Part shown: positions 1-64,000 of the stretch, piece after piece
Layout of the letters: each line of letters starts with the position of its first letter
Numbering within the stretch: position 1 is the stretch's first letter
Assembly: GCF_030397575.1 (NCBI RefSeq)
Contig: NZ_JAPNXS010000001.1
Span: forward strand, 248,001 to 312,000
Direction of reading: 5' to 3'
Source: Psychromonas sp. 14N.309.X.WAT.B.A12
GTDB taxonomy: Bacteria; Pseudomonadota; Gammaproteobacteria; Enterobacterales; Psychromonadaceae
DNA length: 64,000 bases
Translations under genes and position numbers: made by a program
The notes under the pieces: model-generated
Database searches by the model: none
Seen by the model: only the letters and a program-made list of their open reading frames with translations
What the model was told of the DNA's origin: nothing

Positions 1-1
1 C

Positions 2-265
2 TCTGTGTGTGTCGGTCAGCCTGCAGTGATGCCGCCAGTACCGACGTTAACACCTTTACAGACATATGATCCTGTTCAGTTAAGTCAGTCTATTGCAGCA
101 AGATTAGGTGAGCACGATAGCTATATATTAAGAGCACGATTTTTATGTGGATTAACTACGCCAATATTTACGCGTTTAAAAGTACGTCAATTAACAGGGT
201 TTGCTTCATTAGCACATTATCGCTTCTCAGATGTACTTAATTGGTTGACTAAAGAACACGAGTAA
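2..265 (+). CDS. C-terminal fragment of a helicase-like protein (5' end outside window)
   Basis: The reading frame is open from base 2 to a TAA at 263-265, so only the last 87 codons are present. The tail contains RARFLCGLTTPIFTRLKVRQ followed by GFASLAHYRFSDVLNWL. From memory this resembles the extreme C-terminus of RecQ-family ATP-dependent helicases of gammaproteobacteria, a small winged or HRDC-like tail. None of the helicase motifs lies inside the window, so the family cannot be confirmed. A GTG at base 5 should not be taken as the start. The frame ends 73 bp before yidA, which has its own Shine-Dalgarno. Confidence 0.4.
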   Translation, partial: SVCVGQPAVMPPVPTLTPLQTYDPVQLSQSIAARLGEHDSYILRARFLCGLTTPIFTRLKVRQLTGFASLAHYRFSDVLNWLTKEHE

Positions 266-338
266 ATTTAACACTAAAATTTTATTATGAACTGATGGTT
301 AAAATAGCTTGTTTTAGCCTGAAAAAAGAGGAATTTAT

Positions 339-1148
339 ATGTATAAACTGATTGCCCTAGATATTGATGGCACATTAATGACGCCCGATAAGAAAATCAC
401 CGCTGAAAATAAAGCTGCTATTGATGCCGCTCGTGCTAAGGGGGTGCGTGTTGTATTAGTATCTGGACGTCCAACTAGTGGTATGAGAGGTGCATTAGAA
501 GAGTTAGGCATGACTAGCAATGATGATTATGTCTTAAGTTTTAATGCCTCTGTGGTGCAGCAAGTTAAAAGTGGTGAGATTATTCGTAGTCAAATTTTGA
601 AGGGCAAAGATGCAAAAAAAATAGCTGCATTAGCTGATTTACTGGGGTTACATGTACATGCCTTTTGTGCAAAAAGAGGCTTAGTAACGCCAGCACATAA
701 TGAATACACGGATTTAGAGTCTCGCACTAATGGCGAATTAATTACCTTATTCGACTTTAATGAGTTTGATGACGACGACGCTATTTTGAAAGTGATGATC
801 ATTGATAAACCAGAAAAATTAACGGATGCTATTGAAAAGTTACCCGCTGAATTATACGAGCAATTTACTATTCTAAAAAGTGCACCTTTCTTTTTAGAGT
901 TTTTGAATAAACAAAGTAACAAAGGTATCGGTGTTAAGGCGATTGCTGAATACTTTTCAATTCCAGCTGAGCAAGTTATGTGTGTTGGTGATGCTGGCAA
1001 TGACTACCATATGCTTAAGTACGCTGGCTTGGGTGTGGCCATGGGCAATGCTACCGACGATATAAAAGAGATCGCAGATTATGTCACATTGTCTAATACT
1101 GAAAGTGGTGTCGCTAAAGCGATTCAAAAGTTTGTGTTAGATGTTTAA
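339..1148 (+). CDS. yidA: Cof-type HAD-IIB sugar-phosphatase, YidA-like
   Basis: A 269-residue HAD-superfamily hydrolase that removes phosphate from sugar phosphates and related small metabolites in the cytoplasm. Motif I is DIDGT with Asp8 as nucleophile and Asp10 as acid/base. Motif II is the Ser in VLVSGRP. The C-terminal motif IV region reads CVGDAGNDYHML, followed by GVAMGNA, both typical of the Cof/YidA group. The length matches E. coli YidA (about 270 aa). The ATG has GAGGAA seven bases upstream. It appears to be a single gene; its stop is followed directly by a dispersed inverted-repeat element. Sub-family assignment is firm, the natural substrate is not. Confidence 0.9.
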   Translation: MYKLIALDIDGTLMTPDKKITAENKAAIDAARAKGVRVVLVSGRPTSGMRGALEELGMTSNDDYVLSFNASVVQQVKSGEIIRSQILKGKDAKKIAALADLLGLHVHAFCAKRGLVTPAHNEYTDLESRTNGELITLFDFNEFDDDDAILKVMIIDKPEKLTDAIEKLPAELYEQFTILKSAPFFLEFLNKQSNKGIGVKAIAEYFSIPAEQVMCVGDAGNDYHMLKYAGLGVAMGNATDDIKEIADYVTLSNTESGVAKAIQKFVLDV

Positions 1149-1310
1149 TACCAATCATACTAATTAACGGATCTATTTCACTGGTTATAATAACTTATTT
1201 CTTCGTTGTAATTTTCGTAAAAGGAAACAGTCATTTACTTTAATTTACACCCTAAACTAAGTCATTTTTCCTGCGCGAAATTCAGAGCATTTATTTAATA
1301 TAGTCGGTAT
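1149..1310 (-). repeat. Dispersed ~160-bp inverted-repeat element, copy A (MITE-like)
   Basis: This intergenic stretch is the reverse complement of a second copy at 42199-42356. Shared blocks include ACTTATTTCTTCGTTGTAAT and TCATTTTTCCTGCG, and both ends read ATACC(A/G)A(T/C). The two ends form an imperfect terminal inverted repeat containing TATTAAATAA or ACTAATTAA. The element begins one base after the yidA stop codon. It holds no ORF, so it would be a non-autonomous element. Confidence 0.8.
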
Positions 1311-1372
1311 AAATAATCTATTGACTTATGTAAGGGTAATCGCAGTTATTAACTAACTGTAAGTGAGGCGAA

Positions 1373-2032
1373 ATGAAGTTTTTGGTATTTTTAGGTTCGG
1401 TACGTGATAGTACACCTCCTAAACCTGCAAGATTAGGAGAAAGAGTGGCAGAGGCTTGTCTCTCCTGTTTGCAGGGGCGATATAGGGAGCATCAGTTTGA
1501 GCTAGTTGATGCCTTAGACTATTCATTAGGAACTGTTTTCAAACCTCATTTCGCCTATGCTAAAAGTCAAATGCCAGCAGATTTGGATTCATTAGCTGAA
1601 AAAATTAAACAAAGTGATGGTTATATTATGGTTAGCCCGGAATATAATCACTCTATGAGTCTAGCTTTGAGTCATTTGTTAAATCACTTTGGTAGTTCAC
1701 TATTTTCATATAAACCGAGTGCGATTGTCACCTACTCTGCTGGGCAATGGGGGGGAATGAGAGCGGCCGTCGCTATGCGTACATTTTTGTCTGAATTAGG
1801 TTGTTTATCGGTTTCATCGATGATTCACATTCCCAAAGCGCAAGACGTTTTTGCCGCTGATGGTGCGATCCAGGAGCCTCAAGATCAAGATTCATGGTTT
1901 GACTATTTTACACAAACTTTTAACCAACTTATGTGGTGGGCAGAGGCGACTCATCAACAAAGACAGTTGCTTGACCCGTTAAGTATGGGGAGAACATTTA
2001 AACGTTCACCTTCAGAAAGAAATGCACCATAA
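1373..2032 (+). CDS. NADPH-dependent FMN reductase family protein
   Basis: A 219-residue flavodoxin-fold protein expected to reduce FMN or quinones with NAD(P)H. The N-terminal strand and phosphate loop read FLVFLGSVRDSTPP, the position where the family binds the FMN phosphate. The motif SPEYNHSMSLALSHLLNH is the classic family signature (SPEYN followed by a helix beginning near the flavin). A GQWGG turn follows the third strand. The ATG has GAGG five bases upstream. The protein is about 30 residues longer than compact FMN reductases because of a polar C-terminal tail. No operon partner is evident; the next gene is 178 bp away. Physiological substrate unknown. Confidence 0.85.
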   Translation: MKFLVFLGSVRDSTPPKPARLGERVAEACLSCLQGRYREHQFELVDALDYSLGTVFKPHFAYAKSQMPADLDSLAEKIKQSDGYIMVSPEYNHSMSLALSHLLNHFGSSLFSYKPSAIVTYSAGQWGGMRAAVAMRTFLSELGCLSVSSMIHIPKAQDVFAADGAIQEPQDQDSWFDYFTQTFNQLMWWAEATHQQRQLLDPLSMGRTFKRSPSERNAP

Positions 2033-2210
2033 ATAGAGAGCTAAAATTAAGCTTAAAATATTAATTAGTTAGCTAATTTCAGTTAGAATACTCCGTATTA
2101 ACTGATGCTATTTACAATAAGTAGCTCAATAAAAGCAGTGGTATATAGTATTCAGTGATGTTGTGAACAACCATTATTGAACGGCGGCTATAGTAAGGTA
2201 AATTTTAGCG

Positions 2211-2840
2211 ATGGAACTTTTTTACAGCCACCAACAGGTGGTGGATTTTACCCGTGTTTATCTCGCGGTTTTTTACTCTTTTGTTGCTTTATTTTATACT
2301 GTTCGTATTATAAGAAAACAGCAAAAACTACAATCTAAATCAGTGATTTTTCCAGGCAAACGTTTTTGTAATACTTGGTGGAATCACATGACCTTCCGAG
2401 TGTTTAGAGCTGCGATTTGGCTTGTTTGTTTGATTCGCTTAGCATTTATTGATGTTGATAATTATCTGGGTACCATCTCTTTTTTAAATACAGCAAGTGT
2501 TATTGTCTTAGGCAATGTATTGTTAACACTTGGTTTCCTTTCTACTGTTTTTATCCATTTATTATTAGGTAAGCATTGGCGAACGGGGATTGACCCAAGT
2601 GGACCAGCATATCTACAAACTACTGGTGTTTATAGCTATTCTCGTCATCCTATGTTTGTCAGTATTATGCTATCACAGTTAGGTTTTTTCTTGGCATTAC
2701 CTTCATTGTTTTCATTGGCTTGTTTAGTGATTGGTGTGATTGCATTACAACGTCAAAGCATTGCTGAAGAAAAGCATTTATTAAACATTTTTCCTGCTAA
2801 TTATGCTACTTATCAAGCGCAAGTATCAAAGTGGTTATAG
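2211..2840 (+). CDS. Isoprenylcysteine carboxyl methyltransferase (ICMT)/PEMT-like membrane protein
   Basis: A 209-residue integral membrane protein with about five hydrophobic segments. The C-terminal half carries the signature of the ICMT/phospholipid methyltransferase superfamily: GVYSYSRHPMFVSIM (the RHP motif that helps form the SAM pocket), then paired helices, then EEKHLLNIF and YATYQAQV (the EE...Y segment). Bacterial members are mostly uncharacterised and may methylate lipids or small amphipathic molecules. The start is supported only by a distant AAGG. It runs convergently towards the SMP-30-like gene, with a hairpin between them. I cannot name a substrate. Confidence 0.75.
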   Translation: MELFYSHQQVVDFTRVYLAVFYSFVALFYTVRIIRKQQKLQSKSVIFPGKRFCNTWWNHMTFRVFRAAIWLVCLIRLAFIDVDNYLGTISFLNTASVIVLGNVLLTLGFLSTVFIHLLLGKHWRTGIDPSGPAYLQTTGVYSYSRHPMFVSIMLSQLGFFLALPSLFSLACLVIGVIALQRQSIAEEKHLLNIFPANYATYQAQVSKWL

Positions 2841-2858
2841 CAAGCATTTGATTAAAGC

Positions 2859-2890
2859 GCCAATCACCGACTAAGGTGTGGTTGATTGGC
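2859..2890. terminator. Hairpin between convergent genes
   Basis: GCCAATCA (2859-2866) pairs with TGATTGGC (2883-2890) across a 16-base loop that itself can extend the stem by CC/GG. It lies between the stop codons of two convergent genes. There is only a weak T-rich stretch afterwards on the + strand. Confidence 0.6.
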
Positions 2891-2899
2891 ACTTGGCTC

Positions 2900-3859
2900 T
2901 TATTTTGTTAACGCGGGCAGCTCCACAGCGTAGAGATCACCACTTCGATTGGTAATATACAAGGTACTCATCGCTTTCCCTCCTAGGGCACAGTTAGTGG
3001 TGCGCAATGAATTAGGTAATGTTATTTTCCCCCAGTGCTGTCCTGTTGCTGAAAATACTTCAATACCAGTACGAGTCGCAACGTATAGATTGCCTTTTTT
3101 ATCAATGGTCATTCCATCTGCATTTTGTGCAAAAACAAACTCTCGCTCATTTAATAACATCCCCTTTGAATTAACGTCATAAGCTAAAATAGGCCCAGAT
3201 TGGTCATCTGAAATAGCGACATATAAGATGTTTTGTTGTGCATTAAAAAGGATGCCATTAGGTTTTTCATCTAACGGCATTTTTTTGATTAAGTTAATCT
3301 TGCCACTAGGATAACGCACATAAATGCCATTAAATCCTAAGTCAGAGGCTTTTCCTCTTAATCCAAAAGGAGGGTCAGTAAAGAATACACTGCCATCGTG
3401 AAATACTGCTATATCATTGGGAGAGTTAAACTTTTTACTCTCTCCATCGAGTTCAAGACGACTAATAAACGGCACGACCTCTGAAGTACTAAGGTCCATG
3501 CGTGATATCATTCTGGTTTTTTGCTCTGCCGCGAGTAAAAATCCTTGGTTATCTAATGCGAGGCCGTTTGCGCTATTACTGGGATTGCGTAAAACGGATA
3601 AGGTATCTGTTTCTGCCTCTAAGATATAAATAGTGTCACCAGGAATATCACTGAAGATCAACGAATTGGATTTTTTATGCCAAACAGGGCCTTCAGTGGA
3701 GATAAATCCACTGGCAACCACTTTTACTTCTCCGATGTTCTGTAATGGGTTGTGATCGGTTTCTGACTGGGTATCTTGTTGTGCATGTAAGCTTGTTAAA
3801 ACAGCGCTGAAGGTTAATAAACTTAAGGTGGCCCATTTTATAGAGTTAACTATCGACAT
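2900..3859 (-). CDS. Exported SMP-30/gluconolactonase/LRE-like beta-propeller protein
   Basis: A beta-propeller of the SMP-30/gluconolaconase family, which typically hydrolyses sugar lactones with a bound divalent metal. Family features are the early EGPVW motif (metal-ligand Glu), NGLALD, SPNDIAVFHDGSVFFTDP and DGMTIDKKGNLYVAT. I place the start at 3859: that ATG has AAGGA about seven bases upstream and gives a clean signal peptide (a Lys-containing start, then SLLTFSAVLTSLHAQ), whereas an in-frame ATG 18 bases further upstream has no ribosome site. The product is about 319 aa and probably periplasmic. It stands alone, convergent to the membrane methyltransferase. The lactone substrate is not predictable. 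Confidence 0.8.
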   Translation of the reverse strand: MSIVNSIKWATLSLLTFSAVLTSLHAQQDTQSETDHNPLQNIGEVKVVASGFISTEGPVWHKKSNSLIFSDIPGDTIYILEAETDTLSVLRNPSNSANGLALDNQGFLLAAEQKTRMISRMDLSTSEVVPFISRLELDGESKKFNSPNDIAVFHDGSVFFTDPPFGLRGKASDLGFNGIYVRYPSGKINLIKKMPLDEKPNGILFNAQQNILYVAISDDQSGPILAYDVNSKGMLLNEREFVFAQNADGMTIDKKGNLYVATRTGIEVFSATGQHWGKITLPNSLRTTNCALGGKAMSTLYITNRSGDLYAVELPALTK

Positions 3860-4047
3860 GATTAATTCCTTTATCATTTATATATATTTTTTTTGTAAAA
3901 ATGTATGGCGGCTATTACCATCTTAGTCTGTAGATAACAAAATTTTGCATTAAAAGTAAACAAACTAATCCCTTTAAATAACAGACCTAGATTAGTTATA
4001 AGAGTTCACAAAGAGTTTGGATTGTTTGTTTACTGCAGAGGTATCAA

Positions 4048-4848
4048 TTAGCAAGCTTGCTCATGACAATTTAATGACTTTAAGTGGAGTGTGTTATTAA
4101 AAATAGTTGGGTTTTCAATCTGTTTAAGCATCTGTTGGTTTGGTAAACAGTCATCATCAACATAATCGACGAAGTCACCAGAGGAGTCAAAAACAAGCGT
4201 ATCAAACGCCAATCTATCTTGACCATATAAACCACGGTGGATCATATCTGCTGAAAACACTAACAAATCACCGGTATTAAGTGGGATCTTTTTACCAGAG
4301 GACAGTTCATCGCTACTGAACTTACGTTTTCTCGCTAATCGTACGTCTAATTCTTCCTGAGTATCCCAGCGTTTATGTGACCCTGGTACTAACTCCATTC
4401 CTGGTTCGTCGAACAATGGCACTCGAAAATGCACTACTTGTGTGTCTTTAATTGCTTGTTGTTGACCTGCAAGATCGTGGTCATATTGACAATCTCGATG
4501 CCAAAAATTTTCTTGTGTTGTTGTGCATGGGTTAAAGAATAGTTGAGTATTCATAAAGGCAGGTTTATGAGGAATAATGGTTTCAATTACCTGTGTCATT
4601 TTAGCTGAACTGATGAAATTAAATAGTTGTAATCTTTCAGCGGCTGCTAAGTACTGTGTACCTGTAATTAAAGATGAATTAAATGCCTCTGTTTGATAGA
4701 AATGCTGATTATCCTGTTGCCAGTTTTGGTGAAATAACAGAACGACTTGTCGTAATGGTATTAGTTCATCTGCGTTGAAATAATCTTTTAACACAAAGTA
4801 CCCCTGTTGGTCATAGGTTACTTTTAAATCATTTAACGTTTCGTTCAT
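4048..4848 (-). CDS. Phytanoyl-CoA dioxygenase (PhyH) family oxygenase
   Basis: A 266-residue cytoplasmic non-haem iron, 2-oxoglutarate-dependent oxygenase. The facial triad is visible as His117 and Asp119 in FWHRDCQ and the distal His204 in DMIHRG; Arg212 in GQDRLAF is the likely 2-oxoglutarate carboxylate ligand. The segment GMELVPGSHKRWDT is characteristic of PhyH proteins. Members hydroxylate very varied substrates (phytanoyl-CoA, ectoine, halogenated amino acids), so no reaction is assigned. The region 3860-4047 and the 75 bp on the other side hold no gene. It is followed in the same direction by no close partner, and the MocR regulator lies upstream on the same strand. Confidence 0.8.
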   Translation of the reverse strand: MNETLNDLKVTYDQQGYFVLKDYFNADELIPLRQVVLLFHQNWQQDNQHFYQTEAFNSSLITGTQYLAAAERLQLFNFISSAKMTQVIETIIPHKPAFMNTQLFFNPCTTTQENFWHRDCQYDHDLAGQQQAIKDTQVVHFRVPLFDEPGMELVPGSHKRWDTQEELDVRLARKRKFSSDELSSGKKIPLNTGDLLVFSADMIHRGLYGQDRLAFDTLVFDSSGDFVDYVDDDCLPNQQMLKQIENPTIFNNTLHLKSLNCHEQAC

Positions 4849-4923
4849 ATTGCTGCGATTACCTTAAGTCTATTTCAAGGGAGAATAGTTGAGCGCGAAT
4901 AATAGCGGAATCACTGATAAACA

Positions 4924-6351
4924 TTAATCATTATCTTGCCGTTTAATCAAATTGGCTAATTCAATAATACCTTGTTCTCTTTCTAACGCCGTTTTTTCAC
5001 TAAAATTAAGACGCATGCAATGTCGGAACTTACCAGTGGCAGAAAATAAAGTGCCTGGGGCAATACTGACTTTGCTGGTTTTACTTTGTGCATATACCTT
5101 AACGGTATCGTAGCGTTTACTAAGCTCTACCCAAAGTATGTAACCACCTTGTGGAAAGCTAATACGAGTACCTGTTGGGAAGTGTTGTTTAATACATTGA
5201 ATTAAATGATCTCGTCCTTGTTTATATAACAATCGGACTTTACGTGTATGACGAGCGTAGGCACCTGATTGAATAAAATCTGCTATCGCTAGTTGCGGTA
5301 AAGTAGGGCACATGGAGCTACTTACGTATTTAATGTGGGTCACTTTGTCACGATAACGGCCTGGGGCAATCCAACCAACACGAATGCCCGGTGCAACACT
5401 TTTTGAAAAGGAGCTACATAATAAGACGCGGCCATCTTCGTCAAAGGATTTAATGGTTTTAGGTCGTGGTGATTGGTAACTGATATCACCATATATATCA
5501 TCTTCAATGATACTAATATCATAACTTTGTGCGAGTTGATAAAGGCGTTTTTTATCAGCTTCAGACATACTGTAACCCATAGGGTTATTGACGGTTGGAG
5601 TCACTAATATGGCTTTAATAGGCCATTGCTCTAGCGCTAATTCTAAGGCCTCTAAACTTAACCCATTTTCGGAATTGGTTGGTATTTCAATGGCTTTTAA
5701 GTTTGCTGCTTTAATTGCCTGCATTGACCCATAAAAACTTGGTGATTCAACAGCCACAATATCCGATGGTTCTGTTACTGCGCGTAAACAAACAGATAAT
5801 GCTTCTTGGCAACCTGATGTGATTACCAAATCATCGGGGTGAAGTACACAACCAGAATAAGTGGCTAGCTCTACTATTTGCTCTCGTAATGCCAATGTTC
5901 CTTTTATGTCGCAGTATGGGAGGCTAAGCTCTGCTTGTTGACGCATTAACCAAGACATTTTTTTTAGCAATGGTGACAGACTAGAGGTTTTCATATTAGG
6001 CATTGCATGTTGAAGTTGTATTTTCTGTGTATCTTCTTTAGCTAACAACACTTCTAAAACATCTTGCCATTGCGATACTTCAATGGGGCGCTGTGCCGGC
6101 CTAGATGTAAAAGGTAGGCTGGGTGAATCCATCTTATGGGCAACAAAATAGCCTGATTTAGGACGTGCTTCTATTAACCCCTCCATTTCAAGTTGATGGT
6201 AGGCTTGTTGTACGGTGGAGATACTCACTTCAAATTCTGTTACTAACTGACGAATGGAGGGTAACTTGTCTCCTTCCACAAATAATCCTGTCTGTATGTT
6301 TTCACGTAATGCATTTGCAATTTTTTCGTAAAGTTTGAGTGCTGTTACCAT
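4924..6351 (-). CDS. MocR-type regulator: GntR winged helix fused to class I aminotransferase domain
   Basis: A PLP-dependent transcription factor of the MocR/GabR/PdxR group. Residues 1-75 are a GntR winged helix (LYEKIANALRENI, then GDKLPSIRQL and STVQQAYHQLEMEGLI). After a linker the rest is an aminotransferase fold I domain with the NPMGYSMS motif, an EDDIYGD motif and the PLP-lysine in CSSFSKSVAPGIRVGW. I use the ATG at 6351 because it has a strong GGAGG seven bases upstream; an ATG 36 bases earlier has none. It is transcribed divergently from the DUF1127-LysE pair across a region with four ATACAGA half-sites, so it probably controls that pair in response to an amino acid or vitamer. Confidence 0.9.
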   Translation of the reverse strand: MVTALKLYEKIANALRENIQTGLFVEGDKLPSIRQLVTEFEVSISTVQQAYHQLEMEGLIEARPKSGYFVAHKMDSPSLPFTSRPAQRPIEVSQWQDVLEVLLAKEDTQKIQLQHAMPNMKTSSLSPLLKKMSWLMRQQAELSLPYCDIKGTLALREQIVELATYSGCVLHPDDLVITSGCQEALSVCLRAVTEPSDIVAVESPSFYGSMQAIKAANLKAIEIPTNSENGLSLEALELALEQWPIKAILVTPTVNNPMGYSMSEADKKRLYQLAQSYDISIIEDDIYGDISYQSPRPKTIKSFDEDGRVLLCSSFSKSVAPGIRVGWIAPGRYRDKVTHIKYVSSSMCPTLPQLAIADFIQSGAYARHTRKVRLLYKQGRDHLIQCIKQHFPTGTRISFPQGGYILWVELSKRYDTVKVYAQSKTSKVSIAPGTLFSATGKFRHCMRLNFSEKTALEREQGIIELANLIKRQDND

Positions 6352-6424
6352 TGTTTTCCTCCCTGAAAGCAAGTTTGATTCTACCATAGAGCCATATACT
6401 AGAATAAAAGTGCATTACTTAACC

Positions 6425-6506
6425 ATACAGAACGGACGATTTTTATGCATACAGAGGGTATTTACGCCTATCTGTATCTAAAAAATAATATTATTTGAAT
6501 CTGTAT
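6425..6506. promoter_or_regulatory. Cluster of four ATACAGA half-sites, candidate MocR operator
   Basis: ATACAGA occurs at 6425-6431 and 6449-6455 in direct orientation, and as TCTGTAT at 6471-6477 and 6500-6506. The middle pair forms an inverted repeat and the outer copies make direct repeats. The sites sit between the divergent MocR gene and the DUF1127-LysE unit. MocR proteins are known to use spaced direct repeats (GabR uses ATACCA-type sites), which this resembles. Confidence 0.65.
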
Positions 6507-6585
6507 TGATTTTTTTCGTTATTTACAATCATTTGGCATTCAAAAATTGAATTAATAAATTAAATGATAAGTATCAGGAGGCTCA

Positions 6586-6786
6586 ATGCAGTATTTAAAT
6601 AGAATATTATTGTTATGTAGGCAGCATCAAACACGACAGCAATTACGTAATATACCTCGCTTAATCCTTAAGGATATTGGTAAGACACAATATCAAGTCG
6701 ACAAAGAACTCACTAAAAGTAGTGCTAAAAACATTATTTATAAAGGGGTAAGTCATCTCTATCAGTTTATTGTAGGGAGGGGGTGA
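6586..6786 (+). CDS. Small DUF1127-like protein
   Basis: A 66-residue basic protein. The central segment RQHQTRQQLRNIPRLILKDIGKTQYQVDKEL fits the DUF1127 pattern (an Arg-rich helix, then L..L....L.DIG.....). DUF1127 proteins are small and, where studied, bind RNA or affect phosphate and carbon metabolism; no function is claimed here. The ATG is preceded by CAGGAGG, an excellent ribosome site. Only one base separates its stop from the LysE-family gene, so the two are almost certainly co-transcribed and perhaps translationally coupled. The C-terminus (SHLYQFIVGRG) overlaps the SD of the next gene. Confidence 0.75.
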   Translation: MQYLNRILLLCRQHQTRQQLRNIPRLILKDIGKTQYQVDKELTKSSAKNIIYKGVSHLYQFIVGRG

Positions 6787-6787
6787 T

Positions 6788-7396
6788 ATGGATATCTCAT
6801 CACTGTTGGCTATTTCTTTATTTGCTTTTGTTATGTCGGTAACGCCAGGGCCAAACAATGTTATGTTGTTAGCGTCAGGGGCTCAATTTGGTTATCAAAA
6901 AACATTACCACATGTTTTCGGAATTATTGCTGGGATTGCTTGCTTGTTAACCTCGGTTTTGCTTGGATTAGGCGCTGTGCTTGAACGTTTTCCTTCTTTT
7001 TATGACATATTAAAAGTATTAGGTAGTGTCTACCTTTTTTGGTTGGCGTGGAAAATAACTACTGCGTCTACTGATGGATCTGCTATGGGGAGTAAATCAG
7101 AAAAAAATAAACCCATGTCATTTCTAGGTGCAGCGTGTTTTCAGTTTGTGAACCCTAAAGCGTGGGCAATGGGAGTAGGTAGTATTAGCACCTTCACCTT
7201 AACGGGTGATCAATATCTGATTTCTGGTTTATGGATCATGTTGTGTTTTGCTGTGAACGGATTTGTGGCTATTAGCATTTGGGCTTATCTGGGTGTGGGC
7301 ATTGCACAATGGTTGACCACTGCCAAACGTAAAAAGCGTTTTAATTACACTATGGGAGCAATGACAGTGGGCACGTTATTTTTTATTTTGAATTAA
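6788..7396 (+). CDS. LysE/RhtB-family amino-acid exporter
   Basis: A 202-residue inner-membrane protein with about six hydrophobic segments. The N-terminal signature TPGPNNVMLLASGAQFG is the LysE/RhtB family motif, followed by PHVFGIIAGI. A second family feature is FVNPKAWAMGV in the middle. Such proteins export amino acids or their derivatives by proton exchange. Its Shine-Dalgarno (GGGAGGGGG-like) is inside the end of the DUF1127 gene. Divergence from a MocR regulator suggests induction by the exported compound or by a PLP-linked metabolite. The substrate cannot be read from the sequence. Confidence 0.88.
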   Translation: MDISSLLAISLFAFVMSVTPGPNNVMLLASGAQFGYQKTLPHVFGIIAGIACLLTSVLLGLGAVLERFPSFYDILKVLGSVYLFWLAWKITTASTDGSAMGSKSEKNKPMSFLGAACFQFVNPKAWAMGVGSISTFTLTGDQYLISGLWIMLCFAVNGFVAISIWAYLGVGIAQWLTTAKRKKRFNYTMGAMTVGTLFFILN

Positions 7397-7453
7397 GTGA
7401 TGAGGTTGGTAACAACCTCTTCCCTAAAATCGCATAAATAAGCTGGTATGGTA

Positions 7454-7924
7454 TTACTTATATTTATGTAGGATTGCTTGCGGGATATGACAATAATCAT
7501 CAGGATAGTGTTGTAATCTATCTTGGTGTTCCGCTGCACTTTTAATGTAGTTACTTAAAGGTAATACTTCAACGGCTATTTTAGCGCTATCGTCACGACT
7601 CTCAATGAACTGCTCTGCTATTATTAGGTGTTCAGCTTGTGTTGAGTAGATCCCTGTTCGATATTTTTCACCTTCATCGATCCCTTGTTTATTAATACTG
7701 TATGGGTTGATGATTTCAAAGTAACGTGCAATGAGCGTGTTTAAAGAGATAATATTTGGATTAAAATGCGTTTTTACACATTCAGTATAACCATCATAAT
7801 CGCCGTCTAATGTTTGGGTTGCGCCATTTGCTCTGCCCACTTCAGTAAAGGTCACACCGGGTAAATGTCTTAAGTACTCTTGAACTCCCCATAAGCATCC
7901 GCCGGCTAAATAAATTTCTTGCAC
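7454..7924 (-). CDS. msrA: Peptide-methionine (S)-S-oxide reductase, short MsrA variant
   Basis: A 156-residue MsrA-type protein that would reduce the S-epimer of methionine sulfoxide using a catalytic cysteine. The nucleophile Cys10 is in GGCLWG (usual form GGCFWG). The conserved Glu (YTECVKTHFNP) and the Asp and Tyr of GIDEGEKYRTGIY are kept. The usual GYxGG motif after the first strand is GRANGA here, so one substrate-contacting Tyr is missing. A Cys near the C-terminus (DDYCHIP) could be the resolving cysteine. The start is GTG with AGGAA seven bases upstream. It is a single gene. Assignment to the family is secure, full activity less so. Confidence 0.8.
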   Translation of the reverse strand: MQEIYLAGGCLWGVQEYLRHLPGVTFTEVGRANGATQTLDGDYDGYTECVKTHFNPNIISLNTLIARYFEIINPYSINKQGIDEGEKYRTGIYSTQAEHLIIAEQFIESRDDSAKIAVEVLPLSNYIKSAAEHQDRLQHYPDDYCHIPQAILHKYK

Positions 7925-8217
7925 TGTATTTCCTATTCATTTTTTGGGTAGTTAAATAATGACAAGCAGTCTAAATAAATCATTAGTCATTTGCTAATCG
8001 TTTTTAAAATACTCATTGCTGAATTGGCACTAATATAAATTTATTTTTTGACTGTATTGCTCAAGAGTTAACTATTTCTATTGAAAAGCATAGTAAAAAG
8101 GGAGATTATCCATGCTTAATTAATGGTTATTAACACTTAATTGATAAACAAAGCGAATTGCCTAATGTAGAGCGGCAATCTAGTAAATGTAAACAATTGG
8201 ATGAATTGTGTACAATT
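7925..8217. other. Non-coding gap upstream of acnB (first part)
   Basis: This AT-rich stretch separates divergent msrA and acnB. I see no ORF with a ribosome site; one good-looking site at about 8100 leads only to a three-codon frame. It may hold the msrA promoter. No hairpin-plus-T-tract is visible. Confidence 0.5.
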
Positions 8218-8259
8218 TTGTTAAATGTCGGCTTGCTACTGATAATGATAATCATATGG
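8218..8259 (+). promoter_or_regulatory. Candidate promoter overlapped by a Fur box, upstream of acnB
   Basis: GATAATGATAATCATATGG at 8241-8259 matches the first 15 positions of the 19-bp Fur consensus. TTGTTA (8218-8223) and GATAAT (8241-8246) are spaced by 17 bp, giving a sigma-70-like promoter whose -10 lies inside the Fur box. The acnB start is 126 bp downstream; a second TATAAT is at 8340-8345. Aconitase is an iron-sulfur enzyme, so iron control is sensible. Confidence 0.6.
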
Positions 8260-8384
8260 AGCCATTTTAGTCTCATTTTATTGAATTATATCGTTTTATC
8301 TGCGAGTTGAGTTGCTATCTATTTTTTATGTTTATAGTATATAATGTTACGTATGTTAAATTATTGTTATTATTAGAGGTATAA

Positions 8385-11186
8385 ATGAGCCTGTATTTAG
8401 ATTACTTAAATGAAATAGAAGACCGTAAAGTTCAAGGATTACATCCACTGCCAATTGATAAAGGTGAGCTATTAGCTGAAATCATCGAGCAAATCAAAGA
8501 TACTGGTAATGAGCATCATAAAGACTCTCTTCATTTCTTCATCTATAACACTTTGCCTGGTACAACAAGCGCTGCGGGTGTTAAATCTCAATTCTTAAAA
8601 GACATTATCCTCGGTAAATCAGTAGTTAAAGAAATCACTCCTGAATTTGCTTTTGAACTGCTTTCACACATGAAAGGTGGTCCATCAGTTGAAGTGTTAT
8701 TAGATTTAGCACTGTCTGACGACGCATCTGTTGCTCAACCTGCAGCACAAGTATTAAAAACACAGGTCTTCTTATACGAAGCAGATACTGAACGTCTTGA
8801 AGTTGCGTTTAAAGCTGGTAATGAAGTAGCTAAAGATATTCTTGAAAGTTATGCTCGAGCTGACTTCTTTACTAAATTGCCTGAAATTCCAGAAACAATC
8901 GATGTCGTTACTTATATTGCTGCAGAAGGTGATATTTCTACGGATTTATTATCTCCAGGTAACCAAGCTCACTCTCGTTCTGACCGTGAGTTACATGGTA
9001 AATGTATGATTTCACCAGAAGCGCAAGACGAAATTCAAGCGCTACAGAAGAAGTACCCTGGTAAAAAAGTGATGTTAATTGCTGAAAAAGGCACGATGGG
9101 TGTTGGTTCTTCTCGTATGTCTGGTGTAAATAATGTTGCACTTTGGGCCGGCGAGCAAGCTAGCCCATACATTCCATTTGTTAATTTTGCACCAGTTGTA
9201 GCTGGCACTAATGGTATTTCTCCTATCTTCTTAACAACGGTAGGGGTGACTGGTGGTATCGGTTTAGACCTTAAAAACTGGGTTAAGAAAGTAGATGCAG
9301 ATGGAAAAACTGTTTTAAATGACAACGGTGACCCTGTACTTGAGCAAAAGTATTCTGTTGAAACGGGTACAGTATTAACGATTAATACTAAAGAGAAAAA
9401 ACTATACAACGGCGATAAAGAGTTAGTTGACGTGTCATCTGCATTTTCTCCACAAGCGGTTGAGTTTATGAAAGCGGGTGGTTCTTACGCGATTGTATTC
9501 GGTAAAAAACTGCAAACATTTGCAGCTGAAACATTGGGCGTTCCACTAGAGTTGGTATACGCACCATCGAAAGAGATCTCACATGAAGGTCAAGGTTTAA
9601 CAGCTGTTGAAAAAATCTTTAATAAAAATGCAGTTGGTGTGATGTCAGAAGCTGCACTGCATGCTGGCTCTGATGTTCGTGTTCAAGTTAATATTGTTGG
9701 TTCGCAAGATACAACGGGTCTAATGACTTCTCAAGAACTTGAATCTATGGCTGCAACAGTCATCTCTCCAATTGTGGATGGTGCATACCAATCTGGTTGT
9801 CACACTGCATCTGTTTGGGATGCTAAAGCACAAGCAAACATTCCTAAGCTAATGCAGTTCATGAATAAGTTTGGCTTGATCACTGCACGTGATCCAAAAG
9901 GTGTTTACCGCCCAATGACTGACGTTATTCATAAAGTATTGAATGATATTACAGTGGATGATTGGGCTATCATCATTGGTGGTGACTCACATACTCGTAT
10001 GTCTAAAGGTGTCGCATTTGGTGCCGATTCAGGTACGGTTGGTTTAGCATTGGCAACGGGTGAGGCTACAATGCCGATTCCTGAGTCTGTTAAAGTAACC
10101 TTCAAAGGTGATTTAAAAGACCACATGGATTTCCGTGATGTAGTACATGCAACACAAGCGCAAATGCTAAAACAGTTCGGTGATAATGTTTTCCAAGGTC
10201 GTGTAATTGAAGTGCATATTGGCACATTATTATCTGATCAAGCTTTCACCTTTACCGATTGGACTGCGGAAATGAAAGCAAAAGCGTCTATCTGTATTTC
10301 ACAAGATGAAACATTAATAGAGTCGCTAGAAATTTCGAAAAGCCGTATCCAAATCATGATTGATAAAGGGATGGATAACGAAGCGCAAACACTGAAAGGT
10401 TTAATTGCGATTGCTGACAAGCGTATCAATGAAATCAAATCTGGTGAAAAAGCGGCCTTATCTCCAGACAATAACGCGAAATACTTCGCTGAATTAGTGG
10501 TTGATTTGGACCAAATCGTTGAACCAATGATTGCCGATCCAGATGTAAATAACGAAGATGTTTCTAAGCGTTACACGCACGATACTATTCGTCCTGTGTC
10601 TTACTACAAAGGTGAGAAGAAGGTTGATTTAGGATTTGTTGGTTCTTGTATGGTACATAAAGGCGATATGAAGATCATTTCGCAGATGTTAAGAAATCTT
10701 GAAGATCAAAATGGCCAAATTCAATTTAAAGCTCCTTTAGTTATTGCGCCACCAACCTACAACATTGTTGATGAGTTAAAAGCAGAAGGCGATTGGGAGC
10801 TATTGAAGAAATACGCTGGCTTTGAATTTAATGATGACGCACCTAAGGAAGCGGCACGTACTAAATATGAAAACATCATGTATTTAGAACGTCCTGGTTG
10901 TAACCTATGTATGGGTAACCAAGAGAAAGCTGAAAAAGGTGATACAGTAATGGCGACATCTACTCGTTTATTCCAAGGTCGTGTTGTAGAAGATACTGAA
11001 GGTAAAAAAGGTGAGTCATTATTATCATCAACACCTGTGGTAGTGCTTTCAACAATCCTAGGTCGTACACCAACGATGGAAGAGTACAAAAATGCAGTGA
11101 AAGGTATCAAGCTTACTGATTTTGCTCCACCACTAGATGCAATGACAACTGAGCCAGTTGAGTTTATCCCTGTTAGTAATCTATAA
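8385..11186 (+). CDS. acnB: Aconitate hydratase B (long form)
   Basis: A 933-residue cytoplasmic aconitase B, interconverting citrate and isocitrate in the TCA cycle and possibly acting on 2-methylisocitrate. It begins with the AcnB-specific HEAT-like domain, then the swivelling domain and the catalytic core. The [4Fe-4S] cysteines are Cys755 (GSCMVHKGDM), Cys839 and Cys842 (GCNLCMGNQ). It is about 68 residues longer than E. coli AcnB (865 aa), and many core segments, such as GTNGISPIFLTTVGVTGGIG and GGDSHTRMSKGVAFGADSG, differ from the E. coli sequence as I recall it and look like the long AcnB of Bacteroidota. AGAGGT precedes the ATG. A Fur box lies upstream and a strong terminator follows. 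Confidence 0.95.
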   Translation: MSLYLDYLNEIEDRKVQGLHPLPIDKGELLAEIIEQIKDTGNEHHKDSLHFFIYNTLPGTTSAAGVKSQFLKDIILGKSVVKEITPEFAFELLSHMKGGPSVEVLLDLALSDDASVAQPAAQVLKTQVFLYEADTERLEVAFKAGNEVAKDILESYARADFFTKLPEIPETIDVVTYIAAEGDISTDLLSPGNQAHSRSDRELHGKCMISPEAQDEIQALQKKYPGKKVMLIAEKGTMGVGSSRMSGVNNVALWAGEQASPYIPFVNFAPVVAGTNGISPIFLTTVGVTGGIGLDLKNWVKKVDADGKTVLNDNGDPVLEQKYSVETGTVLTINTKEKKLYNGDKELVDVSSAFSPQAVEFMKAGGSYAIVFGKKLQTFAAETLGVPLELVYAPSKEISHEGQGLTAVEKIFNKNAVGVMSEAALHAGSDVRVQVNIVGSQDTTGLMTSQELESMAATVISPIVDGAYQSGCHTASVWDAKAQANIPKLMQFMNKFGLITARDPKGVYRPMTDVIHKVLNDITVDDWAIIIGGDSHTRMSKGVAFGADSGTVGLALATGEATMPIPESVKVTFKGDLKDHMDFRDVVHATQAQMLKQFGDNVFQGRVIEVHIGTLLSDQAFTFTDWTAEMKAKASICISQDETLIESLEISKSRIQIMIDKGMDNEAQTLKGLIAIADKRINEIKSGEKAALSPDNNAKYFAELVVDLDQIVEPMIADPDVNNEDVSKRYTHDTIRPVSYYKGEKKVDLGFVGSCMVHKGDMKIISQMLRNLEDQNGQIQFKAPLVIAPPTYNIVDELKAEGDWELLKKYAGFEFNDDAPKEAARTKYENIMYLERPGCNLCMGNQEKAEKGDTVMATSTRLFQGRVVEDTEGKKGESLLSSTPVVVLSTILGRTPTMEEYKNAVKGIKLTDFAPPLDAMTTEPVEFIPVSNL

Positions 11187-11210
11187 ACTAGTTTCTAGCT
11201 AACATTAAAA

Positions 11211-11244
11211 AGAGCTGTATCCGAAAGGGTACAGCTCTTTTTTA
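11211..11244 (+). terminator. Rho-independent terminator of acnB
   Basis: AGAGCTGTA and TACAGCTCT form a 9-bp stem around a CCGAAAGG-type loop, followed directly by six T residues. It begins 25 bp after the acnB stop. Confidence 0.92.
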
Positions 11245-11291
11245 TTATTTAATGTTTAATAAATAATACCGTTTTCATATTTTATAACCTG

Positions 11292-11969
11292 CTATTCTTG
11301 GTCTGCTAGGATGATTCTTTCTACAACAGATAACATATTATTTTCATTAATTGTCGGTGTTAAATACTGTGGATTATAGGGGGTACCAGCACGATCTATA
11401 TATGCTGCTAACATGCCTGCAGACATTGCTCCGTGTGTATCCCAATCATGTGTGGCTACTAAACGTAATTCACTGATAGGCTTATTTAAATGTGTTGCAG
11501 CAAATTGATATACTGTTGGATCTGGTTTAAAACTCCCGGTTATTTCAACGGAAAGGATCTGATCAAAAGAGTCGCTTAATCCTGCGTTAGCGATCTGCTT
11601 TTCAATCAAATTAGTTGACGAGTTTGAGAAGGCAATAGTTTGATAGCCACTTTCGCGTAATTTTGCTAATGCTGGCTTAATATCATTATGTGCTTTCAAA
11701 CTTGAAAAGGTTGATAAAATATCTTCTCGTACTTCTTTTGTCAGAGTAGCCTGAGTCTTTACTGCAATATTATCTAATACATTGGCGGCTAAAGTCGCAA
11801 ATCCGGTTTTTAAACCAGTTACTGCGCATACTGTGGATGTGTGTAATAAGGTAGAAAACCATAGGCCCATTACTGATTCATCCCCAAATGCGTCAGCAAA
11901 CTTAGGTTTTAATAAATTTAAGTTAAGCACTGTTTCATTAATATCAAATAGGATGGTATCGCGTTTCAT
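11292..11969 (-). CDS. HAD-superfamily hydrolase, haloacid dehalogenase type II-like
   Basis: A 225-residue HAD protein of the 2-haloacid dehalogenase subgroup. Asp9 in FDINETVLNL is the expected nucleophile; the Ser/Asn pair in FSNSST is motif II; GSFKPDPTVYQF carries the motif III Lys; THDWDTHGAMSAGM is motif IV. The family cleaves carbon-halogen bonds in 2-haloacids, but many members are general phosphatases or unknown. AAGGAA stands before the ATG. It is the last gene of a same-strand group tetR-MFS-HAD, so it may be induced together with the transporter. The physiological substrate cannot be told from sequence. Confidence 0.8.
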   Translation of the reverse strand: MKRDTILFDINETVLNLNLLKPKFADAFGDESVMGLWFSTLLHTSTVCAVTGLKTGFATLAANVLDNIAVKTQATLTKEVREDILSTFSSLKAHNDIKPALAKLRESGYQTIAFSNSSTNLIEKQIANAGLSDSFDQILSVEITGSFKPDPTVYQFAATHLNKPISELRLVATHDWDTHGAMSAGMLAAYIDRAGTPYNPQYLTPTINENNMLSVVERIILADQE

Positions 11970-12022
11970 ATAAATTCCTTGGTTGTTAATTAATGGATAT
12001 AGAAGGTGTTTTTATCAATGTT

Positions 12023-13189
12023 TTAGGTTTTAACTGTTGTTAAGTTCGGGGTTAATTTTTCCATTATTTCCGCGGCAACAAAGCCCGTAATAGTTATCAA
12101 AAACGCAGAAATATACAGCATAGTTGCCATTCCCCAATGTGTGATTACAAATCCATTAAAGGTTGTGCCAATTGCACCGCCTGTAAATAATCCAAAGGAT
12201 GCTATAGACATAATAGACCCTTTCATTTCTGGAATTTGTTCTTGAATTTTGGCAATAAAAACGGGTTGGAATAGAATAAAACCTGCACCAAAACAGAATA
12301 AATATAAACAAAATAAAGCAGGACTTTGCGTATTAGCCAACCCCACCAATGCGACAGCAATTAACAGTCCATTAAATGGCATGTATCCTTTTTTCAATTT
12401 TAACCTTAGTCTCGGCATTATCTTTCCGGCTAGAATAATGCCTAAGCCAAAAGGCGATAACATTGCACCCACTGTAAATATGTCATAGTTAAAACGTTCA
12501 CTGATTAATTGACCTGTGTAAGTAAAGATTCCAAAAACGGTGAAACCCATTATTATAAATAATGGCCAAAGTGCGATTACACCTTTGTTTGATAGTACTT
12601 TTTTATAGGTGGCAATAATGGTGACTTTATTACTGATTGGTTTATCCCTTTTAATGACTTTTAACATTACTAATCCAAGTATGAGCTCTAATACACCATA
12701 CGTTAAATATACCAGTTTCCATGAGCCTAAATGCGCAATCGAACCACCGATCAATGTGGCAGTCGCGGTGCCTAAAAATCCATAAGACATTATTTTAGTC
12801 AGTACTTGAGGTCGCTCATTATCTGACGCTGCTTGTCCTAGGTAAGCTAACACAACAGGTAATAAGCCTGCTGCAAATGCCCCGTTTACAGATCTAAAAA
12901 ATATTAATGAAGGTAAATCATAAGCCAATGCGCCTAAAATACTAAAAATGGCTGTCCCTAATGTGGAAACATGGATAATAAATACTTTTCCGTAACGGTC
13001 AGATAAAGGGCCAAACAAGATAGTAAATACACCAAAAGCTAGCATATAAGCTGTAACTGATGTTGCCGCAGCGTTGACACTAAAATCTAAATCTTCAGCA
13101 ATGTTAACGATTAAAGGAGCAGCAGCGTAATTATCACCATTAGCAAAGAAAAGCAGCAAGCCTAATAAAAAGATAATTTGATTATTCAT
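12023..13189 (-). CDS. MFS transporter, DHA1-like drug/metabolite efflux
   Basis: A 12-helix major facilitator protein of about 388 residues. The loop 2-3 signature reads FGPLSDRYGKVFII, and helix 5 carries the glycine/proline-rich pattern of H+ antiporters. I place the start at the ATG at 13189 (GGAAG just upstream); an in-frame TTG seven codons earlier is less likely. The gene lies 66 bp downstream of tetR on the same strand, and a palindrome nearly identical to the tetR operator ends 14 bp before this start. It is therefore probably a regulated efflux pump. Substrate unknown. Confidence 0.85.
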   Translation of the reverse strand: MNNQIIFLLGLLLFFANGDNYAAAPLIVNIAEDLDFSVNAAATSVTAYMLAFGVFTILFGPLSDRYGKVFIIHVSTLGTAIFSILGALAYDLPSLIFFRSVNGAFAAGLLPVVLAYLGQAASDNERPQVLTKIMSYGFLGTATATLIGGSIAHLGSWKLVYLTYGVLELILGLVMLKVIKRDKPISNKVTIIATYKKVLSNKGVIALWPLFIIMGFTVFGIFTYTGQLISERFNYDIFTVGAMLSPFGLGIILAGKIMPRLRLKLKKGYMPFNGLLIAVALVGLANTQSPALFCLYLFCFGAGFILFQPVFIAKIQEQIPEMKGSIMSIASFGLFTGGAIGTTFNGFVITHWGMATMLYISAFLITITGFVAAEIMEKLTPNLTTVKT

Positions 13190-13202
13190 AATCTTCCAGT
13201 AA

Positions 13203-13218
13203 CTAAACAATTGGTTAG
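13203..13218. promoter_or_regulatory. TetR-type operator, site 2 (before the MFS gene)
   Basis: CTAAACAATTGGTTAG is a 16-bp imperfect palindrome with one mismatched pair. It matches the site at 13841-13856 at 14 of 16 positions; the two differences are themselves symmetric about the centre, so the palindrome is kept. Confidence 0.7.
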
Positions 13219-13254
13219 AAACGAGGTGTGGAATTTGATCACCTTGTTTATTGG

Positions 13255-13833
13255 TTAATGTTTGTGAGTTGCACTTATCGCATTGAAAGTGAATTCAATA
13301 TAGTCATGTACTTGTTCAATGGGGTGCACTTTTGATGCTGCTGATATAGATTGTTTTGTAATGATAAGATAATTTGCTTGCTTATTTGCTGTTGATTGGT
13401 CAAGGCCATGCTCTAGTAACTTATCAATAAATAGTTGTCGTTGATAATCAACAAAGGATTGAATTTCAGCGAGTACTTTAGTTTCTTTATGGCTATTTAA
13501 TTGAGCACGAGTGTTAGACATTAAGCATCCTTTACTGCAATCCGTGTCATGATAAATATCTAAACAGTCATAAAAAAAAGCTTTTATAGCCATTAAGCCT
13601 TGATCACTTTGTTTTAATTTAATGATCGCTGGTGAATGAAGGGCTCGGTAGGCTTGTAAACTGGCAATAAATACACCTTGCTTACTACCAAAACTGGCAT
13701 AAATAGAGAATTTATTAATACCCATTGTAGATTCAAGCAAGCTCATTGAAGTGTTGTGATAACCATTACGCCAAAAAAGCTGCGTCGCTTTTTCGATAAC
13801 ATGATTATCTTCATAACTCTTTTTGCGTGGCAT
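13255..13833 (-). CDS. TetR/AcrR-family transcriptional repressor
   Basis: A 192-residue one-component regulator. The N-terminal helix-turn-helix is visible in VIEKATQLFWRNGYHNTSMSLLESTMGINKFSIYASFGSKQGVF, the TetR pattern. The segment KGCLMSNTRAQL matches the ligand-domain motif of the subgroup that includes NemR-like repressors of drug or electrophile exporters. It is the first gene of the tetR-MFS-HAD operon. Operator-like palindromes sit 8 bp before its ATG and again before the MFS gene, which strongly suggests autoregulation plus control of the pump. The inducer is unknown. Confidence 0.88.
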   Translation of the reverse strand: MPRKKSYEDNHVIEKATQLFWRNGYHNTSMSLLESTMGINKFSIYASFGSKQGVFIASLQAYRALHSPAIIKLKQSDQGLMAIKAFFYDCLDIYHDTDCSKGCLMSNTRAQLNSHKETKVLAEIQSFVDYQRQLFIDKLLEHGLDQSTANKQANYLIITKQSISAASKVHPIEQVHDYIEFTFNAISATHKH

Positions 13834-13840
13834 ATTTTAC

Positions 13841-13856
13841 CTAAACGATCGGTTAG
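13841..13856. promoter_or_regulatory. TetR-type operator, site 1 (before tetR)
   Basis: CTAAACGATCGGTTAG is a 16-bp palindrome with a single mismatched pair, lying 8 bp upstream of the tetR ATG. Its CGATCG core with flanking GGT/ACC-like bases is the kind of site bound by NemR-like TetR repressors. Confidence 0.75.
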
Positions 13857-13927
13857 TTTAAATCTATTCTAGGGATCTTAAATAATTTTACAAGTGACTT
13901 TTCAAAGAGGAGATGAACTTTAGTAGG

Positions 13928-13963
13928 CATAAAAAAAGCACCAACGTTGATCGTCAGTGCTTT
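13928..13963 (-). terminator. Terminator of the CurA-like gene
   Basis: On the minus strand AAAGCAC and GTGCTTT (13957-13963 and 13935-13941) form a stem with a 15-base loop, followed by a run of T residues. It lies 37 bp after the stop of the oxidoreductase gene. Confidence 0.8.
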
Positions 13964-13999
13964 ATATCAAATTAATTATTTATATATTAAATTAATCGT

Positions 14000-14998
14000 C
14001 TAGATTTTAACGACTAATTTACCTTTGTTAGCACCGGTCGCAAAAAGGTTTAAACCATCGATAGCAGATTCTAAACCTTCTAATACATGGGTTCTGTGTT
14101 TAATTTGGCCTGCCATCACATAAGGTGTTAGTTTTTCTAATAACGCTGGCACTTTATGGAAATGATCTGGCATGGTGAAGCCTTGTATAGTGATACGACG
14201 CTTAATCACATTTAACCAGCTTGGGCCGGGTGCCGGAACATCACTGTGATAATCAGATATCAGACCACACACTACAACGCGGCCATGTGCATTCATTTTA
14301 TCTATTATCATATGCTGAATAGGGCCACCAGTATTTTCAAAGAATACGTCTATACCGTCTGGTGCTGCATCTGCTAATTGCTCTGCTAAGTTATCGCTTT
14401 TGTAATTAATCGCGGCATCAAACCCTAGCTCGTTGACGATCCAATCTGCTTTTTCTTGGCTACCGACAACACCAATCACACGTAAACCATCTGCTTTAGC
14501 TAGTTGCCCTACGATAGAACCAACTGAGCCAGCGGCACCTGTTACGATCAAGGTTTCACCTTTTTCTGGTTTACCCACGTTAAATAAGCCTTGTGTGGCA
14601 GTTAAACCTGGTAATGCAAATACAGATAAAATACTTTCATCTGGTAAGTCGGCAGTTACTTTATTTAGACCTTGGCCATCACCTAGGTAGTATTGTTGCC
14701 ATCCCATCATACCCATGACACGATCACCTACAGTAAAATCTGGGTGATTACTAACGGTTACTTCACCAATACCTGAACTACGCATTACGTCGCCTAGCGC
14801 GACTGGCGGAATATAACTATTAGTATCAGGTGTCATCCAACCAAACATAGCTGGGTCAAGTGACATGTAGTTTTGTTTAACCAAAATTTGACCTGGTGCG
14901 ACTTCAGGTAATGTTTTCTCAACGACTTCGAAAATTGATGAGTCCACATGACCACCCTCATGGTATTTAACGAGATTAATTGCTGTATATGTTGTCAT
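14000..14998 (-). CDS. NADP-dependent medium-chain oxidoreductase, CurA/YncB-like
   Basis: A 332-residue zinc-independent medium-chain dehydrogenase/reductase. The N-terminal GroES-like half contains VKQNYMSLDPAMFGWM, and the Rossmann half has the nucleotide motif TGAAGSVGSIVGQLAK. FENTGGPIQHMIIDKMNAHGRVVVCGLIS is typical of the CurA/leukotriene B4 dehydrogenase-like group, which reduces alpha,beta-unsaturated carbonyl compounds with NADPH. It is divergent from a LysR regulator across a perfect palindrome, so it is probably induced by an electrophile. Its own terminator is visible. Natural substrate unknown. Confidence 0.88.
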   Translation of the reverse strand: MTTYTAINLVKYHEGGHVDSSIFEVVEKTLPEVAPGQILVKQNYMSLDPAMFGWMTPDTNSYIPPVALGDVMRSSGIGEVTVSNHPDFTVGDRVMGMMGWQQYYLGDGQGLNKVTADLPDESILSVFALPGLTATQGLFNVGKPEKGETLIVTGAAGSVGSIVGQLAKADGLRVIGVVGSQEKADWIVNELGFDAAINYKSDNLAEQLADAAPDGIDVFFENTGGPIQHMIIDKMNAHGRVVVCGLISDYHSDVPAPGPSWLNVIKRRITIQGFTMPDHFHKVPALLEKLTPYVMAGQIKHRTHVLEGLESAIDGLNLFATGANKGKLVVKI

Positions 14999-15099
14999 GT
15001 TATCTTCCTCTTAATAAAAGCAAAGTTTATGTTGTTGAATCAACGAAAGTCAGTATGACAACTATTAATATCAAGATATATACCTTAATATGAGCATCT

Positions 15100-15120
15100 T
15101 TATTGTCTAAAAGACAATAA
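15100..15120. promoter_or_regulatory. Perfect palindrome in the divergent oxidoreductase-LysR promoter region
   Basis: TTATTGTCT and AGACAATAA are perfect 9-bp arms around AAA. The site is 29 bp before the LysR start codon and about 100 bp before the oxidoreductase start, as expected for a LysR recognition site. Confidence 0.7.
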
Positions 15121-15148
15121 TGTTGGTTTTTATATAGAGGAGCCTCAA

Positions 15149-16057
15149 TTGGATCAACTACGTGCATTAAAGTATTTTGTTCAAGTCGTGGAAACTGGTA
15201 GTTTTACTAAAGCTGCAGAGATTTTTTCAGTGCCTCCTTCATCGTTATCACGTCGTATTGCAGACCTTGAAAAAAGTTTAGGCGCTACCTTATTAAAACG
15301 TTCAACACGGGTAATGGCACTCACTGAGATAGGGCAGCAATATTATCAGCAGGTAAGTGATGTATTAAGAACGCTTGAACTCAGTGATGAATCGGTCCGT
15401 GCTTATCAAACAACCCCAATGGGAGTGTTAAATATCAGTTCGACAGTGGGGTTTGGTGAAAAAGTGTTGTTACCCCTGTTGGATGAATTTTATAGTTTTT
15501 ATCCGCAGGTCACGTTAAATGTGACGCTAAGCGATGAATTATCTACTCTTGCAAGAGATGAAGTGGACTTGGCTATTCGTGGTGGCTATGCACCAGATGA
15601 GCACGTGGTTGCCATTAAACTCATGGATAACGACTTTATTCCCGTTGCTGCGCCTAGTTACCTCAAAAAAACGGATAAAATAGAAGATGCACTGCAGTTG
15701 AAAGAACATCAGGGGTTATTTTTCAAAACACCTGCTGGTGCAACACCTTGGTTATGTGAAATAAACGGGCAATGGCATGATGTTTCAGCTGCACCTTATC
15801 TTATTACTAATAGTGGGGAGTGGTTATTAAGACAAACTATTGCAGGAAAAGGGATATTAATGATGCCAAGGTGGGCATTAAAGGAGCATCTTTTATCGGG
15901 TGAATTGGTCGAGTTGAATATTACGCCTCCATTAACCGTAACACAGAACCCTAACTTAGGCCTTTATCTGTTATATCAAAAACAACGTTATCAGGTTCCT
16001 AAGTTAAAAGCAGCAATCGACTTTATTGTAGCAAGAGTTAATGAACTTAAAATATAA
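15149..16057 (+). CDS. LysR-family transcriptional regulator
   Basis: A 302-residue LysR-type regulator. The winged helix-turn-helix is at residues 1-60 (LRALKYFVQVVETGSFTKAA, then SSLSRRIADLEKSLGA). The remainder is the periplasmic-binding-protein-like effector domain. The start codon is TTG, with GAGGAG six bases upstream and an N-terminus that fits the family exactly. It is divergent from the CurA-like oxidoreductase and probably controls it and itself through the palindrome in the shared promoter region. This arrangement (LysR plus quinone or enone reductase) is common in proteobacteria. Effector unknown. Confidence 0.9.
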   Translation: MDQLRALKYFVQVVETGSFTKAAEIFSVPPSSLSRRIADLEKSLGATLLKRSTRVMALTEIGQQYYQQVSDVLRTLELSDESVRAYQTTPMGVLNISSTVGFGEKVLLPLLDEFYSFYPQVTLNVTLSDELSTLARDEVDLAIRGGYAPDEHVVAIKLMDNDFIPVAAPSYLKKTDKIEDALQLKEHQGLFFKTPAGATPWLCEINGQWHDVSAAPYLITNSGEWLLRQTIAGKGILMMPRWALKEHLLSGELVELNITPPLTVTQNPNLGLYLLYQKQRYQVPKLKAAIDFIVARVNELKI

Positions 16058-16093
16058 GCCCTTTTTAAATAAGTAACTTTATCGACTTTACTT

Positions 16094-16125
16094 TATACGA
16101 ATTATATTAAATAAGTTATCTTAAT
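16094..16125 (+). repeat. Terminal fragment of the dispersed inverted-repeat element (copy D)
   Basis: TATACGAATTATATTAAATA and the following AGTTATCTTA match the left end of the copy at 42199 with few changes. The rest of the element is absent, so this is a solo end or relic. Confidence 0.6.
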
Positions 16126-16168
16126 AAGCAAACTAGAGTCGTCGGTATGACTACATTAAAGGACGCAT

Positions 16169-17017
16169 GTGGATTTACAACAAATTATTATTTCATTGCC
16201 TAATGCCGGAGATATTAGCTTTGAAAAGCTTATTACACAGAGTCTTATGGCTATTAACACAGTAAGCCTGTTCTTGACTTTAGTGATTATCCTATTCATT
16301 TTGCAACGATTGGTCTTTGCATCTAGCATGCGTTTGTTTGGCGGTAAGGCTATTTATATTAGCGCTTGGATTGGCACACCAATACATGAAATATCTCATG
16401 CTTTATTATGTCTTGTTTTTGGTCATAAAATTAAACGGATTTTATTGTTCAGTCCTGATCAGAAAGGCACGCTAGGCTACGTGACTCATTCATATAATAA
16501 CCGCAATCTATGGCACATAATGGGCAATTTCTTTATCGCCATAGCTCCTTTATTCGGTGGGTTATTAGGTTTGTACCTTGCTAGTTGGTGTTTATTAGAC
16601 AATGCCGATGCACTTTTTTTACTGTTATACAATGCGGTATTTGATGGTGTCAGTGAGTTGCATTACGAAAGTCTAGTAAAATTAGCTAATGCAGTGACTG
16701 AGGTTATCGAACAGGCATATATTAATGCACCTGTTAAAGTCATTTTCTGGGCGTATTGTTGTGCCGCTATCAGTTTGCATTTATCACCCTCTGCTGAAGA
16801 TTTAAAGGGAATTAGTGGAGGGGTGATCGTGTTTGTTTTTATATGTTTGTTATTGATGTTAGCTAACCAATTTCTACAATTGACCTGGTTTACCCAAATA
16901 GGAAGCATGATTAACATGGTGTCTATTATTTATTTAATAGGTATTGTGTTGGCTAGTTTGCTCTTATTGCCACTGACGATAGGGTATCTATTCGTTCTCG
17001 CCTATCGTTTTAGATAA
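16169..17017 (+). CDS. Uncharacterised membrane protein with a HExxH motif
   Basis: A 282-residue protein with about six hydrophobic segments. Residues 73-77 read HEISH inside a hydrophobic stretch (GTPIHEISHALLCLVFGH), followed by GNFFIAIAPLFGG. This is the arrangement seen in membrane-embedded zinc proteases of the M50 (site-2 protease) type and in related M50-like families. A clear third ligand (NPDG-like) is not evident, so catalysis is uncertain. The start is GTG with AAAGGA upstream. The gene is convergent with norM and not in an operon. I do not recognise the family further. Function unknown. Confidence 0.7.
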   Translation: MDLQQIIISLPNAGDISFEKLITQSLMAINTVSLFLTLVIILFILQRLVFASSMRLFGGKAIYISAWIGTPIHEISHALLCLVFGHKIKRILLFSPDQKGTLGYVTHSYNNRNLWHIMGNFFIAIAPLFGGLLGLYLASWCLLDNADALFLLLYNAVFDGVSELHYESLVKLANAVTEVIEQAYINAPVKVIFWAYCCAAISLHLSPSAEDLKGISGGVIVFVFICLLLMLANQFLQLTWFTQIGSMINMVSIIYLIGIVLASLLLLPLTIGYLFVLAYRFR

Positions 17018-17053
17018 TGCAAACAACTATGTTTTAGCTGTTTGCAAGTAAAC

Positions 17054-18403
17054 TTAGAGGACAGCAAACTGTTTATTTTGAATGCTATGTAGGCGTTGAC
17101 CCAATAATATAGCAGCAGTGGTTAAGCCAACCGTGATACCTATCCAGAAACCTACGGCACCCATTGGTTGGGTGAGCAAATTTGTCATTCCTAAAATATA
17201 ACCTAGCGGTAAGCCTACCACCCAGTAAGAGATAAAAGTACGAATAAAGATTGCTGACATCTCTTTATAACCTCGTAATGCACCTGCTGCGACCACTTGA
17301 ATAGCGTCTACACATTGATAAATAGCTGATAACAAAATTAATGTAATGGCTAATTCAATTACCTCTGAATTATGGGAGTAAAGCTCTGCTATCTGCTGTT
17401 TAAAGATGATGCTGAGTAGCGCTGTAATTATCGATAAACCTAAGCCAATAGCAAGGCCTGCATAGCTTGCTTGTTTTGCTCCGTTATTGCTTTGCTGCCC
17501 TAAGTTATATCCAACACGAATACTCACCGCATTGGCGATACTCATAGGCAGCATAAAGATCATACTTGAGAAGTTAATCGCAATTTGATGTGATGCCACT
17601 ACATTTGCGCCTAATGGAGCAACTAATATTGCGATGGCAGCAAAAATAGTCACTTCAAAAAATAGGGCAACTGCAACTGGCAGACCTAATTTAGCGATAT
17701 GGTAAATATGTTTGAAGTCGGGCTTAGTGAATTGTGTAAACAAAGGATAATGCTTTAGTTTTCGAGTGTAATAAACGTAAGCAGCTAATGCGATACACAT
17801 GAACCAATAAACAATAGCTGTCGCAACACCACAACCTACACCGCCCATGGCAGGTGCACCCCATTCACCATAAACAAACATCCAATTTAATGGGATATTA
17901 AGTAATAAACCCAAGAAACCAATTACCATTGCTGGTTTAGTTAAAGATAACCCTTCAATATAGTTACGCAGCGATTGGAATATTAAAAAAGCTGGAATAG
18001 CAAAAATCATCGCATATAAATAGTGCGTTGTGATTTCTGCTAGGCGATCTTCTATTTCCATGATGACCATCAGAGAGCTGGCATTAAACAGGACGATGGC
18101 CACTGGAATACATAACAACAACGATAGATATAAACCTTGTTGTCCAGTTTTAGGAATGTTAATTAAATCATTAGCACCATGTGCTTGCGCCGTCAGTGGG
18201 ATTAAGGCCATTAACACACCCACTCCAAAGAGAATACAAGGCAACCAAATACTAGCTGCAATTGCTACTGCTGCCATATCTGTAGCACTCACTCCACCGG
18301 CCATAACAGTATCCACAAAGCCCATTGCTGTTTGTGCAAACTGCGCGATAAATAATGGAAGGCTTAGTTTGATAATTTTTTTAGATTCAACAACAAATGG
18401 CAC
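17054..18403 (-). CDS. norM: MATE-family multidrug efflux transporter, NorM
   Basis: A 12-helix MATE antiporter exporting cationic drugs and dyes in exchange for Na+ or H+. The region FIAQFAQTAMGFVDTVMAGG, then SATDMAAVAIA and ASIWLPCILFG, is nearly the same as E. coli/Vibrio NorM. The open frame extends to 18490, but the NorM N-terminus aligns from a GTG at 18403, which has CGGAG six bases upstream; this gives 449 residues, close to the usual 456-457. The longer frame would add about 29 residues with no family match. It is a single gene, divergent from patZ. Confidence 0.92.
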   Translation of the reverse strand: MPFVVESKKIIKLSLPLFIAQFAQTAMGFVDTVMAGGVSATDMAAVAIAASIWLPCILFGVGVLMALIPLTAQAHGANDLINIPKTGQQGLYLSLLLCIPVAIVLFNASSLMVIMEIEDRLAEITTHYLYAMIFAIPAFLIFQSLRNYIEGLSLTKPAMVIGFLGLLLNIPLNWMFVYGEWGAPAMGGVGCGVATAIVYWFMCIALAAYVYYTRKLKHYPLFTQFTKPDFKHIYHIAKLGLPVAVALFFEVTIFAAIAILVAPLGANVVASHQIAINFSSMIFMLPMSIANAVSIRVGYNLGQQSNNGAKQASYAGLAIGLGLSIITALLSIIFKQQIAELYSHNSEVIELAITLILLSAIYQCVDAIQVVAAGALRGYKEMSAIFIRTFISYWVVGLPLGYILGMTNLLTQPMGAVGFWIGITVGLTTAAILLGQRLHSIQNKQFAVL

Positions 18404-18710
18404 AGCGAACTCCGATAAAACAAAAACAGCGAGTGTATGATGACCAGCAATAGGGTGCAATTGAATTCTTACTTTAAATGTAAAAACCACATGGTTATTT
18501 GTCTTAGTTGGAAATTATAATTAATAGACTTATTTTTAATGGTGGTTTTGCTTTAAAAAAGAACAGTTGGAAGATGCTATAAAATTAGTTAAATACGTTA
18601 AAAATAGATGATAAGCCTCTTACTTTATTTAAAAAGCACAGCAACTTCTTTTTGAATAGGTAAACTATTATTTCCTCGTATTTATACTCACAGTATTAGA
18701 TAGGTTAGTT
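18404..18710. other. Divergent promoter region between norM and patZ
   Basis: About 300 bp of AT-rich DNA between two divergent genes. I see no ORF with a ribosome site, no repeat copy and no convincing operator. The patZ ATG is preceded by a weak TAGG. Confidence 0.5.
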
Positions 18711-21413
18711 ATGAGTTTACAGTCACTTAAACACTTCTTTAATCCTAAGTCTGTTGCTGTTATTGGTGCATCCGTCAATATTAAGCGGGCAGGTTACTTA
18801 GTCATGAATAACTTGTTGGCGGCGGGCTTTAATGGCCCAATTATGCCGGTAACCCCAAAACATCGTTCAGTACATGGTGTCTTAGCCTATCAAAAAATTT
18901 CCGATTTACCGATCGTCCCAGACTTAGCGGTAATCTGCACTAATGAAGCCCGTATACCGGATATTCTTATTGCGTTGGCAGATAAAGGTTGTCGGGCTGC
19001 GATCATTGTCGCGACCGAAGGTCAAGCAAGCACTTCAAGTGAAATCTATCGTTTAGCAGCGAATTACCATATCCGTTTATTAGGTATGAGTAGTTTGGGG
19101 ATTATTAGCCCGCATAGTTTATTAAATGCAAGTTTGGCGCATTGTAATGCATTACCCGGTAATATTGCTTTTGTCTCTCAGTCAGCAGCAGTGTGTACAA
19201 CCGTATTAGATTGGGCGAGCAGCAAAGGCATTGGTTTCTCTGCTTTTGTTTCATTGGGGGATGCGAAGGATATCGGCTTCCCTGAGGTGTTAGATTACCT
19301 GGCACGTGATGCAAAAACACAGTCTATTTTGTTGTACATTGATAACATTGATAATGCCCGCGCTTTTGTATCTGCTGCACGTGCCATTGCACAACATAAA
19401 ACAGTGTTAGTAATTAAATCTGGTAGCTCTTTATTAGGGGCTAAAGCGGCTGCTTTACATAGTCGAGGTTTATTTGGTCATGACAGTGTTTATGATGCAG
19501 CCATTAAACGTGCGGGGCTGTTACGTGTGCATGACTTACATGAATTATTTGCTGCCGTTGAAACTTTAGCTTATTCCAGAGCATTGCATGGAGAGCGTTT
19601 AGCAATTGTCAGTAATGGTGGTGGTTTGGGCGTTCTCGCCGTTGATAATTTGGTGGAGGAAGGAGGGCGTTTAGCAGAACTTGATGCACCGTTAATGGAT
19701 AAGCTTAATGCCTGTTTACCTGCTAATTGGTCACATAACAATCCCATTGATATGATTGGTGATGCAGATCCAACACGTTATGCTACGGCGTTGAAACATC
19801 TAATGGATAGTGACCAAGTGGATGCTATTTTAATCATACATTCACCTTCAGCATTATCGAATAGTGAAGAGACTGCATTAGCAATTGTCGAAGCGATTAA
19901 ACAGCACCCTAGACGTAAACAAATTAATATATTAACTAATTGGACTGGGGAAGCCGCGGCAAGGCCTGCGCGACAAATCTTTGCAAACGCTAAAATTCCT
20001 ACCTTTAGAACTCCCACAGGGGCAAGTACTGCGTTTATGCATTTAGTGCAATATCGACGCAACAAAAAACTATTAATGGAAACACCAATCAGTGTTCCAG
20101 ATCATATTATCTACGATGCAAAAGCAGCCACAGACTTCATCAAAGAGATGCTAATTGAGCGCAGCAAAGGAGAAAATGATCAACCCGTTAAACTCAGCAC
20201 TTATTGTACAAAACCGCTATTCGATGCATACCATCTTAATACTATAGATACCCATATTGCTTTAGATATTACCGATGCTATTGAGAAAGCGAAAATCATA
20301 GGGTATCCCTTAGCGGTGAAGATAAATTCACCTGATATTCAGTTTAAATCCCAAGTCCATGGTGTGATGTTAAATATCAATAATGCGCGTGAACTTGATT
20401 CTGCCTTAAGGTCGATTAAAGAGCGTGTGAAGAAAGCCTTACCTGATGCTAAATTGACTGGATTTACACTGCAAAAGATGGTGGCTTCTGGTTTGGCCTT
20501 GGAGCTGCGCGTTATGATTAAACAGGATGCCATTTTTGGTCCTGTTATTGCTATTTCTCAAGATAGTGATACTAGGGATCTGCAAACAACATTAGAAAAT
20601 GCTGTTGTAGCCTTACCGCCATTAAACATGGCATTGGCAAGGTATTTGGTTATTCAAGGCATTAAAGATAAAAAGATAAAAGTGAAGCAACAAGTTCAAG
20701 ACTTTGATATGCAGGCCGTTTGCTTAATGCTCACACAACTGTCACAAATGTTATTAGATAATCCACAAATAGAAGATTTAGATTTAAATCCGGTATTAGT
20801 GTCGGGGAATAATGTCACAATCGTGGATAGCCAAATAACGTTAATACAGAGTGAGGCAAATTTACCCTGTCGGTTTGCGATTAGCCCATACCCTAAACAC
20901 CTTGAAGAAATCATCGATCTAAAAAATGGACAAACTATTCTGTTGAGGCCTATTACCGCTGAAGACGAAGTTCGCCACCAACTTTTTGATAATAGCCAAA
21001 CTAAAGAAGATCGCTATAAACGTTATTTCTCACAGCGTGGCTCCATGACCCATGAAGAGATGGCAATGCTGACTCAAATAGATTACGAAAGAGAGATGGC
21101 TTTTATTGCCGTTAATTATAGTCATGAAGAAGAACAAGATATTGTTGCAGTGATTCGCGCGTCTACTGATCCCGACAATATTGAAGCTGAATTTGGTATG
21201 ATAGTAAGCCGAGATTTACAAGGGTTAGGTATGGGATCATTATTGTTGAATAAGATGATTGCTTATCAACAGTCTAAAGGCACTCGTTATTTAGTAGCGA
21301 TGACCATGTTAAATAATATTGGTATGGCCAAATTAGCTAAAAAACTCGGTTTTAAAATAGAGCGTGATATCGAGGAGGGCATTATTAATATGCATATGGA
21401 ACTTACAAAGTGA
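18711..21413 (+). CDS. patZ: Protein lysine acetyltransferase PatZ-like (acyl-CoA synthetase + GNAT fusion)
   Basis: A 900-residue protein of the Pat/PatZ/YfiQ type. The N-terminal two-thirds resemble ADP-forming acyl-CoA synthetase: a CoA-binding domain (VAVIGAS), succinyl-CoA ligase-like domains (AAALHSRGLFG, NPIDMIGDADP) and an ATP-grasp segment. The last ~170 residues are a GNAT domain (RDLQGLGMGSLLLNKMIAY, the acetyl-CoA loop). E. coli PatZ (886 aa) acetylates lysines of central enzymes such as Acs and RNase R; its synthetase part is regulatory rather than catalytic. The same role is inferred here. It is a single-gene unit followed by a 390-bp gap. Confidence 0.92.
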   Translation: MSLQSLKHFFNPKSVAVIGASVNIKRAGYLVMNNLLAAGFNGPIMPVTPKHRSVHGVLAYQKISDLPIVPDLAVICTNEARIPDILIALADKGCRAAIIVATEGQASTSSEIYRLAANYHIRLLGMSSLGIISPHSLLNASLAHCNALPGNIAFVSQSAAVCTTVLDWASSKGIGFSAFVSLGDAKDIGFPEVLDYLARDAKTQSILLYIDNIDNARAFVSAARAIAQHKTVLVIKSGSSLLGAKAAALHSRGLFGHDSVYDAAIKRAGLLRVHDLHELFAAVETLAYSRALHGERLAIVSNGGGLGVLAVDNLVEEGGRLAELDAPLMDKLNACLPANWSHNNPIDMIGDADPTRYATALKHLMDSDQVDAILIIHSPSALSNSEETALAIVEAIKQHPRRKQINILTNWTGEAAARPARQIFANAKIPTFRTPTGASTAFMHLVQYRRNKKLLMETPISVPDHIIYDAKAATDFIKEMLIERSKGENDQPVKLSTYCTKPLFDAYHLNTIDTHIALDITDAIEKAKIIGYPLAVKINSPDIQFKSQVHGVMLNINNARELDSALRSIKERVKKALPDAKLTGFTLQKMVASGLALELRVMIKQDAIFGPVIAISQDSDTRDLQTTLENAVVALPPLNMALARYLVIQGIKDKKIKVKQQVQDFDMQAVCLMLTQLSQMLLDNPQIEDLDLNPVLVSGNNVTIVDSQITLIQSEANLPCRFAISPYPKHLEEIIDLKNGQTILLRPITAEDEVRHQLFDNSQTKEDRYKRYFSQRGSMTHEEMAMLTQIDYEREMAFIAVNYSHEEEQDIVAVIRASTDPDNIEAEFGMIVSRDLQGLGMGSLLLNKMIAYQQSKGTRYLVAMTMLNNIGMAKLAKKLGFKIERDIEEGIINMHMELTK

Positions 21414-21558
21414 GGATAAGTCTGATACAAATATACAGCCTTGATTGATGTTAGCCGTATCACCATTGTGTAGAGTGGATAAACGGTGATCAATTTTCCC
21501 TATTTGTAATTGATTGTTAACGATAAAAAAAGAATATACGTAAATACAATGTCGTGGT

Positions 21559-21716
21559 TATAGCATTAGCATTAAATAAGTTGTTTTATTTTTACGTCGT
21601 AAATAATACTTAATTCTATTGGTAAGTTGCTGCAAAAAAGGATTATTCCCCTTTTGCTATTTATAAAGTAGATAAGTTGTTAACCAGTAAAATAGACAAT
21701 GTAAAGAGTGTGATTG
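21559..21716 (+). repeat. Dispersed inverted-repeat element, diverged copy C
   Basis: The left part (CATTAAATAAGTTGTTTTAT, then TTTTACG) and right part (CAGTAAAATAGACAATGTAA, then AGAGTGTGATTG) align with the ends of the copy at 42199-42356 at the same overall length of about 160 bp; the centre has diverged. It occupies most of the patZ-pepN gap (21414-21803), in which I see no gene. Confidence 0.6.
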
Positions 21717-21803
21717 TTATTGATATACAAATAAGGCTTAGTAAATAAGTCGCCTTCTTGTATATTAACCGTATTAATTTCCCTGATTTAAGAGTGTATA
21801 AAA

Positions 21804-24449
21804 ATGAGCCAGTCTGACTCTCTCGTAGAAGAAGTTATCGAAAGAAATCCGCAAGAAAAACACCTTAGTGATTACCGTCCATCAGATTACACTATCTCCA
21901 CTATTGACCTTGAGTTTGATCTGTTTGATAACCAAACTAAAGTAAAAGCAGTAAGCCAAGTTAAACGTGTTAGCACAGATGTAACACCACTATTTTTATT
22001 TGGTGAAGCATTAACCCTCGTTTCTCTTTTGGTGGATGGTACTGAATACTCTGATTACCAATTAGTCGAAGATGGCATTATCATTAATCAATTGCCTGCT
22101 TCGTTTACCTTAGAAATTAACACTGAGATTGACCCCGTGGCCAATCAAGCATTTGAAGGCTTATATAAGTCAGGTGATGCGTTCTGTACACAATGTGAAG
22201 CAGAAGGTTTCCGACGTATTACCTATTATTTAGATCGTCCTGATGTATTAGCAAAATTCAGTACTAAAGTGATTGCCGATAAAGCCTTGTACCCGTATTT
22301 ATTATCAAATGGTAATCAAGTGGATCAAGGTGATTTAGAAAATGGTCGTCATTTTGTTTCATGGGTTGACCCATTCCCTAAACCCGCTTACCTATTTGCA
22401 CTCGTGGCTGGTGACTTTGATTGCTTAGAAGATAACTTTATTACCAAAAGCGGCCGTGATGTAAAACTTGCTCTGTTTGTTGATAAAGGTAACTTAGATA
22501 AAACTCAGCATGCGATGGTATCGCTGAAAAAATCAATGCAGTGGGATGAACAACGCTTTAATCTAGAATATGACCTAGATATCTACATGATTGTAGCCGT
22601 TGATTTCTTCAACATGGGTGCCATGGAAAATAAAGGCTTAAACGTTTTTAACTCTAAGTTTGTATTAGCGAATTCACAAAGTGCAACTGACCAAGATTAC
22701 CTAGGCATTGAAGCTGTGATTGGCCATGAATATTTTCATAACTGGACGGGTAACCGTATTACCTGTCGCGATTGGTTCCAGTTGAGTTTGAAGGAAGGTT
22801 TAACGGTATTCCGAGACCAAGAATTTAGCTCTGACCTAGGTAGTCGTAGTGTTAACCGTATTGCTAATGTTATGACCATGCGTGACCATCAATTTGCTGA
22901 AGATGCAGGGCCGATGTCGCACCCAATTCGTCCAGAAAGTGTGATGGAAATGAACAACTTCTACACCTTAACGGTATACGAAAAAGGTTCTGAAGTGATC
23001 CGTATGATGCATACTTTATTAGGTGAAGAGAAGTTCCAACAAGGTATGCAGCTGTATGTGCAACGTTTTGATGGTCAAGCGGTCACTTGTGATGACTTCG
23101 TTGCTGCAATGCAAGATGCCAGTGGTATTGATTTATCATTGTTTAAGCGTTGGTATTCTCAATCGGGTACACCACAAGTATATGTTACTGATCATTACAA
23201 TAGCAGCAACCAAACTTATCAAATAACTTTTAAACAGAAAACGTTACCAACAGCAGATCAAAAGAAAAAATTGCCGTTACATATTCCTGTTGATATTGAG
23301 TTGTTGGACAGTAACGGTAATGCCATTGAATTATTACCGGGGAAAACTAACCGTGTATTAAGTCTCACTCATACAGAGCAAACTTTCGTATTTAAAAATG
23401 TGTTAACTAAGCCTGTGCCATGTTTATTCCGTGGTTTCTCTGCTCCTGTTAAATATCAATACGCTTACAGTGATGAGCAGTTATTGGATATTATGAGTTT
23501 TGCTAGCGATGAGTTTTCTCGTTGGGATGCAGGACAAACTTTATTTAATAAATATTTAGTGAAAAACGTTAAAGCGTTACAGAATGCAGAAATGCTATCG
23601 TTACCTGAAATCTTTATTGATGGTTTCAAATCTGTATTAGTTAGCGAAGACTTAGATCCTTCTTTAGTCGCCGATATGTTTGCTTTCACCAGTGAAAATG
23701 GGGCGCGTGAATTATTCGATGTTGTAGATATTGATGCAATTCACACAGCACGTGACTTTATGCTGCAAGAGATCGCAACGCAATTACATGAACTATTTGT
23801 AGATACTTACCTGCGTCATAACGAGTTAAAAGCGTATCAGCCAGATATTGAAGATATTGCTAAACGTAAACTAAAAAATAGTGCGCTGGCATTTATTGCT
23901 CGTGTAGATAAAAAGTTAGCCAATGAGTACGTGTTAGCACAGATTGCTGCATGTAATAACATGACTGACTATCTTGGTGCGTTAAATGCGGCAAATAGCG
24001 GGTTATTAGATTGTCGTTCAACTGTGATGCAAGCATTTGATGATAAATGGTTTGAAACAGGTTTAGTGATGGATAAGTGGTTTGCACTACAAGCAAGTAT
24101 GCCTTCTGATAACGTACTAAAAAATATTGAAGCATTATTTAATCATCGTAGCTTTGATTTTAGCAATCCAAATCGCTTACGTTCATTAGTTGGAGCATTT
24201 GCACAAAATAATACGTATCGTTTTCATAATCTTGATGGTAGCGGCTACGAGTTCTTAACGGACCAATTGATTAAGTTGAATAGTCAGAACCCACAAGTAG
24301 CATCTCGTTTAATTACACCATTAATTCAATTTAAACGTTTAGATGAAAAGCGTATAGAGCTAATTAAAGTGCAATTAAATAGATTGCTAGCATTGCCAGA
24401 TTTGGCTGTTGATTTATATGAGAAAGTGACAAAGGCATTAGCACAGTAG
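21804..24449 (+). CDS. pepN: Aminopeptidase N (M1 family)
   Basis: An 881-residue zinc aminopeptidase that removes N-terminal residues from peptides in the cytoplasm. The exopeptidase motif GAMEN is at about residues 272-276. The zinc site HEYFH starts at about residue 308, with the third ligand Glu in LKEGLTVFRDQEF 18-20 residues on. The segments DRPDVLAKF, then YLLSNGN, and WVDPFPKPAYLFALVAGDF match E. coli PepN (870 aa). The domain order is saddle, catalytic, beta and C-terminal helical. The ribosome site is weak (GAGTG). It is a single gene followed by a palindromic terminator. Confidence 0.97.
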   Translation: MSQSDSLVEEVIERNPQEKHLSDYRPSDYTISTIDLEFDLFDNQTKVKAVSQVKRVSTDVTPLFLFGEALTLVSLLVDGTEYSDYQLVEDGIIINQLPASFTLEINTEIDPVANQAFEGLYKSGDAFCTQCEAEGFRRITYYLDRPDVLAKFSTKVIADKALYPYLLSNGNQVDQGDLENGRHFVSWVDPFPKPAYLFALVAGDFDCLEDNFITKSGRDVKLALFVDKGNLDKTQHAMVSLKKSMQWDEQRFNLEYDLDIYMIVAVDFFNMGAMENKGLNVFNSKFVLANSQSATDQDYLGIEAVIGHEYFHNWTGNRITCRDWFQLSLKEGLTVFRDQEFSSDLGSRSVNRIANVMTMRDHQFAEDAGPMSHPIRPESVMEMNNFYTLTVYEKGSEVIRMMHTLLGEEKFQQGMQLYVQRFDGQAVTCDDFVAAMQDASGIDLSLFKRWYSQSGTPQVYVTDHYNSSNQTYQITFKQKTLPTADQKKKLPLHIPVDIELLDSNGNAIELLPGKTNRVLSLTHTEQTFVFKNVLTKPVPCLFRGFSAPVKYQYAYSDEQLLDIMSFASDEFSRWDAGQTLFNKYLVKNVKALQNAEMLSLPEIFIDGFKSVLVSEDLDPSLVADMFAFTSENGARELFDVVDIDAIHTARDFMLQEIATQLHELFVDTYLRHNELKAYQPDIEDIAKRKLKNSALAFIARVDKKLANEYVLAQIAACNNMTDYLGALNAANSGLLDCRSTVMQAFDDKWFETGLVMDKWFALQASMPSDNVLKNIEALFNHRSFDFSNPNRLRSLVGAFAQNNTYRFHNLDGSGYEFLTDQLIKLNSQNPQVASRLITPLIQFKRLDEKRIELIKVQLNRLLALPDLAVDLYEKVTKALAQ

Positions 24450-24455
24450 ATAAAA

Positions 24456-24488
24456 TTAAGGCCAATTAGGTAATCTAATTGGCCTTAA
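24456..24488. terminator. Bidirectional hairpin between pepN and the convergent barrel gene
   Basis: TTAAGGCCAATTAG (24456-24469) pairs perfectly with CTAATTGGCCTTAA (24475-24488) over a 5-base loop. It has only a short T/A stretch on either side but lies between convergent stop codons. Confidence 0.8.
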
Positions 24489-24535
24489 CTAAAGCAATTA
24501 ATTATTGATCGTTATGTAATGATTAATCGGGAGTC

Positions 24536-25150
24536 TTAAAACTTATACTCAATACCAGCTAATAACTCTGCTTCAATTAAGTACCCATCTGAACAATCAT
24601 CACCACTACAGAAAGACTCTGTATGTCCTTCACGTAGCAATGTCCCGTAAACTCTAAAATCACTACGAAGGGCAAAATGTTGGCTTAATTGGTAACGCAT
24701 ACCTACAGCAGCACTGGCAGAGAAAGCATAACTAGTATCAACTTCACTTTCTGACTCTGAAATTCTCGTACCGCCTATTCCTAGAGCAATACTGGTAGAA
24801 AATGGAGAAATATCTTGAAATAAAATACGTCCGCCAAAGTGTAAATGTTGAAGATTAAGTTCAATATCATTAACTGAACTTTTACTATTAGATAGTAATA
24901 ATTCACCTTCTGAATTTTCGGCATAAGACCAATTTAATGCTAATGCTTGAGCAAAATGAGTCTCTCTCTGTGAGTCCTGTAATTCACTTCCATCATTGTA
25001 CTTCAAATCAATACGCGCACCTAAAAATCCAGTGACACTAATGTAATCATTATCATAAGCAGATTCTGGCTCAACTAAACGTTCTGCAAACACTGGAGAT
25101 GACAAAGCTGTTAATAGTAATGTTGAAATTACTTTTTGATGTATTTTCAT
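24536..25150 (-). CDS. Outer-membrane beta-barrel-like protein
   Basis: A 204-residue exported protein. Residues 1-22 form a signal peptide (MKIHQKVISTLLLTALSSPVFA). The mature part alternates polar and hydrophobic residues in strand-like blocks (YISVTGFLGARIDLKY, HFALRSDFRVYGTLL) and ends in an aromatic (GIEYKF), the usual C-terminal signal for BAM-mediated barrel insertion. Its size suggests eight strands, as in OmpA/OmpX/OmpW-type proteins, but no specific family is recognised. Two cysteines close together (FCSGDDCSDG) could form an extracellular loop disulfide. It stands alone. Confidence 0.7.
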   Translation of the reverse strand: MKIHQKVISTLLLTALSSPVFAERLVEPESAYDNDYISVTGFLGARIDLKYNDGSELQDSQRETHFAQALALNWSYAENSEGELLLSNSKSSVNDIELNLQHLHFGGRILFQDISPFSTSIALGIGGTRISESESEVDTSYAFSASAAVGMRYQLSQHFALRSDFRVYGTLLREGHTESFCSGDDCSDGYLIEAELLAGIEYKF

Positions 25151-25254
25151 GCAATATCCATATTCTAAATTAATGTACTGACAATAAGAGAGTTGTTATC
25201 ACAAACAATAGAATAAAGTAAATTCTATATAAATTCGAATTATTTATTCTTATC

Positions 25255-25773
25255 TTAATGTTTCTTGTAATACTTTCGTTTTTTCCATTTCTGAACTGAG
25301 CTATAGCGCCAAAAAAATGTAAAGCCCCAGTAACCAAGTAAAGCGGAAATACTGCCTAAAATGACACATCCTACAAACAAAGGCGGTGCAATTGTTTCAA
25401 TTGCATTCACTATCCAGTGGTAGGAAAGTTTGAAATGAAAGTCGAGCAGTGGCGCTTGTAAGATAAAAGCACCTAAGCGATAAGCGCAATAAAATAGTGG
25501 TGGCATAGTTAGTGGGTTAGATACCCAAACTAGTGCCACTGAAATTGGCAAGTTAACCGAAAAAAACATGGCCAAAAAGGCAGCAAGTAGCATTTGAAAT
25601 GGCATCGGCATCCAAGCACAAAATAAGCCTACGGCAACCGCTCCGGCAGCACTACGTCGGTTTAGGTGCCATAAATTTGGATTTTGTAGTTTAGAACCAA
25701 AACGTTGTAAGTGAGGGTGGGCCTTTAACGTCTCTGGATTTGGGGAAAAACGTTTAATAAATTTTTTTGGCAT
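25255..25773 (-). CDS. DUF2062 membrane protein
   Basis: A 172-residue protein. After a basic N-terminus (MPKKFIKRFSPNPETLKAHP) it has three hydrophobic segments with the DUF2062 hallmarks: GLFCAWMPMPFQMLLAAFLA and NPLTMPPLFYCAYRLG, a proline-containing pattern conserved in this family. DUF2062 proteins are small inner-membrane proteins of unknown function, sometimes fused to glycosyltransferases. It is divergent from comEC with only a 33-bp gap, so their promoters overlap. In related gammaproteobacteria the DUF2062 gene is commonly beside comEC. Confidence 0.88.
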   Translation of the reverse strand: MPKKFIKRFSPNPETLKAHPHLQRFGSKLQNPNLWHLNRRSAAGAVAVGLFCAWMPMPFQMLLAAFLAMFFSVNLPISVALVWVSNPLTMPPLFYCAYRLGAFILQAPLLDFHFKLSYHWIVNAIETIAPPLFVGCVILGSISALLGYWGFTFFWRYSSVQKWKKRKYYKKH

Positions 25774-25806
25774 ATAATTAAACTTTATCTACTTAAATGG
25801 AAAGAA

Positions 25807-28260
25807 ATGCGCATAACAATAAGTCTGTCTATTGTTACTTTTATTACTACTCTATTTTGGCCACAGTTACTAAATGGGAGTGGGCTACTTAGTTGTGCCT
25901 TAATTATAATCACTTTAATGTGCTGGCCAAGGTGTCGCTATCTAACCATTGTACCTGCGACTGCAGTATATTTTAGTCTGTTTGTTTATATCACTATGTT
26001 GGGCGTCAGTCTTCCAACAACATCCCATAATAGCACTCAAGTAGATAATTTATTAAGTAATAATCATCAATCCTTAATGAGTTTTATCTCTGAGAATAGT
26101 AAGGCAGAAGACAATACCATAACAGTGCAGGTGAAATCATTAATCAATACAAAAAATAGTGGTTATTTTGTTGCTCGTATCACCGCTCTCAATAATCAAA
26201 CCTGTATTCTTTGCCCTTTAGTTGAAATGCGCTGGTTTAAACCGACATTAATGGTACAAGCAGGCCAAGTTCATCAATTTAAGGTGCGTTTAAAAGCATT
26301 ACAGGGAAATGCAAATCCATATGGTTTTGATAGGCAAAAATGGCGGTATTCCCAGCACATTGCTTATATTGCTTCTATTAAACAACATTTAGAGGTTGTT
26401 CAGTCAACACAGTCATTACGATCCCGTTTATACAATAAAGTGTTAATACTTACAGAGTCAATGAGGCACCAAGGGGCTATTATAGCCTTAATTTTTGCTG
26501 ATAAAAGTTTAATCAATGCCGAAGATAAAGCCGTTATTGCAGGTTTAGGTGTTGCACATCTGTTTGCTATTTCAGGATTACATATTGGTTTGTTATTTGT
26601 GTTTACCTTCATCGTACTGCATCAGCTTTGTAAATTAAGCTTACCTGTTGCTTATTTAGGTTGGGTTTCCTGGCGGATCGCGAACTTATTTGGGTTATTT
26701 GTCTGCATTCTATATGGTTATATATCTGGCTTTTCGTTACCTACTCAGCGTGCATTATTGATGTTATTGCTAGGCATTATTATGTTGTCCAGTAAACGAA
26801 AAATTAGTTTGTTTGATCTTCTGTTCTTCTGTTTTTGGTTAATGCTCTTGTTTGACCCATTAGCGATTTTAAGTAGTAGTTTATGGCTCTCTTATACTGC
26901 AATGAGTGGGATTGTCACTTTTCTATGGGTAATGAAAGGTAAAGCACTACAACGAAAAGAGCAGGTGTCTTGGTGGAAATCGTTAGTCGCCTCGAGTTTA
27001 TTAGTGATCAAAAATTTACTGCTATTACAATTGATGTTAACGATATTTATGTTACCTATTCAATTGATAAACTTTTCTGCTTTTAGCGTTTTTTCATTAT
27101 TGATTAATCTTATTGCTATTCCGTTATTTTCTTGGCTAATTATACCTGTTGTTTTGTTTGGTGCTTTACTAGCGTTGTTCTTTAACACTGTAAGTTATTG
27201 GGTATTAGGGATTGCAAATGAATTGCTAGTTTTGTTCTTTGACTATGCAAGTCCATTAGCAGGTGGCTACCAAGTCTTATCAAAGTCTGCCGTCGCGGTT
27301 ATATTAAGCTGTCTTGTCATGTTGTTATTAATATTATTGGTTTATTCATATAGTCATTTATTGACAGTAAATAGGCTATTACAACGAGGAATAATTGGCT
27401 TCAGTTTGTTATTTTTAGCTATTCGCTGGTTTGAGATTGAATATAAAAAGCGTTCTACTTGGCAAGTGGAAGTCTTCGATGTCGGGCAAGGACTAGCCAT
27501 TTTAGTGAGTAGTGAAGGGCAATCTTTTTTATACGATACGGGACCTAGTTTCGGGGAGCATTTTGCTGTAGCTAATAGTACTATTTTACCTTATTTGAGA
27601 GCAAAGGGAGTTAAGCAACTGCAGACTTTAATGGTCAGCCATAGTGATAACGACCATGCGGGTGGAGCTGCATTGATTCAACGAGAGTTTGATATCTATA
27701 GGGCTTACTCAGGGGAGGCAATGACCCTTAATAAAGGTTATCAATTGCCTACAGAGGTTAAGTACCAGCAGTGTTTAACAGGCCAAGTCATTAAGTTAGG
27801 GAAATTGACTATGACCGTTATGTCACCGAACAAAATAGGGAAAAACAATAATGATAACTCATGTGTAGTGAAAGTTAGCGATGGTCATATTAATGTCTTA
27901 TTGACTGGTGATATTAGTCATAAGATCGAACAGCAGTTAGTAAAGCAACAAGATAAAACGATACCATTACTTAGGGCTGATATATTGATTGCACCACATC
28001 ATGGAAGTAAAACATCATCAAGTACAGACTTCATTGAACAAGTGGATCCCAAGTGGGTGGTTTTTTCTGCTGGTTATAAAAATCGCTGGCGTTTTCCTAT
28101 ACAATCGGTGGTGCAACGCTATCAGCAGCGAGAGATTGCACATTTAACAACCGCTAAAACTGGATTTATTCGCTTTAATGTGCAAAATCAGCATATTGAA
28201 GTAAAAACTTATAGAGAAGATCTTGCTGCTTATTGGTATCATCAGCATCTTGCATTCTAA
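25807..28260 (+). CDS. comEC: ComEC/Rec2-family DNA uptake channel protein
   Basis: An 817-residue multi-domain membrane protein. The N-terminal DUF4131-like region is followed by the competence domain (about residues 220-500, many helices; FAISGLHIGLLF is the conserved motif) and a C-terminal metallo-beta-lactamase-like domain (VFDVGQGLAILV, then MVSHSDNDHAGGA and APHHGSKTSSS). ComEC carries single-stranded DNA across the inner membrane in natural transformation, and the hydrolase domain may degrade one strand. The length is normal for gammaproteobacteria and the motifs are intact, so competence is plausible. It ends 20 bp before msbA, in the usual gamma order comEC-msbA-lpxK. Confidence 0.93.
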   Translation: MRITISLSIVTFITTLFWPQLLNGSGLLSCALIIITLMCWPRCRYLTIVPATAVYFSLFVYITMLGVSLPTTSHNSTQVDNLLSNNHQSLMSFISENSKAEDNTITVQVKSLINTKNSGYFVARITALNNQTCILCPLVEMRWFKPTLMVQAGQVHQFKVRLKALQGNANPYGFDRQKWRYSQHIAYIASIKQHLEVVQSTQSLRSRLYNKVLILTESMRHQGAIIALIFADKSLINAEDKAVIAGLGVAHLFAISGLHIGLLFVFTFIVLHQLCKLSLPVAYLGWVSWRIANLFGLFVCILYGYISGFSLPTQRALLMLLLGIIMLSSKRKISLFDLLFFCFWLMLLFDPLAILSSSLWLSYTAMSGIVTFLWVMKGKALQRKEQVSWWKSLVASSLLVIKNLLLLQLMLTIFMLPIQLINFSAFSVFSLLINLIAIPLFSWLIIPVVLFGALLALFFNTVSYWVLGIANELLVLFFDYASPLAGGYQVLSKSAVAVILSCLVMLLLILLVYSYSHLLTVNRLLQRGIIGFSLLFLAIRWFEIEYKKRSTWQVEVFDVGQGLAILVSSEGQSFLYDTGPSFGEHFAVANSTILPYLRAKGVKQLQTLMVSHSDNDHAGGAALIQREFDIYRAYSGEAMTLNKGYQLPTEVKYQQCLTGQVIKLGKLTMTVMSPNKIGKNNNDNSCVVKVSDGHINVLLTGDISHKIEQQLVKQQDKTIPLLRADILIAPHHGSKTSSSTDFIEQVDPKWVVFSAGYKNRWRFPIQSVVQRYQQREIAHLTTAKTGFIRFNVQNQHIEVKTYREDLAAYWYHQHLAF

Positions 28261-28280
28261 ATCTCTTATTTGGTGTATTA

Positions 28281-30032
28281 ATGAAAAACAATAAAGAAAG
28301 CGCTTGGTCAATTTTAAAGCGACTAATTAGTTATATTAAAGATTTTAGGCTCGCTTTAGTGGGGGCAATTATTGGTATGATTGGTTATGCCGGTGTTGAT
28401 ATGGCATTAATTTGGTCTTTACAACCATTAATCGATGATGGCTTTACAGGTAAAGATCCTTCTGTGTTGGAAATGATGCCTTATTTTGTAGTGATTGTAA
28501 TGGGGCTTCGTGGTTTAGCTGCGTTCATGAGCTCATATTGTATGGCTTGGGTTGGTAATAATGTGGTGATGAAACTACAACGCCAATTATTTGCACAATT
28601 AATGCTGTTGCCAGTCTCATTTTTTGATAAAACCAACACCGGTGAGTTGCTATCAAAAATAACCTATGATGCAAACCAAGTATCGAACGCAGCTAGTAAC
28701 GCTTTAGTTAAAATTTTCCGGGAAGGTGCAACAGCAATTGGCTTGATTGCATTGATGTTTTATCAAAGCTGGCAATTATCATTGGTGTTCTTTGTCGTTG
28801 GTCCGATCGTTGGTCTAGCCATTAATGTTGTGAGTAAACGTTTCAGAAAAATCAGTAAAAACTTACAAAATGCGATGGGCTCTGTCACAACGTCCTCTGA
28901 ACAAATGCTGAAAGGCCATAAAGAAGTATTAATGTTTGGTGGTCAAAAAATAGAAAATAAAAAATTCGAAAAAGTCAGTAATACTGTGCGTGCTCAAAAT
29001 ATGAAAATGGCCAGTGCGAATGCGATTAGTGTCCCTGTTATTCAAACATTGTCTTCTTTTGCATTAGCTTTTGTATTATATCTTGCTACTTTTCCACAAA
29101 TTATGGACACACTTTCATCTGGTACTTTTGTTGTGATCATCAGTTCAATGATGGCATTAATGAAACCGATTAAAAGTGTAACCCAAATTAATAATGAAAT
29201 TCAAAAAGGTATTTCGGCAAGTACAAGTTTGTTCAATATGCTTGATATGAATATAGCTAAAGACGAAGGTACTTACGAAGTAGAGCGTGTAGCAGGTAAT
29301 ATTAGCCTTAACAATATTGTATTTACTTACCCTACAGGGGATAAGCCTGCATTAAATAAAGTTAGTTTTAATGTTAAAGCTGGGCAGTCAGTGGCATTAG
29401 TAGGGCGTTCAGGTAGTGGTAAATCAACGATCGCAAATTTATTAACACGTTTCTATGATATCGACTCAGGAGAAATATTATTAGACGGTAAGAATATTGA
29501 AGAGTATCGATTGACTTCTTTACGAGATCAAGTAGCGATTGTATCGCAAAATGTTCACCTGTTTAACGATACCATTGCCAATAATATCGCTTACGCTAGT
29601 GAAGATCGTTTTACAGAAGAAGACATTATCAAAGCAGCTACCACCGCCCATGCTATGGAGTTTATCAATAATTTCCCTGAAGGTTTAAACACTGTTATTG
29701 GTGAAAATGGGGCTATGCTATCTGGTGGTCAACGTCAACGATTAGCTATTGCTCGTGCACTATTACGTGATGCGCCTGTGCTTATTTTGGATGAAGCAAC
29801 TTCAGCTTTGGATACAGAGTCAGAACGTCATATTCAAGCAGCTTTAGATGAACTACAAAAAAATAGAACTTCAATCGTGATTGCACATCGTCTATCCACA
29901 ATAGAACATGCAGATCAAATCCTGGTGATAGACCATGGCCAAGTTGTTGAACAAGGGACCCATCAAGAGCTACTTGCACAAGGTCAGATTTATCACAGCC
30001 TAAATAAAATGCAATCATCAGGTGAATTATAA
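28281..30032 (+). CDS. msbA: Lipid A export ABC transporter MsbA
   Basis: A 583-residue half-transporter that flips core-lipid A across the inner membrane. The six-helix transmembrane domain occupies about residues 1-320 and the ATPase the rest: Walker A GRSGSGKST, signature LSGGQRQRLAIARALL, Walker B VLILDEATSALD, and the H-loop in IVIAHRLST. The frame is open from 28233, but the MsbA N-terminus and a length equal to E. coli (582 aa) point to the ATG at 28281. The stop overlaps the lpxK start by one base, so the two genes are translationally coupled. Confidence 0.96.
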   Translation: MKNNKESAWSILKRLISYIKDFRLALVGAIIGMIGYAGVDMALIWSLQPLIDDGFTGKDPSVLEMMPYFVVIVMGLRGLAAFMSSYCMAWVGNNVVMKLQRQLFAQLMLLPVSFFDKTNTGELLSKITYDANQVSNAASNALVKIFREGATAIGLIALMFYQSWQLSLVFFVVGPIVGLAINVVSKRFRKISKNLQNAMGSVTTSSEQMLKGHKEVLMFGGQKIENKKFEKVSNTVRAQNMKMASANAISVPVIQTLSSFALAFVLYLATFPQIMDTLSSGTFVVIISSMMALMKPIKSVTQINNEIQKGISASTSLFNMLDMNIAKDEGTYEVERVAGNISLNNIVFTYPTGDKPALNKVSFNVKAGQSVALVGRSGSGKSTIANLLTRFYDIDSGEILLDGKNIEEYRLTSLRDQVAIVSQNVHLFNDTIANNIAYASEDRFTEEDIIKAATTAHAMEFINNFPEGLNTVIGENGAMLSGGQRQRLAIARALLRDAPVLILDEATSALDTESERHIQAALDELQKNRTSIVIAHRLSTIEHADQILVIDHGQVVEQGTHQELLAQGQIYHSLNKMQSSGEL

Positions 30033-31003
30033 TGCCTTTTTGGTATCAGCCTACACAATGGTGGGCATGGCTATTATGGCCCTTTGCATTGTTAATGCAG
30101 GTTATTAGTGCCTTTCGTCGTTTTTGTTTTCAACGCGGTTGGCTTAAAAGTTATAAAAGCCCGTTACCTGTTGTCGTCGTTGGTAATATTTCGGTAGGCG
30201 GGAATGGTAAAACACCTTTTGTCATTAGTTTATGTGAATTGTTAATTAAACAGGGATATAAACCGGGTGTGATCAGTCGTGGATATGGCGGTAAATCGAC
30301 TAATTATCCCTTAGCGGTAAATACACAGACCTTAGGAAAAGAAGCTGGTGATGAGCCGGTACTTATTCATAAGCGCTTAGGTATCCCCGTTGTAGTTGAC
30401 CCAATTAGAGCCAATGCAGCCGACTATTTAGCAAAACACTGCGATGTTGATGTGATTATAACTGATGACGGTTTGCAACATTATGCGTTACAACGTGATA
30501 TTGAAATTGTAGTGGTAGACGGTAAGCGTCGCTACGGTAATCAGCATATTATGCCGATGGGGCCATTAAGAGAATCGCTGAGTCGTTTACGTGATGTTGA
30601 TTTCATTATCAATAATGGAGCAAGTCATGAAGGTGAGTCGACTATGTTATTGGTTGCTTCACCTTGTAAAAAGGTAGATGGTGGTGAAGGAGTATTATCT
30701 ACACAATCGGTTAACGCTTGTGCTGCTATTGGTTACCCACCTCGCTTTTTTAATACGTTAGTTGAGCAAGGTTTTACTGTGAATAAGCAAGTCTCTTTCG
30801 CTGATCATCATGCGTATACTTTTAGTGACTTTGAGCAATTCCCTACTGATATGCCCTTGCTTATGACGGAAAAAGATGCGGTAAAATGTACCTCATTTTC
30901 CCAAGCTAATTGGTGGTATTTACCCATTGATGGTCAACTTCCAGACACCTTTATTCAACCTTTTTTAGAAAAATTAACACAGATTAAGGAATCAAAATGT
31001 TAG
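30032..31003 (+). CDS. lpxK: Tetraacyldisaccharide 4'-kinase LpxK
   Basis: A 323-residue membrane-associated kinase that phosphorylates the 4' position of the lipid A precursor using ATP. The P-loop is [19 protein letters not shown], followed by the family motif ISRGYGGKS and the [19 protein letters not shown] segment that holds the catalytic Asp residues. An N-terminal hydrophobic helix anchors it. The ATG overlaps the msbA stop (TAATG) and the 3' end overlaps ycaR by 7 bp. The operon msbA-lpxK-ycaR-kdsB is the standard gammaproteobacterial arrangement. Confidence 0.97.
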
Positions 31004-31176
31004 ATATTAAGTTATTAGATATCATTGCTTGCCCAGTATGCAAAGGAAAACTAGCTTACGATAAAGATAACAACGAACTAATCTGTAAGTTTGATCATCT
31101 TGCTTATCCTGTAAGAGATGGCATACCTGCTTTATTGTATGCAGAAGCACGTAAAATGAGTGCTGACGAGGAGTAA
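30997..31176 (+). CDS. ycaR: Trm112-family zinc-finger protein YcaR
   Basis: A 59-residue protein too short for many gene finders. It begins [19 protein letters not shown], with a CPVC zinc-type pair, then [21 protein letters not shown], closely like E. coli YcaR. Bacterial Trm112-like proteins are thought to support methyltransferases or lipid A steps; the exact role of YcaR is not established. Its ATG lies inside the end of lpxK (7-bp overlap), and its stop is 2 bp before kdsB, so translation is coupled on both sides. Confidence 0.92.
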
Positions 31177-31178
31177 TT

Positions 31179-31949
31179 ATGTCGTTTATTGTGGTTATTC
31201 CTGCTCGTTATCAATCTACTAGATTACCTGCTAAACCCTTAGCTGATATTCTGGGTAAAACCATGATTGAGCGAGTCGCTATTCAAGCATTACAGAGTGG
31301 CGCTAAACAAGTGATCGTTGCAACGGATGATCAACGCATCGTTGATGCGTTAGTATCGGTGAATAATATTGAAGTTTGTTTAACCTCTAAGGACCACGAA
31401 TCAGGCACTGATAGGTTAGCGGAAGTGTGTGAACAATATCAATTCTCAGATGAAGAAATTATTGTGAATGTACAAGGTGATGAACCATTAATTCCACCTA
31501 GTGTCATTAAACAAGTGGCAGATAACTTATATGTTAATCAGCAAGCGAGTGTCGCTACATTAAGTGCGCCTATCACAGATCAAGATGACGCTTTTAATGT
31601 CAATGCGGTAAAAGTAGTCACAGATAAGCATAATCTTGCTTTATATTTTAGTCGAGCGACGACACCATGGGATCGCGACAATTTTACAGAGCAAAATAGA
31701 CAAGAAAAAAATGTCGATTTGAGTCATTTACAACGCCATATTGGTATTTATGCGTATCGTGTCAACTTTTTAAAACACTATGCACAATTATCGGTTTCAC
31801 CTTTAGAAAGTATTGAAAAACTTGAGCAATTGAGAGTACTTTGGCATGGTTATAAAATCCATGTTGATGTTGCAAGCCAAGTGCCGCCTGCAGGTGTTGA
31901 TACTGCAGAAGACTTACAACGAGTGATTGACGTTTTGTCACAAAGTTGA
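31179..31949 (+). CDS. kdsB: 3-deoxy-manno-octulosonate cytidylyltransferase KdsB
   Basis: A 256-residue cytoplasmic enzyme that activates Kdo as CMP-Kdo for lipopolysaccharide inner core. The nucleotide-binding start is [17 protein letters not shown]; further family signatures are [10 protein letters not shown] and HIGIYAYR. The length is close to that of E. coli KdsB (248 aa). Ribosome site GAGGAG lies in the end of ycaR. It is the last gene of the msbA operon in the strict sense; a lipoprotein gene follows 26 bp later and may be co-transcribed. Its partner KdsA is encoded at 49 kb in this window. Confidence 0.96.
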
Positions 31950-31975
31950 ATTAATATTAAGGAATAATAAAGCCT

Positions 31976-32911
31976 ATGAGAGTTTTTCTTATTTTCTGTT
32001 TCAGTGTGTTGCTAGTAGCCTGTGGCGATGATCGTCCTGAACGCTTACAAGCAAACATTAAAACAGCAGATTACCTTATTGAAAATTTAGGGACAAATTT
32101 AGATACTCAACGTGTTCGAAATGCGATTATTTTAAAGCAATATGCAACATTATTAGAGCAACAAAAGCCAGACTTAAAACCTTTGTTAACTGAACTGTCT
32201 AAAGATGCAACGAGAGAGGGACCTATGTTCCGTTCTTTAACAGACCGTTTAGCTACATTAAAAACACGACCTGATGTATTGGGTGATATTGAAGCACAAT
32301 TATTTGAAAGTGAAACATTGATTGAAGCCTCTGATCCCACTTTATTTAATGATGCGCTTTCTGATCCTATTAATGTCATTGCTGATATGTCTGATGGTGA
32401 GTTTGCTCGTGTTAATGCAATCAGCCAATCACAAAGTTTACAAGCTAATGGGGCTGATGATAACGGTGCTGGTAGTCAGTTGGTAGGTAATCCTGGTTAC
32501 GGTCAATGGCAAACTAACAGCAGTGGTTTCTCATTTTGGCAGTGGTATGCAGCTTATACTTTATTCTCAGCTATTTCTCCTCGTCAAATAGGTTACGACC
32601 GTTGGTCTTCTAGACGTGATTACAGTTATTACAATGATGTTGGTCGTAATCGTTACACTTCTCCTCAGCAACGTAAGTCTCAAGATGACTTAGCACAACG
32701 CACGAAGAAAAAATTTGGTAACAAAGGCGGTTTCACTAGCCCTTATGCCAAATCTAAAACAGGTGCAAGTCGCATGTCTACAGTCAGTAAACAAGCACAG
32801 AAAGCAACCAGTTTTTCAGGGAAGTCGAGTTACTCGAAGCAAAAAGCCTCTTCAAGTAGTTTTAGAAATAGCAAATCAACCACATCTCGTGGTGTTAGTC
32901 GCGGTAAATAG
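31976..32911 (+). CDS. Hypothetical lipoprotein with Ser/Lys-rich tail
   Basis: A 311-residue protein with a lipoprotein signal (FSVLLVAC, acylated Cys16) followed by GDD, so it may be kept in the inner membrane rather than sorted outwards. Residues 17-150 are predicted helical and acidic. A short hydrophobic aromatic block (FSFWQWYAAYTLFSAISP) is followed by a tail of about 100 residues rich in Ser, Lys, Arg and Tyr, ending TTSRGVSRGK. This layout (lipobox, helical part, aromatic patch, low-complexity basic tail) recalls the DUF1190/YgiB lipoproteins, though I see no firm sequence match. It starts a cluster with DUF350 and a membrane aminopropyltransferase. Confidence 0.65.
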   Translation: MRVFLIFCFSVLLVACGDDRPERLQANIKTADYLIENLGTNLDTQRVRNAIILKQYATLLEQQKPDLKPLLTELSKDATREGPMFRSLTDRLATLKTRPDVLGDIEAQLFESETLIEASDPTLFNDALSDPINVIADMSDGEFARVNAISQSQSLQANGADDNGAGSQLVGNPGYGQWQTNSSGFSFWQWYAAYTLFSAISPRQIGYDRWSSRRDYSYYNDVGRNRYTSPQQRKSQDDLAQRTKKKFGNKGGFTSPYAKSKTGASRMSTVSKQAQKATSFSGKSSYSKQKASSSSFRNSKSTTSRGVSRGK

Positions 32912-32920
32912 GATATTAAT

Positions 32921-33820
32921 ATGAACGAATTAATAACAACATTAGAAATAAATGGATCGTTGATTGGTTATTTAGCCATTGATATGGCTGTTGCTATCTT
33001 ATTATTAGGTGGTATTCGTTATGCGATGGGCGTATTGGGTAAAGTGAATACGGCTGACGAGTTAGCGCATAAAGATAATTTTGCCTACGGAATTAGTATG
33101 GCGGGTGGCGTTGCTGCCATGGGGATTGCATTAAGTGGTGCCATCACTGGTGAATTAGCAGGCTCTTATGAAATAGAGTTAATTGGTATGTTAGCTTATG
33201 GTTTAGCCGGTTTAATTCTGATTAAAGCAGGACGTTATATTCATGATAAATTTGCTTTAGCATCATTTGATAAACAAGCTTTAATCATTGATCGCAATAT
33301 TGCAGTTGCATTAGTGGATGCGGCTTCAGTGATTGCCACTGCGATCGTTGTACGTGCCGCTATCATGTGGGTAGAAGGCTTGAATGTTGATACCTTTATC
33401 GCGCTTGTTGCTGCTTGGGTCGTTTCACAAGTTATGCTGGTTGTGATCACTCGCTTCTTTGAATGGAAATATGCTAAAAATAATGGAATGCCATTCCAAA
33501 CTGCCTTAGTTAATAACCATATTGCTTTAGCTATTCGTTATAGCGGTTACTTGATTTCTACTGCAATGTCAGTGACGGCTGCGAGCTACTTTATCATTTT
33601 TGATGTGGATTCACTGTGGATGGGACTAATGCAATGGGTTGTGATTAGTGTCATTTTAATGGTGTTATTAACCATTTTAACAGGCATTGCTAAGTTCCTT
33701 GTATTATGGGGAATTAACCGTCGTGAAGAGGTTGAAGATCAGCAAAACATTGGTATTGCTACTATTGAATTAGCAACGTCTTTCTCTATTGCCTTCCTAT
33801 TAATGGCATTAATGTCTTAA
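32921..33820 (+). CDS. DUF350 membrane protein (duplicated)
   Basis: A 299-residue inner-membrane protein with about eight hydrophobic helices. The DUF350 signature recurs four times: KDNFAYGISMAGG, DRNIAVALVDAAS, VNNHIALAIRYSG and QQNIGIATIELAT, so it is a tandem duplication of the two-repeat DUF350 unit. E. coli YjfL is a shorter relative. Function unknown. It begins 9 bp after the lipoprotein stop and is followed by a strong terminator, so the main transcript is probably lipoprotein-DUF350, possibly from the kdsB side. Genome-neighbourhood work has linked DUF350, membrane aminopropyltransferases and ATP-grasp ligases. Confidence 0.85.
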   Translation: MNELITTLEINGSLIGYLAIDMAVAILLLGGIRYAMGVLGKVNTADELAHKDNFAYGISMAGGVAAMGIALSGAITGELAGSYEIELIGMLAYGLAGLILIKAGRYIHDKFALASFDKQALIIDRNIAVALVDAASVIATAIVVRAAIMWVEGLNVDTFIALVAAWVVSQVMLVVITRFFEWKYAKNNGMPFQTALVNNHIALAIRYSGYLISTAMSVTAASYFIIFDVDSLWMGLMQWVVISVILMVLLTILTGIAKFLVLWGINRREEVEDQQNIGIATIELATSFSIAFLLMALMS

Positions 33821-33840
33821 TTTTACTGTTTTATCTTACT

Positions 33841-33865
33841 AGGCCATCATTTGATGGCCTTTTTT
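33841..33865 (+). terminator. Rho-independent terminator after the DUF350 gene
   Basis: AGGCCATCA and TGATGGCCT make a perfect 9-bp stem with a 2-base loop, followed directly by five T residues. It begins 20 bp after the DUF350 stop. In-frame TTG/ATG codons of the next frame (33851, 33854) lie inside this hairpin. Confidence 0.93.
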
Positions 33866-33883
33866 ATAAGCGAATTTAATTGT

Positions 33884-35593
33884 ATGCGTCTTAAATCTCT
33901 CAATAGCAAGCAGATCAATTTACTCATTGATGATGCTTTTTTAATTTTAATAATGGCCACTTTAGCTTGCTGTGGTTTGATTTATGAATATCTACTATCC
34001 CATTATTCTGCGCGTATCCTGGGTAGCGTAGAAACGGTGATTTATGCAATCATTGGGATCATGATCGTATCGATGGGATTGGGAGCTTTTGCGGCTAAAA
34101 AGATAAAAGATGCCTTTCAAGGTTTTGTATTATTAGAGCTGATTGTTGCTTTGATCGGATGTAGTACAACCTTATTCATTGCTTCTGTGATTGGTTTTAG
34201 TCAAACCTTACCGCAATTAATTGCAGATACGTATCAGATTCCTAACGATGTGTTGTTAAAAGGAGACTTCCTGGCAACTTTATCTTGGTTAAGTAGCAAA
34301 TTACCTTATCTGTTTGCTTTTATCTTAGGCTTTTTGATTGGGATGGAAATTCCTTTAATTGCACGTATAAGAGAAACAGTTTATGGCCAACGTTTAGCAC
34401 ATAATGCTGGCACAATTTATGGTGCAGATTATATCGGGGCAGGTGTAGGCGCTGCCATTTGGGTATTATTCATGCTAAAAATTGAAATCAGTCAAGCTGC
34501 CGCACTGACTGCCTCTTTGAATTTGATTGCCGGTTTTGTATTTTTAATACGCTTTAAAGAGCATCTGAAACATAGAATGAAACTCATTATTGGACATCTT
34601 TGTTTAGGTGTTTTGATCGTGTTTGTATTTATATTTGGTAACCACTGGCAAAAACAGATGCAGAATATGTTGTATTTGGACAAAGTGGTGTATCAGACTC
34701 AAACAACATACCAAAATTTGGTCTTCACTGAGCGACTTTTAGGTGGCGGTTATGATCCTATTTATAACTTCTATATAAATGGTCGTTTACAATTTTCTAG
34801 CTTAGACGAACATATTTATCATGAGTTTTTAGTTCATCCCGTAATGCAAGCTTCTGCACGTCACCAACATATTTTGATCATTGGTGGAGGTGATGGTTTA
34901 GCCTTACGTGAAGTACAAAAATGGAATCCAGAACAAGTCACTTTGGTTGACCTTGATCCAAAACTTATTTCTCTGTTTAAATATCCAGAAAAAGTCCTAC
35001 CGCCTCATTTGAGCGATAAAATTAAACATCTTACTCAAGATAGTTTTAATCAAACTGGCGTAAAAGTTATCAACGATGATGCATTTATTGCGATTGATCG
35101 GTTACTCGCGAATAAACAAATCTTTGATACGATCATTGTTGATTTACCTGACCCTAGCCATCCAGATCTAAACAAAATGTACAGTGTTAATTTTTATTAT
35201 CGTTTGAAAAATTTATTGAATGGTGATGGTGCAATTGTGGTGCAATCGACTTCTCCTTTCCACGCTCAATCAGCATTTATTTCTATTGGAAAAACCTTGC
35301 AAGAGGCTGGGTTTAACACCGAGCAGTATCATCAAAATGTACCTTCTTTTGGCGAATGGGGGTGGAGTATTGGTACTAAACGAGGTCAAACTGCATCTCA
35401 AAGGTTATCAAGTATTGACAGTCTGGCGATTCCGACTAAATGGTTAACTTTACCTTTATTAAAAGGGGCTTTTTCTTTTAATAAAGATTTTTATTTGAAT
35501 AAAGATAAGGTAAAAGTTAATTATTTGGGCAGCAATATTCTTTATCAATACCATCAAAATGCCTGGGAAGCCGAAACAGAATTTGCTAATTAA
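33884..35593 (+). CDS. Membrane-anchored spermidine synthase-like aminopropyltransferase
   Basis: A protein of about 569 residues. The first ~220 residues contain seven or eight transmembrane helices; the rest is a spermidine synthase fold with the SAM motif LIIGGGDGLALREVQKW, VTLVDLDPKLI, and the DLPDPSHPDLNKMYSVNFY segment that holds the catalytic Asp. Soluble homologues transfer aminopropyl from decarboxylated SAM to putrescine; the membrane form may act on something else. The frame is open from 33851, but those start codons fall in a terminator hairpin; the ATG at 33884 is the better choice, although it has a poor ribosome site. Linked to DUF350 and the lipoprotein. Confidence 0.8.
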   Translation: MRLKSLNSKQINLLIDDAFLILIMATLACCGLIYEYLLSHYSARILGSVETVIYAIIGIMIVSMGLGAFAAKKIKDAFQGFVLLELIVALIGCSTTLFIASVIGFSQTLPQLIADTYQIPNDVLLKGDFLATLSWLSSKLPYLFAFILGFLIGMEIPLIARIRETVYGQRLAHNAGTIYGADYIGAGVGAAIWVLFMLKIEISQAAALTASLNLIAGFVFLIRFKEHLKHRMKLIIGHLCLGVLIVFVFIFGNHWQKQMQNMLYLDKVVYQTQTTYQNLVFTERLLGGGYDPIYNFYINGRLQFSSLDEHIYHEFLVHPVMQASARHQHILIIGGGDGLALREVQKWNPEQVTLVDLDPKLISLFKYPEKVLPPHLSDKIKHLTQDSFNQTGVKVINDDAFIAIDRLLANKQIFDTIIVDLPDPSHPDLNKMYSVNFYYRLKNLLNGDGAIVVQSTSPFHAQSAFISIGKTLQEAGFNTEQYHQNVPSFGEWGWSIGTKRGQTASQRLSSIDSLAIPTKWLTLPLLKGAFSFNKDFYLNKDKVKVNYLGSNILYQYHQNAWEAETEFAN

Positions 35594-35658
35594 TCTCAAT
35601 ACTAAAAACAAAGCCGAATCTTTAAAATCAATATAGTTATATATATTACTAAAGTCAT

Positions 35659-35709
35659 TTGTCATCAACAGGTCTTAATTTTGTAACCCTTCTGTCATTT
35701 AACCTTTCT
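35659..35709 (+). promoter_or_regulatory. Pho-box-like array upstream of olsF
   Basis: Five 7-base units occur at exact 11-bp steps: TTGTCAT (35659), AGGTCTT (35670), TTGTAAC (35681), CTGTCAT (35692), CCTTTCT (35703). Units one and four match the PhoB half-site CTGTCAT at 6/7 and 7/7; the others are weaker (3-4/7). The -10-like TATGCT starts at the end of the array (35709-35714), and the olsF ATG is 37 bp downstream. Confidence 0.5.
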
Positions 35710-35745
35710 ATGCTAATTAAAATGGCATAGAGAGGTGATGATAGG

Positions 35746-37485
35746 ATGATTTCAAGTCAAGAGATGTTTAAGAAGTATTTTCCAAAACTGGTGGAAGATT
35801 CATTACAGCATAAATTATTAAGTTCTTTGTGCAAAAACTTACTACATGAAAGTGAATTTGTTCAATTTGCAGACCGTTACCCAAATTTAAAAGGTTTTGA
35901 CTTAATCGAGAAAACCCTCGATTACTTTGATTTTAGTTTTGCTACTATTGATAAACAAATCGAGCGTATACCTGTCACTGGACGAGTTGTTATTGTCGCT
36001 AACCATCCAATAGGTTCATTAGACGGTTTGGCGTTATTGCATTTGGTTAAAAAGATCAGAAGTGATGTTAAAGTTGTTGCTAATGAGTTATTGATGGAGA
36101 TTAAATCGTTGCATGACGTGTTATTACCCGTCAACAATATGTCGGGTAATACCGCAAAAAAGGATCTTTTAAATATACATGACTTTTTATCCTCTGATGG
36201 TGCATTAATCATATTTCCTGCAGGTGAAGTTTCGCGCTTTACAGCAAAAGGTATTAAAGACTCTCCTTGGCAAAAAGGCTTCTTAAAAATTGCATCACGT
36301 GCTAAAGCACCTATTTTGCCTATACACATCAAGGCTAGAAATTCTTGGACTTTTTATGCGTCTTCTTTCTTTTATAAGCCACTTGCAAGCTTATTACTGG
36401 TTAAAGAGATGTTTAAACATAACGAACAAAGCATCAATGTCAGTATTGGCAAACTAATTCCGTTTGAAAGTTACGGTAAAAGTAAATTATCGACTAAAGT
36501 TAAAGTAAATCTATTACAAAAAGAGGTTTATCGGGTTGCCAAAGGGCAGCAAAGTTACTTTAAAACAGAATCAGTGATTGCACACCCTGTCCCTCGAGTC
36601 GAATTAAAGCAAGCGATTGAACAATGCCAGCTATTAGGCAGTACTTCGGACGGGAAAAACATATATCTGTTGGAGAAACCCGAACACGGCGTCATTTTAA
36701 AGGAGTTAGGGCGATGTCGAGAAGTCACTTTTAGAGCGGTTGGTGAAGGAACAGGAGAAAAACGTGATCTTGATAAATTTGATTTTGAATACTTACATAT
36801 TATTTTATGGGATAAACAACAGTTAGAGTTAGTCGGAGCCTATCGCTTTATTAATACAGCCCAATTAATTAAAGGTAAAGCAATGGGGGAGTTATATAGT
36901 AGCCAACTTTTTGATTATAAAACGGAAATGCAGCCATATTTTGAAAAAGGCATAGAGCTTGGCCGGAGTTTCGTACAACCAAGGTATTGGGGAAAACGCA
37001 GCCTAGACTATTTATGGCAAGGAATCGGTGCGTATTTATCAATGAATAGTGATATTCGGTATTTATTTGGGGCTGTTTCTTTGACTGCCTCTTTACCAAA
37101 AAAAGCACATGCCTATTTAGTGTATTTTTATCAATTATATTTTCCATCACAAGCAGAGTTGGCAATAGCAAAAAATGCCTATTCGATTTCAGAAGAATTG
37201 GATAACGAGTTATTAGAATATTTTACCGGTGATGATTATGAAAAAGACTTTATGAAATTAAAAACTATGATGAATAATATGGGAGTAAACGTACCAACTC
37301 TATATAAGCAATATACTGAATTATGCCATGAAGGTGGCGTACAGTTCGTTGATTTTAATATCGATTCAGAATTTAATCATTGTATTGATGGTCTAGTCAT
37401 CGTTGATTTAACTTACGTAAAGGCAAAGAAAAAATCTCGCTATATTGACCTTCACCTAAATGAAAGTCGAAGCGAAAATAAGTGA
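35746..37485 (+). CDS. olsF: Bifunctional ornithine lipid synthase OlsF-like (O-acyltransferase + N-acyltransferase)
   Basis: A 579-residue fusion. Residues about 50-280 are a PlsC-like acyltransferase with NHPIGSLDG (His87, Asp93) and the IIFPAGEVSRF motif. Residues about 300-570 are an OlsB/hemolysin-type acyltransferase (GNAT fold; FRAVGEGTGEKRDLDKFDFEYLHIILWD and ELGRSFVQPRYWGKRSLDYLWQGIG). This order matches OlsF, first described in Serratia, which makes ornithine lipid from ornithine in two acylation steps. The product is an amphiphilic, phosphorus-free membrane lipid. GAGGTG lies eight bases before the ATG. A Pho-like array is just upstream. Confidence 0.85.
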   Translation: MISSQEMFKKYFPKLVEDSLQHKLLSSLCKNLLHESEFVQFADRYPNLKGFDLIEKTLDYFDFSFATIDKQIERIPVTGRVVIVANHPIGSLDGLALLHLVKKIRSDVKVVANELLMEIKSLHDVLLPVNNMSGNTAKKDLLNIHDFLSSDGALIIFPAGEVSRFTAKGIKDSPWQKGFLKIASRAKAPILPIHIKARNSWTFYASSFFYKPLASLLLVKEMFKHNEQSINVSIGKLIPFESYGKSKLSTKVKVNLLQKEVYRVAKGQQSYFKTESVIAHPVPRVELKQAIEQCQLLGSTSDGKNIYLLEKPEHGVILKELGRCREVTFRAVGEGTGEKRDLDKFDFEYLHIILWDKQQLELVGAYRFINTAQLIKGKAMGELYSSQLFDYKTEMQPYFEKGIELGRSFVQPRYWGKRSLDYLWQGIGAYLSMNSDIRYLFGAVSLTASLPKKAHAYLVYFYQLYFPSQAELAIAKNAYSISEELDNELLEYFTGDDYEKDFMKLKTMMNNMGVNVPTLYKQYTELCHEGGVQFVDFNIDSEFNHCIDGLVIVDLTYVKAKKKSRYIDLHLNESRSENK

Positions 37486-37598
37486 TTTAAATCATCGCTT
37501 AATTAACTAGACAATTAAAATTTGTTTGTTTTGCTGTTACTTCAAATGGAGGCTATAATACGCGCCCTATATTTTACCCCTAAAAAGGAATAACAGCG

Positions 37599-39161
37599 GT
37601 GTTTGAATTCCCCCAAATTAATAAAAGCAGTGTTAAAAATGATGTGCTTTCAGGTTTAACAGTTGCTCTTGCACTGGTGCCCGAAGCAGTGGCCTTTGCC
37701 TTTGTGGCTGGTGTAGAACCAATGATTGGTTTATATGCCGCATTTATGGTTGGTTTAATTACCTCTATTTTTGGCGGTCGTCCTGGCATGATTTCAGGTG
37801 CAACTGGTGCAATGGCTGTAGTCATGGTGGCACTAGTTAGTTCTCATAGTGTTGAATATTTATTTGCAGCAGTGCTACTAGCCGGTTTATTCCAGATTTT
37901 ATGTGGAGTATTGCATTTTGGTAAGTTTATTCGCATGGTGCCTCATTCAGTAATGATTGGCTTTGTGAATGGTTTAGCGATTGTTATCTTTTTAGCTCAG
38001 CTAGGGCAGTTTAAAGTAAAAGATGCAGCAGGAAACCTAAGCTGGTTACAGGGTAATCCGCTTTACATTATGCTAGGACTGATTGCTTTAACTATGGCGA
38101 TTATCCACTTTTTACCTAAGTTAACTAATGCAGTGCCTTCTACATTAGTGGCGATAGTAGTGGTGACACTTTTGGTTTATTTCGTACCTGCACTAGAAAC
38201 ACGTACTGTATTAGATTTTCTACAAAGTATGACCGGTGATGAAAACGCAACAATTGCAGGAACGTTACCAACATTTGCATTACCAGTAGTGCCGTTTAAT
38301 TTAGAAACATTACAGGTTATTTTACCTTACTCACTAATTTTAGCTGCGGTTGGCTTAATTGAATCGTTATTAACATTAACAGTCGTTGATGAAATGACTG
38401 GTACTCGTGGTCGCCCTAATAAAGAGTGTGTCGCACAGGGTGCTTCGAACATGGTGAATGGCGTGTTTGGTGGCATGGGTGGATGTGCAATGATTGGTCA
38501 GTCGATGATCAATATTAACTCTGGCGGTCGTGGTCGCTTATCTGGTGTTACAGCAGCATTAGCGTTGTTAGCATTTATTTTATTTGCTTCAGATTTAATT
38601 GAAATTGTACCACTCGCTGCATTAGTGGGTGTCATGTTCATTGTTGTATTAGGAACGTTTGAATGGGCTTCATTCAAAATGATGCGTAATGTTCCAGTAA
38701 AAGATGCATTTGTAATTGTATTAGTAAGCACAGTAACTGTATTTACTGATTTAGCAATTGCTGTATTTGTTGGTGTTATCGTATCGGCATTAGTGTTTGC
38801 ATGGGAACATGCTCGCCATATTCATGCTAACGTTGAAGAAAATGCAGATAAAAGCGAGAAGTCTTACAGTATTAATGGCCCATTATTCTTTGGTTCAGTG
38901 AGTAATTTCTTAGAATTATTCGATGTGAAAAATGATCCGCGCCATATTGTCGTAGATTTTGCAGCTTGTCGTGTTGCTGACCATTCTGCTATCGAAGCAA
39001 TCAGTGTGCTTAATGAACGTTATGTGAAAGAAGGTAAGAAACTGCATATTCGTCACCTTAGTAAAGACTGCCGTAAATTATTACATAAAGCAGGCGTATT
39101 AGTAGAAATGAACTTAATTGAAGATCCATCTTATGCTGTGGCATCTGATAAGCTTGGTTAG
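37599..39161 (+). CDS. SulP-family anion transporter with STAS domain
   Basis: A 520-residue inner-membrane transporter of the SLC26/SulP family, typically moving sulfate, bicarbonate or dicarboxylates. The signature VALALVPEAVAFAFVAGVEPMIGLYAAF is at the N-terminus. The C-terminal STAS domain (about 430-515) includes INGPLFFGSVSNFLELF and VVDFAACRVADHSAIEAI. The start codon is GTG with AAGGA nine bases upstream. It is a single gene with its own terminator. Closely related marine proteins are annotated as sulfate permeases, but BicA-like bicarbonate or fumarate transport is equally possible. Confidence 0.88.
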   Translation: MFEFPQINKSSVKNDVLSGLTVALALVPEAVAFAFVAGVEPMIGLYAAFMVGLITSIFGGRPGMISGATGAMAVVMVALVSSHSVEYLFAAVLLAGLFQILCGVLHFGKFIRMVPHSVMIGFVNGLAIVIFLAQLGQFKVKDAAGNLSWLQGNPLYIMLGLIALTMAIIHFLPKLTNAVPSTLVAIVVVTLLVYFVPALETRTVLDFLQSMTGDENATIAGTLPTFALPVVPFNLETLQVILPYSLILAAVGLIESLLTLTVVDEMTGTRGRPNKECVAQGASNMVNGVFGGMGGCAMIGQSMININSGGRGRLSGVTAALALLAFILFASDLIEIVPLAALVGVMFIVVLGTFEWASFKMMRNVPVKDAFVIVLVSTVTVFTDLAIAVFVGVIVSALVFAWEHARHIHANVEENADKSEKSYSINGPLFFGSVSNFLELFDVKNDPRHIVVDFAACRVADHSAIEAISVLNERYVKEGKKLHIRHLSKDCRKLLHKAGVLVEMNLIEDPSYAVASDKLG

Positions 39162-39192
39162 TATCATTGAACAAACTAATAAGTAAGATTCT

Positions 39193-39219
39193 AAAGCAGG
39201 TTTTATAACCTGCTTTTTT
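39193..39219 (+). terminator. Rho-independent terminator after the SulP gene
   Basis: AAAGCAGGTT pairs with AACCTGCTTT over a TTAT loop, followed by T residues. It starts 31 bp after the SulP stop. Confidence 0.92.
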
Positions 39220-39287
39220 GTATCTGTTTGAAAAGGTATTACGGGAAAGGGGGAAGGTTTAAGAAACCTTGTTATATTAATAAATTT

Positions 39288-39413
39288 TTATCGAGTTGAT
39301 TGTCTAATTGGGCGATATTCAGCATCGCATTTAGGACTAAGTTGAGTTGACTTTGGATTCCACACAGAAAACCAAATATGTTTGTTTCTTAACGTTTTCT
39401 TTTTACTTTTCAT
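39288..39413 (-). CDS. Small basic ORF, 41 residues, unrecognised
   Basis: A short minus-strand frame in the 644-bp SulP-pfkA gap. The ATG (39411-39413) has AAAGGAGAAGAAG immediately upstream, one of the best ribosome sites in the window. The peptide starts MKSKKKTLRNKHIWFSVWNP and ends RPIRQSTR; it is basic, has two Trp, one Cys and no membrane segment. Codon use is like that of its neighbours. A hairpin (AAGGTTT-AAG-AAACCTT, 39254-39270) lies 17 bp beyond its stop. No family is recognised. It could be a small regulatory or ribosome-associated protein, or chance. Confidence 0.5.
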   Translation of the reverse strand: MKSKKKTLRNKHIWFSVWNPKSTQLSPKCDAEYRPIRQSTR

Positions 39414-39805
39414 CTTCTTCTCCTTTTATTTATTAAATATAATATAGTCTACTTATTGCATATTTGTGACAATTTAAAAAAGATTACTGATCCAGATTAA
39501 TAAAAAAGCAAAGAAAGACCTTTTTACAAAGAAAATGCATAATATTGTTATTCTACAGCGTTCAGATATTGTATGCTTGATATACGAAGTATCAGAGGTT
39601 GTTTACATGAAAAACCAATGATTAAATAATAGCTATTTTAATAAAGAATGATGTGGTTTAGGACGTTTACTTTCTACAGGTTGTGTAGAAAACTACATTT
39701 AATTTGAGTTAAAATAAAAAGTTTTAATTTAAAGATGACTATTATAGGTTTATTGGCAAAAGGCTTATGATTTTTATCAATTAGTGTAATTGGTTGAGGT
39801 AAATT
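39414..39805. other. Upstream region of pfkA
   Basis: About 390 bp of very AT-rich DNA. It would hold the promoter of the small minus-strand ORF and that of pfkA. I see no further ORF with a ribosome site, no repeat copy and no strong palindrome. A TATTAT near 39740 could be the pfkA -10. Confidence 0.4.
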
Positions 39806-40768
39806 GTGATTAAAAAAATTGGTGTACTTACAAGTGGTGGCGATGCGCCTGGTATGAATTCTGCAGTGCGAGCAGTGGTACGTACTTGTCTATCTCACAA
39901 TATCGAAGTTTTCGGTATTTATGATGGTTATGCAGGATTACATGCAGACAAAATTGAACAAATGGATCGCCATTCTGTATCTGATGTTATTAATCGTGGC
40001 GGCACCTTTCTAGGGACTGCACGTTTCCCAGAATTCAAAGAAGAAAGTGTTCGTAAAGAAGCGATTAAACAATTAGAAAAACATGGTATTGAAGCATTAA
40101 TCGTAATTGGCGGTGATGGTTCGTACATGGGTGCATTAAAATTAAGTGAAATGGGTTACCCATGTATTGGTATTCCTGGCACGATTGATAATGATATTGC
40201 AGGGACAGATTTTACGATTGGTTTCATGACTTGTTTAAATACAATCGTTGATGCGGTGGATCGTCTTCGTGATACTTCTTCATCTCATAACCGTATTTCT
40301 ATTGTAGAAATGATGGGGCGTTACTGTGGTGATTTAACTTTATGGGCTGCTATTGCTGGTGGTAGTGAATACGTTATCGTACCAGAAGTTGATTTCGATG
40401 AAGATCAATTAATTGAGCAAATTCAATTAGGTGAAGAAAAAGGTAAAAAGCACGCAATAGTTGCAATTACTGAGCATATTACTGATGTGACAGCATTAGC
40501 AAAACGTATTGAGCAAAGAACAAAACGCGAAACACGTGCTACAACCTTAGGGCATATCCAACGTGGTGGTGCTCCGATGGCATTTGACCGTATTTTAGCA
40601 AGCCGTATGGGTGCTTATGCAGTTGATCTGTTGATGGCAGGTAAGAGTGCTCGCTGTATCGGTATTAAGTGTGGTGAGATGGTTGACCATGACATAATTG
40701 AATGCCTAACTGAAATGAAGCGTCCATTCCGTCAAGACCTTTACGATCTATCGAACGTATTATATTAG
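39806..40768 (+). CDS. pfkA: ATP-dependent 6-phosphofructokinase PfkA
   Basis: A 320-residue glycolytic enzyme converting fructose 6-phosphate to fructose 1,6-bisphosphate. The ATP loop is [16 protein letters not shown], the diphosphate-binding loop is [11 protein letters not shown], and the catalytic segment [19 protein letters not shown] includes the proton-acceptor Asp. MMGRYCGDL and the C-terminal [12 protein letters not shown] are allosteric-site features. The length equals E. coli PfkA (320). The start is GTG with GAGG seven bases upstream. It has its own terminator and no operon partner. Confidence 0.98.
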
Positions 40769-40808
40769 GCCTTAATAGCTAATATACATCTTTATAGTTA
40801 TATCGATT

Positions 40809-40834
40809 AAGCCTACTTTTAAGTAGGCTTTTTT
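40809..40834 (+). terminator. Rho-independent terminator of pfkA
   Basis: AAGCCTACTT and AAGTAGGCTT form a perfect 10-bp stem with a TT loop, continued by four more T residues. It starts 41 bp after the pfkA stop. Confidence 0.94.
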
Positions 40835-40872
40835 ATTCATACTATTTATATTTCACATTACTAGGAGTTAAT

Positions 40873-41472
40873 ATGCCCGATAATCAAAAAAAGGTGTTAT
40901 TTGATTTTATCGAACTAAATGGCCAATTAAATTCAATTAAAGGATTACATACTAGTTATTATCAAATTGGATTTATCTGTAGTGTGCAAGCCTTACCTGA
41001 GTTATTGGACTTGGAGCAGTGGTTAAGTTATCTATGGAAGTCTAATGCAGAAATGAGTTTTGATAATGAGCAGCAAGCAACTGATTATGCTCAAAGAGTT
41101 ATAGCTTTAACTAATGAAATTCAAACAGCTTATCAAGAAGCGATCCCACTAAACGGATTACAATGTCATGATTGGTTAACGCCAGATAAACAATTAAGTG
41201 AGCAAGCAATACAATTTGCGAGTGGCTTTTTAGCTGCTGTTGAAATATTTAATGAACAATGGACAACGGTTGAGGGCGATAGTAATAGTGAAAATATTTT
41301 ACAAACAACTATCTTATTATTAACCAAACTGGCTCCACCAGATGCAAACGATCCTCAATTCTTGGCGATTGTTGATCAATTACCTAAATACCATGAAATA
41401 CTAGCAATTTTACCACAATTATTAAGTAATTTAGCTTATAGTGCGGCCCAGAATTTAGTTTTTGATGAATAA
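40873..41472 (+). CDS. UPF0149 (YecA/YgfB) family protein
   Basis: A 199-residue cytoplasmic, mostly helical, acidic protein. Family marks are the N-terminal LNSIKGLHTSYYQIGFIC block and the mid-protein HDWLTPDKQLSEQAIQFASGFLAAVEI, which is the GFL(A/Y)G-type segment of UPF0149. YgfB-type proteins have been linked to gene regulation in Pseudomonas, but no biochemical role is established. The ATG has AGGAG six bases before it. Its 3' end is followed by the pseudouridine synthase gene 10 bp later, so the two form a small operon. Confidence 0.75.
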   Translation: MPDNQKKVLFDFIELNGQLNSIKGLHTSYYQIGFICSVQALPELLDLEQWLSYLWKSNAEMSFDNEQQATDYAQRVIALTNEIQTAYQEAIPLNGLQCHDWLTPDKQLSEQAIQFASGFLAAVEIFNEQWTTVEGDSNSENILQTTILLLTKLAPPDANDPQFLAIVDQLPKYHEILAILPQLLSNLAYSAAQNLVFDE

Positions 41473-41482
41473 CAGGGTAGCC

Positions 41483-42196
41483 ATGCTAGGAACAGTTTCA
41501 GAAGAAAATGCATATTTTTCAGTTGTATCAGACGAAGATGATTTTGTGGTCATTAACAAACGTCCTGGTATTAACTTCCATAGTGAAGATGGTGAGTATG
41601 GTGTAGTCGTTGCTGCAGAAAAATACTTTGGGAAGAAGTTATTTAGTGTGCATCGTTTAGATAAAATGACCTCGGGTATTTTATTACTGGCTAAATCATC
41701 AGTTGCTGCAAGTCGATTCTCCGAGTTATTTGAAAATCAAGATATTCAAAAATTTTACTTAGCCATTGCAGATAAAAAACCTAAAAAAACTCAAGGATTA
41801 ATTAAAGGTGGGATGGAAAAGTCTCGCCGCTCGATGTGGAAATTAACTAGAAATACTGAAAATTTAGCGATAACTCAGTTCTTTAGCTTTGCGTTAGGTG
41901 AGGGTAAGCGTTTGTTTGTGGTTAAACCTAAAACGGGGAAAACACATCAAATTCGTGTGGCATTAAAAAGTATAGGCAGTGCGATTTGTGGTGATCCTAT
42001 TTATGCAACGGAAGATGCACACCGCTATGACCGTGGTTATTTGCATGCTTTTCAAATTCAATTTGTTTATCAAGAACAGGTATTTAACTTCAGCGCTACG
42101 CCAAGTTTAGGTGAGTTGTTTCATTTACAAGCTTGCCAAGAAAAATTAGCAGAGTTGGAAGATTGTAATACATTAAAATGGCCTAAGAAAACTTAG
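41483..42196 (+). CDS. RluA-type pseudouridine synthase (TIGR01621-like)
   Basis: A compact RNA pseudouridine synthase of about 237 residues without an S4 domain. The catalytic motif HRLDKMTSGILLLAK contains the conserved Asp, with KPKTGKTHQIRVALKSIG and GDPIY further on, all standard for the RluA family. The sequence matches the TIGR01621 subgroup of gammaproteobacteria whose target RNA is not known. The ATG at 41483 has CAGGG upstream; TTG/ATG codons at 41462/41465 overlap the end of the UPF0149 gene and are less likely. The gene stop is followed within 3 bp by repeat copy B. Confidence 0.82.
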   Translation: MLGTVSEENAYFSVVSDEDDFVVINKRPGINFHSEDGEYGVVVAAEKYFGKKLFSVHRLDKMTSGILLLAKSSVAASRFSELFENQDIQKFYLAIADKKPKKTQGLIKGGMEKSRRSMWKLTRNTENLAITQFFSFALGEGKRLFVVKPKTGKTHQIRVALKSIGSAICGDPIYATEDAHRYDRGYLHAFQIQFVYQEQVFNFSATPSLGELFHLQACQEKLAELEDCNTLKWPKKT

Positions 42197-42198
42197 TT

Positions 42199-42356
42199 AT
42201 ACCAATTATATTAAATAAGTGATCTAAATTTTACGCAGGAAAAATGACTGAGTTCAAGGCGTAATTTAAGTTAAGTAGTTGTTCTACTTCCGAAAATTAC
42301 AACGAAGAAATAAGTTATTTTAACAAGTAAAATAGATCAGTTAATTAGTGTGATTG
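42199..42356 (+). repeat. Dispersed ~160-bp inverted-repeat element, copy B (MITE-like)
   Basis: Best preserved copy. The left end (ATACCAATTATATTAAATAA, then GTGATCT) and the reverse complement of the right end (CAATCACACTAATTAACTGA, then TCTATTTTAC) pair as an imperfect terminal inverted repeat. A central small hairpin, AAGTAG-TTGTT-CTACTT, is present. It lies between the convergent pseudouridine synthase and xthA genes and may serve as a two-way terminator. No ORF. Confidence 0.82.
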
Positions 42357-42382
42357 AGCCTTTTGAGTATTAGGTTTGCGGG

Positions 42383-43189
42383 TTAAGCAAATTCGGTCCA
42401 GATTGGAGCATGATCTGAAGGTTTATCAATACCTCTAAGCTCATAATCAATATCTGCTTCAACAGTTTTTTCTGCTAATGCAGGCGTTGCTAGTACCACA
42501 TCAATACGTAAACCACGGTTATCATCAAATCCACGTGAGCGATAATCAAACCAGCTGAATTTTTGATCTTCTTCTGGGTGTAATAAACGGAATGTATCGG
42601 TAAAGCCAAAACTCATTAGGGTTGCAAGCCATTCACGTTCTTCAGGTAGAAAACTACATTTTTTGGTTTGTAACCAACGCTTGGCATTTGCTTCTCCAAT
42701 ACCAATGTCTAAGTCTAATGGTGAGATATTAATATCGCCCATCACGATCACATTATCTTCAGCTGTATGGTTTTCATTTAAGTAAGTATTTAAATCTTGA
42801 TAAAACTGGCGTTTATATGGGTATTTTGTTTCATGTGTTTGGTTTTCTCCTTGTGGGAAGTAACCATTAAGAATGCGCACTGGCTGCCCATCTTCATCAG
42901 GGACTGTCACCATTATCATGCGTTTTTGATGCTCGTCATTATCTGTTGGGAAACCGTATTGCACATCAGTAGGCTTTTGCTTACACAGTATAGCAACACC
43001 GTAATGTGCTTTTTGACCATGGTAGTACACGTGATATCCCATAGCTTCAACAGCTTCAACAGGAAATGCATCATTGTGTACTTTAATCTCTTGAAGCCCA
43101 ATAACATCAGGTTGATGTTTATCGATAACTGCTTGTAATTGATGTAGGCGCGCGCGAAGCCCGTTAATGTTAAATGAGATAACTTTCAT
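42383..43189 (-). CDS. xthA: Exodeoxyribonuclease III
   Basis: A 268-residue DNA-repair enzyme with AP endonuclease and 3'-phosphatase/exonuclease activity. Metal and catalytic residues are in FNINGLRAR (Asn), GLQEIKV (Glu34-type), GDINISP (Asp/Asn pair), [16 protein letters not shown] and SDHAPIW (Asp-His). The N-terminal [14 protein letters not shown] and the length equal E. coli XthA (268). It is a single gene; repeat copy B lies between its 3' end and the convergent pseudouridine synthase. The 160 bp before its start hold no gene. Confidence 0.97.
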
Positions 43190-43352
43190 AGTGAGGATAG
43201 CCTTTACAGAATCAAAAACGATAAATGTACCTTGTTGTTAGCATTTACTCAACTAAGACCGTTAAGATAAACCTTAATAAATAGCCCACTTATCATCTGC
43301 TAAATAAATAAGGTAGAGATTGGTGAGTGACTAACCCACCATATTGATATTA

Positions 43353-43589
43353 TTAATGTAATGCGATGAGTAGATGATGGAGGTGATCAGCGGTTTCTAA
43401 ACCACTATCAGTCAAATAACCTCCGTCTTGTTGAGATATTAACCCTTTTTCAAACAATGATTGTGCTGCTTTAATGACGCTTGGATCAGCCTCTTTATGA
43501 ATTTTTAACCCTTCCAGTTGTGAAGTTTCAGGGAATTTCGCGAGTAGTTTTATTTCATCTAACAAGGTATCAGAATAATTTTTCGTCAT
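43353..43589 (-). CDS. TIGR02647 family small protein
   Basis: A 78-residue cytoplasmic protein. The sequence LLAKFPETSQLEGLKIHKEA, then ADPSVIKAAQSLFEKGLISQ and DGGYLTDSGLETADH, follows the TIGR02647 pattern (a small winged-helix-like fold described as a possible DNA-binding protein in Gammaproteobacteria). Function is not established. It stands alone between xthA and bamE on the minus strand; no ribosome site better than a weak AG-rich run is visible. Confidence 0.8.
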   Translation of the reverse strand: MTKNYSDTLLDEIKLLAKFPETSQLEGLKIHKEADPSVIKAAQSLFEKGLISQQDGGYLTDSGLETADHLHHLLIALH

Positions 43590-43784
43590 TATTTAGCTCA
43601 CTTCTATTGTTGATATGAGTTTTCATCATAGTCAGACAGGTATAAAAGGCAAAAGCTAATAGAGGGGAGTTTGGCGTAGATCAATTCTTGAAAGGATTCC
43701 TTAATTAATAGTGATGTAGCGCACTGAAATTAAATAAGGTTAGTTATAGGAATGTTCAAAACACTCCTATAACTAGTGTGATTA

Positions 43785-44207
43785 TTATTCGGTAGTTGGG
43801 GCTACTTTAGTATCACCAGTTTGCGCCGCTTCGTTAGGCTCTTTTTTAACTTTAGGGTTTTTGATAAGTGGATTTTCTTGATCAATATTGTCACTAGTGA
43901 TGCTAGTTAGTTTATTCCCATCAAAAGTAAGCAATATCTGTGATTGCTGAATAGGCTCGCCACCTGGTTTAATATAACGTATGTAATACCACTTAGATGT
44001 ATCGAACTGATCAATTAACATCGGTGATCCTAATACGAATACAATTTGCTGTTGAGTCATTCCTAATTCAACTTGTGCTAATTTTTTATCGTCTACATAA
44101 TTTCCTTGTACAACATCAATCTGATATACAAAGGTATTGTACAAATAAGAACACCCTGAAAGTGAGAAAGTAATCGCAAGGCTGGCAAGTATTTTTTTAA
44201 TAGTCAT
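43785..44207 (-). CDS. bamE: Outer-membrane assembly lipoprotein BamE
   Basis: A lipoprotein of the BAM complex that helps insert outer-membrane barrels. The signal ends in the lipobox LSGC with Cys19 when starting at 44207 (MTIKKILASLAITFSLSGC). The SmpA/OmlA domain is clear: VVQGNYVDDKKLAQVELGMTQQQIVFVLGSP, then FDTSKWYYI and IQQSQILLTFDGNKLTSI. An open frame extends to 44270, but the longer form would bury the lipobox and has no ribosome site. The C-terminal tail (about 30 residues, charged, ending DTKVAPTTE) is longer than in E. coli BamE. Confidence 0.93.
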   Translation of the reverse strand: MTIKKILASLAITFSLSGCSYLYNTFVYQIDVVQGNYVDDKKLAQVELGMTQQQIVFVLGSPMLIDQFDTSKWYYIRYIKPGGEPIQQSQILLTFDGNKLTSITSDNIDQENPLIKNPKVKKEPNEAAQTGDTKVAPTTE

Positions 44208-44450
44208 GGGCTCATCATTAATTAAGTGATAAATAATTTGAGTTTGATGATACCCAAGCAAAGCTAACAAGTAAAAATATTAGGGAAGAAATTTTGTGAT
44301 TCTTATTTATAAAGTAAAACTTATAGCAAAATTGTTTATTTTTAAAACTAAATGTATCTTAGAAACAGAGTTCGCTTTAATTTTGTGGTAAATTTACGTA
44401 GAATTCAGCTCTTTGTTTTGCTCCATTTCTTGTTTCTGTGAATTATATAA

Positions 44451-45716
44451 ATGCCATTATTTGCGTTAGGAATTAACCATCAAACTGCACCAGTTGAACT
44501 GAGAGAAAAAGTTGCCTTTGCACCTGACTCTTTGATGATGGCTTATGCGGATTTACTAACTCAACCTCTTGTTAAAGAAGCTGTTATTATTTCTACTTGT
44601 AATCGTTGTGAAATCTACTGTCATTACGAAGGGCAGGATATTTCACCTATACTTCGCTGGTTGACTGATTTTCATGATATCGAGCCAGGTGCATTTGACC
44701 AAAACTTTTATAGTTATCAAGATCAAGAGGCCGTTAATCACCTATTTCGAGTTTCGTGTGGGTTAGATTCATTGGTCTTAGGCGAACCACAAATCCTTGG
44801 GCAAATTAAACAAGGTTTTGCTTCTGCGGGGCAAGCTAAAGCCGTCAATAAAACACTCAATAAATGGTTTCAATACGCTTTTAGTGTTGCAAAACGAGTA
44901 CGCACGGATACTCAAATTGGCGCTAATGCTATTTCAGTCGCATTTGCAGCGGTGTCTTTAGCAAGACAAATATTCAGCGATCTAAAGAAAAGTAGAGTAT
45001 TACTAATTGGTGCTGGCGAAACAATTGAACTCGTAGGCAAGTATTTACTTGAGCATGAAGTGCCAAATATTACTATTGCTAATCGTACTTTAGAGCGTGC
45101 GATGGGCTTAGTTGAGCAATTTAATGCAAACGCCATTACCCTAGAAGAAATACCTAATCACCTCGCTAAATCAGATATTATTATCTCTTCGACAGCTAGT
45201 CCATTACCAATCATTGGTAAAGGTATGGTGGAATGTGCGTTAAAAGATCGCCGTCACCAACCTATGTTATTTATCGATATTGCAGTTCCTCGCGATATCG
45301 AACAACAAGTCGCAGAATTAAATGATGCCTACCTTTACAGTGTTGATGATTTACAAGGCATCATAGAAGAAAATAAACAAGCACGAGTAGAAGCCGCCAT
45401 TGAAGCTGAAAAAATTATTGTTGCCAGTGTTGGTGACTTTATGGCTTGGCAAGAATCATTAAAAGCGGTAGAAAGCATTCGCTTGTATCGTCAAAACAGT
45501 GAGCAATTAAGAGATGAATTATTACAACGTGCTATTGCTTCATTAGCGAAAGGTAATGATAGCGAAAAAGTATTAAAAGAGTTGGCGTTTAAGTTAACCA
45601 ATAAGCTTATCCATTATCCAAGCCAAGCATTAACAACGGTTAGTCAAACAGGTAATGAACAAGACTTAGCATTATTGAGACTAACACTTGGACTAAGCCA
45701 ACAAGACGAATTATAA
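44451..45716 (+). CDS. hemA: Glutamyl-tRNA reductase HemA
   Basis: A 421-residue enzyme that makes glutamate-1-semialdehyde from Glu-tRNA, the first step of haem synthesis. The nucleophile Cys50 is in STCNRCEIYC. The NADPH-binding domain shows LLIGAGETIELVGKYLLEH; the C-terminal dimerisation domain follows. The length matches E. coli HemA (418). It heads the hemA-prfA-prmC-sirB2-sirB1 operon: prfA begins 51 bp downstream with no terminator between. No clear ribosome site precedes the ATG. Confidence 0.97.
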   Translation: MPLFALGINHQTAPVELREKVAFAPDSLMMAYADLLTQPLVKEAVIISTCNRCEIYCHYEGQDISPILRWLTDFHDIEPGAFDQNFYSYQDQEAVNHLFRVSCGLDSLVLGEPQILGQIKQGFASAGQAKAVNKTLNKWFQYAFSVAKRVRTDTQIGANAISVAFAAVSLARQIFSDLKKSRVLLIGAGETIELVGKYLLEHEVPNITIANRTLERAMGLVEQFNANAITLEEIPNHLAKSDIIISSTASPLPIIGKGMVECALKDRRHQPMLFIDIAVPRDIEQQVAELNDAYLYSVDDLQGIIEENKQARVEAAIEAEKIIVASVGDFMAWQESLKAVESIRLYRQNSEQLRDELLQRAIASLAKGNDSEKVLKELAFKLTNKLIHYPSQALTTVSQTGNEQDLALLRLTLGLSQQDEL

Positions 45717-45767
45717 AGAGATAACTCGATTGGTTAACTATCGAACTATTCAAAAGAAGAGATAAAA

Positions 45768-46859
45768 ATGAAAGCATCTATTGTTGCAAAGTTAGAAATA
45801 TTAGTTGAGCGTTACGAAGAAGTACAAGCGTTATTAGGTGATCCAGATACAATTAGTAATCAAGAGAAATACCGTGAACTAACCAAAGAATATTCACAGC
45901 TTGAAGAAGTTGTACTGTGTTTCAAATCATTTCAATCGGCACAGGAAGATTTAGCCGCTGCTGAGTTAATGCTTGAAGATGATGACGAAGATATGCGAGA
46001 AATGGCGCAAGACGAGATCACTGAAGCCAAAGAGTCAGTTGAAAGATTAGCTGCTGAATTGCAAATTTTATTACTACCAAAAGATCCTAATGACGACCGT
46101 AACTGTTTTGTTGAAATTAGAGCTGGTGCAGGCGGAGATGAAGCGGCTATTTTTGCTGGTAACTTATTCCGTATGTACAGTAAATACTGTGACAGTAAAA
46201 AATGGCGAGTGACCATTATGAACAGTAATGAAAGCGAACAGGGTGGTTACAAAGAAGTGATCATGCAAATTGAAGGTGATGGTGCCTACGGCTTAATGAA
46301 ATTTGAATCGGGTGGCCATCGAGTACAACGTGTACCTGAAACTGAGTCACAAGGCCGTATTCATACTTCTGCTTGTACAGTGGTTGTCATGCCAGAGATT
46401 CCAGAGTCAGAAGCAATTTCAATTAATCCTGCTGATTTAAAAGTGGATACTTTCCGTGCCTCTGGTGCTGGTGGTCAGCACGTTAATAAAACCGATTCTG
46501 CTATTCGTATTACGCACGTGCCTACTGGGACAGTGGTAGAATGTCAGGATCAACGTTCGCAACATAAAAACCGTGCACAGGCGATGTCTGTTCTACAAGC
46601 TCGCTTACAACAGGTCGAAGATGAAAAAAATAATGCTGAAGAGCAAGACATTCGTCGTAGTCTTGTCGCAAGTGGTGATCGTAGTGAACGTATTCGTACT
46701 TATAACTACCCCCAAGGTCGTGTAAGTGATCACCGTATTAATTTAACCATTTATCGCTTAAATGAAGTATTAGAAGGTGAGTTGGATGCGTTACTTGACC
46801 CTATTCTACAGGAAGATCAAGCTGACAAATTAGCGGCACTTGCGCAAGGTGCTCTTTAG
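45768..46859 (+). CDS. prfA: Peptide chain release factor 1
   Basis: A 363-residue class I release factor reading UAA and UAG. The GGQ motif (residues 235-237, in [16 protein letters not shown]) triggers peptide hydrolysis and its Gln is methylated by PrmC, encoded next. The stop-codon recognition region [16 protein letters not shown] is intact (PxT/PET motif of RF1). The length fits E. coli RF1 (360). Its stop codon TAG is immediately followed by the TTG start of prmC, with no gap. Confidence 0.98.
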
Positions 46860-47687
46860 TTGCGTATTGAAGATGCGTTAGCCTGGGCTGAATATACATT
46901 AGTTAATAGTGATTCCGCTCTATTAGATGCACAGGTGCTGTTAGCTTTTGTGTTAAATAAACCAACCATTTATTTAATGACTTGGCCTGAGCGTGATTTA
47001 ACTATGCAGCAAAAATCTGACTTTGAAAAATTAATTGAGCAGCGAGTTAATGGTCAACCTGTCGCTCATCTAACAGGTGAGCGAGAGTTTTGGTCATTAC
47101 CGTTCAAGGTCAATGCAAGTACCTTAATTCCAAGGCCAGATACTGAAATATTAGTTGAGTTAGCCTTAGCAAAAAGCAGTGCACAAGCCCATATTTTAGA
47201 CTTAGGTACAGGCACTGGTGCAATTGTATTAGCGCTTGCCAGTGAACTGCCTAAAGCGACTCTTATGGCGGTAGACTTTAGCCGTGATGCAGTCGCTTTG
47301 GCCTGTGAAAACCGCAATAGCTTAGGTTTTTCACAAGTGAAGATTATACAAAGTGATTGGTTTGAAAATGTGCAGGAAAGGTTTGATGTGATTGTTAGTA
47401 ATCCGCCTTACATTGATCCATCGGATATTCACCTGAGCCAGGGTGATGTTCGATTTGAACCGCTTTCTGCATTAACAGCAGAAGAACATGGACTCGCAGA
47501 TATTCGTTTGATTTGTGAACAAGCAAAGAATTATTTAAATGCAGGTGGGTGTTTGTTGATTGAGCATGGCTACGATCAAGGTCAGGCAGTACAAAGAATT
47601 ATGTTAGACAATGATTTTGTACAAGTAAAAACAGAACAAGATTACAGTCAAAATGACCGTGTAACATTAGGCCACCTCCCTTTATAA
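46860..47687 (+). CDS. prmC: Release factor glutamine methyltransferase PrmC
   Basis: A 275-residue SAM-dependent enzyme that methylates the GGQ glutamine of RF1 and RF2. The SAM motif is ILDLGTGTGAIVLALA and the catalytic NPPY is at residues 181-184 (SNPPYIDPSDIHLSQGDVRFEPL), typical of PrmC. The start is TTG, directly after the prfA stop, with AAGGTG upstream in prfA; the N-terminus aligns with E. coli PrmC at this point. Such tight prfA-prmC coupling is normal and places the modifying enzyme with its target. Confidence 0.96.
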   Translation: MRIEDALAWAEYTLVNSDSALLDAQVLLAFVLNKPTIYLMTWPERDLTMQQKSDFEKLIEQRVNGQPVAHLTGEREFWSLPFKVNASTLIPRPDTEILVELALAKSSAQAHILDLGTGTGAIVLALASELPKATLMAVDFSRDAVALACENRNSLGFSQVKIIQSDWFENVQERFDVIVSNPPYIDPSDIHLSQGDVRFEPLSALTAEEHGLADIRLICEQAKNYLNAGGCLLIEHGYDQGQAVQRIMLDNDFVQVKTEQDYSQNDRVTLGHLPL

Positions 47688-47769
47688 AGTAGGGCTACTA
47701 ATATGCCATGGTTTAATTTATTTTATCTTAACAACTTAATAAGTCTCTGGGCTTAGAGCAAGGATTACA

Positions 47770-48156
47770 ATGTATTCTATCTTAAAACATACTCACATGA
47801 GCTTTATCTTATTAGCGATTATTCTTTATATTTTACGATTTTACTGGTTAAAGTCTGGCCATGAGAATGCGCAAAAAGCGTTGTTTAAAAAAATCCATAC
47901 TCATACGCATTTAACGATTGTTGTATTAGGGATTGCGTTAATGGCATTAGTACATTGGAATCCGTTCTCTTTAGGCGGATACTGGTTGTTAGAAAAAATA
48001 ATCGCATTTGTTGCATACTTTACTATGGTTCAAGTGTCTTTAAACCCAAATACCAAAACGCATATTCAATGGTTATCTTTTGTTGGTGCTTTTGGCTGGC
48101 TTGCTTACATAGCTAAATTAGCATTCACCAAACAAGCTATTTTATTAGTGGGGTAA
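47770..48156 (+). CDS. sirB2: SirB2-family membrane protein
   Basis: A 128-residue protein with four hydrophobic helices. The family pattern includes the N-terminal LKHTHMSFILLAIILYILRFYWLK and the later KIHTHTHLTIVVLGIALM with conserved His residues. SirB2 was named from Salmonella invasion regulation but has no confirmed biochemical function. The gene follows prmC by 82 bp and precedes sirB1 by 3 bp, the common gammaproteobacterial order. Confidence 0.88.
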   Translation: MYSILKHTHMSFILLAIILYILRFYWLKSGHENAQKALFKKIHTHTHLTIVVLGIALMALVHWNPFSLGGYWLLEKIIAFVAYFTMVQVSLNPNTKTHIQWLSFVGAFGWLAYIAKLAFTKQAILLVG

Positions 48157-48159
48157 ACA

Positions 48160-49020
48160 GTGGAACTAGATGAAAAAGGGACACTAGAAGAGTCAGTTAT
48201 CAATACTAGTCTGATTCATGAAGGAATTGATTATCAAGCTTATTCGCTTTTACAGTTGGCGAGTATGGCTGAAGCTGAGATAACTGGACATTCAGCTTTA
48301 GAGTTACAGCATAATATGCGCTTACAACTAATTGTGATTAAATCTCAATTAGCGGCATACCCTGATACGAATATCGATAAACTCAGTGCAATATTGAATA
48401 ATTTATATCATGTGCAAAACTTTAGTGGTGATTGGAAAGCATTTTTCAAAGTAAAAAATGCATTGCTGTCTTCAGTATTATCGCGTCGTAAAGGGGTGCC
48501 GATTAGTTTGGGTATATTATTAATCGAAACTTTAAAAGAGACGGGCTTTACTGCCGCTGGGATTTGTTTTCCAAGTGGCTTTATCGTCAAAGTAGAATTA
48601 TCAGATGGGCCTGTTTATATTGATCCGTTTAATGGTGAAATTGTTGATTTGATGCAACTGGAATTAAAGGTGCGTGGTCAACTTGGTAATCATGCACGAT
48701 TAACAGCTGAGATGTGTCAAGCTGATAGTAATGAAACGATTATTAAGCGTTACGTTAATGTCCTAAAAGCAGCTTATATTCAAGCCGAGAGCATTGAATT
48801 GGCATTATTATGTAGTGATATTCTATTACGACTTGATCCAGAAGATGCCTTTGAAGTGAGGGATCGTGGCTTTTTGTTTCAACAATTAGAGTGTTATCAA
48901 CTTGCTTGTAATGATTTCACTTACTTTATTGAGCAATGCCCCGATGATCCCATTGTTAATTTATTAAAAAGACAAATTAAACAGATGAGTGATGAGCTAG
49001 CGGCTCAGGTCATTCATTAA
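48160..49020 (+). CDS. sirB1: SirB1/YchA family protein (transglutaminase-like + TPR)
   Basis: A 286-residue cytoplasmic protein. The N-terminal transglutaminase-like domain contains SRRKGVPISLGILLIETLKETGFTAAGICFPSGF and the DGPVYIDPFNGE block; the C-terminal part has TPR-like helices (LLRLDPEDAFEVRDRGFLFQQL). No catalytic Cys triad is evident in this family member, so it is more likely structural or regulatory. The start is GTG, 3 bp after sirB2. A terminator follows, closing the hemA operon. Confidence 0.88.
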   Translation: MELDEKGTLEESVINTSLIHEGIDYQAYSLLQLASMAEAEITGHSALELQHNMRLQLIVIKSQLAAYPDTNIDKLSAILNNLYHVQNFSGDWKAFFKVKNALLSSVLSRRKGVPISLGILLIETLKETGFTAAGICFPSGFIVKVELSDGPVYIDPFNGEIVDLMQLELKVRGQLGNHARLTAEMCQADSNETIIKRYVNVLKAAYIQAESIELALLCSDILLRLDPEDAFEVRDRGFLFQQLECYQLACNDFTYFIEQCPDDPIVNLLKRQIKQMSDELAAQVIH

Positions 49021-49032
49021 TTATGTTAAGTC

Positions 49033-49951
<919 letters not shown>

Positions 49952-49960
49952 GTTATTGTT

Positions 49961-50353
49961 TTGAAAATCTCAACACAGTCACGTTGTTTTATCGCCGTTG
50001 CCGCTTTGCTTGGGGCAACGGCGGTTATGTTTGGAGCCTATGCTAGCCATGGTTTATCTACATGGGCTAACCCTGAACAAATATCACAAGTAAAATTAGC
50101 TGCACAGTATCAATTGTTTCATGCCTTAGCGTTACTAATGACTACCATACTAAGTTCACTCTTAGTCAGTCGTTTATTAACCTTAAGTCTATATTGCTTT
50201 AGTATCGGCACACTCTGTTTTAGTGGAAGCTTATACTATTGGGTGTTTTTTACTTCTAAATTGCTAGTATTAATCACTCCGTTAGGCGGCTTATTACTGA
50301 TAGTGGCTTGGTTATCTATTGCTTTGGCAATGGTCTTCTCTTTAAGAAAATAA
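49961..50353 (+). CDS. DUF423 membrane protein
   Basis: A 130-residue protein with four hydrophobic helices. The N-terminal block ALLGATAVMFGAYASHGL, then QYQLFHALALL, and later GTLCFSGSLYYW fit DUF423 (YgdD) exactly. Function unknown; the family is widespread in bacteria. The start codon is TTG with no obvious ribosome site, 9 bp after kdsA, and rlmM starts 30 bp after its stop. In E. coli ygdD likewise precedes rlmM (ygdE), which supports the assignment. Confidence 0.88.
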   Translation: MKISTQSRCFIAVAALLGATAVMFGAYASHGLSTWANPEQISQVKLAAQYQLFHALALLMTTILSSLLVSRLLTLSLYCFSIGTLCFSGSLYYWVFFTSKLLVLITPLGGLLLIVAWLSIALAMVFSLRK

Positions 50354-50383
50354 AGATTTACTGAACAGTAAATTGAGGTTTGT

Positions 50384-51469
50384 ATGTTAGGTATTCTGTT
50401 ATATTGTCGCCCCGGTTTTGAAAATGATTGTGCTAATGAGATCCAAGCAAAAGCCAGTGAGTTAGAAGTATTTGGGTATATTAAAACCCTAAAAAATAGT
50501 GGTTTCGTATTATACCATTGTTATGATCCGGCACAGGTTGAGTCTTTAGCTGAACAGATTAACTTTGCGCAACTCATTTTTGCTCGTCAAATGATTGTTG
50601 CTGTAGCAATGCTCGAAGATTTACCTGCAGAAGATAGAATTTCTCCAATTTTAGAAATAACACGTAATTTACCAATGGCAGGGGATGTCTATGTAGAGTG
50701 TCCGGAAGGAGATGAAACTAAACCTTTATTGACTTTTTGTCGTAAGTTCACCGTGCCTTTTAGACAAGCATTGAAAAAGAATAATAACTTAACCAATAAA
50801 GAAAACCCTAAACGTCGTCGTACGCATGTTTGTTTTATGGATTATGAAACAGCCTATGTTGGGTATTCTTTACCAAATAATCGCAGCGAATTGCATATGG
50901 GGATCACACGTCTACGTTTCCCTAATGAAGCACCAAGTCGTTCGACATTAAAACTCGATGAAGCTTTTCAAACCTTTTTAACTAAGGAAGAGCAAGAAGC
51001 GCGTGCTCATTCAGGCCTAAAAGCGGTTGACCTTGGAGCTTGTCCAGGTGGTTGGACTTACCAATTAGTAAGACGGGGTATGTTTGTTAGTTGTGTCGAT
51101 AATGGTGCGATGGCAGATAGTCTTATGGAAACAGGGCAAGTAACCCATTACATGGAAGATGGCTTTAAATTTGAACCTGAACGTAAGAATATTCATTGGT
51201 TAGTTTGTGACATGATTGAGAAACCAAAACGTGTTGCCAAGCTAATGGCTAAATGGTTAATCGAAGGTTGGTGTAAAGAGGCTATTTTTAACCTTAAATT
51301 ACCGATGAAGCAACGTTATCAAGAGGCAACAGAGGATCTTAAAATCTTAACGGATATGATTGTAGAAGCTGGCTTCAATTATGAACTTCAAGCAAAACAT
51401 TTATATCATGACCGAGAAGAGATTACTGTTCATGTTCGTTTAATTGATAAAGTATATGGTCCAATCTAA
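50384..51469 (+). CDS. rlmM: 23S rRNA 2'-O-ribose C2498 methyltransferase RlmM
   Basis: A 361-residue enzyme that methylates the 2'-OH of C2498 in 23S rRNA. The N-terminal THUMP-like domain is followed by the Rossmann methyltransferase core: AVDLGACPGGWTYQLVRRGMFVSCVDNG, then WLVCDMIEKP and the catalytic Lys in EAIFNLKLPMKQRY. The length matches E. coli RlmM (366). It follows the DUF423 gene, as in E. coli. Its transcript ends at a perfect 13-bp hairpin shared with the convergent VanZ-like gene. Confidence 0.95.
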   Translation: MLGILLYCRPGFENDCANEIQAKASELEVFGYIKTLKNSGFVLYHCYDPAQVESLAEQINFAQLIFARQMIVAVAMLEDLPAEDRISPILEITRNLPMAGDVYVECPEGDETKPLLTFCRKFTVPFRQALKKNNNLTNKENPKRRRTHVCFMDYETAYVGYSLPNNRSELHMGITRLRFPNEAPSRSTLKLDEAFQTFLTKEEQEARAHSGLKAVDLGACPGGWTYQLVRRGMFVSCVDNGAMADSLMETGQVTHYMEDGFKFEPERKNIHWLVCDMIEKPKRVAKLMAKWLIEGWCKEAIFNLKLPMKQRYQEATEDLKILTDMIVEAGFNYELQAKHLYHDREEITVHVRLIDKVYGPI

Positions 51470-51486
51470 GTTGTAATGATTTATTA

Positions 51487-51518
51487 AGACTAATAAAGGC
51501 ATTTACCTTTATTAGTCT
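51487..51518. terminator. Bidirectional hairpin between rlmM and the VanZ-like gene
   Basis: AGACTAATAAAGG (51487-51499) and CCTTTATTAGTCT (51506-51518) form a perfect 13-bp stem over a 6-base loop. It lies between convergent genes; no long T tract follows. Confidence 0.8.
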
Positions 51519-51540
51519 GATCACTCCATCCATCACTTGT

Positions 51541-52467
51541 CTACTGTAAATATAACGATGCTAAATATAAATATGTAGGAGCTTTAAGTTTATACATATA
51601 AAAATCTACTCCAGCGATACTTTCTAAATCCATTTCCCTTAATGCCACACCTTGTTTTATCTCCTCTAATGGGAGATCAATTTGGTTATATCCTGGTTTG
51701 ATCTGTAATACTTTATCAAACCTGTCTTGGGGATTGGGTTTACCTTTATTGTACTGTTTATCCGTTATGATCAGGGTAACTGGTAAGGCTTGGTCATAAG
51801 GGTTATAGAAATCAAAGCTGAGTTGATTGAAGTGATGCCAATTACCTTTAAAATAACGTAGAGCGACTCCGCTGTATTTACGTTCCACAAAAGTAATCTT
51901 CATCATGTTATTTGTTGCTTCAGGCAACTGTTCAGGAGTTACTAATGATAGGGTTTGATCTGCTTTCCAGCGTGTTAAGGCAATCTCGTTATCAAAAGCT
52001 GCTAGTTTGGGATATTCGACTTGCATCTTAATTTCATCATAAGCAGTAGTGATTGAAGGTAATAAGAAATATCCCAACAAAATGAAATAGCCTGCCTTAA
52101 AAAACCAACGCACTGAGTGACGAGTGAATATAATTAAGCTTAGTAAGACACCAATGTAATTCATGAACAGATCATTGAGCTCTCTAGAGCGTCCAAAGAA
52201 AGGTTGTATCAGTTCAATTGTTGCTCCTAAACCAAAACAGCACAATGTTAATAAACACCATTGTTTGATAAGAGATGCATTTCTAATATTGGGTTGGTAA
52301 AGGATTAATAATGCTGTCCAGAAAGCAAAAACAGTGACATGACCAAGAGGCCAGATAACATAAATGACTCTTTCAGAAATCAAGTCGCCTACATCAACAA
52401 ATAGCAAGGATATAAAACACAGTGAAATAATTAATAGTATCGTTTTCTTGAGCATTACGTTTCTCAT
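51541..52467 (-). CDS. VanZ-like membrane protein with C-terminal soluble domain
   Basis: A 308-residue protein. The first ~150 residues hold four or five helices in the VanZ pattern (IWPLGHVTVFAFWTALLILY, then LGATIELIQPFFGRSRELNDLFMNYIGVLLSL, with the conserved E-Q and R-D-L-N residues). The remainder is a beta-rich domain (MKITFVERKYSGVALRYFKG, IAGVDFYMYKL) that resembles carbohydrate-binding jelly rolls. VanZ-like proteins have no settled function; VanZ itself gives low teicoplanin resistance. The start could be four codons later (ATG at 52455), which has GAGAA upstream. Confidence 0.75.
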   Translation of the reverse strand: MRNVMLKKTILLIISLCFISLLFVDVGDLISERVIYVIWPLGHVTVFAFWTALLILYQPNIRNASLIKQWCLLTLCCFGLGATIELIQPFFGRSRELNDLFMNYIGVLLSLIIFTRHSVRWFFKAGYFILLGYFLLPSITTAYDEIKMQVEYPKLAAFDNEIALTRWKADQTLSLVTPEQLPEATNNMMKITFVERKYSGVALRYFKGNWHHFNQLSFDFYNPYDQALPVTLIITDKQYNKGKPNPQDRFDKVLQIKPGYNQIDLPLEEIKQGVALREMDLESIAGVDFYMYKLKAPTYLYLASLYLQ

Positions 52468-52490
52468 TTAACATGATAATTCGGTAGATT

Positions 52491-52655
52491 TTATACCAAT
52501 AAAACTAATTAATAGTTTTCGTTAATTTTCGACAGATGATTAACGAAGTTATTCTAGAAGGGTGATTTCTCCTATACCAAACGGAGATAGATTATTTAAT
52601 TAGTAACATCAGTTTATAATAATTAGATTAATAAGTGATCAAAAATTTAAGAGGA
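52491..52655. repeat. Degraded fragments of the dispersed repeat element (copy E)
   Basis: ATACCAATAAAACTAATTAA (52493-52512) matches the end of copy A, and ATTAGATTAATAAGTGATCA (52622-52641) matches the left end of copy B in the opposite sense. Between them is a hairpin, TTCGTTAAT/ATTAACGAA (52518-52547). It fills most of the 305-bp VanZ-alaA gap. Confidence 0.5.
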
Positions 52656-52714
52656 ATTATTTGTGGGGAAAAATAAGGAGGTAAATACCTAATTCAAAAG
52701 TATAATATAGAAAT

Positions 52715-52758
52715 ATTCGCAGTGCTTAACGGTTGATACTTGCTCAAACACTGCGAAT
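52715..52758 (-). terminator. Long-loop hairpin after alaA
   Basis: ATTCGCAGTG (52715-52724) and CACTGCGAAT (52749-52758) are perfect 10-bp arms with a 24-base loop. On the minus strand an A/T-rich stretch follows. It starts 15 bp after the alaA stop. Confidence 0.6.
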
Positions 52759-52772
52759 TAAAGTTGTTAAAC

Positions 52773-53987
52773 TTATTGGCTGTAACCATCTAAGAAATGT
52801 GCAATTTTGTTGATCGCTGTAGTCATTTCATCAACACGAGGTAAACACACAATACGGAAATGATCAGGCTTATGCCAGTTAAAGCCAGTACCTTGTACAA
52901 TGAGGATCTTTTCTTCAATCAGTAAGTCCATTGCAAAACGTTGATCATCTTTAATGTTAAAGCGTTTTTGATCTAATTTAGGGAACAGGTATAACGCTCC
53001 TTGTGGCTTGTTACAACTGATACCTGGAATATCATTTAATAGTTTCCAAGCAGTTTGTGTTTGATCATATAAACGTCCACCTGGCACTGTTAGTTCGTTG
53101 ATGCTTTGATATCCTCCCAGTGATGTTTGAATAGCATGTTGCACAGGCACATTGGCACATAGTCGCATACTAGCTAAGATTTCAATGCCTGAAATATAAT
53201 CACGGGCTTGCTTTTTGGCACCGCTGATCATCATCCAACCTACTCGGAAGCCACATACTCGGTAGGCTTTTGAAAGCCCATCAAAAGTAACAATTAAAAT
53301 ATCATCAGCTAGCGTTGCTAATGGTATATGTACTGCATCGTCGTAGACGATCTTCGAGTATATTTCATCGGAGAAAACAATTAAGTTATGTTGTCGTGCT
53401 AACTCGACGATTTGCTCTAATAATTCTTTACTGTAAACGGCACCAGTAGGGTTGTTTGGATTGATTAAAACAATGCCTTTAGTACGTGAAGTGATTTTAG
53501 ATTTAATATCATCGATATCAGGGAACCAATTAGACTCTTCATCACAGATGTAATGCACTGCTTTGCCGCCTGATAGATTTGCTGCTGCTGTCCATAATGG
53601 GTAATCTGGTGCAGGTACTAAAATTTCATCACCATTATTTAACAGGCTTTGCATCGCCATTACAATCAACTCACTCACACCATTACCTATGTAGATATCA
53701 TCGGTATCTAAAGATAATAAACCTTTACCTTGATAATGTTGCATGACTGCTTTACGTGCAGAAAATAACCCTTTGCTATCACAATACCCTTGGCTTTTAG
53801 GCAAGTTCTTGATCACGTCCATTAATACTTCTTCTGGGGCTTCAAAGCCGAATGAGGCGGGATTACCTATGTTCAATTTAAGAATACGTTGGCCTTCTTC
53901 TTCCAGCTTATTTGCTTGTTTTAATACTGGACCACGAATGTCATAGCAGACATTATCTAATTTATTTGAACGAACAATAGAATACAT
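52773..53987 (-). CDS. alaA: Glutamate-pyruvate aminotransferase AlaA
   Basis: A 404-residue class I aminotransferase that makes alanine from pyruvate and glutamate. The PLP lysine is Lys240 (DGLSKAYRVCGFRVGW), the same number as in E. coli AlaA (405 aa). INPNNPTGAVYS and SDEIYSKIVYD are standard fold-I motifs, and the N-terminal DIRGPVLKQANKLEEEG is specific for AlaA. It is a single gene, divergent from metR; a long-loop hairpin follows its 3' end. Confidence 0.95.
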   Translation of the reverse strand: MYSIVRSNKLDNVCYDIRGPVLKQANKLEEEGQRILKLNIGNPASFGFEAPEEVLMDVIKNLPKSQGYCDSKGLFSARKAVMQHYQGKGLLSLDTDDIYIGNGVSELIVMAMQSLLNNGDEILVPAPDYPLWTAAANLSGGKAVHYICDEESNWFPDIDDIKSKITSRTKGIVLINPNNPTGAVYSKELLEQIVELARQHNLIVFSDEIYSKIVYDDAVHIPLATLADDILIVTFDGLSKAYRVCGFRVGWMMISGAKKQARDYISGIEILASMRLCANVPVQHAIQTSLGGYQSINELTVPGGRLYDQTQTAWKLLNDIPGISCNKPQGALYLFPKLDQKRFNIKDDQRFAMDLLIEEKILIVQGTGFNWHKPDHFRIVCLPRVDEMTTAINKIAHFLDGYSQ

Positions 53988-54182
53988 TTAAACCCCTTAA
54001 CCCCTAATTTTATGCTTGATACAGCGTGCTAAAGTACCTTATATGTTTAACATAGTGAAGATGATTTACTCAAAATCATGATGTTATTCTTTAATAATTA
54101 ATTAAATTCAATTAAATTAACATTAATATGAATAAAATTAACTTGTATGGAATAATCATCTATTTCGGCTGGTAAGGTAATT

Positions 54183-55133
54183 ATGATTGAATTTAAACAC
54201 TTAAAAACATTATCAACACTAAATAAAGCAGGAAGTTTAGTAGAAGCAGCTAAGCAATTGCATTTAACTCAGTCTGCCTTATCTCACCAACTAAAGGAGT
54301 TGGAACAACGTTTAGATTGCTCTTTGTTTATTCGTAAATCTCGACCAATACGCTTTACCATTGCAGGGCTTAGAATATTAGAGTTAGCTGAGCAAGTTTT
54401 ACCTCAAGTGCGACAAGCTGAGCGCGACCTATCTCGTTTCTCATCGGGTGATGCTGGCCGTTTACATATGGCCATTGAATGCCATTCATGCTTTCAATGG
54501 TTAATGCCTGCGATTGATAAATTTCGAGACAGCTGGCCTGAAGTTGAACTGGATTTCTCAAGTGGTTTTAGCTTTTTACCTTTACCTGCTTTAAAACGTG
54601 GCAATCTAGATTTGGTGGTCACATCGGATCCCCAATCTATTGAGGGAATTTGTTATATTCCACTATTTAGTTATCAATCAATGTTAGCCTTGAGCCGACA
54701 TCATCCGTTAGCGAGTAAAACCTTTATTGATGCTGAAGATCTACAAGAAGAAACATTGATCACTTATCCGGTTGAAAAAGAGCGTTTAGATGTCTTTAAC
54801 GGATTTTTAATGCCTGAAGGTGTGATGCCCGCAAAAATACGCCAAGTTGAGATGACATTAATGATGTTGCAGTTGGTGGCGAGTGGACGAGGTGTTGCTG
54901 CTTTACCAAATTGGGCGTTATTTGAGTATTTGCAAAAGGATTATGTGGTTGCTCGTCGACTAGGTAAAGAGGGCGTTTGGAAAACCTTATATGCAGCAGT
55001 ACGAGAAGATCAAAAGTCACTCGCCTTCATTGAAGATTTTATCGGCACTGCTGTAGAAAGTTGCTTTAGCAATTTAAATGGGATCAAAACCGCAGTCCCT
55101 CTTTCTTCAAAAATATCACTTAAAGACAGTTAA
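54183..55133 (+). CDS. metR: LysR-type methionine regulator MetR
   Basis: A 316-residue LysR-family activator of methionine genes (metE, metH, metF, glyA) responding to homocysteine. The N-terminal helix-turn-helix region IEFKHLKTLSTLNKAGSLVEAA, then QSALSHQLKELEQRL, and the effector part with FRDSWPEVELDFSSGF and ASGRGVAALPNWALFEY are very like E. coli MetR (317 aa). Divergent from alaA rather than from metE, as it would be in Enterobacterales. No exact MetR box is visible in the shared region. Confidence 0.93.
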   Translation: MIEFKHLKTLSTLNKAGSLVEAAKQLHLTQSALSHQLKELEQRLDCSLFIRKSRPIRFTIAGLRILELAEQVLPQVRQAERDLSRFSSGDAGRLHMAIECHSCFQWLMPAIDKFRDSWPEVELDFSSGFSFLPLPALKRGNLDLVVTSDPQSIEGICYIPLFSYQSMLALSRHHPLASKTFIDAEDLQEETLITYPVEKERLDVFNGFLMPEGVMPAKIRQVEMTLMMLQLVASGRGVAALPNWALFEYLQKDYVVARRLGKEGVWKTLYAAVREDQKSLAFIEDFIGTAVESCFSNLNGIKTAVPLSSKISLKDS

Positions 55134-55247
55134 TTGTTTCCGCTATTTAGGTGTCATTAATCCACCATGATAAGTAATAAACACCATTGCAGAATTGAAA
55201 TAAACAGGCACAATAAAAATTTAACCAATAATGAAAGAGTAATCGAT

Positions 55248-56495
55248 ATGAGTTGTTGTGATGTACCCGGTTTAATGCCTTTAGCCGAGGCCATAGATAG
55301 AATGCAAATAACGCTAAGTAATGTGTGTGGGTCAATGACATTACCGTTATCTGACGCATTAGGTTATACCTTGAGTCAGGATATTATTTCACAACAGAAT
55401 GTACCTCCATTTAATAACTCAGCGATGGATGGATATGCACTAGATCGCCATGACTTAGCGGCTTGTTCATCGGAGAATCCAATTACATTAAAACAAGTAG
55501 GCAAATCCTTTGCAGGTGTTCCTTTTACCGGTGATATACAACCAGGGCAGTGCATTAGGATTATGACTGGGGCTGTCCTGCCTGAATCATTAAACTGTAT
55601 TGTAATGCAAGAGCAAACTCAAGCTGAGGGGGATAACATCATATTTGTTGAAACCCCTAAGCTACATAGTAATGTACGTTTTGCAGGTGAAGATTTAAGC
55701 GTAGGTCAAACTGTACTTAAACAAGGACATAAATTGACCCCTCGAGATATTCCTTTGTTAGCTTCTTTAGGTATCGATACGTTACCTGTTTATCGTCAAC
55801 TTAAAGTAGCTGTTTTATCATCGGGTGACGAACTAAGACCTTTAGGTTCTAAGTTAGAACAAGGTGAGATTTACGATAGCAATAGATATAGTATTATAGG
55901 GCTTCTATCGCGTTTAAATGTCGAAGTGATTGATTTTGGCATTATTAAAGACGACTATAGAGAGATAAAAGAAACGCTTATTAAAGCAGATCAGCAAGCT
56001 GATGTTGTGATCACTAGTGGTGGGGTTTCCGTTGGAGAGGCTGATTTCATTAAAGAAGTACTAAATGAAATAGGTGAAATTGGTTTTTGGAAACTTGCTA
56101 TTAAGCCGGGAAAACCTTTTGCATTTGGTAAGCTTCAAAACAGTGTCTTTTTTGGGTTGCCAGGAAATCCCGTTTCCGCTATCGTGACACTATACCAATT
56201 AGCAGTGCCAGCAATGGCGAAAATGAGCGGTGAGCTAGTAAAACCAGCATTACGCTTGAATGCAGTATGTAACGATGCATTGCGCAAAGCACCTGGAAGA
56301 ACAGATTTTCAACGTGGTAACTACTCTGTTAATGAACAGGGGCAGCTAGTTGTTACAACCACTGGAAATCAAGGTTCTGGTGTATTTAGCTCAATGAGTC
56401 AGTCAAATTGCTTTATTGTTCTGGAACAAGACAGAGGCAATATTGCAAAAGGTGAAACGGTAGAGATTGAACCGTATAGCCATTTAATGGATTAA
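55248..56495 (+). CDS. moeA: Molybdopterin molybdenumtransferase MoeA
   Basis: A 415-residue enzyme inserting molybdate into adenylated molybdopterin. Features are PPFNNSAMDGYAL (the conserved PxxNSAMDGYA), RIMTGAVLPESLNCIVMQE, RFAGEDLSVGQ, LSSGDEL, TSGGVSVGEADFIKEVL and FGLPGNPVSA. The frame is open from 55167, but the family N-terminus (GLMPLAEAIDRM) points to the ATG at 55248, giving a length close to E. coli (411). No moeB/moaABC genes are nearby; it sits between metR and aroG. Confidence 0.95.
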   Translation: MSCCDVPGLMPLAEAIDRMQITLSNVCGSMTLPLSDALGYTLSQDIISQQNVPPFNNSAMDGYALDRHDLAACSSENPITLKQVGKSFAGVPFTGDIQPGQCIRIMTGAVLPESLNCIVMQEQTQAEGDNIIFVETPKLHSNVRFAGEDLSVGQTVLKQGHKLTPRDIPLLASLGIDTLPVYRQLKVAVLSSGDELRPLGSKLEQGEIYDSNRYSIIGLLSRLNVEVIDFGIIKDDYREIKETLIKADQQADVVITSGGVSVGEADFIKEVLNEIGEIGFWKLAIKPGKPFAFGKLQNSVFFGLPGNPVSAIVTLYQLAVPAMAKMSGELVKPALRLNAVCNDALRKAPGRTDFQRGNYSVNEQGQLVVTTTGNQGSGVFSSMSQSNCFIVLEQDRGNIAKGETVEIEPYSHLMD

Positions 56496-56589
56496 TGGGT
56501 AAGCAAAGTCGCTTAAACAGAATATTTATATAATAAACAAGAAAACTAGAAATTAACTATTAGGCACAACGGTGTGCTCAGGATATATT

Positions 56590-57639
56590 ATGATTAAAAC
56601 AGATGATTTGAAAATTACAGCGATTAAAGAACTATTACCCCCTATTGCTTTACTAGAAAAATTTCCAGCGACAGATTCAGTCAGCCAAACAGTCGCTGAT
56701 TCTCGCACTGCAATCAGTAACATATTAAGCAACAAAGATGATCGCGTATTAGTGATTATCGGTCCTTGTTCAATTCACGATACAGAAGCTGCACTTGTCT
56801 ATGCTGACAAATTAGTCGCATTACGTGAAAAATATAAAGATACATTAGAAGTAGTTATGCGTGTGTACTTTGAAAAACCGCGTACAACCGTTGGTTGGAA
56901 AGGGTTAATTAATGACCCTGAGTTAAACGGTACATTCAACATTAATAAAGGTCTGCGTACAGCTCGTAAACTTTTATTAGATATTAATTCAAAAGGCCTA
57001 CCAGCGGCGACTGAGTTCCTAGATATGATCACGCCACAGTATATTGCTGACTTAATGTCTTGGGGCGCAATTGGCGCGCGTACCACGGAATCACAAGTTC
57101 ACCGTGAATTAGCTTCTGGTCTATCTTGTCCAGTTGGCTTCAAAAACGGTACTGACGGTACTATTAAAGTAGCAGTAGATGCGATTGGTGCGGCTAACGC
57201 TTCTCATCATTTCTTATCTGTTAATAAATTTGGCCACAGTGCGATTGTTGAAACGGCAGGTAACCCTGATTGTCATATCATTTTACGTGGCGGTAAAGAG
57301 CCTAACTACAGTGCTAAGCATGTGGCTGCGATTAAAACTGATCTTAAAAAATCAGGTCTTGCTGAAACATTAATGATCGATTTCAGCCACGCCAACTCTG
57401 AAAAGAAATTTGAAAACCAAATGAAAGTACTTGATGACGTATGCGGTCAAATTGCTGGTGGTGATAAAGCTATTTCAGGTGTGATGGTTGAAAGTCATTT
57501 AGTGGAAGGTCGCCAAGATCTATGTGAAGGTGTTGCTCCAACATACGGTCAAAGCATTACTGATGCGTGTATTGGTTGGGATGCAACTGAAACATTACTT
57601 GCACAATTATCTGAAGCAGTGGCAACGCGTCGCGGTTAA
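56590..57639 (+). CDS. aroG: 3-deoxy-7-phosphoheptulonate synthase, AroG type
   Basis: A 349-residue class I DAHP synthase, the entry enzyme of aromatic amino acid synthesis. DDLKITAIKELLPPIALLEK, VLVIIGPCSIHD, MRVYFEKPRTTVGWKGLIND, GARTTESQVHRELASGLSCP and IMIDFSHANSEKKFE-type blocks are those of AroG. The feedback-site residues of the N-terminal segment are close to the Phe-sensitive E. coli enzyme. I start at 56590 (AGGA seven bases upstream) rather than an upstream ATG at 56572. A short inverted repeat, GCACA-ACGG-TGTGC (56564-56577), lies just before the start. A strong terminator follows. Confidence 0.95.
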   Translation: MIKTDDLKITAIKELLPPIALLEKFPATDSVSQTVADSRTAISNILSNKDDRVLVIIGPCSIHDTEAALVYADKLVALREKYKDTLEVVMRVYFEKPRTTVGWKGLINDPELNGTFNINKGLRTARKLLLDINSKGLPAATEFLDMITPQYIADLMSWGAIGARTTESQVHRELASGLSCPVGFKNGTDGTIKVAVDAIGAANASHHFLSVNKFGHSAIVETAGNPDCHIILRGGKEPNYSAKHVAAIKTDLKKSGLAETLMIDFSHANSEKKFENQMKVLDDVCGQIAGGDKAISGVMVESHLVEGRQDLCEGVAPTYGQSITDACIGWDATETLLAQLSEAVATRRG

Positions 57640-57663
57640 GCTTAACTGAACTTCAGTTTAGAA

Positions 57664-57692
57664 AAAGCACTGTGTAAACGGTGCTTTTTTTT
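57664..57692 (+). terminator. Rho-independent terminator of aroG
   Basis: AAAGCAC (57664-57670) and GTGCTTT (57681-57687) form a stem over TGTGTAAACG, with T residues continuing to 57692. It is 25 bp after the aroG stop. Confidence 0.9.
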
Positions 57693-57732
57693 GTCTTATT
57701 AACATGCTGTAAGATGTGGATTAACTAAAATA

Positions 57733-59133
57733 ATGACAGTAAATAAAAAGCCGATAATGGTATTAGGTTGCACCAGTGATGCAGGAAAGTCGCTGATTGT
57801 GACAGCCATTTGTCGTTTATTAACAAATCGTGGTATCAATGTTGCTCCTTTTAAAGCGCAAAATATGAGTAATAACGCAGCGATCACTGAAGATGGGGCT
57901 GAAATTGGTCGTGCGCAATACCTTCAAGCGATTGCTGCTAAAACTACACCTTCAGTACTGATGAATCCTGTTTTATTAAAGCCTAGCGCAGAAACCTATA
58001 GCCAGGTAATCATTAATGGCAAAGTCGATACTGCTATATCGAATATGCCTTGGATGGCGAGAAAAAAATTAATTTGGCCTAAAGTGTTAACGGCGTTAAC
58101 CGAGCTCCAAGCACACTATGAGCAAGTGGTGATTGAAGGTGCTGGCAGCCCTGCGGAAATAAACCTTCGTGAAGGGGACATTGTTAATATGAGTGTCGCT
58201 TTAGCATGCCAAGCTGATGTTTACCTCGTGTCTGATATCGATAGAGGCGGCTCCTTTGCCCATTTATTAGGAACTTGGGCTTGTTTAGCAGAAGAAGAGC
58301 AAAAACTCATTAAAGGTTTTGTATTAAATAAATTCCGTGGTGATCCTAGTTTATTAGGTAATGCGATGGATTGGTTAGAAGAAAAAACCGGTATACCAAC
58401 GGTTGCTAACTTACCTTATCATCGTCATCACTTGCCAGAAGAAGATAGTTTTAGATTAGGCACAACATGGCAATATGGTGCTATTAATGTTGCACTTATT
58501 TATTATCCCTACGCCTCTAATATGGATGAGTTTGATGCACTTACCTATCAAGATGATATTAATTTAGTTCCGGTCCAGAAACATCAAGACTTATCAGTGT
58601 TTGATGCAATTATTTTACCAGGCAGTAAAAATAGTGGTAAAAGTTTAGGTTTTTTACGGGAAGTAGGTTTAGACAGTGAAATCATTAAATTTAGTCAATC
58701 AGGTAAATTAACCTTAGGTATATGCGGTGGCTTGCAAATACTTGGTTGTCAGATCAATGATCCATTATCGCTAGAAGATGGTGATAAGAAGGGATTAGGT
58801 GTAATCAATTTAAGTACTACTTTGGCACACAATAAAGCCACAAAACAACGTAAATTAGCTTGGTTAGGTCAAACAATAGACGCTTATGAAATTCATCATG
58901 GTGAAAGTGTGCTATTAAATGATAGTGTTACGCCTTTTATTGATGCGGATATAGGTTGGCAACAAGCAAATATCTATACTTCTTATCTGCATGGTTTATT
59001 TGATAATGCTGTTTTTTATAACTGGTTTATGGAGCAACTCGGCGTTGCGCAAAATGGCATCAATTGGAAAACACATATTGATAAAGAATTAGATAGATTG
59101 GCAGATATGTTTGAACAACATGGTTGGTTATAA
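57733..59133 (+). CDS. cobQ: Adenosylcobyric acid synthase (CobQ/CbiP)
   Basis: A 466-residue glutamine-dependent enzyme that amidates four side chains of adenosylcobyrinic acid diamide. The N-terminal ATP domain begins IMVLGCTSDAGKSLIVTAICRLL and has FKAQNMSNNAA, VIEGAGSPAEINL and DIDRGGSFAHLLGT. The C-terminal GATase domain carries the nucleophile Cys in TLGICGGLQILG and the His in LHGLF. It is slightly shorter than common CobQ (480-510). No other cobalamin gene lies in the window and there is no room for a riboswitch, so it is an orphan here. Confidence 0.95.
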   Translation: MTVNKKPIMVLGCTSDAGKSLIVTAICRLLTNRGINVAPFKAQNMSNNAAITEDGAEIGRAQYLQAIAAKTTPSVLMNPVLLKPSAETYSQVIINGKVDTAISNMPWMARKKLIWPKVLTALTELQAHYEQVVIEGAGSPAEINLREGDIVNMSVALACQADVYLVSDIDRGGSFAHLLGTWACLAEEEQKLIKGFVLNKFRGDPSLLGNAMDWLEEKTGIPTVANLPYHRHHLPEEDSFRLGTTWQYGAINVALIYYPYASNMDEFDALTYQDDINLVPVQKHQDLSVFDAIILPGSKNSGKSLGFLREVGLDSEIIKFSQSGKLTLGICGGLQILGCQINDPLSLEDGDKKGLGVINLSTTLAHNKATKQRKLAWLGQTIDAYEIHHGESVLLNDSVTPFIDADIGWQQANIYTSYLHGLFDNAVFYNWFMEQLGVAQNGINWKTHIDKELDRLADMFEQHGWL

Positions 59134-59166
59134 CGTGTTAAAAGATTTTAAATAAAGGAGGGATGC

Positions 59167-60135
59167 TTGTTTCGTAATCATAAAAATTACTCAATTTATT
59201 TATTTTTATTGAGTTCATTTGTCAGTATTCCTATGTGTGCGGCAGAAAGTGCCTTGGACTCTATTGAAGAGTCTTTTGCTATTTCAACACTCATGTCTGA
59301 CAGTGAAGCGCTAACATTTGGTTTTACTAACTTTGATATCGAATCAGATGATCCTGGTTTTGGTGATGAAGACTCGTCAAATTATAAAAATAGCCTAAAT
59401 GTATTCGTTATTCCTTACACCTGGGATTTAGAGCCTAAGAGCGAAGCTTGGGACCATGCCATTACTGTTCGTGCCTTTTACATTAATACCGAAAGTGATA
59501 GTGAAATTTATGCAGGTGTTGACGATACTGCTAAACAAGAGACTATGGGGATCTATGGTAATTATTCGCAGTTTTATCATGTGACTGATAACTGGTACGT
59601 AACGTCCGCGTTAGGGTTCCATCTTACTTATTACAACAACGACTATGATTATGGCGATGGTTTTCCTGAAGATGCTATTGATGAATTAGATGGCAATACC
59701 CTAAATATTAGCGCGTGGGCAGTAATTACTGAGCCTGAAGTAGGGATCGGTTATGAGCGAGATGAAGAGTGGGGAACCTGGAGAGCACATAATAAAACCA
59801 ATTACATATACGGTCAAAGTTTTGCAGGTACCATTAATGATAAATATAGTGTCAACCCTGAAGGTTGGCGTATCACTAATGGTGTCGAGTTTACTGTTGG
59901 AGTACCTGAATTATGGGGCGTAAACGATTTTTTAACCATCGACTTTAGAAGAATTGATCTGTTTGGCGACTTAGAGGCGATGGCTGATGATGGGTATTAT
60001 TATGAAACGAGTGTCGGCTGGGTGATTGATACTAATAATCAAATTCCATTTTTAGATAATATCGGGATTGGTGTATCAGTAAATTATGGCAGTTCAATCA
60101 GTGGCGCAACTGTCGTACTTTATTGGAATGAATAA
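59167..60135 (+). CDS. Solitary outer-membrane autotransporter-type beta-barrel protein
   Basis: A 322-residue exported protein with a signal peptide (YSIYLFLLSSFVSIPMCAA) and a large barrel-like region of alternating residues, acidic (DIESDDPGFGDEDSS) and ending in an aromatic-rich strand (TVVLYWNE). From recall it matches the solitary autotransporter-type barrel family (Omp_AT) seen in vibrios; no passenger domain is present. The start is TTG with AGGAGG six bases upstream; an overlapping ATG is out of frame. The stop codon lies inside a perfect 13-bp hairpin. Confidence 0.7.
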   Translation: MFRNHKNYSIYLFLLSSFVSIPMCAAESALDSIEESFAISTLMSDSEALTFGFTNFDIESDDPGFGDEDSSNYKNSLNVFVIPYTWDLEPKSEAWDHAITVRAFYINTESDSEIYAGVDDTAKQETMGIYGNYSQFYHVTDNWYVTSALGFHLTYYNNDYDYGDGFPEDAIDELDGNTLNISAWAVITEPEVGIGYERDEEWGTWRAHNKTNYIYGQSFAGTINDKYSVNPEGWRITNGVEFTVGVPELWGVNDFLTIDFRRIDLFGDLEAMADDGYYYETSVGWVIDTNNQIPFLDNIGIGVSVNYGSSISGATVVLYWNE

Positions 60136-60143
60136 AGTACGAC
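60112..60143. terminator. Terminator hairpin overlapping the end of the barrel gene
   Basis: GTCGTACTTTATT (60112-60124) pairs perfectly with AATAAAGTACGAC (60131-60143) over GGAATG. The stop codon (60133-60135) is in the right arm. It lies between convergent genes and ends 8 bp before the pdxH stop. Confidence 0.8.
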
Positions 60144-60151
60144 ACTAGGTA

Positions 60152-60805
60152 CTAGGGGTTTAATCTATTAATTATCCAATCTTGTCCTGATTTAGTGTAA
60201 GTGAAGCGGTCGTGTAAACGATCTGCTTTACCTTGCCAAAACTCAATTTTTTCAGGAATGACTCGATATCCTCCCCAAAAATCTGGTAAAGGCACTGTTT
60301 GACCTGCAAATTTCTCTTCGTAATACTTCACACTATCAACTAAAGTTTGTCTTTCATCTAAGACTTGGCTTTGTTTTGATGCCCAAGCACCAATTTGACT
60401 CCCTCGTCCACGAGAATGAAAATACGCTTCAGATTCAGCATGACTAACACGTTCGATTTTACCTTCGATACGTACTTGTCGTTGTAGAATATTCCAGTGA
60501 AATAATAGTGCAGCAAATGGATTCTCTTCCAATTCGCCAGCTTTACGGCTACCGTAGTTGGTAAAAAATACAAATCCCTCCTGGTCGACTTCTTTTAATA
60601 GCACCATACGTGATGAGGGGCGTCCTTCTACTGTACAAGTTGATACAGACATAGATTCAGGTAACACTACACCAGTATCTTCAGCTTCCTTTAACCAAGT
60701 GTTAAAGAATTGAATTGGATCTTTGGTGGTGATTAGTGCTTTATTTTCGATTAATACACCTTGACCTAAGGTGAATGCACAACGAAGTTTGCTCAGTAAT
60801 GACAT
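60152..60805 (-). CDS. pdxH: Pyridoxamine 5'-phosphate oxidase PdxH
   Basis: A 217-residue FMN enzyme oxidising PNP or PMP to PLP. Family blocks are RPSSRMVLLKEVDQEGFVFFTNYGSRKAGELEENPFAALLF, QVRIEGKIERV, SRGRGSQIGAWAS, and the C-terminal FWGGYRVIPEKIEFWQG with RLHDRF. The N-terminal segment that in E. coli reads RREYTKGGL is different here (LRCAFTLGQGVL), though the core is intact. The length matches E. coli PdxH (218). It is convergent with the barrel gene and close to the MocR-type PLP regulator family only in theme. Confidence 0.93.
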   Translation of the reverse strand: MSLLSKLRCAFTLGQGVLIENKALITTKDPIQFFNTWLKEAEDTGVVLPESMSVSTCTVEGRPSSRMVLLKEVDQEGFVFFTNYGSRKAGELEENPFAALLFHWNILQRQVRIEGKIERVSHAESEAYFHSRGRGSQIGAWASKQSQVLDERQTLVDSVKYYEEKFAGQTVPLPDFWGGYRVIPEKIEFWQGKADRLHDRFTYTKSGQDWIINRLNP

Positions 60806-60898
60806 GGTTTATCTTTATTAGTTAGATTGAACATAAAGGGAAGTGTATAATTTGTATTTAGCCTTGTCGATCATATTGTTTTATGAGATTTTTATTAC

Positions 60899-61465
60899 AT
60901 GTTACACGTATCAAAAACTGAATTTTCTAGTGAAGATCTTATCCAAATCTTTAATGACCAGTTCTACCAACAATACAACACCAAGTTAGTATTAGGTGGA
61001 GATGAGCCAGTCTATTTACCCGCTAACAGTCGTTGCTCACACCATCAAATTGTTTTTGCACATGGTTACTTTTCAAGTGCATTACACGAAATTTCACATT
61101 GGCTAGTGGCTGGCGAGCAAAGACGACAACAACTTGATTATGGTTATTGGTATGAGCCTGATGGACGAGATGAGCAGCGACAAGTTGAGTTTGAAAAAGT
61201 AGAAGTATTACCACAAGCTATTGAATGGTTACTGACAGCAAGTTGTGGTGCACATTTTGATGTCAGTAGTGATAACCTGAGTGGTATTGTAATTAATCGT
61301 TTGGGTTTTAAGCAAAAAGTGTATCAGAAAGTCTTAACATTATTAGATAATGGCGTATCTGAGCGTACGCAGAAATTGATGCAAGCTTTACAGAATGCCT
61401 ATCAAACGCCTACGCTGAAAATTGACGACTTTGCATACCAAGGTATGTATCAATTAGTTGATTAA
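60899..61465 (+). CDS. epmC: Elongation factor P hydroxylase EpmC (YfcM)
   Basis: A 188-residue iron enzyme that hydroxylates the beta-lysylated Lys of elongation factor P. The family signature is visible in FAHGYFSSALHEISHWLVAGEQRRQQLDYGYWYEPDGRD: the His-Glu and later His/Glu residues bind iron. Length and sequence fit E. coli YfcM. The 3' end overlaps the next frame only if an early start is used; the LMW phosphatase starts 22 bp later. Confidence 0.92.
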   Translation: MLHVSKTEFSSEDLIQIFNDQFYQQYNTKLVLGGDEPVYLPANSRCSHHQIVFAHGYFSSALHEISHWLVAGEQRRQQLDYGYWYEPDGRDEQRQVEFEKVEVLPQAIEWLLTASCGAHFDVSSDNLSGIVINRLGFKQKVYQKVLTLLDNGVSERTQKLMQALQNAYQTPTLKIDDFAYQGMYQLVD

Positions 61466-61487
61466 CTTTAACAGTAGAGAACAACAC

Positions 61488-61946
61488 ATGAAAAAAATTT
61501 TGATTGTATGCTTAGGTAATATATGTCGATCACCAACTGCTGAAGCCGTGTTGAGAACTAAATCTGTTAATCAGGGAATTAATTTACAGGTCGATTCTGC
61601 TGGTACGATTAATTATCATCAGGGGAATAAACCTGACACTAGGGCAATAGCAGCCGGTGAGAAACGTGGATACTCATTTTCTGGGATCAGCTCTAGAGGT
61701 GTAATAGCAGAGGATTTTTCTGAGTTTGATTACATTCTTGCAGCTGATCAAGAAAATAAACAAGATTTACTTAAGCGCTGTCCAGCACAATACCAATATA
61801 AAATAGACTTGTTTCTAGCATTTGCTGGTCTAGGTGAGCAGGTGATTCCTGACCCTTATTATGGTGGCGACCAAGGCTTTGAATTAGTATTAGATTTATT
61901 AGAAAAAGCCAGTGAAAACATATTAGTTAAAATAGGTTCAGATTAA
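61488..61946 (+). CDS. Low-molecular-weight protein-tyrosine phosphatase
   Basis: A 152-residue phosphatase. The CX5R loop is VCLGNICRSP (Cys8, Arg14) and the general-acid motif is IPDPYYGG (Asp-Pro). In proteobacteria such enzymes may dephosphorylate tyrosine kinases of capsule synthesis (Wzb) or act alone. The frame is open from 61458, but the ATG at 61488 has AGAGAA upstream and gives the normal N-terminus (MKKILIVCLGN). It runs in the same direction as the YbgC-type gene (1-bp gap), so the two are co-transcribed, perhaps with epmC. Confidence 0.92.
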   Translation: MKKILIVCLGNICRSPTAEAVLRTKSVNQGINLQVDSAGTINYHQGNKPDTRAIAAGEKRGYSFSGISSRGVIAEDFSEFDYILAADQENKQDLLKRCPAQYQYKIDLFLAFAGLGEQVIPDPYYGGDQGFELVLDLLEKASENILVKIGSD

Positions 61947-61947
61947 G

Positions 61948-62349
61948 ATGGAAAATAAAATATATCATCACCCAGTACAAATCTATTATGAAGATACAGA
62001 TCATTCTGGTGTGGTATATCACCCAAATTTTTTAAAGTATTTTGAACGTGCTAGAGAGCACGTTATTGATAGTCAGCGCTTGGACAAGTTATGGAAAGAA
62101 CAAGGTTTAGGTTTTGCAGTATATAAAGCGAATATGACTTTTCAAGATGGTGTTGAGTTTTCAGAAATCTGCGATATTCGTACCAGCTTTGTGATCGATG
62201 GAAAGTATAAAACTATTTGGCGACAGGAAGTATGGCGCCCTAATTCAACGAGGCCTGCAGTAATTGGTGATATAGAGATGGTTTGTTTAGACAAAAATAA
62301 GCAATTACAACCCATGCCTGAAGATATCATTAGTTTATTAGCAAGTTGA
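61948..62349 (+). CDS. YbgC/FadM-type acyl-CoA thioesterase
   Basis: A 133-residue hotdog-fold thioesterase hydrolysing acyl-CoA. The active-site segment is YYEDTDHSGVVYHPNFLKYFERAREHVI (Asp and the HPNFL motif), typical of the YbgC/FadM (4HBT) group. YbgC usually sits with the tol-pal genes, but here it is beside a phosphatase, so I do not call it YbgC itself. Translation starts one base after the previous stop. A region of 243 bp with no gene follows. Confidence 0.9.
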   Translation: MENKIYHHPVQIYYEDTDHSGVVYHPNFLKYFERAREHVIDSQRLDKLWKEQGLGFAVYKANMTFQDGVEFSEICDIRTSFVIDGKYKTIWRQEVWRPNSTRPAVIGDIEMVCLDKNKQLQPMPEDIISLLAS

Positions 62350-62592
62350 TTTATGCATGTTTATTTTATTATTAATATTCGTTCCGTGTAATATTAACTA
62401 AGGAATAAAGCTGCTTTTTTAGTTAGTTTAAATCTCATTTTTCTGCGCACCAAATTGGTTTAATCAACCTCAACTGTTGTGAATAACTGAGAAATGTTAT
62501 ATCACACTCAGATTGCCATAAAATAAGTTAGCCACACTTGCAAATATGTTACTAATAAGTCATTTTATTATGACTTTTGAAGAGGGAATCTT

Positions 62593-62886
62593 ATGTATTA
62601 TGCACAAAATGAAAAACGTTCATTCCATCGTATGGAGATAAATCTACCGATAGAGATCCATAAAGGTGGTTTTTCTTATCAAGGGACGTGTAATGATTTG
62701 AGTAGTACAGGAATGCGTATTACTTTTAATGATACTGGTTTATGTACAGATGATCATGTTGAGATCTTGTTAGATACAAAGGATAACCGGTTTCTACCTT
62801 TGCATGCTGTAGCTAAATTACTACGTGTTACTGAGGGTGAGCAAGGCGGCTTTTCTGCGGCAGTCGAATTTGTTGAATTAAAATAA
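62593..62886 (+). CDS. PilZ-domain protein
   Basis: A 97-residue single-domain protein. The c-di-GMP binding residues are intact: RSFHR (Arg9-x3-Arg13) and NDLSSTGMRI (the D/NxSxxG motif). Such stand-alone PilZ proteins act as c-di-GMP receptors controlling motility or envelope processes. It has GAGGG before its ATG and two hairpins after its stop. No operon partner is evident, so its target is unknown. Confidence 0.9.
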   Translation: MYYAQNEKRSFHRMEINLPIEIHKGGFSYQGTCNDLSSTGMRITFNDTGLCTDDHVEILLDTKDNRFLPLHAVAKLLRVTEGEQGGFSAAVEFVELK

Positions 62887-62890
62887 GTGA

Positions 62891-62932
62891 CAGATTAAAA
62901 ATCTGTATGGATGCATCACTAATATGATGCAT
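62891..62932. terminator. Two adjacent hairpins after the PilZ gene
   Basis: CAGATT-AAA-AATCTG (62891-62905) is followed by ATGCATCA-CTAATA-TGATGCAT (62911-62932). They lie between convergent genes. Neither has a long T tract. Confidence 0.5.
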
Positions 62933-62948
62933 AAACAAAGACTATCCT

Positions 62949-63710
62949 CTATCGTTTAGGTACCGGTATCAATTGAGCCGCATCTAAATAACATATTTTT
63001 TGTAGTGTTTTTGTTGCTCTGCATAAAGCAAATGATTGTTGTTGAAATTGGTCATGGAAACAATACCAAGGTTGTTCGATATTTAATGGGTAATGCTCAT
63101 TAAAACAGACTTGGATATTTTGTTTATTATCTTTATCGTCATACAAAAAATAAAATGAGTCTAAACCTAACTTAATGCCTACCCCTGTCGCTTTAACAAA
63201 TGCTTCTTTTAACGTCCATGTTTTAAAGAAGGATGCATTTTGAGCTTGCCCTTGTTTAGCCATTAACATCGCATGTTCTTGCGTTGAAAAATACCTTCTA
63301 GTAATGGGTTCAATGCTGACCTTACGTGTCGGATTTTCAATATCACAACCAACCTCATCTTTAACAGAAACAGCCATAATAATTAAATCCTCATTATGGC
63401 TTAGGTTAAATTGAAGCTGTGTAGAGTTCTTTAATAAACCAGGTTTTCCATGTTTATTACGGGAAAATTGGTGGGCCTGGGCAGGGATGTTGATATATTG
63501 ACTTAATACTAGTCGGCACATTGCTCGTGATACCAGTGATGTTTTTTGTGCGCTACTACTTTTAAATGTTGCGATCCTGGTTTGTTCTTCATCTGTAATC
63601 AAAGATTTGAGGTATTTTAACTCTGAATCATTTAATTGCTTTGGTGAAATTGACCACAGATCGATATGATCATGCTGTAACTGTGAAAAGGATGAAGGCG
63701 TTGAATTCAC
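62949..63710 (-). CDS. 4'-phosphopantetheinyl transferase (Sfp/EntD-like)
   Basis: A 253-residue enzyme that transfers phosphopantetheine from CoA to carrier proteins. The Mg2+ motifs are VGCDIENPT (the GxDxE-type Asp/Glu) and FKTWTLKEAFVKATG (WxxKEA), with a preceding HNEDLIIMAVS (NLSHNEDL). Two-domain Sfp type rather than the small AcpS. Marine relatives include the PPTase (PfaE) used for polyunsaturated fatty acid synthases, but other targets (siderophore or polyketide systems) are equally possible. It stands alone here. Confidence 0.88.
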   Translation of the reverse strand: MNSTPSSFSQLQHDHIDLWSISPKQLNDSELKYLKSLITDEEQTRIATFKSSSAQKTSLVSRAMCRLVLSQYINIPAQAHQFSRNKHGKPGLLKNSTQLQFNLSHNEDLIIMAVSVKDEVGCDIENPTRKVSIEPITRRYFSTQEHAMLMAKQGQAQNASFFKTWTLKEAFVKATGVGIKLGLDSFYFLYDDKDNKQNIQVCFNEHYPLNIEQPWYCFHDQFQQQSFALCRATKTLQKICYLDAAQLIPVPKR

Positions 63711-63791
63711 TATTTTCCCTATCTTTTATTTATCCTAATGAAAGTCGGTTTACTCGGTATTACTAAGTAGTAGTTTGGTTTGCTAAAAACT

Positions 63792-63818
63792 AAAAAAGAT
63801 AGCTTAGCTATCTTTTTT
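63792..63818. terminator. Perfect terminator hairpin near the right edge
   Basis: AAAAAAGATAGC pairs with GCTATCTTTTTT over a TTA loop, a 12-bp perfect stem. It can work on the minus strand for the partial gene at the edge (T tract present) and also on the plus strand. Confidence 0.9.
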
Positions 63819-63856
63819 CATTGTTTTTGAATTCAAAAATAACGCGTATTTGCTAA

Positions 63857-64000
63857 CTATTTAGTCGCATCTGGACGTCTAAATGAATTGATTTGTTTGT
63901 TCACTTCACGACGCTCTTTTGATAATTCTGCACCAGTGATAATGTGATCATCAACACGATCTTCATAATCAGATTGCATGTTTTTAATAATATTAACGAT
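63857..64000 (-). CDS. C-terminal fragment of an unrecognised protein
   Basis: The last 47 codons of a minus-strand gene whose start is outside the window; stop TAG at 63857-63859. The tail reads [20 protein letters not shown], then [20 protein letters not shown], helical and strongly charged, probably a coiled coil. I do not recognise the family. A perfect terminator follows, so it ends its own transcript. Confidence 0.7.

Follow-up and report, generated by a model that had tools for sequence, protein, structure and literature searches.

Li et al. are said to have described, in 2019, membrane (MFS)-spermidine synthase (SpdSyn) fusions that occur with a class 1b or class 2 AdoMet decarboxylase and with DUF350. 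These fusions reportedly gave no spermidine and did not complement speE, and were reportedly proposed to aminopropylate an acceptor other than putrescine. Thousands of bacterial genomes are said to carry the AdoMet decarboxylase and the membrane fusion. The YgiB-YgiC and YjfIJKLMC systems of E. coli likewise combine a DUF350 protein (YjfL), an anchored protein with a Ser-rich tail and a polyamine enzyme; in these, an ATP-grasp peptide-spermidine ligase takes the place of the membrane aminopropyltransferase (APT).

The closest described gene clusters are the 'second group' of PspA-CesT/Tir operons of Ravi et al. (2024), in which a 7TM spermidine synthase is accompanied by DUF350 and by a novel, Ctha_1186-type lipoprotein (PMC11237479). 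The cluster layout is already published; the accessible text of that paper names neither a C-terminal Lys nor the substrate of such clusters (PMC11237479). On sequence evidence, what is new here is the C-terminal Lys of the lipoprotein (LIPO) and of other proteins encoded beside membrane APTs. Among the papers listed in a literature search, with preprints and most subscription journals outside its scope, none names a C-terminal Lys as an aminopropyl acceptor in its accessible text.

The LIPO-DUF350-APT locus

The window analysed is a 64,000-nucleotide stretch of the Psychromonas sp. 14N.309.X.WAT.B.A12 genome. It contains three ORFs in a row on the same strand (311, 299 and 580 aa, the last in the reading 33851-35593), with kdsB on one side and OlsF directly downstream (Table 1). 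The initial annotation described this row as a lipoprotein with a Ser/Lys-rich tail, DUF350 and a membrane aminopropyltransferase, the ligase being absent. The description holds: the ORFs lie at the positions given there, the second and third genes have family matches, and the lipoprotein has a lipobox-like Cys16 and a Ser/Lys/Arg-rich end. The absence of the ligase extends to the whole genome (99.98% complete), where GSP_synth PF03738 has 0 matches; the same search is positive in E. coli. DUF1190 (PF06693), which usually accompanies the ligase, also has 0 matches in this genome.

Table 1. Features of the LIPO-DUF350-APT locus (window positions)
Feature	Position	Strand	Basis
LIPO (lipoprotein), 311 aa	31976..32911	+	ORF list; signal peptide (Cys16), then helices up to about residue 140 and a long disordered stretch
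LIPO tail, predicted mostly disordered, residues 150-311	32423..32908	+	AlphaFold; end rich in Ser, Lys, Arg
C-terminal Gly-Lys codons of LIPO; Lys is the proposed modification site	32903..32908	+	Homologue C-termini
DUF350 (YjfL family) membrane protein, 299 aa	32921..33820	+	PF03994 E 9.2e-30, 103.9 vs cut-off 26 bits, two stretches
Terminator-like hairpin (33841-33860) and T run, between DUF350 and APT	33841..33866	+	Hairpin scan
APT (membrane aminopropyltransferase)	33885..35593, ATG preferred; TTG alternative 33851	+	NF002956 617.7 bits
Seven transmembrane helices of APT, residues 19-274 of 580-aa reading	33905..34672	+	AlphaFold helices
GGGDG motif of APT, residues 345-349	34883..34897	+	Invariant in 22/22 aligned
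DLPDP motif of APT, residues 431-435	35141..35155	+	Invariant in 22/22; aligns with Asp motif of solved SpeE sequences

APT exceeds the curated cut-off of NF002956 'polyamine aminopropyltransferase' (PRK03612; 617.7 vs 472 bits), and its catalytic domain resembles SpeE proteins of known structure (best Foldseek E 1.2e-15; phmmer E 7e-24). Translation probably begins at ATG 33885 rather than TTG 33851, because the terminator-like hairpin and T run cover the TTG; the hairpin is weak by itself, with four terminator-like sites found in the region against 4.1 expected in shuffles. The counterpart of DLPDP in SpeE is the Asp motif, which has a catalytic role. The Asp position of GGGDG is reported, in the accessible text of the source, to bind decarboxylated SAM in spermidine synthases (PMC10349129).

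The AlphaFold model of APT has seven helices (pTM 0.58). Positive-inside counts favour a cytosolic N-terminus, hence a following catalytic domain on the outside; this call is weakened by the near-equal net charge of loop 1 and the N-terminus (+1.0 vs +1.1). The catalytic domain is thus predicted to lie outside the cytosol.

LIPO has no significant Pfam or NCBIfam match. Its lipobox-like Cys16 is invariant in 22/22 aligned sequences; across 136 sequences, the Cys is mostly followed by Gly or Ser and never by Asp. This position decides the membrane destination of lipoproteins, and by that rule the sequences suggest the outer membrane. The pLDDT is mostly >70 to about residue 140 and <50 over most of the remainder; the best Foldseek match (E 0.57) is of no use. 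The last 65 residues contain on average 7.1 K, 8.0 R, 18.7 S and 1.0 D+E over 115 distinct homologues.

Conservation of the triad and supply of the aminopropyl donor

A lack of co-occurrence in other genomes would, according to the initial annotation, have refuted its reading, but the genes do co-occur. Of 148 genomes of the order, 42 encode both LIPO and full-length APT (>600 bits; next best 215 bits), and the remaining 106 encode neither. Across the phylum, LIPO and APT (>800 bits) share the same 17 of 398 genomes, with the two genes on different contigs in two of these (G195, G200). Order and strand of LIPO-DUF350-APT are kept in 39/39 loci inspected, taken from 39 of the 42 LIPO genomes (G096, G111 and G139 left out); consequently, the arrangement is not due to chance. 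LIPO is found in 10 of the 65 genera of the order, and since many of the order loci come from the same genera, locus counts are not independent events. In the named LIPO loci, which are the best 80 of 322, APT follows DUF350 in 79. The exception, L136, ends too early; in L204, APT is split into two ORFs.

AdoMet decarboxylase makes decarboxylated SAM, the aminopropyl donor. All 42 LIPO genomes encode this enzyme (class 2, PF01536, in 26; class 1, PF02675, in the remaining 16), as do 21/106 genomes without LIPO. In the Psychromonas genome, 0 matches to PF02675 seemed to exclude aminopropyl transfer; this was overturned by a PF01536 match (G000:C7:556-1341, E 1.0e-37, 269 aa), unlinked to the triad on another contig. 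The enzyme is of the eukaryote type (class 2) and carries an LSESS stretch, which we take to be its processing site. Its presence is a feature shared with the Li-type systems.

A clear soluble SpeE (>170 bits) is found in only 8/42 LIPO genomes. None above 170 bits was found in the Psychromonas genome, where the score of a second PF01564 match is weak (25.3 bits vs cut-off 22.9).

Lysine ends at membrane-APT loci

Lys is the last residue in 115/115 distinct LIPO proteins and is preceded by Gly in 114/115. It is not the sole constrained residue, since Arg -7, Arg -15 and Ser -13 are also nearly invariant. DUF1190 tails of the E. coli type differ in that they end in Gly-Gly, both in YgiB and YjfM and in the 30/30 best matches read (62/398 genomes had a PF06693 match); the ligase lies within the 1.5-kb flanks in 28 of the 30.

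A Lys end is also found at membrane-APT loci of other kinds. Thirty-nine were read: 30 genome loci (28 APTs with about 139-290 bits and two second APTs) and 9 plasmid loci (from 13 places covering at least 79% of APT, with H2, H7, H9 and H10 left out). A nearby anchored protein ends in Lys in 35/39, according to a list compiled by hand with starts as the script set them. By the tail rule, a Lys end after a Gly/Ser/Thr-rich tail is found in 32/39, with A (3), D (2), R (1) and Q (1) as the other last residues. No Lys-ended neighbour was found at L249 (archaeal, weak match of 76.8 bits), L284 or L298.

The Lys-ended carriers are of several unrelated protein kinds. In most (30/35), the 30 residues before the terminal Lys contain no further Lys. 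Thirty are encoded on the APT strand and 5 on the other; 24 lie within 600 bases of APT and 11 at 1 to 5 kb. One-helix carriers span 49-100 aa, and their tails probably lie outside, since positive charge is higher ahead of the helix than behind it in 16/20 and equal in 4/20.

In the first tail test, covering 33 tail-rich ORFs, Lys ends were found in 23/25 on the APT strand and 5/8 on the other; the 5/33 non-Lys ends were D, D, A, A and R. Within the same genomes, a Lys-ended tail is present at 18/20 APT loci and in 0/20 control stretches, with a p of 3e-9 that is optimistic because the rule was written after the first examples had been seen. In these control stretches (mean GC 0.63 vs 0.60 in APT loci), the rule was matched 11 times, always with a last residue other than K. 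An earlier control of 1,009 kb, made up of the window and 50 loci and drawn mostly from the order, had four such matches, with R, G, Q and K as their last residues. The K-ended match is the second-APT locus of G041 (L099, the same place as L309).

Possible modification, alternatives and variable partners

The favoured reading, given a probability of roughly 0.55, is that APT aminopropylates the C-terminal Lys of LIPO. LIPO, DUF350 and APT would form the core of an envelope-protein modification system. Decarboxylated SAM from the cytosolic decarboxylase would have to cross the membrane to reach a periplasmic active site, and DUF350 may assist, perhaps in donor passage or assembly. APT, with its SpeE-like domain held in the periplasm, would attach the aminopropyl group to the terminal Lys at its side-chain amine. 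The product, Gly-Lys(aminopropyl), would bear -(CH2)4-NH-(CH2)3-NH2; save for one carboxylate, this is the same as the spermidine end expected from YgiC/YjfC on the Gly-Gly of DUF1190. The purpose may be a polycationic tip able to bind acidic envelope surfaces.

The initial annotation had guessed from the layout that the membrane enzyme modifies the lipoprotein tail with a polyamine. The tail as target is now better supported, by the Lys end of every LIPO homologue and by the 30/35 carriers with no further nearby Lys; the site shifts from the Ser/Lys-rich tail to its terminal Lys. The aminopropyl group proposed there fits the decarboxylase found in all LIPO genomes; donor source and topology were not named. 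Hypusine and silaffin carry polyamine-type groups built on lysine side chains, which differ from the proposed LIPO modification in being made by other enzymes on other proteins, neither C-terminal nor in the bacterial envelope. Silaffin-like modification of the whole tail is ranked lower, because in most carriers the C-terminal Lys has no other Lys close by.

More broadly, and at about even odds, a C-terminal Lys on anchored extracytoplasmic proteins may be a general bacterial tag for aminopropylation by membrane APTs on the periplasmic side. It would be an encoded equivalent of the Gly-Gly ends to which peptide-spermidine ligases add whole spermidine, two unrelated enzyme types thereby giving polyamine-tipped envelope proteins. 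Compared with the Li-type system, such anchored proteins add a candidate substrate, and a single residue offers a direct handle on it. If true, this would be a new type of bacterial envelope-protein modification, would account for AdoMet decarboxylases in genomes with no clear soluble spermidine synthase, and would unite two DUF350 systems (ligase/Gly-Gly and transferase/Gly-Lys).

Alternatively, APT might make a small aminopropylated molecule or lipid, with the Lys-ended tail imitating a polyamine so as to dock on APT or regulate it. SpeE enzymes do act on free amines; however, membrane fusions reportedly yield no spermidine and do not complement speE, and the conservation of a single end residue across unrelated carriers is explained at least equally well by an acceptor. 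This alternative is unlikely, even though the DUF4178 and PspA partners of some clusters could be regulatory and Ravi et al., in the accessible text, propose monitoring of polyamine concentration (PMC11237479).

The tail might instead be a peptidoglycan anchor, APT doing something else. In Braun's lipoprotein Lpp, L,D-transpeptidases join the C-terminal Lys to peptidoglycan, and LIPO is likewise a lipoprotein with an invariant C-terminal Lys, a long flexible tail and a residue after the lipobox Cys that suggests the outer membrane. This is less probable still: one-helix proteins of 49-100 aa encoded beside membrane APTs have the Lys end too, while 0/20 control stretches had such an end, the sister ligase system has Gly-Gly ends, and LIPO has no Pfam Lpp domain (its single Pfam match is unrelated, E 0.38, below its cut-off).

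A third option is a membrane methyltransferase that modifies the tail with SAM, rather than decarboxylated SAM, as its donor. Fungal NHMT, like APT, has seven helices followed by a SpdSyn-like domain and, as proposed for APT, acts on the terminus of secreted proteins; according to the accessible text, it methylates the N-terminal His of secreted LPMOs, and its GxG(D/E)G motif is missing the acidic residue (PMC10349129). This option is improbable, a weak rival because APT keeps the donor-binding Asp (GGGDG invariant in 22/22); AdoMet decarboxylase in 42/42 LIPO genomes also argues against it. Least probable of all is an ordinary membrane-anchored spermidine synthase with LIPO and DUF350 as unrelated neighbours, which agrees with the SpeE fold, motifs and NCBIfam name but not with the co-occurrence (42/42 vs 0/106), the constant gene order (39/39), the soluble SpeE also kept in 8/42 genomes or the reported failure of such fusions to replace SpeE.

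Other partners of the triad vary. OlsF, and with it an ornithine-lipid link, was rejected as a general partner, being near APT in 4/8 other loci of the genus and 0/30 other loci of the order. LIPO is the lipoprotein of Ravi-type second-group clusters in Shewanella. The triad is common to these clusters and the window; Shewanella sp. ANA-3 adds DUF2170, PspA and a DUF4178 match (25.3 bits, cut-off 25). The ORFs of the window have no match, at E up to 1, to the ANA-3 DUF2170, PspA, DUF4178 or channel proteins. PspA was also rejected as a necessary part: proteins matching these partners are near the triad in 17/38 other loci of the order, leaving the triad as the smaller core. In part of the genomes, polyamine-tipped proteins would adjoin membrane-stress genes.

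Gene cluster and distribution

The cluster consists of three genes, which encode a lipoprotein (LIPO), a YjfL-family membrane protein (DUF350) and a seven-helix membrane protein (APT) with a spermidine-synthase domain as its C-terminal half. LIPO has no significant Pfam or NCBIfam family in profile searches; its nearest named relative among the matches listed is from Psychromonas sp. B3M02 (93% identity), which points to a Psychromonas-like host. The longest reading of APT begins at a TTG which is overlapped by a terminator-like hairpin and T run; translation more likely begins at the ATG at 33885. Among the other loci, OlsF directly follows APT in four of the eight from the genus and in none of the 30 from elsewhere in the order; consequently, it appears to be a local neighbour.

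Features of the gene cluster and its flanks (window coordinates)
Feature	Position	Placement	Basis or remark
kdsB	31179-31949	upstream of the three genes	name from sequence and gene order
LIPO	31976-32911	same strand as DUF350 and APT	lipoprotein of 311 aa
DUF350	32921-33820	same strand as LIPO and APT	PF03994, E 9.2e-30
Terminator-like hairpin and T run	33841-33866 (hairpin 33841-33860)	between DUF350 and APT	ahead of the APT start
APT	33885-35593 (most likely)	same strand as LIPO and DUF350	PF01564, E 7.8e-36; NF002956, 617.7 bits (cut-off 472)
OlsF (bifunctional ornithine lipid synthase)	35746-37485	directly 3' of APT	NF052615, 831 bits

LIPO is present in 42 of 148 genomes of the order, spread over 10 of 65 genera, and full-length APT (>600 bits; next place 215) is found in the same 42. 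At phylum level, 17 of 398 genomes have LIPO, and exactly these 17 also have APT (>800 bits; next place 290). G195 and G200 carry the two genes on separate contigs, so their co-occurrence is independent of linkage. The order LIPO-DUF350-APT on a single strand is invariant in all 39 order loci, which represent 39 of the 42 LIPO genomes. APT lies downstream of LIPO and DUF350 in 79 of 80 named loci (the best 80 of 322); the remaining contig stops early. In Shewanella marina JCM 15074 (locus L204, 8861-10572), APT reads as two overlapping ORFs; this is a frameshift or sequencing error. In 17 of the 38 other order loci, proteins that match the neighbours of the three genes in Shewanella sp. ANA-3, namely DUF2170 (CesT/Tir), PspA, DUF4178 and ion-channel proteins, lie close to the three genes; none of these neighbours has a match in the window.

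C-terminal lysine in LIPO and in neighbours of other membrane APTs

AlphaFold predicts LIPO as a helical body with a long, mostly disordered tail. Among 136 LIPO sequences, 115 are distinct across the last 200 residues; all 115 end in lysine and 114 in Gly-Lys (RGK in 108, GGK in six, RSK in one). These include five from outside the class (L120-L124), with tails that are otherwise highly divergent. Across the last 30 columns, the terminal lysine alone is without any variation; Gly -2, Arg -7, Arg -15, Arg/Gly -3 and Ser -13 are near-constant, which places the whole tail end under constraint.

Beyond LIPO, 39 further membrane-APT loci were read: nine on plasmids (taken from 13 whose coverage was 79% or more) and 30 genomic, the latter including two second APTs. 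A tail rule (ORF of at least 45 aa, hydrophobic segment, at least eight Gly/Ser/Thr in the 20 residues before the last and at least three Gly in the 15 before the last) yields a Lys-ended protein in 32 loci; other last residues are Ala (three loci), Asp (two), Arg (one) and Gln (one). By a hand-made list, 35 of the 39 loci have a Lys-ended neighbour, here called a carrier; inspection of L248 adds another, and none was found in the stretches read of L249, L284 and L298. L249 (5965-7737) is a membrane spermidine-synthase-like protein on a plasmid of the archaeon Halorussus, with an APT match of only 76.8 bits.

Thirty of the 35 carriers are on the APT strand, and 24 lie within 600 bases of APT (the rest 1 to 5 kb off). 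Among them are small proteins (49-100 aa) with a single helix, and DUF4178 proteins that have a hydrophobic stretch close to the C-terminus. With the last 20 residues removed, the 35 carriers and three LIPO form 18 BLAST groups. The L242 and L306 carriers group with LIPO and are probably its remote relatives; several singletons may likewise be related, their sequences being too short for BLAST grouping. Of these 38 sequences, 32 have Gly or His in the next-to-last position, and in 30 carriers the terminal lysine is the sole lysine of the final 31 residues.

In 20-kb control stretches from 20 of the same genomes, 11 ORFs match the rule and none ends in lysine (0/20 stretches versus 18/20 APT loci; Fisher p 3e-9, which is optimistic, as the first examples had guided the wording of the rule). 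Four ORFs matched in an earlier, 1,009-kb control; the only Lys-ended one is beside a second APT. Second membrane APTs occur in three genomes, G016, G041 and G096 (L283, L309, L310), each with its own Lys-ended neighbour; this suggests that enzyme and substrate are paired.

Membrane enzyme and donor supply

The AlphaFold model of APT (mean pLDDT 82.6, pTM 0.58, 22 alignment rows) shows seven helices long enough to cross the membrane, and a SpeE domain resembling solved aminopropyltransferases (Foldseek E 1.2e-15; phmmer E 7e-24). The GGGDG and DLPDP motifs are invariant in 22/22 aligned APT. According to PMC10349129, the acidic residue of GxG(D/E)G is reportedly required for binding of decarboxylated SAM and is missing in the fungal 7TM methyltransferase NHMT. 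NHMT and APT have their domain order in common; the targets of NHMT are secreted proteins.

Across 39 APT homologues, mean K+R is 3.1 at the N-terminus and 2.6, 2.6 and 3.9 in loops 2, 4 and 6, with 1.0, 0.9 and 0.3 in loops 1, 3 and 5; net charge is +1.0 in loop 1 versus +1.1 at the N-terminus. The positive-inside rule puts the N-terminus inside; with seven helices, the catalytic domain is therefore predicted to be outside. Of 20 small one-helix carriers, 16 carry more positive charge ahead of the helix than behind it and four show no difference, so their tails are predicted to be outside as well.

Decarboxylated SAM is made by AdoMet decarboxylase. Profile searches of the organism's own genome found no class 1 enzyme (PF02675); a class 2, eukaryote-type match (PF01536, G000:C7:556-1341) lies within an ORF of 269 aa that includes an LSESS stretch (L093 553-1362). 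This is the sole AdoMet decarboxylase found in the organism, and it is located away from the cluster. All 42 LIPO genomes have an AdoMet decarboxylase (class 2 in 26, class 1 in 16, no overlap); either class is found in 21 of the 106 order genomes that lack LIPO. A clear soluble SpeE (PF01564 >170 bits) is present in 8 of the 42 but was not found in the organism's own genome, where the only PF01564 match besides APT is weak (25.3 bits, cut-off 22.9); consequently, no credible user of decarboxylated SAM other than APT was found in the organism.

Proposed modification

Gene content, co-occurrence, the donor enzyme, the lack of a ligase match, the motifs and the C-terminal lysine of LIPO and carriers are established at sequence level. 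The initial annotation had tentatively suggested that the membrane enzyme modifies the lipoprotein tail with a polyamine; we propose more specifically that APT aminopropylates the C-terminal lysine, with a probability slightly above one half. Decarboxylated SAM would pass the membrane via APT or DUF350, and the product may serve as a polycationic tip that binds acidic surfaces of the envelope. The strongest alternatives are that the Lys-ended tail has a docking or sensor function, or that it is linked to peptidoglycan as in Lpp.

A sister system pairs an ATP-grasp peptide-spermidine ligase with a DUF1190 protein; profile searches found neither (PF03738, PF06693) in the organism's own genome. 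In E. coli, YgiB and YjfM, both DUF1190 proteins, adjoin ATP-grasp enzymes annotated as peptide-spermidine ligases. Among DUF1190 matches across the phylum, the best 30 all end in Gly-Gly, and 28 of them have the ligase within 1.5-kb flanks. A terminal glycine joined to spermidine gives Gly-NH-(CH2)4-NH-(CH2)3-NH2 or an isomer, while a terminal lysine with an aminopropyl group gives Gly-NH-CH(COO-)-(CH2)4-NH-(CH2)3-NH2; by this chemistry the two ends would be near-identical.

Li et al. 2019 reportedly described AdoMet decarboxylases that are functional and occur with MFS-SpdSyn fusions and DUF350; they saw no spermidine and no speE complementation. The system is already known from Ravi et al. 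and Li et al. 2019; what appears to be new is the proposed substrate with its sequence signature, since the portions of the literature searched name no C-terminal lysine as acceptor.

In Novosphingobium sp. ES2-1 (L244, 2583-10374), the APT cluster contains additional genes, with annotations as an SPFH protein, an FAD-dependent oxidoreductase, speD and a rhodanese-related sulfurtransferase; these perhaps provide further tail-modifying steps.
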